From a bacterium (GTDB lineage: Bacteria > Planctomycetota > UBA11346): a stretch of 7,842 nt of DNA. Under the pieces are notes generated by a model, which saw only the letters and a list, made by a program, of their open reading frames with translations, did no database searches and was not told the DNA's origin. Below, one piece after another: positions 1 to 7,842 of this stretch (the stretch's first letter is position 1; every line of letters starts with the position of its first letter). The stretch spans positions 1 through 7,842 of the forward strand of contig JAIFKN010000300.1 in NCBI GenBank assembly GCA_020049615.1, in the 5' to 3' direction. The translations under genes were made by a program, and so were the position numbers.

Positions 1-156
1 ATGCTCAGGGGCCAGGCCTTGCAGGCCTACCCCCGGGCTTTGCAGTAGCACGAGGTTCTCGCGGGCTACGTCCAGTATACGCCGCCACCGCTGCTCGGCG
101 CCAGCCCCATCGCAAGCGATGGGGCTGGCCTGGACCGTTGCAGCTAGGGGTCGCAT
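1..156 (-). CDS. possible N-terminal part of an unidentified protein, cut by the window edge
   Basis: An ATG at 156-154 on the minus strand opens a frame that stays open to the window edge (52 codons). An AGGG (166-163) lies about 7 nt upstream. The stretch after residue 20 is protein-like: E-Q-R-W-R-R-I-L-D-V-A-R-E-N-L-V-L-L-Q, a plausible amphipathic helix. I do not recognise a family. Two things count against it. Third codon positions are less GC-rich than in the surrounding genes. Residues 9-19 are encoded by the perfect hairpin at 100-129, which looks like an intergenic palindrome. If real, the gene is divergent from the membrane-protein gene at 214. It could equally be non-coding. Confidence 0.25.
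   Translation of the reverse strand, partial: MRPLAATVQASPIACDGAGAEQRWRRILDVARENLVLLQSPGVGLQGLAPEH
100..129. repeat. perfect 14-bp inverted repeat with 2-nt spacer
   Basis: GCCAGCCCCATCGC (100-113) and GCGATGGGGCTGGC (116-129) are exact reverse complements separated by AA. No T-tract follows on either strand, so it is not a standard intrinsic terminator. The architecture (long arms, tiny loop) is that of REP-like palindromes, as for the E and F elements inside fliK, but the sequence differs. It may belong to a third dispersed palindrome family. Confidence 0.7.
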
Positions 157-213
157 ACGTTGGCCCTGCGAGAATCTTGAGGCGGTGACCGAGGGGTGCA
201 GCATGCCGCGCCC

Positions 214-421
214 ATGTCGCCGCTGCACGGACTGCGTCTCAACTGCCTCCTCGCCCCGCTGCTGGCGGCCGTCATCGGCGCCGCCGCGGTCATGTCCGGA
301 GCGCTGCTGCATCGCCTCGACCGGGTCGAGGCCGACCGTCAGGCGGATCTCGCCGCCATCCGCGGTCTCGCCGAACTGAGCGGCCTGCCGAGCGCGGTCA
401 CGCTGGCGGCGTGGCTGCGGC
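214..421 (+). CDS. N-terminal part of a frameshifted two-TM membrane protein
   Basis: From ATG 214 the frame gives about 69 residues with a hydrophobic segment at residues 10-32 (L-L-A-P-L-L-A-A-V-I-G-A-A-A-V), a signal anchor or first TM helix. An acidic/basic stretch follows that would lie in the periplasm. After about 421 this frame turns into Arg/Pro/Gly-rich sequence typical of a shadow frame, whereas the +1 frame becomes protein-like. The two parts together look like one gene (214-886) of about 223 residues. An in-frame GTG at 196 is an alternative start. A GAGGGG lies at 191-196, too close to the GTG and 17 nt from the ATG, so the start is uncertain. No family recognised. Confidence 0.45.
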
Positions 422-886
422 CTGGCCCGGGTGCAGGTGCGGGGCGAGAGCATGGACATCCTCGACCAGGCCGGCGCGGTCGAGCTGCGCGGCGGCCCGC
501 CGCCGGAGCTGCTGCTCGCCTACCAGGGCGCCCAGACCTGGACCGACCGCGGCCGTCGCGCCGTCGCGGCGGCGTCCCTGCCACGCCAGGGCCAGGCGAG
601 CGTGGTGGTCGGCTGGCGCGATCCGCATCCATCGCCGCCGTGGGGGCCCTGGCTGGCCCTGGCTGGTGGCGTACTGCTGTTCGGCGGCGGATTGGGCGCG
701 TATCTCGTCACCCGCGTCTACAGACCGGTCGAGTGGATGGAACGCGCGGCGGCGGCGGCGGCAGCCGGCGAGAGCGAGCCGCCCGGGGCCGCCGACAGCG
801 CCGAGACCGCCTCGTTGCGTTCGTCGCTCGCCATCCTGATCAACCAGCGCCGCACCGGCGCCACCGGCGATGACCAGTCCGCGTGA
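422..886 (+). CDS. C-terminal part of the same two-TM membrane protein, HAMP-like tail
   Basis: This frame (internal GTG at 431 is a formal start) continues the protein begun at 214: a periplasmic stretch of about 75 residues, a TM helix (W-L-A-L-A-G-G-V-L-L-F-G-G-G-L-G-A-Y-L-V, about 658-717), then R-V-Y-R-P-V-E-W-M-E-R followed by an alanine run and G-E. That tail resembles the start of a HAMP linker in sensor proteins. No kinase, cyclase or methyl-accepting domain follows, so any signalling role is unproven. Its TGA (884-886) overlaps the pseudopilin start by 17 nt, implying co-translation. Removing one C at 421-422 joins it to the upstream frame. It is either a pseudogene, a gene with a sequencing error, or two ORFs. 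Confidence 0.55.
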   Translation: MARVQVRGESMDILDQAGAVELRGGPPPELLLAYQGAQTWTDRGRRAVAAASLPRQGQASVVVGWRDPHPSPPWGPWLALAGGVLLFGGGLGAYLVTRVYRPVEWMERAAAAAAAGESEPPGAADSAETASLRSSLAILINQRRTGATGDDQSA

Positions 887-1523
887 CGGCTGGACCCTGG
901 CCGAGCTGCTGGTCGGCACCGCCATCATCGGTGTGCTCAGCGGTCTCCTCCTGCCCGCGACCGGGACGGTGCTGCGTTTCGCCCGGCGCACCGCCTGCAC
1001 CTCGAACCTGCGCCAGGTCGGCATGTGCTGCATGGTCTATGCCGAGGACTGGTCGGGGCAGCTGCCGGCCGAAGGCAACTGCGGGGTGCTCGACCGCGAA
1101 CGCTCGCCGGCCTGGTTCGACCGTCTGCCCGGCTATCTCGACGACGACAAGGTCACCGGGCGCGGCGTCTTCCAGTGCGCCGCCTATCGCGGCACCAGCC
1201 CCCTGGTCTTCTGCCACGCCACGCCGAAGTCGCTGAAGATGAACGGCTATCTCGACGCCGCCAGGCGGCCGCGGCATTACCGGCTGGGATCGGCGCGCGG
1301 CGAAGCGGGCGTCGTGCTGTTCACCGACGCCGTCGCCGGCGAGACCGGCATGGGCCAGTGGGGCCACTGTCCGGCCAGCGCGGTCACCGACCAGCGCCAC
1401 CGCGGCGCGGTCAACGTCCTCGCTCTCGACGGCCACACCCTGGCGGCGGCGGCGAAGCCGGCGGACGGCAGCTGGGCCGAGTCGCTGACCTGGCTGCCGG
1501 AGGGCTGGCCCGGCGGGCCGTGA
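870..1523 (+). CDS. type II secretion/type IV pilus-like pseudopilin with H-X9-DG motif
   Basis: 217 residues. A short basic leader M-T-S-P-R-D-G is followed by W-T-L-A-E-L-L-V and a hydrophobic helix to about residue 30. This is a class III prepilin signal: cleavage is expected after Gly7 and Glu12 is the conserved +5 glutamate. The usual +1 Phe is Trp here. Residues 43-66 (C-T-S-N-L-R-Q-V-G ... Y-A-E-D-W-S-G-Q-L-P) match the region after the helix in DUF1559-type pseudopilins. His177, nine residues, then Asp187-Gly188 make the H-X9-DG motif of prepilin processing-associated C-termini. The protein should be inserted in the inner membrane and matured by a prepilin peptidase; the function of these expanded families is largely unknown. 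It overlaps the upstream membrane-protein gene by 17 nt and ends 6 nt before the inverted repeat shared with convergent recG. No secretion genes are visible here. Confidence 0.87.
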   Translation: MTSPRDGWTLAELLVGTAIIGVLSGLLLPATGTVLRFARRTACTSNLRQVGMCCMVYAEDWSGQLPAEGNCGVLDRERSPAWFDRLPGYLDDDKVTGRGVFQCAAYRGTSPLVFCHATPKSLKMNGYLDAARRPRHYRLGSARGEAGVVLFTDAVAGETGMGQWGHCPASAVTDQRHRGAVNVLALDGHTLAAAAKPADGSWAESLTWLPEGWPGGP

Positions 1524-1529
1524 GGGGAT

Positions 1530-1611
1530 TCACACGGAGGAACGGAGGTAACGGAGGCGACATCTCTGACTCCCTGGCTGCGAACTCTGTTCCCTCCGTT
1601 CCTCCGTGTGA
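1530..1611. repeat. perfect 19-bp inverted repeat between convergent genes, probable bidirectional terminator
   Basis: The left arm 1530-1548 (TCACACGGAGGAACGGAGG) is the exact reverse complement of 1593-1611, with a 44-nt spacer. The left side also has three spaced CGGAGG units (1535, 1543, 1552). It begins 6 nt after the pseudopilin stop (1521-1523) and ends 2 nt before the recG stop codon (1616-1614), so it fills the convergent gap. No U-tract is present on either side, so termination would be by a strong stem or in concert with Rho. A stem built of GGAGG-type tandem units is typical of dispersed intergenic repeats in large GC-rich genomes (recalled, not checked). Confidence 0.85.
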
Positions 1612-1613
1612 GT

Positions 1614-3608
1614 TCACCCGCCGAGCAGCAGCCGGCCGGGCGCGCCGTCGCGGACGAAGGCGTCCAGTCCGGCGGGCATCTCGCCGCCGGCGCGCACCCG
1701 GGCATGCGCCGCCTGCAGCAGGTCGAGGTCGCGAGCCAGGTCGGTGGCGAACAGGCGGAAGCCGCCGTGCTGGCGCAGGCCGAGCAGCTCGCCCGGACCG
1801 CGTTCGGCGAGGTCCGCCTCGCTGATCGCCAAGCCGTCGGGCTCGGCGCTGAGCGGTGCCAGCCGGGTCGCGTCGCCGCGGCTCAGCAGCAGGCAGCGGC
1901 CTGGAGCGGTGCCGCGCCCGACCCGGCCGCGCAGCTGGTGCAGGCTGGCGAGGCCGAAGCGCTGCGCATCGAGCACCACTGCCAACGTCGCCTCGGGCAC
2001 ATCGACGCCGACCTCGACCACGGAGGTGGCGACGAGGCAGCGCGCCCTGCCCTCGGCGAAGGCGGCGAGCGCCGCCAGCTTGTCTGCCTCGCGCATCGCG
2101 CCGGTGAGCACGGCGACGGACGCGTCGCCCAGCGCGGTCCGCGCCGCCACCGCCGCCTCGTCCACGGAGAGGGGGGCCTCGTCCTCGTCGCCCTCGATGC
2201 GCGGGCAGACGACGAAGCTGCGGCCCGGCTCGGCGGCCAGCACGCGACCGAGCGCCGCCCAGCCGGCGAAGGGCTCGATCGCGGTGGTGGCGGCGGTCCG
2301 CCCCGGTGGCCGGCCGTGGATGCGGGTCACGGCCAGATCGCCGTAGGCGGTCAGTGCCAGCGTGCGCGGGATCGGCGTCGCCGTGGTCAGCAGCAGGTCG
2401 GCACGCGTGCCAGGCGGCGTTTTCGCCACCAGGGCGGCGCGCTGCGCGGTGCCGAAGCGGTGCTGCTCGTCGATCACCGCCAGGCCGAGGCGGGCGAAGA
2501 CGACCTCGGGCTCGAGCAGCGCGTGCGTGCCGATGAGCAGGTGCAGGCCGCCGTCCGCGGCCTCGGCGAGCAGCCGGGCGCGCTCGTCGCGCAGCGTGCC
2601 GCCGGTGAGCAGGCCGACGCGCACGCGGCTGTCCGCGAGCACACGCTGGGCGAAGCGCGCGTGCTGCGCCGCCAGCACCGCGGTCGGCGCCAGCCAGGCG
2701 GCCTGCGCCCCGTCGGCGATGACCGCCAGCGAGGCGGCCAGCGCGAGCGCGGTCTTGCCGCTGCCGACGTCGCCGGCGAGCAGCCGGGCGTCGGCGGCGC
2801 CGCCGCGCAGTCCGGCGCGGATCTCGGACAGGGCCGCCTCCTGGCCCGGGGTCAGGGCGAAGGGCAGTCGGGCGAGGACGCGGGCGTGGATGCCGTCGTC
2901 CCAGCGCCACGGCGCGCGGACGCTGTCGGCGCCGCGCCGATGGCGCAGGTGCCAGGCCAGAGCCAGGCACTCGCGCGCCGCCACGGTGCGCCGCGCCGCC
3001 TCCCAGGTCGAGGCGTCGCACGGCCGGTGCAGGTCGCGTAGCACCGCCCGCCACGCCGATGGCTCGAGTTCGCCGAGCGGATCGGCGAGATCGTCGCGGC
3101 CCAGGCAGGCGTCGAGCAACTGGCTCCAGGCCTTGTCGGCGAAGCCCTCGGGCATGGCCCAGGCGAGGCGCAGGCCGGCGTCGGTAGCGCGCGGCGTCTG
3201 CGCGCCCTGCGGGCAGTGGGCGAAGGACGGGTGGTTGAGCAGGTCGGCCCGCTTGCCGTCGGTGCGGCCGTCGCAGTCGAACCACTCGCCGGGGACGAAG
3301 CGGCGCTGCAGGAAGGCGGCGCGGAAGAAGCGGGCGGCGAACTCGTGGCCGTCGGCACGCGCCAGCTTGACGTTCAGCAGCTTGCCGCGCCCTGGCAGGA
3401 AGCCGGTCTTCGCCTGCAGCACGCGGCCGCGCACCCGGGTCGACGCACCGCGCGGCAGCGGACCGTCGTCGCACCACGGCGGTGGCGGCGGCAGCAGGCG
3501 CGGGGCGCGCAGCAGCACATCCTGCGGCGTGCGGAAGCCCGCTGCCGCCAGGGCGGCGGCGCGGGCCGGACCGATGCCGGGGACGTCCGACCAGCTATTT
3601 CCGGGCAT
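1614..3608 (-). CDS. recG: ATP-dependent DNA helicase RecG
   Basis: 664 residues; family members are usually about 690. RecG remodels stalled replication forks and branched DNA. An N-terminal helix-hairpin-helix-like stretch (8-38, V-P-G-I-G-P-A-R) precedes the OB-fold wedge (about 55-120, ending in F-V-P-G-E-W-F-D-C-D-G). The helicase core follows: Walker A G-D-V-G-S-G-K-T (279-286), A-P-T-A-V-L-A-A-Q-H (Ia), D-E-Q-H-R-F-G (380-386), T-A-T-P-I-P-R-T-L-A-L-T (409-420), V-A-T-S-V-V-E-V-G-V-D-V-P (526-538) and Q-L-R-G-R-V-G-R-G (558-566). The C-terminal L-G-L-R-Q-H-G corresponds to the family's L-G-x-R-Q-S-G. All catalytic motifs are present; in motif Ia the usual Glu is Ala, a mild deviation. 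The start ATG lies 14 nt inside the FlhX-like gene with no obvious Shine-Dalgarno, so translation is probably coupled. Its stop abuts the inverted repeat. Confidence 0.96.
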   Translation of the reverse strand: MPGNSWSDVPGIGPARAAALAAAGFRTPQDVLLRAPRLLPPPPPWCDDGPLPRGASTRVRGRVLQAKTGFLPGRGKLLNVKLARADGHEFAARFFRAAFLQRRFVPGEWFDCDGRTDGKRADLLNHPSFAHCPQGAQTPRATDAGLRLAWAMPEGFADKAWSQLLDACLGRDDLADPLGELEPSAWRAVLRDLHRPCDASTWEAARRTVAARECLALAWHLRHRRGADSVRAPWRWDDGIHARVLARLPFALTPGQEAALSEIRAGLRGGAADARLLAGDVGSGKTALALAASLAVIADGAQAAWLAPTAVLAAQHARFAQRVLADSRVRVGLLTGGTLRDERARLLAEAADGGLHLLIGTHALLEPEVVFARLGLAVIDEQHRFGTAQRAALVAKTPPGTRADLLLTTATPIPRTLALTAYGDLAVTRIHGRPPGRTAATTAIEPFAGWAALGRVLAAEPGRSFVVCPRIEGDEDEAPLSVDEAAVAARTALGDASVAVLTGAMREADKLAALAAFAEGRARCLVATSVVEVGVDVPEATLAVVLDAQRFGLASLHQLRGRVGRGTAPGRCLLLSRGDATRLAPLSAEPDGLAISEADLAERGPGELLGLRQHGGFRLFATDLARDLDLLQAAHARVRAGGEMPAGLDAFVRDGAPGRLLLGG

Positions 3609-3867
3609 TCACGCGGTAGACATGCGCCAGCACCTCGGCCAGCGCCTTGTACATGTGCGGCGGGATCTCGACGTCGAGGTCGAGGACCATGAGCAGGCGC
3701 AGCAGGTCCTTGTCCTCGTGCAGCGGGATGCCGTGCTCGGCGGCGATGGCGAGGATGCGCTCGGCCACCTCGCCGTGGCCCTTGGCCACGATCTTCGGGG
3801 CCGCGTCGCTCTCGGCGTCGTAGCGCATGGCCACGGCGGCCGGTCGGGGTGGCGCGCGTTCAGTCAT
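3595..3867 (-). CDS. stand-alone FlhB cytoplasmic-domain protein, FlhX/YlqH-like
   Basis: 90 residues. After a short basic lead it reads A-V-A-M-R-Y-D ... A-A-P-K-I-V-A-K-G-H-G-E-V-A-E-R-I (11-38), then A-A-E-H-G-I-P-L-H-E-D-K-D-L-L-R-L-L (42-59) and E-I-P-P-H-M-Y-K-A-L-A-E-V-L-A-H-V-Y (67-84). This is the part of FlhB/YscU-type export switch proteins downstream of their self-cleavage site. There is no TM region and no N-P-T-H cleavage motif. Known relatives are FlhX of Helicobacter (a spare FlhB C-terminal domain) and YlqH of Bacillus. A role in the flagellar export gate, contacted by FliK, is inferred from family and neighbours. Its start overlaps the fliK stop in an 8-nt ATGACTGA, and its 3' end overlaps recG by 14 nt, so all three are probably translationally coupled. 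Confidence 0.88.
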   Translation of the reverse strand: MTERAPPRPAAVAMRYDAESDAAPKIVAKGHGEVAERILAIAAEHGIPLHEDKDLLRLLMVLDLDVEIPPHMYKALAEVLAHVYRVNARK

Positions 3868-5098
3868 CGGCGGCGATCCTCACCGCCGCGTCGAGGCCGA
3901 GGCTGCGCAGGTCGGAGACCAGCGCCGGCAGCTCGTCGGCCAGCGCGGCCCCGGAGCGCCGGCTGGCGATCAGGGTGATGGCGAGCGGTCCGCCGCTGTC
4001 GGCGCCGCTCAGCCGGATGCTGACCGGGCCCAGGCGGGTGAGTTCGGCATCCACCCGGACGAACGTTGCTTGCGAGCCGCCTCCCGTGCTGCGCGAGGCC
4101 ACCGCCAGCCGGGCTGGCGTGGTCACCTGGGCGGCGCTCAGCGGCAGCGCCACCACGCGGTCGTAATCGGCGAGATCCTTCGGCTTGAACACCTGCTCGG
4201 CGAGGTGTTCGCGCACCGTGCGGGTGACGGTCTCGTCCAGCGCGGTGGGTGGTGGTTGAGCGGGGGCCGGAGCGGCTGTGTCGCTGGGCGGCGGAAGCAC
4301 TGTCGCACGTGGTGGTGGCTGGGTGGCGGCCGGTGCTGGCGCCGCGTTCGGCAGGGCTGGCCGCTGGGGCGGATCCTTCGCCGCCTCCGGCGCGGTCGAC
4401 GTTCGAGCCTCGCCATGCGCGGGCATCTCCGGCTCGCTAACTAGGCGTACGATCTGGCGGATCAGGCTGGGCCGGAGGGGGGCGACCGGTTCAGCACGGG
4501 GCGTCGCTGCCGGTGCCGGCCTGGGAGCGACGAGCTCCGGCTCGTCGCCAGGCGCGGGGCTTGTGCTGCCTGTTGGCCCGGCGTTCGCCGTGGGGGGTCG
4601 CTGGTTGCTGGCCGCCGGCTGCTGGCCGCGAAGTTCCGGGGTTGTCGCTCCCACATCGGCGCCAGGCATGGCCGATGGAGCGGAAGGCGCAGGCCGTGGC
4701 ACTGGCGGTGCCTGCGACGAACCGGAGCTCGTCGCTCGCAGGCTGGTCGCCGGAAGGGGTGACTGGCTAAGAGACCGTGGCACCTGCGACGAGCTGGAGC
4801 TCGTCGCTCCCAGGCTGGTTGCCGTTGCGGTGGGAGGCCGTGGCGCCTGCACCGGGCTGGAGCTCGCCGCTCCCAGGTGTGCCGGATCGGCTGACAGCTG
4901 TCTCGCCACCGGCGGCCCGGTCGGCGGAGCGGCCCTGGGAGCGACGGGCTCCGGCTCGTCGCCGGCGATCGGAGCGGGAGCTGCGGGTGCCATCGCCGGC
5001 CGCGGCTCGACGCGGGCTGAAGCCCGCGGTCCTGCAGGCAGGTCGGTAGCTGTCGCGGCTGATGTGGCGGCAGCCGGCCCAGGACCGCGGGCTTCAGC
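3860..5098 (-). CDS. fliK: flagellar hook-length control protein FliK/YlqG-like, C-terminal part (linker and hook domain)
   Basis: About 412 residues from the F2 element to the TGA at 3862-3860; the first in-frame ATG is at 4993. The first two thirds is a disordered Ala/Pro/Ser/Thr linker containing palindrome-derived peptides (L-G-A-T-S-S-S-S-S-Q and G-D-E-P-E-L-V-A-P-R types). The last ~122 residues (4228-3863) form the folded FliK C-terminal (Flg_hook) domain: V-A-L-P-L ... A-T-F-V-R-V-D-A-E-L-T-R-L-G-P-V-S-I-R-L, then L-A-D-E-L-P-A-L-V-S-D-L-R-S-L-G-L. This domain signals hook completion to the FlhB export switch. The frame is open further upstream to 5476, but there it is Arg/Cys/Trp-rich shadow sequence. 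I read this as the 3' half of one gene whose 5' half is in another frame (5978-5094). Whether a full protein is made is unknown. Confidence 0.75.
   Translation of the reverse strand, partial: AEARGPGPAAATSAATATDLPAGPRASARVEPRPAMAPAAPAPIAGDEPEPVAPRAAPPTGPPVARQLSADPAHLGAASSSPVQAPRPPTATATSLGATSSSSSQVPRSLSQSPLPATSLRATSSGSSQAPPVPRPAPSAPSAMPGADVGATTPELRGQQPAASNQRPPTANAGPTGSTSPAPGDEPELVAPRPAPAATPRAEPVAPLRPSLIRQIVRLVSEPEMPAHGEARTSTAPEAAKDPPQRPALPNAAPAPAATQPPPRATVLPPPSDTAAPAPAQPPPTALDETVTRTVREHLAEQVFKPKDLADYDRVVALPLSAAQVTTPARLAVASRSTGGGSQATFVRVDAELTRLGPVSIRLSGADSGGPLAITLIASRRSGAALADELPALVSDLRSLGLDAAVRIAADD
4520..4552 (+). repeat. palindromic element E, copy 1
   Basis: A 33-bp unit with exact arms GCGACGAGC (4527-4535) and GCTCGTCGC (4540-4548) around TCCG, bordered by CCTGG and CCAGG. 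On the coding (minus) strand it encodes P-G-D-E-P-E-L-V-A-P-R. It has the same orientation as copy 5. Confidence 0.8.
4628..4653 (-). repeat. possible degenerate E element
   Basis: The minus strand reads TGGGAGCGAC, identical to the first part of the E unit, then diverges but ends in CTTCGC where E has CTCGTCGC. It encodes V-G-A-T-T-P-E-L-R, comparable with L-G-A-T-S-S-S-S-S. This is probably an old, decayed copy in the orientation of copies 2-4. Confidence 0.4.
4711..4742 (-). repeat. palindromic element E, copy 2
   Basis: A 32-bp unit in the opposite orientation to copy 1. The core arms are GCGACGA (4714-4720) and TCGTCGC (4729-4735). It encodes L-R-A-T-S-S-G-S-S-Q. A CCGTGGC precedes it at 4694-4700; the same heptamer precedes copies 3 and 4. 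Confidence 0.75.
4783..4814 (-). repeat. palindromic element E, copy 3 (most perfect)
   Basis: A 32-bp unit whose arms GCGACGAGCT (4786-4795) and AGCTCGTCGC (4798-4807) are exact 10-bp reverse complements around GG. It encodes L-G-A-T-S-S-S-S-S-Q. It lies 72 nt from copy 2 and 63 nt from copy 4, both multiples of three. Confidence 0.85.
4846..4877 (-). repeat. palindromic element E, copy 4
   Basis: A 32-bp unit matching copy 3 at 28 of 32 positions. The changes (for example GA to AC in the left arm) weaken the palindrome. It encodes L-G-A-A-S-S-S-P-V-Q. A CCGTGGC at 4838-4844 precedes it, as for copies 2 and 3, so copies 2-4 may partly be a local tandem duplication. Confidence 0.75.
4934..4965 (+). 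repeat. palindromic element E, copy 5
   Basis: A 32-bp unit in the orientation of copy 1, differing from it by A to G in the left arm (GCGACGGGC) and loss of one A near the end. It encodes G-D-E-P-E-P-V-A-P-R. It lies 414 nt from copy 1, a multiple of three. Confidence 0.8.
5004..5033 (-). repeat. palindromic element F, copy 1
   Basis: CGCGGGCT (5011-5018) and AGCCCGCG (5021-5028) are exact arms around GA, flanked by GGCTCGA and GTCCT. Its orientation is opposite to copies 2 and 3. On the coding strand it reads through as G-P-R-A-S-A-R-V-E. Confidence 0.8.
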
Positions 5099-5105
5099 GT
5101 GCTTC
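5081..5105 (+). repeat. palindromic element F, copy 2 (degenerate, carries the fliK stop)
   Basis: Its first 18 bp (AGGACCGCGGGCTTCAGC, 5081-5098) are identical to copy 3, but the second arm is broken (GTGCTTCC instead of CCGCG...). On the coding strand its core contains GCTGAAGC. In the upstream fliK frame this is read CGC TGA (stop 5096-5094), and in the downstream frame GCT GAA. Confidence 0.7.
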
Positions 5106-5978
5106 CACAGGTGGCTCAGTGTGTGTCGCGACCGCTGGCAGGGGGCGAGGACCGCGGGCTTCAGCCCGCGTCGAAGCCCCACCCGCCACCTCCGGCGTCG
5201 CTGAGGGCAGGATTTTCGCCACCGGCGCAGCGGCATCATCCGGCGCTTCCGGTCCCGGATGCACGCCCGCGAGGGCGAAGATGCGGCGTATGGCGGGGGC
5301 ACCCTCGTCAGCGTCGGGCAACGCAATCGGCAGGACGGCGCGCGGTTCGGTGCGGGTGGCCGGTACCGGATCGCCACCTCGCGCTGTCTCTGCCCGCGCT
5401 GCCGTCGGTCGCGTCCCGCCCATCTCGGCGGCGACATCGGGCAGACGGTTCTCGCTCGCGCGCAGGGCGACACCAAGCAGCGCCGGAGTCGCCGGCAGCC
5501 CGGCGCGGGCGAGCAGGGCGTGGGCCTGGGCGGTCTTCGGCGGTGCCGTGGGCAGCGCGGCGGCGCGCACCGCGGCCTGCAAGCGCAGCGGATCGAGCGG
5601 GGCGCCGGCCTCCTCGAAGGCGGCGAGCACCGCGGCGGCGGCCGGTCCCGGCGGTAGGTTTAGCGCGGCCTGGCGCTGCGGTGCTGCGCTGATCGTGGTG
5701 GTGACCGGCTCGGCCAGGCGCAGCACCACGCCGTCGGGCGAAGCCTGCGCGACGTTCAGCCGCACCTGCGTGCCTGGCTTCAGTTCGGCCTCGCTGCTGG
5801 CGACGAATTCCAGGGCGACGAGGAAACGGCCAGCCGCGAGCGCACGCAAAACCGTCACATCGATCGTCGTGCCGGCCAGCAGCTGCGGCGCCGAGGCTGC
5901 GGTCGGCGTCGCAGCGGGTGTCGTGGTCGGCGATACGCCAGGCGTCGGCGCCGCTCCGCCCGCGCTGACCGGCTCCAT
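5094..5978 (-). CDS. fliK: FliK/YlqG-like hook-length control protein, N-terminal part ending at an F element
   Basis: 294 residues. The ATG at 5978 sits 2 nt after the fliA stop, implying coupled translation. Residues about 33-95 (L-L-A-G-T-T-I-D-V-T-V-L ... G-R-F-L-V-A-L-E-F, then L-K-P-G-T-Q-V-R-L-N-V ... V-V-L-R-L) form a beta-rich module typical of the N-terminus of YlqG-like FliK proteins, followed by an Ala-rich helical part. The frame stops at TGA 5096-5094, which lies inside palindrome F2 and is contributed by it. Without the C-terminal hook domain this fragment alone could not act as a length-control switch. The protein-like character persists right up to the stop (P-L-P-A-V-A-T-H-T-E-P-P-V-E-A), so the frame change lies at or very near F2. 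Causes could be a real mutation, a repeat-driven rearrangement or an assembly error. Confidence 0.75.
   Translation of the reverse strand: MEPVSAGGAAPTPGVSPTTTPAATPTAASAPQLLAGTTIDVTVLRALAAGRFLVALEFVASSEAELKPGTQVRLNVAQASPDGVVLRLAEPVTTTISAAPQRQAALNLPPGPAAAAVLAAFEEAGAPLDPLRLQAAVRAAALPTAPPKTAQAHALLARAGLPATPALLGVALRASENRLPDVAAEMGGTRPTAARAETARGGDPVPATRTEPRAVLPIALPDADEGAPAIRRIFALAGVHPGPEAPDDAAAPVAKILPSATPEVAGGASTRAEARGPRPLPAVATHTEPPVEAR
5148..5178 (+). repeat. palindromic element F, copy 3
   Basis: A complete F unit with arms CGCGGGCT (5153-5160, in GACCGCGGGCT) and AGCCCGCG (5163-5170), followed by TCGAAGCC. In the upstream fliK frame it is read A-S-T-R-A-E-A-R-G-P, the same codon phase (GCT GAA GCC) as copy 2 in the downstream frame. 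Confidence 0.8.
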
Positions 5979-5980
5979 GA

Positions 5981-6757
5981 CTAGAGGACCAGCGCCGATC
6001 CGAAGCGGGCCTTGAGCACGCCCATGACCCGGCTGTGGATCTGGCAGATGCGGCTCTCGGTGACGCCGAGGATGGCCGCGATCTCCTTCATCATCAGGTT
6101 TTCGAAGTAGTAGAGCTTGAGGATCAGGCGTTCCTGCTCGGACAGCGTCGCCAGCATCCGCGTCAGCATGCGCCGGCGGTCGTCGGCCTCCATGTGCCGG
6201 CCCGGATCGGCCATCTCGTCGTCGCGCCGGGTCAGTCCGTCGCCGAGCGCGCCGTCCTCGCCCAGCGGCGTGTCGAGCGAGACCTGCGAGGCGAGGGTGC
6301 TCTGCGACTCCAGCTCGGGCAGCAGGCAGACGTCGATGCCCAGGCGGGTGGCGAGTTCGTCGTCCTTGGGCAGGCGGCCGAGGGACTGGCTGAGCTCGGC
6401 GACGGCCTTCTGGTAGGCGCGGGCGCGCTCGCGGGCGCCGCGCGGTACCCAGTCGCGGGCGCGCAGTTCGTCGATCACCGCGCCGCGGATGCGCAGCACG
6501 GCGTAGGTCGAGAAGGCGTTGTCGCGTCCGGGATCGAACTTGGTCAGGGCGTCGATCAGGCCGATGACGCCGGCGTGGAACAGGTCGTCGCGGTCGACGT
6601 GCGGCGGCAGATGGGCGGCGATGCGGTCGACCACGGTCTGGACCAGCGGCAGGTGGCGCAGGACGTCGGCCTCGTGCGCGCCGCCAGGCCCGGCGGCGGC
6701 CTGCCGGTAGGCGGCGGTCGGACCACGGCGCTGCGATGAGGAGGCGGCCTCGGCCAT
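5981..6757 (-). CDS. fliA: RNA polymerase sigma factor FliA (sigma-28 / WhiG family)
   Basis: 258 residues, normal for the family, which directs transcription of late flagellar genes. Region 2 spans about 32-103: L-P-L-V-Q-T-V-V-D-R-I, D-L-F-H-A-G-V-I-G-L-I-D-A-L, K-F-D-P ... F-S-T-Y-A-V-L-R-I-R-G-A-V-I-D-E-L-R. The diagnostic FliA/WhiG segment R-D-W-V-P-R-G-A-R follows (101-109). Region 3 is about 110-160. Region 4 (204-252) carries L-S-E-Q-E-R-L-I-L-K-L-Y-Y-F-E-N-L and the helix-turn-helix K-E-I-A-A-I-L-G-V-T-E-S-R-I-C-Q-I-H-S. A ~28-residue Ala/Gly-rich N-terminal extension precedes region 2. The ATG is 3 nt after the stop of the small membrane protein and its own stop is 2 nt before fliK, so it sits in a coupled operon. 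No anti-sigma FlgM is visible here, and I saw no sigma-28-type promoter in the window. Confidence 0.95.
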   Translation of the reverse strand: MAEAASSSQRRGPTAAYRQAAAGPGGAHEADVLRHLPLVQTVVDRIAAHLPPHVDRDDLFHAGVIGLIDALTKFDPGRDNAFSTYAVLRIRGAVIDELRARDWVPRGARERARAYQKAVAELSQSLGRLPKDDELATRLGIDVCLLPELESQSTLASQVSLDTPLGEDGALGDGLTRRDDEMADPGRHMEADDRRRMLTRMLATLSEQERLILKLYYFENLMMKEIAAILGVTESRICQIHSRVMGVLKARFGSALVL

Positions 6758-6760
6758 GGT

Positions 6761-7063
6761 TCAGCCCCGGCCCGTCTGACGGGCTTGTGCCGCACGCAGG
6801 GCATGCATGCCGGGCTGCTCGGCCTTGGCGGCCTGCTCGGCGGCGAGCTGGCGTTCGGCGATGTCAGCGGCGGCGCGCTCCTCGATCACCTTGGCGACCT
6901 GGCGCAGCAGCCAGCCGGCGACGATCATGGCGCCCACGGCGGCAAGGGGCGCGCGCCAGGCCAACGTTGCCGGATCGGTGCCCAGCCACAGGCCGACACC
7001 GATATAGACCACGCCCACCCAGAGGAGGACGCGGGCCTGGATGGCTAGCAGGATCGTCTCCAT
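6761..7063 (-). CDS. small two-TM membrane protein with charged C-terminal helix, flagellar-operon hypothetical
   Basis: 100 residues from ATG 7063. TM1 is about 12-28 (V-L-L-W-V-G-V-V-Y-I-G-V-G-L-W-L) and TM2 about 37-53 (A-P-L-A-A-V-G-A-M-I-V-A-G-W-L-L). A long Ala/Glu/Gln/Lys/Arg helix follows (54-82), possibly a coiled coil, then a basic tail. I do not recognise a family. It is the first gene of the tight cluster before fliA (3-nt gap), so a flagellar or membrane-scaffold role is a guess from position only. The start at 7063 is supported by GGGGAG at 7073-7068, 4 nt upstream. The frame is open upstream to 7201, but that extension would run through the heptamer repeat and the promoter candidate and is unlikely to be translated. 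Confidence 0.75.
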   Translation of the reverse strand: METILLAIQARVLLWVGVVYIGVGLWLGTDPATLAWRAPLAAVGAMIVAGWLLRQVAKVIEERAAADIAERQLAAEQAAKAEQPGMHALRAAQARQTGRG

Positions 7064-7067
7064 GGAG

Positions 7068-7093
7068 CTCCCCGGCAATATAGCGTGCCGGGG
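7068..7093 (-). promoter_or_regulatory. hairpin that includes the Shine-Dalgarno of the small membrane protein gene
   Basis: On the minus strand CCCCGGCA (7093-7086) pairs perfectly with TGCCGGGG (7077-7070) around an 8-nt loop. The GGGG of the ribosome-binding site GGGGAG (7073-7068) is the 3' end of the stem. In a transcript reading through from leuS the site would be paired, reducing initiation at 7063. Confidence 0.55.
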
Positions 7094-7105
7094 GTGCACA
7101 CGCAA
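7077..7105 (-). promoter_or_regulatory. candidate sigma-70-type promoter of the flagellar gene cluster
   Basis: On the minus strand TTGCGT (7105-7100) and TATATT (7082-7077) are separated by 17 nt. The -10 matches consensus at 5 of 6 positions; the -35 matches only TTG. TATATT is the only AT-rich hexamer in this stretch. A start about 7 nt downstream (near 7070) would give a very short leader lacking the 5' arm of the hairpin, so the ribosome-binding site would be free or partly absent. Confidence 0.4.
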
Positions 7106-7123
7106 ACACCAGGCCATTGCCAC

Positions 7124-7155
7124 GAGGCTTGAGGCTTGAGGCTTGAGGCTTGAGG
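7124..7155. repeat. heptanucleotide tandem repeat GAGGCTT, 4.6 copies
   Basis: Four exact GAGGCTT units (7124-7151) are followed by GAGG. The array lies in the 156-nt gap between leuS and the flagellar cluster, 19 nt upstream of the candidate -35 in minus-strand transcription. CTCAAGCCT at 7204-7212 is a perfect reverse complement of array sequence and could pair with it. Seven is not a multiple of three, and the array is best read as non-coding. Confidence 0.9.
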
Positions 7156-7219
7156 AGACACGACTTACGTCTTGCGGTCGACCCGGGGCAATGGGCCTCA
7201 CGGCTCAAGCCTGGCGAAG

Positions 7220-7842
7220 CTACCCCACTACGAGATTGATGATCTTGCCGGGCACGATCACCAGCTTCTTCACTGTCCTGCCCTCGATCGCGGTCTTTAC
7301 CGTCTCATGGGCGAGGACGGCATCCTCCAGCGCCTTGCCGGCCAGGCTGCGGTCGAAGGTGACGCGACCGCGCACCTTGCCGTTGACCTGCACCGGGTAC
7401 TCGACGGTGTCGCCGTCGATCTCGGAGGGATCGAAGGGCGGCCAGCCGGCGGCGGTGACGCCGCCCTCGCCGCCCAGCTCGCGCCACAGCTCCTCGCAGA
7501 TGTGCGGGGCCATCGGCGCCAGCAGGCGGACCAGGGTGGTCAGACCGAGCTTGAGCACCTCGGGTGCGAGCGCATCGGGCTTCAGCTCGTTGGTCAGCTC
7601 CATGCATTGCGCGACCGCGGTGTTGAAGGCGAAATCCTTCTCCAGCGCGTCGGTGCAGCGCTTGACCGTGGCATGGACCTTGCGCACCACCGCCTGGTCG
7701 GCGCCGGCCAGTGCGCCGGCCTTGCCGGCGTAGGGCGCGACCGCGCGCAGGCGCTCGGCGTGCTCGGTGACCAGCACCCACAGGCGCTTGAGGTAGCGGT
7801 GGCTGCCGCGGATGCCGTCCTCGCTCCACACCACGTCGAGTT
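7220..7842 (-). CDS. leuS: leucyl-tRNA synthetase LeuS, C-terminal part, cut by the window edge
   Basis: About 207 residues of the C-terminus; the catalytic domain with HIGH and KMSKS motifs is outside the window. The start of the fragment (V-V-W-S-E-D-G-I-R-G-S-H-R-Y-L-K-R-L-W) is the typical beginning of the helical anticodon-binding domain. That domain continues to R-L-L-A-P-M-A-P-H-I-C-E-E-L-W-R-E-L-G. The small LeuS C-terminal domain follows: Y-P-V-Q-V-N-G-K-V-R-G-R-V-T-F ... T-V-K-K-L-V-I-V-P-G-K-I-I-N-L-V-V-G at the very end. It ligates leucine to tRNA-Leu in the cytoplasm. The stop is TAG at 7222-7220. Downstream on the same strand, after 156 nt with a heptamer repeat and a promoter candidate, comes the flagellar cluster. 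I see no clear intrinsic terminator between them. Confidence 0.96.
   Translation of the reverse strand, partial: LDVVWSEDGIRGSHRYLKRLWVLVTEHAERLRAVAPYAGKAGALAGADQAVVRKVHATVKRCTDALEKDFAFNTAVAQCMELTNELKPDALAPEVLKLGLTTLVRLLAPMAPHICEELWRELGGEGGVTAAGWPPFDPSEIDGDTVEYPVQVNGKVRGRVTFDRSLAGKALEDAVLAHETVKTAIEGRTVKKLVIVPGKIINLVVG

Follow-up and report, generated by a model that had tools for sequence, protein, structure and literature searches.

In Rickettsia, a variety of genes are known to contain palindromic elements called RPEs. The length of FliK, a protein of the bacterial flagellum, is thought to set the length of the hook. According to the parts of PMC3733652 on which we draw, the RPEs stay in frame inside genes, REPs also occur within genes in several species, in clusters coding for 43-82 residues among others, and REP families are reported from Planctomycetes too. 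In the same source, the intragenic GTAG/CGTC REPs are found singly, as dimers or in clusters, and flexible linkers are proposed as sites where they can be tolerated. We searched its main text for the words flagell, fliK and hook, and none of them matched.

The window, i.e. the whole stretch of 7,842 nucleotides which we analysed, carries on its minus strand the end of leuS, a small DUF4229-like gene, a gene for a FliA/WhiG-type sigma factor, fliK, a FlhB C-terminal-like gene and a gene for a RecG-like helicase:

1614..3608, minus strand: RecG-like helicase (context; profile match)
3595..3867, minus strand: FlhB C-terminal-like protein (context; PF01312)
3860..5978, minus strand: fliK, hook-length ruler; N-terminal and C-terminal regions conserved, separated by a Pro/Ala-rich linker
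5981..6757, minus strand: FliA/WhiG-type sigma factor (context; matches to Sigma70 r2, r3 and r4)

Pfam and NCBIfam searches with the fliK product gave no match, and we named the gene because of its place between the FliA-type sigma gene and the FlhB C-terminal-like gene and because of its relatives; the C-terminal 131 residues are conserved among FliK relatives which, together with the gene order, supports the FliK identity. Two repeats of the window outside fliK were noticed by eye: an inverted repeat CACACGGAGGAACGGAGG / CCTCCGTTCCTCCGTGTGAG at 1524-1620, between two convergent genes, which is terminator-like or a repeat of another kind, and tandem heptamers CTTGAGG at 7126-7155, between the end of leuS and the next gene.

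The palindromes belong to two families, and all the copies of both which the window holds sit in fliK:

4520..4551, plus strand: family I copy 1; head CCTGGGAGCG, stem ACGAGC/GCTCGT; peptide PGDEPELVAPR
4628..4653, minus strand: probable decayed family I copy (reading by eye and weak inverted match)
4711..4742, minus strand: family I copy 2; peptide LRATSSGSSQ
4783..4814, minus strand: family I copy 3; peptide LGATSSSSSQ
4846..4877, minus strand: family I copy 4, decayed; peptide LGAASSSPVQ; misses the 3-mismatch threshold
4934..4965, plus strand: family I copy 5; peptide GDEPEPVAPR; the sister genome (see below) has a decayed copy at that place, 26/32 identical
5007..5034, minus strand: family II copy 1, AGGACCGCGGGCTTCAGCCCGCGTC; 28/28 identical to the sister
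5080..5105, plus strand: family II copy 2, right arm broken; 23/28 columns identical to the sister, 2 bases shorter
5147..5174, plus strand: family II copy 3; 27/28 identical to the sister

A preliminary description of this DNA had reported five copies of a palindromic element in fliK, and all five places exist. With at most 3 mismatches, the consensus GGAGCGACGAGCTCCRGCTCGTCGC has four matches in the whole window, all of them within fliK, at 4524 (plus strand, 0 mismatches), 4714 (minus, 2), 4786 (minus, 0) and 4938 (plus, 1), against none in 200 dinucleotide shuffles. The remaining copy, at 4846, forms a 34-nt inverted repeat with the copy at 4934 at 79% identity and matches the copy at 4520 over 25 nt at 88%. 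The additional decayed copy suggested at 4628 can be called probable only: at 4628-4653 the TGGGAGCGAC head is retained, but the stem is broken. Copies 1 and 5 are on the plus strand and copies 2-4 on the minus strand. The latter three have a common flank, as the preliminary description had pointed out in favour of a local duplication, and they follow each other in tandem at distances of 72 and 63, each divisible by 3, which supports this idea for the three of them. The second family, AGGACCGCGGGCTTCAGCCCGCGTC, was absent from that description; its three copies within fliK (mean in shuffles 0.01) are, like those of family I, present in both orientations.

With a stem of 9 and a loop of 4, copies 1 and 3 of family I are short imperfect GC-rich palindromes with a short loop, as REPs are. 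The canonical GT[AG]G tetranucleotide is absent from the foot of the hairpins: family I has CTGG or CCGG followed by GAGCG, and family II mostly CAGGACC. For this reason we speak of REP-type palindromes instead of canonical REPs. The spacing of the copies of the window is unlike that of a REPIN, which is an inverted pair with a spacer.

A search with the sigma factor returned four loci, one of which is close (98% identity); it lies on contig JALHRW010000258.1 of a Planctomycetota MAG, hereafter the sister genome (G001). There fliK is spread over two contigs, and the larger one has an open frame of 548 aa, without stops, which runs through the palindromes. In the window the gene spans two frames (5978-5094 and 5476-3860) and is thus frameshifted with respect to the sister; the break falls at family II copy 2, the copy which is 2 bases shorter, and either arose recently or reflects a misassembly at a hairpin. 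When the two genes are aligned (344 of the 698 columns of the linkers are identical), the three family II copies are found at the same places, and the decayed family I copy corresponds in position to copy 5. No ACGAGC form exists within 2 mismatches on the larger fliK contig of the sister, and hence copies 1-3 of the window have no counterpart there. At the position of copy 4, the alignment places half of a complete inverted pair (REPIN) of the sister, a pair which belongs to a different stem subfamily. The comparison of orthologues which the preliminary description had proposed thus shows shared, decayed and absent copies. Neither a target-site duplication nor a clean empty site could be shown between these two linkers, which are too diverged for this. 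The linker of the sister holds a third class of repeats, heptamers of the GCTGGCC type read as QQPATSG (locus L025, about 2630-2780). A FliK query gave 64 matches against the sister genome and most of those among the matches listed fall on the heptamer-repeat part; such heptamers are present on many contigs of that genome and sometimes adjoin family II copies (C79, C84, C119, C168).

Our genome-wide counts come from the sister genome; of the window's own species only the present stretch was compared. Family II has 85 matches in the sister, 43 of them exact, against 0 for the reversed control, and none in three other genomes of the genus (one genome positive out of four). The head-and-loop pattern of family I has 46 matches in the sister and 4 in another genome, G002, the reversed pattern having 0. 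The exact ACGAGC stem shows no excess in the sister (26 matches at 3 mismatches versus 33 for the control, and 1 match at 2 mismatches); it is the CCGCAC stem which sits there on the family I head instead. The ACGAGC form is also rare in the class: with 2 mismatches allowed, 23 genomes yielded 4 matches, which come from 2 of these genomes, and viral contigs yielded 0. From one subfamily to another the stem varies with its pairing kept (ACGAGC, CCGCAC, CGGGCG, CCGGCG). G002 has on the family I head an inverted pair, one half with the ACGAGC stem of the window and the other with ATGAGC, 3 bases after what looks by eye like a stop codon. In the sister, then, family II and the CCGCAC form of family I are dispersed, and the exact ACGAGC stem does not rise above its control.

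We scored the location of the copies in the sister over 518,027 merged bases around the matches, 90% of which were called coding by a home-made codon model. For family I, 42 of the 46 places were scored (two on C146, together with C17:24896 and C148:11324, were left out): 37 fall outside called genes and 1 overlaps such a gene; of the remaining four, 2 are in fliK and 2 within another called gene. For family II, where four palindromic double matches were counted once, the 81 merged places divide into 43 outside genes, 20 overlapping a gene end, 15 inside genes (several of them near the predicted start or end) and 3 in fliK. The calls for both families are to be read with the fact that the gene caller under-calls low-complexity coding sequence, the fliK linker itself being scored non-coding. 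The gaps with copies are short: 75 copies are bounded on both sides and all their gaps but one are of at most 350 bp. The genes on either side of these extragenic copies are convergent or co-oriented for 34 of 35 copies of family I and for 38 of 40 of family II, so divergent pairs are rare around them (1/35 and 2/40). Inverted pairs picked from the match lists number 13 for family I and 15 for family II, including the pair inside fliK. These figures fit the earlier suggestion of a REP-type palindrome, normally intergenic, that has entered a gene.

Five ORFs of the sister with family II copies inside were scanned for domains. By positions worked out by hand, four of them have domain matches spanning or flanking the copy: a P-type ATPase, in which the copies form a pair, a cardiolipin-synthase-like protein, whose scores fall short of the NCBIfam cut-offs, a YfbK-like VWA protein and an NAD-dependent epimerase. 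The sole domain of the fifth (C168) is beyond the copy, which may not be in-gene. At 15 of the 20 gene ends overlapped by family II, the called gene stops at a TGA within the palindrome (offset -12); this resembles the stop codons provided by the ends of GTAG REPs, as far as PMC3733652 describes them.

The preliminary description had also proposed to look for a RAYT transposase, and two proteins of the sister genome pass the NCBIfam RAYT cut-off (NF047646, 98.3 and 90.3 bits for a cut-off of 80). Both genes are bounded by inverted palindromes headed by GGAGCG, which overlap the ends of the called ORFs; GGAGCG is common to these palindromes and to family I, while the stems differ. In the nine Y1_Tnp loci of the genus which were scanned, we found no full palindrome of family I or II and only short core matches with one mismatch; the home-made hairpin scan applied to these loci is insensitive, as it also missed the palindromes beside the RAYT genes of the sister. 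Judging from relatives, families I and II were likely moved by a RAYT. At locus L171 (138-854), the frame of a RAYT gene itself takes in the bounding palindromes at both ends (APDAGEGAGAP).

We turned to FliK-like proteins, 18 of which were collected by two protein searches, each scoring its best 7995 candidates by shared words. With at most 2 mismatches, peptides of the families are present in three of them, P0001 and P0002 (family II) and P0005 (both families), while shuffled versions of these three give 0.02-0.03 peptide matches per protein. P0005 carries LGATSSSSSQ twice, PSDEPELVAPR and GPRASARA (shuffled expectation 0.03). As its C-terminal region has 96 of 131 residues identical to the window, compared with 123 of 131 for the sister, the copies of P0005, known from the protein alone, are probably independent insertions. 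A looser scan of the FliK proteins of 11 other genomes of the class found one 7-of-10 match to family I (G011) and no further match to either family. The tree built on the C-terminal 131 residues, with 11 rows (P0010-P0013 and G004, in which the C-terminus was not found by its motif, are not among them), is mostly unresolved, and we give no count of insertion events. In the proteins P0003 and P0004, the linker repeats a peptide like PAPAELELGGPRAG, which may stem from another palindrome.

Two general statements on FliK were considered and dropped. That FliK genes are rich in palindromes does not hold for the 13 genes compared by their hairpin counts (11 other genomes, the window and the sister), only G019 having beaten its shuffles (2 versus a maximum of 1). 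Nor do the lengths compared support a lengthening of FliK by its palindromes: P0001, P0002 and P0005 have 684, 709 and 726 aa, which overlaps with the lengths of peptide-free proteins (P0003 667, P0004 674, P0006 at most 741, P0008 733, and the distant P0014 920 and P0015 597; the comparison left out P0007, short with its 409 aa, and the other eight proteins).

Taken together, these results make it very probable that REP-type palindromes of two families have repeatedly colonised the linker of FliK and read through it in frame. The units would be non-autonomous mobile palindromes of REP/REPIN type, which a RAYT-type HUH transposase, working on single-stranded hairpins, would once have moved; several of them would have landed in the stretch of fliK which encodes a disordered linker. 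An in-frame insertion would add about 10 residues each time. The consensus of family I can be translated without stop in 6 of 6 frames and that of family II in 5 of 6, so that such insertions can presumably be tolerated. One family I copy would then have spread by local tandem duplication in multiples of 3, giving copies 2-4 in an order of events which we infer, and older copies would decay by ordinary mutation, as copy 5 compared with the sister suggests.

Tandem duplication at the level of the peptide, in a linker repetitive anyway, with palindromes as a mere by-product of codon bias, would account for copies 2-4, which are in tandem, in register and in frame, and for these only. Family I copies of opposite orientation match up to 94% over 33 nt as DNA and yet are read as unrelated peptides (PGDEPELVAPR and LGATSSSSSQ); codon duplication cannot give this, and therefore DNA was inserted. 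Since palindromes of the same kinds also occur between genes in the sister, peptide duplication is refuted as a full account, and we grant it hardly any likelihood. Chance palindromes in a coding sequence of 70% GC are likewise refuted and deserve practically no credit: the number of hairpins is indeed no higher than expected (3 in the fliK of the window, against a mean of 1.6 and a maximum of 4 in codon shuffles), but it is the repetition of the sequence, rather than the hairpin count, which exceeds chance, in the shuffles of the window as in the controls of the sister genome.

The palindromes could also be kept for a function in fliK, as mRNA hairpins which slow translation or protect the message, or as binding sites for a protein on DNA. 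The fliK mRNA folds between 4500 and 5200 far below its shuffles (z -5.9; none of the 20 shuffles is as stable), but any set of inverted repeats yields such a fold. Family II copies 1 and 3 are nearly unchanged with respect to the sister, against 31/41 and 28/41 identical positions in the stretches between the family II copies; this excess is modest, as 24 of 430 windows of 24 columns outside the REPs are also fully identical, and gene conversion or recency would explain it as well. Moreover, one family II copy (copy 2) is broken, one of family I (copy 5) has diverged, and 15 of the 18 FliK-like proteins do without the peptides of either family. We thus hold a retained function to be distinctly unlikely. 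A fliK decaying in this lineage and merely collecting repeats, to which the broken frame of the window could point, seems to us more doubtful still: the frame of the sister is open through the same copies (in a gene split over two contigs), dN/dS between window and sister is 0.094 over the C-terminal 131 codons, and P0001, P0002 and P0005 run in full from the start to the C-terminal region, peptides included.

Repeated colonisation of the linker by REP-type palindromes has a more speculative extension. The FliK linker might act as a lasting reservoir: mobile palindromes, their local duplications and heptamer repeats would come and go in it and offer length variation to selection on hook length. 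If this were true, a mobile element would be tuning a molecular ruler. We consider this unlikely, and the protein lengths compared show no lengthening. What the data offer is one disordered linker in which REP-type palindromes are present in five related FliK sequences (the window, the sister, P0001, P0002 and P0005), from two families and more than one stem subfamily. Such a natural series lends itself to asking whether insertions affect a structure that can be measured, and in what way mobile DNA is accommodated by disordered linkers.

How does this locus compare with the systems already described? Following what PMC2817692, PMC3116915 and PMC6006769 say of REPs, REPINs and RAYTs in the parts used here, the palindromes of the sister genome are like them in being GC-rich and dispersed with a constant 5' head, in lying mainly between convergent or co-oriented genes, in forming inverted pairs and in the presence of RAYT genes bounded by inverted copies. 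They are unlike them in their heads, CTGG or CCGG in family I and CAGG in family II, where those described in PMC2817692 and PMC6006769 have GT[AG]G; besides, no RAYT was found bounded by families I or II, and the copies of the window are coding. In contrast to RPEs, family I lies largely between genes in the sister, fliK being among its few coding places. Intragenic REPs are already known (PMC3733652), and what is new, as far as the literature searched shows, is the repeated colonisation of FliK by several families. Many host genes of the intragenic GTAG/CGTC REPs serve replication and repair, according to the same source as far as it is used here, whereas in our case two families occupy one linker in several related species.
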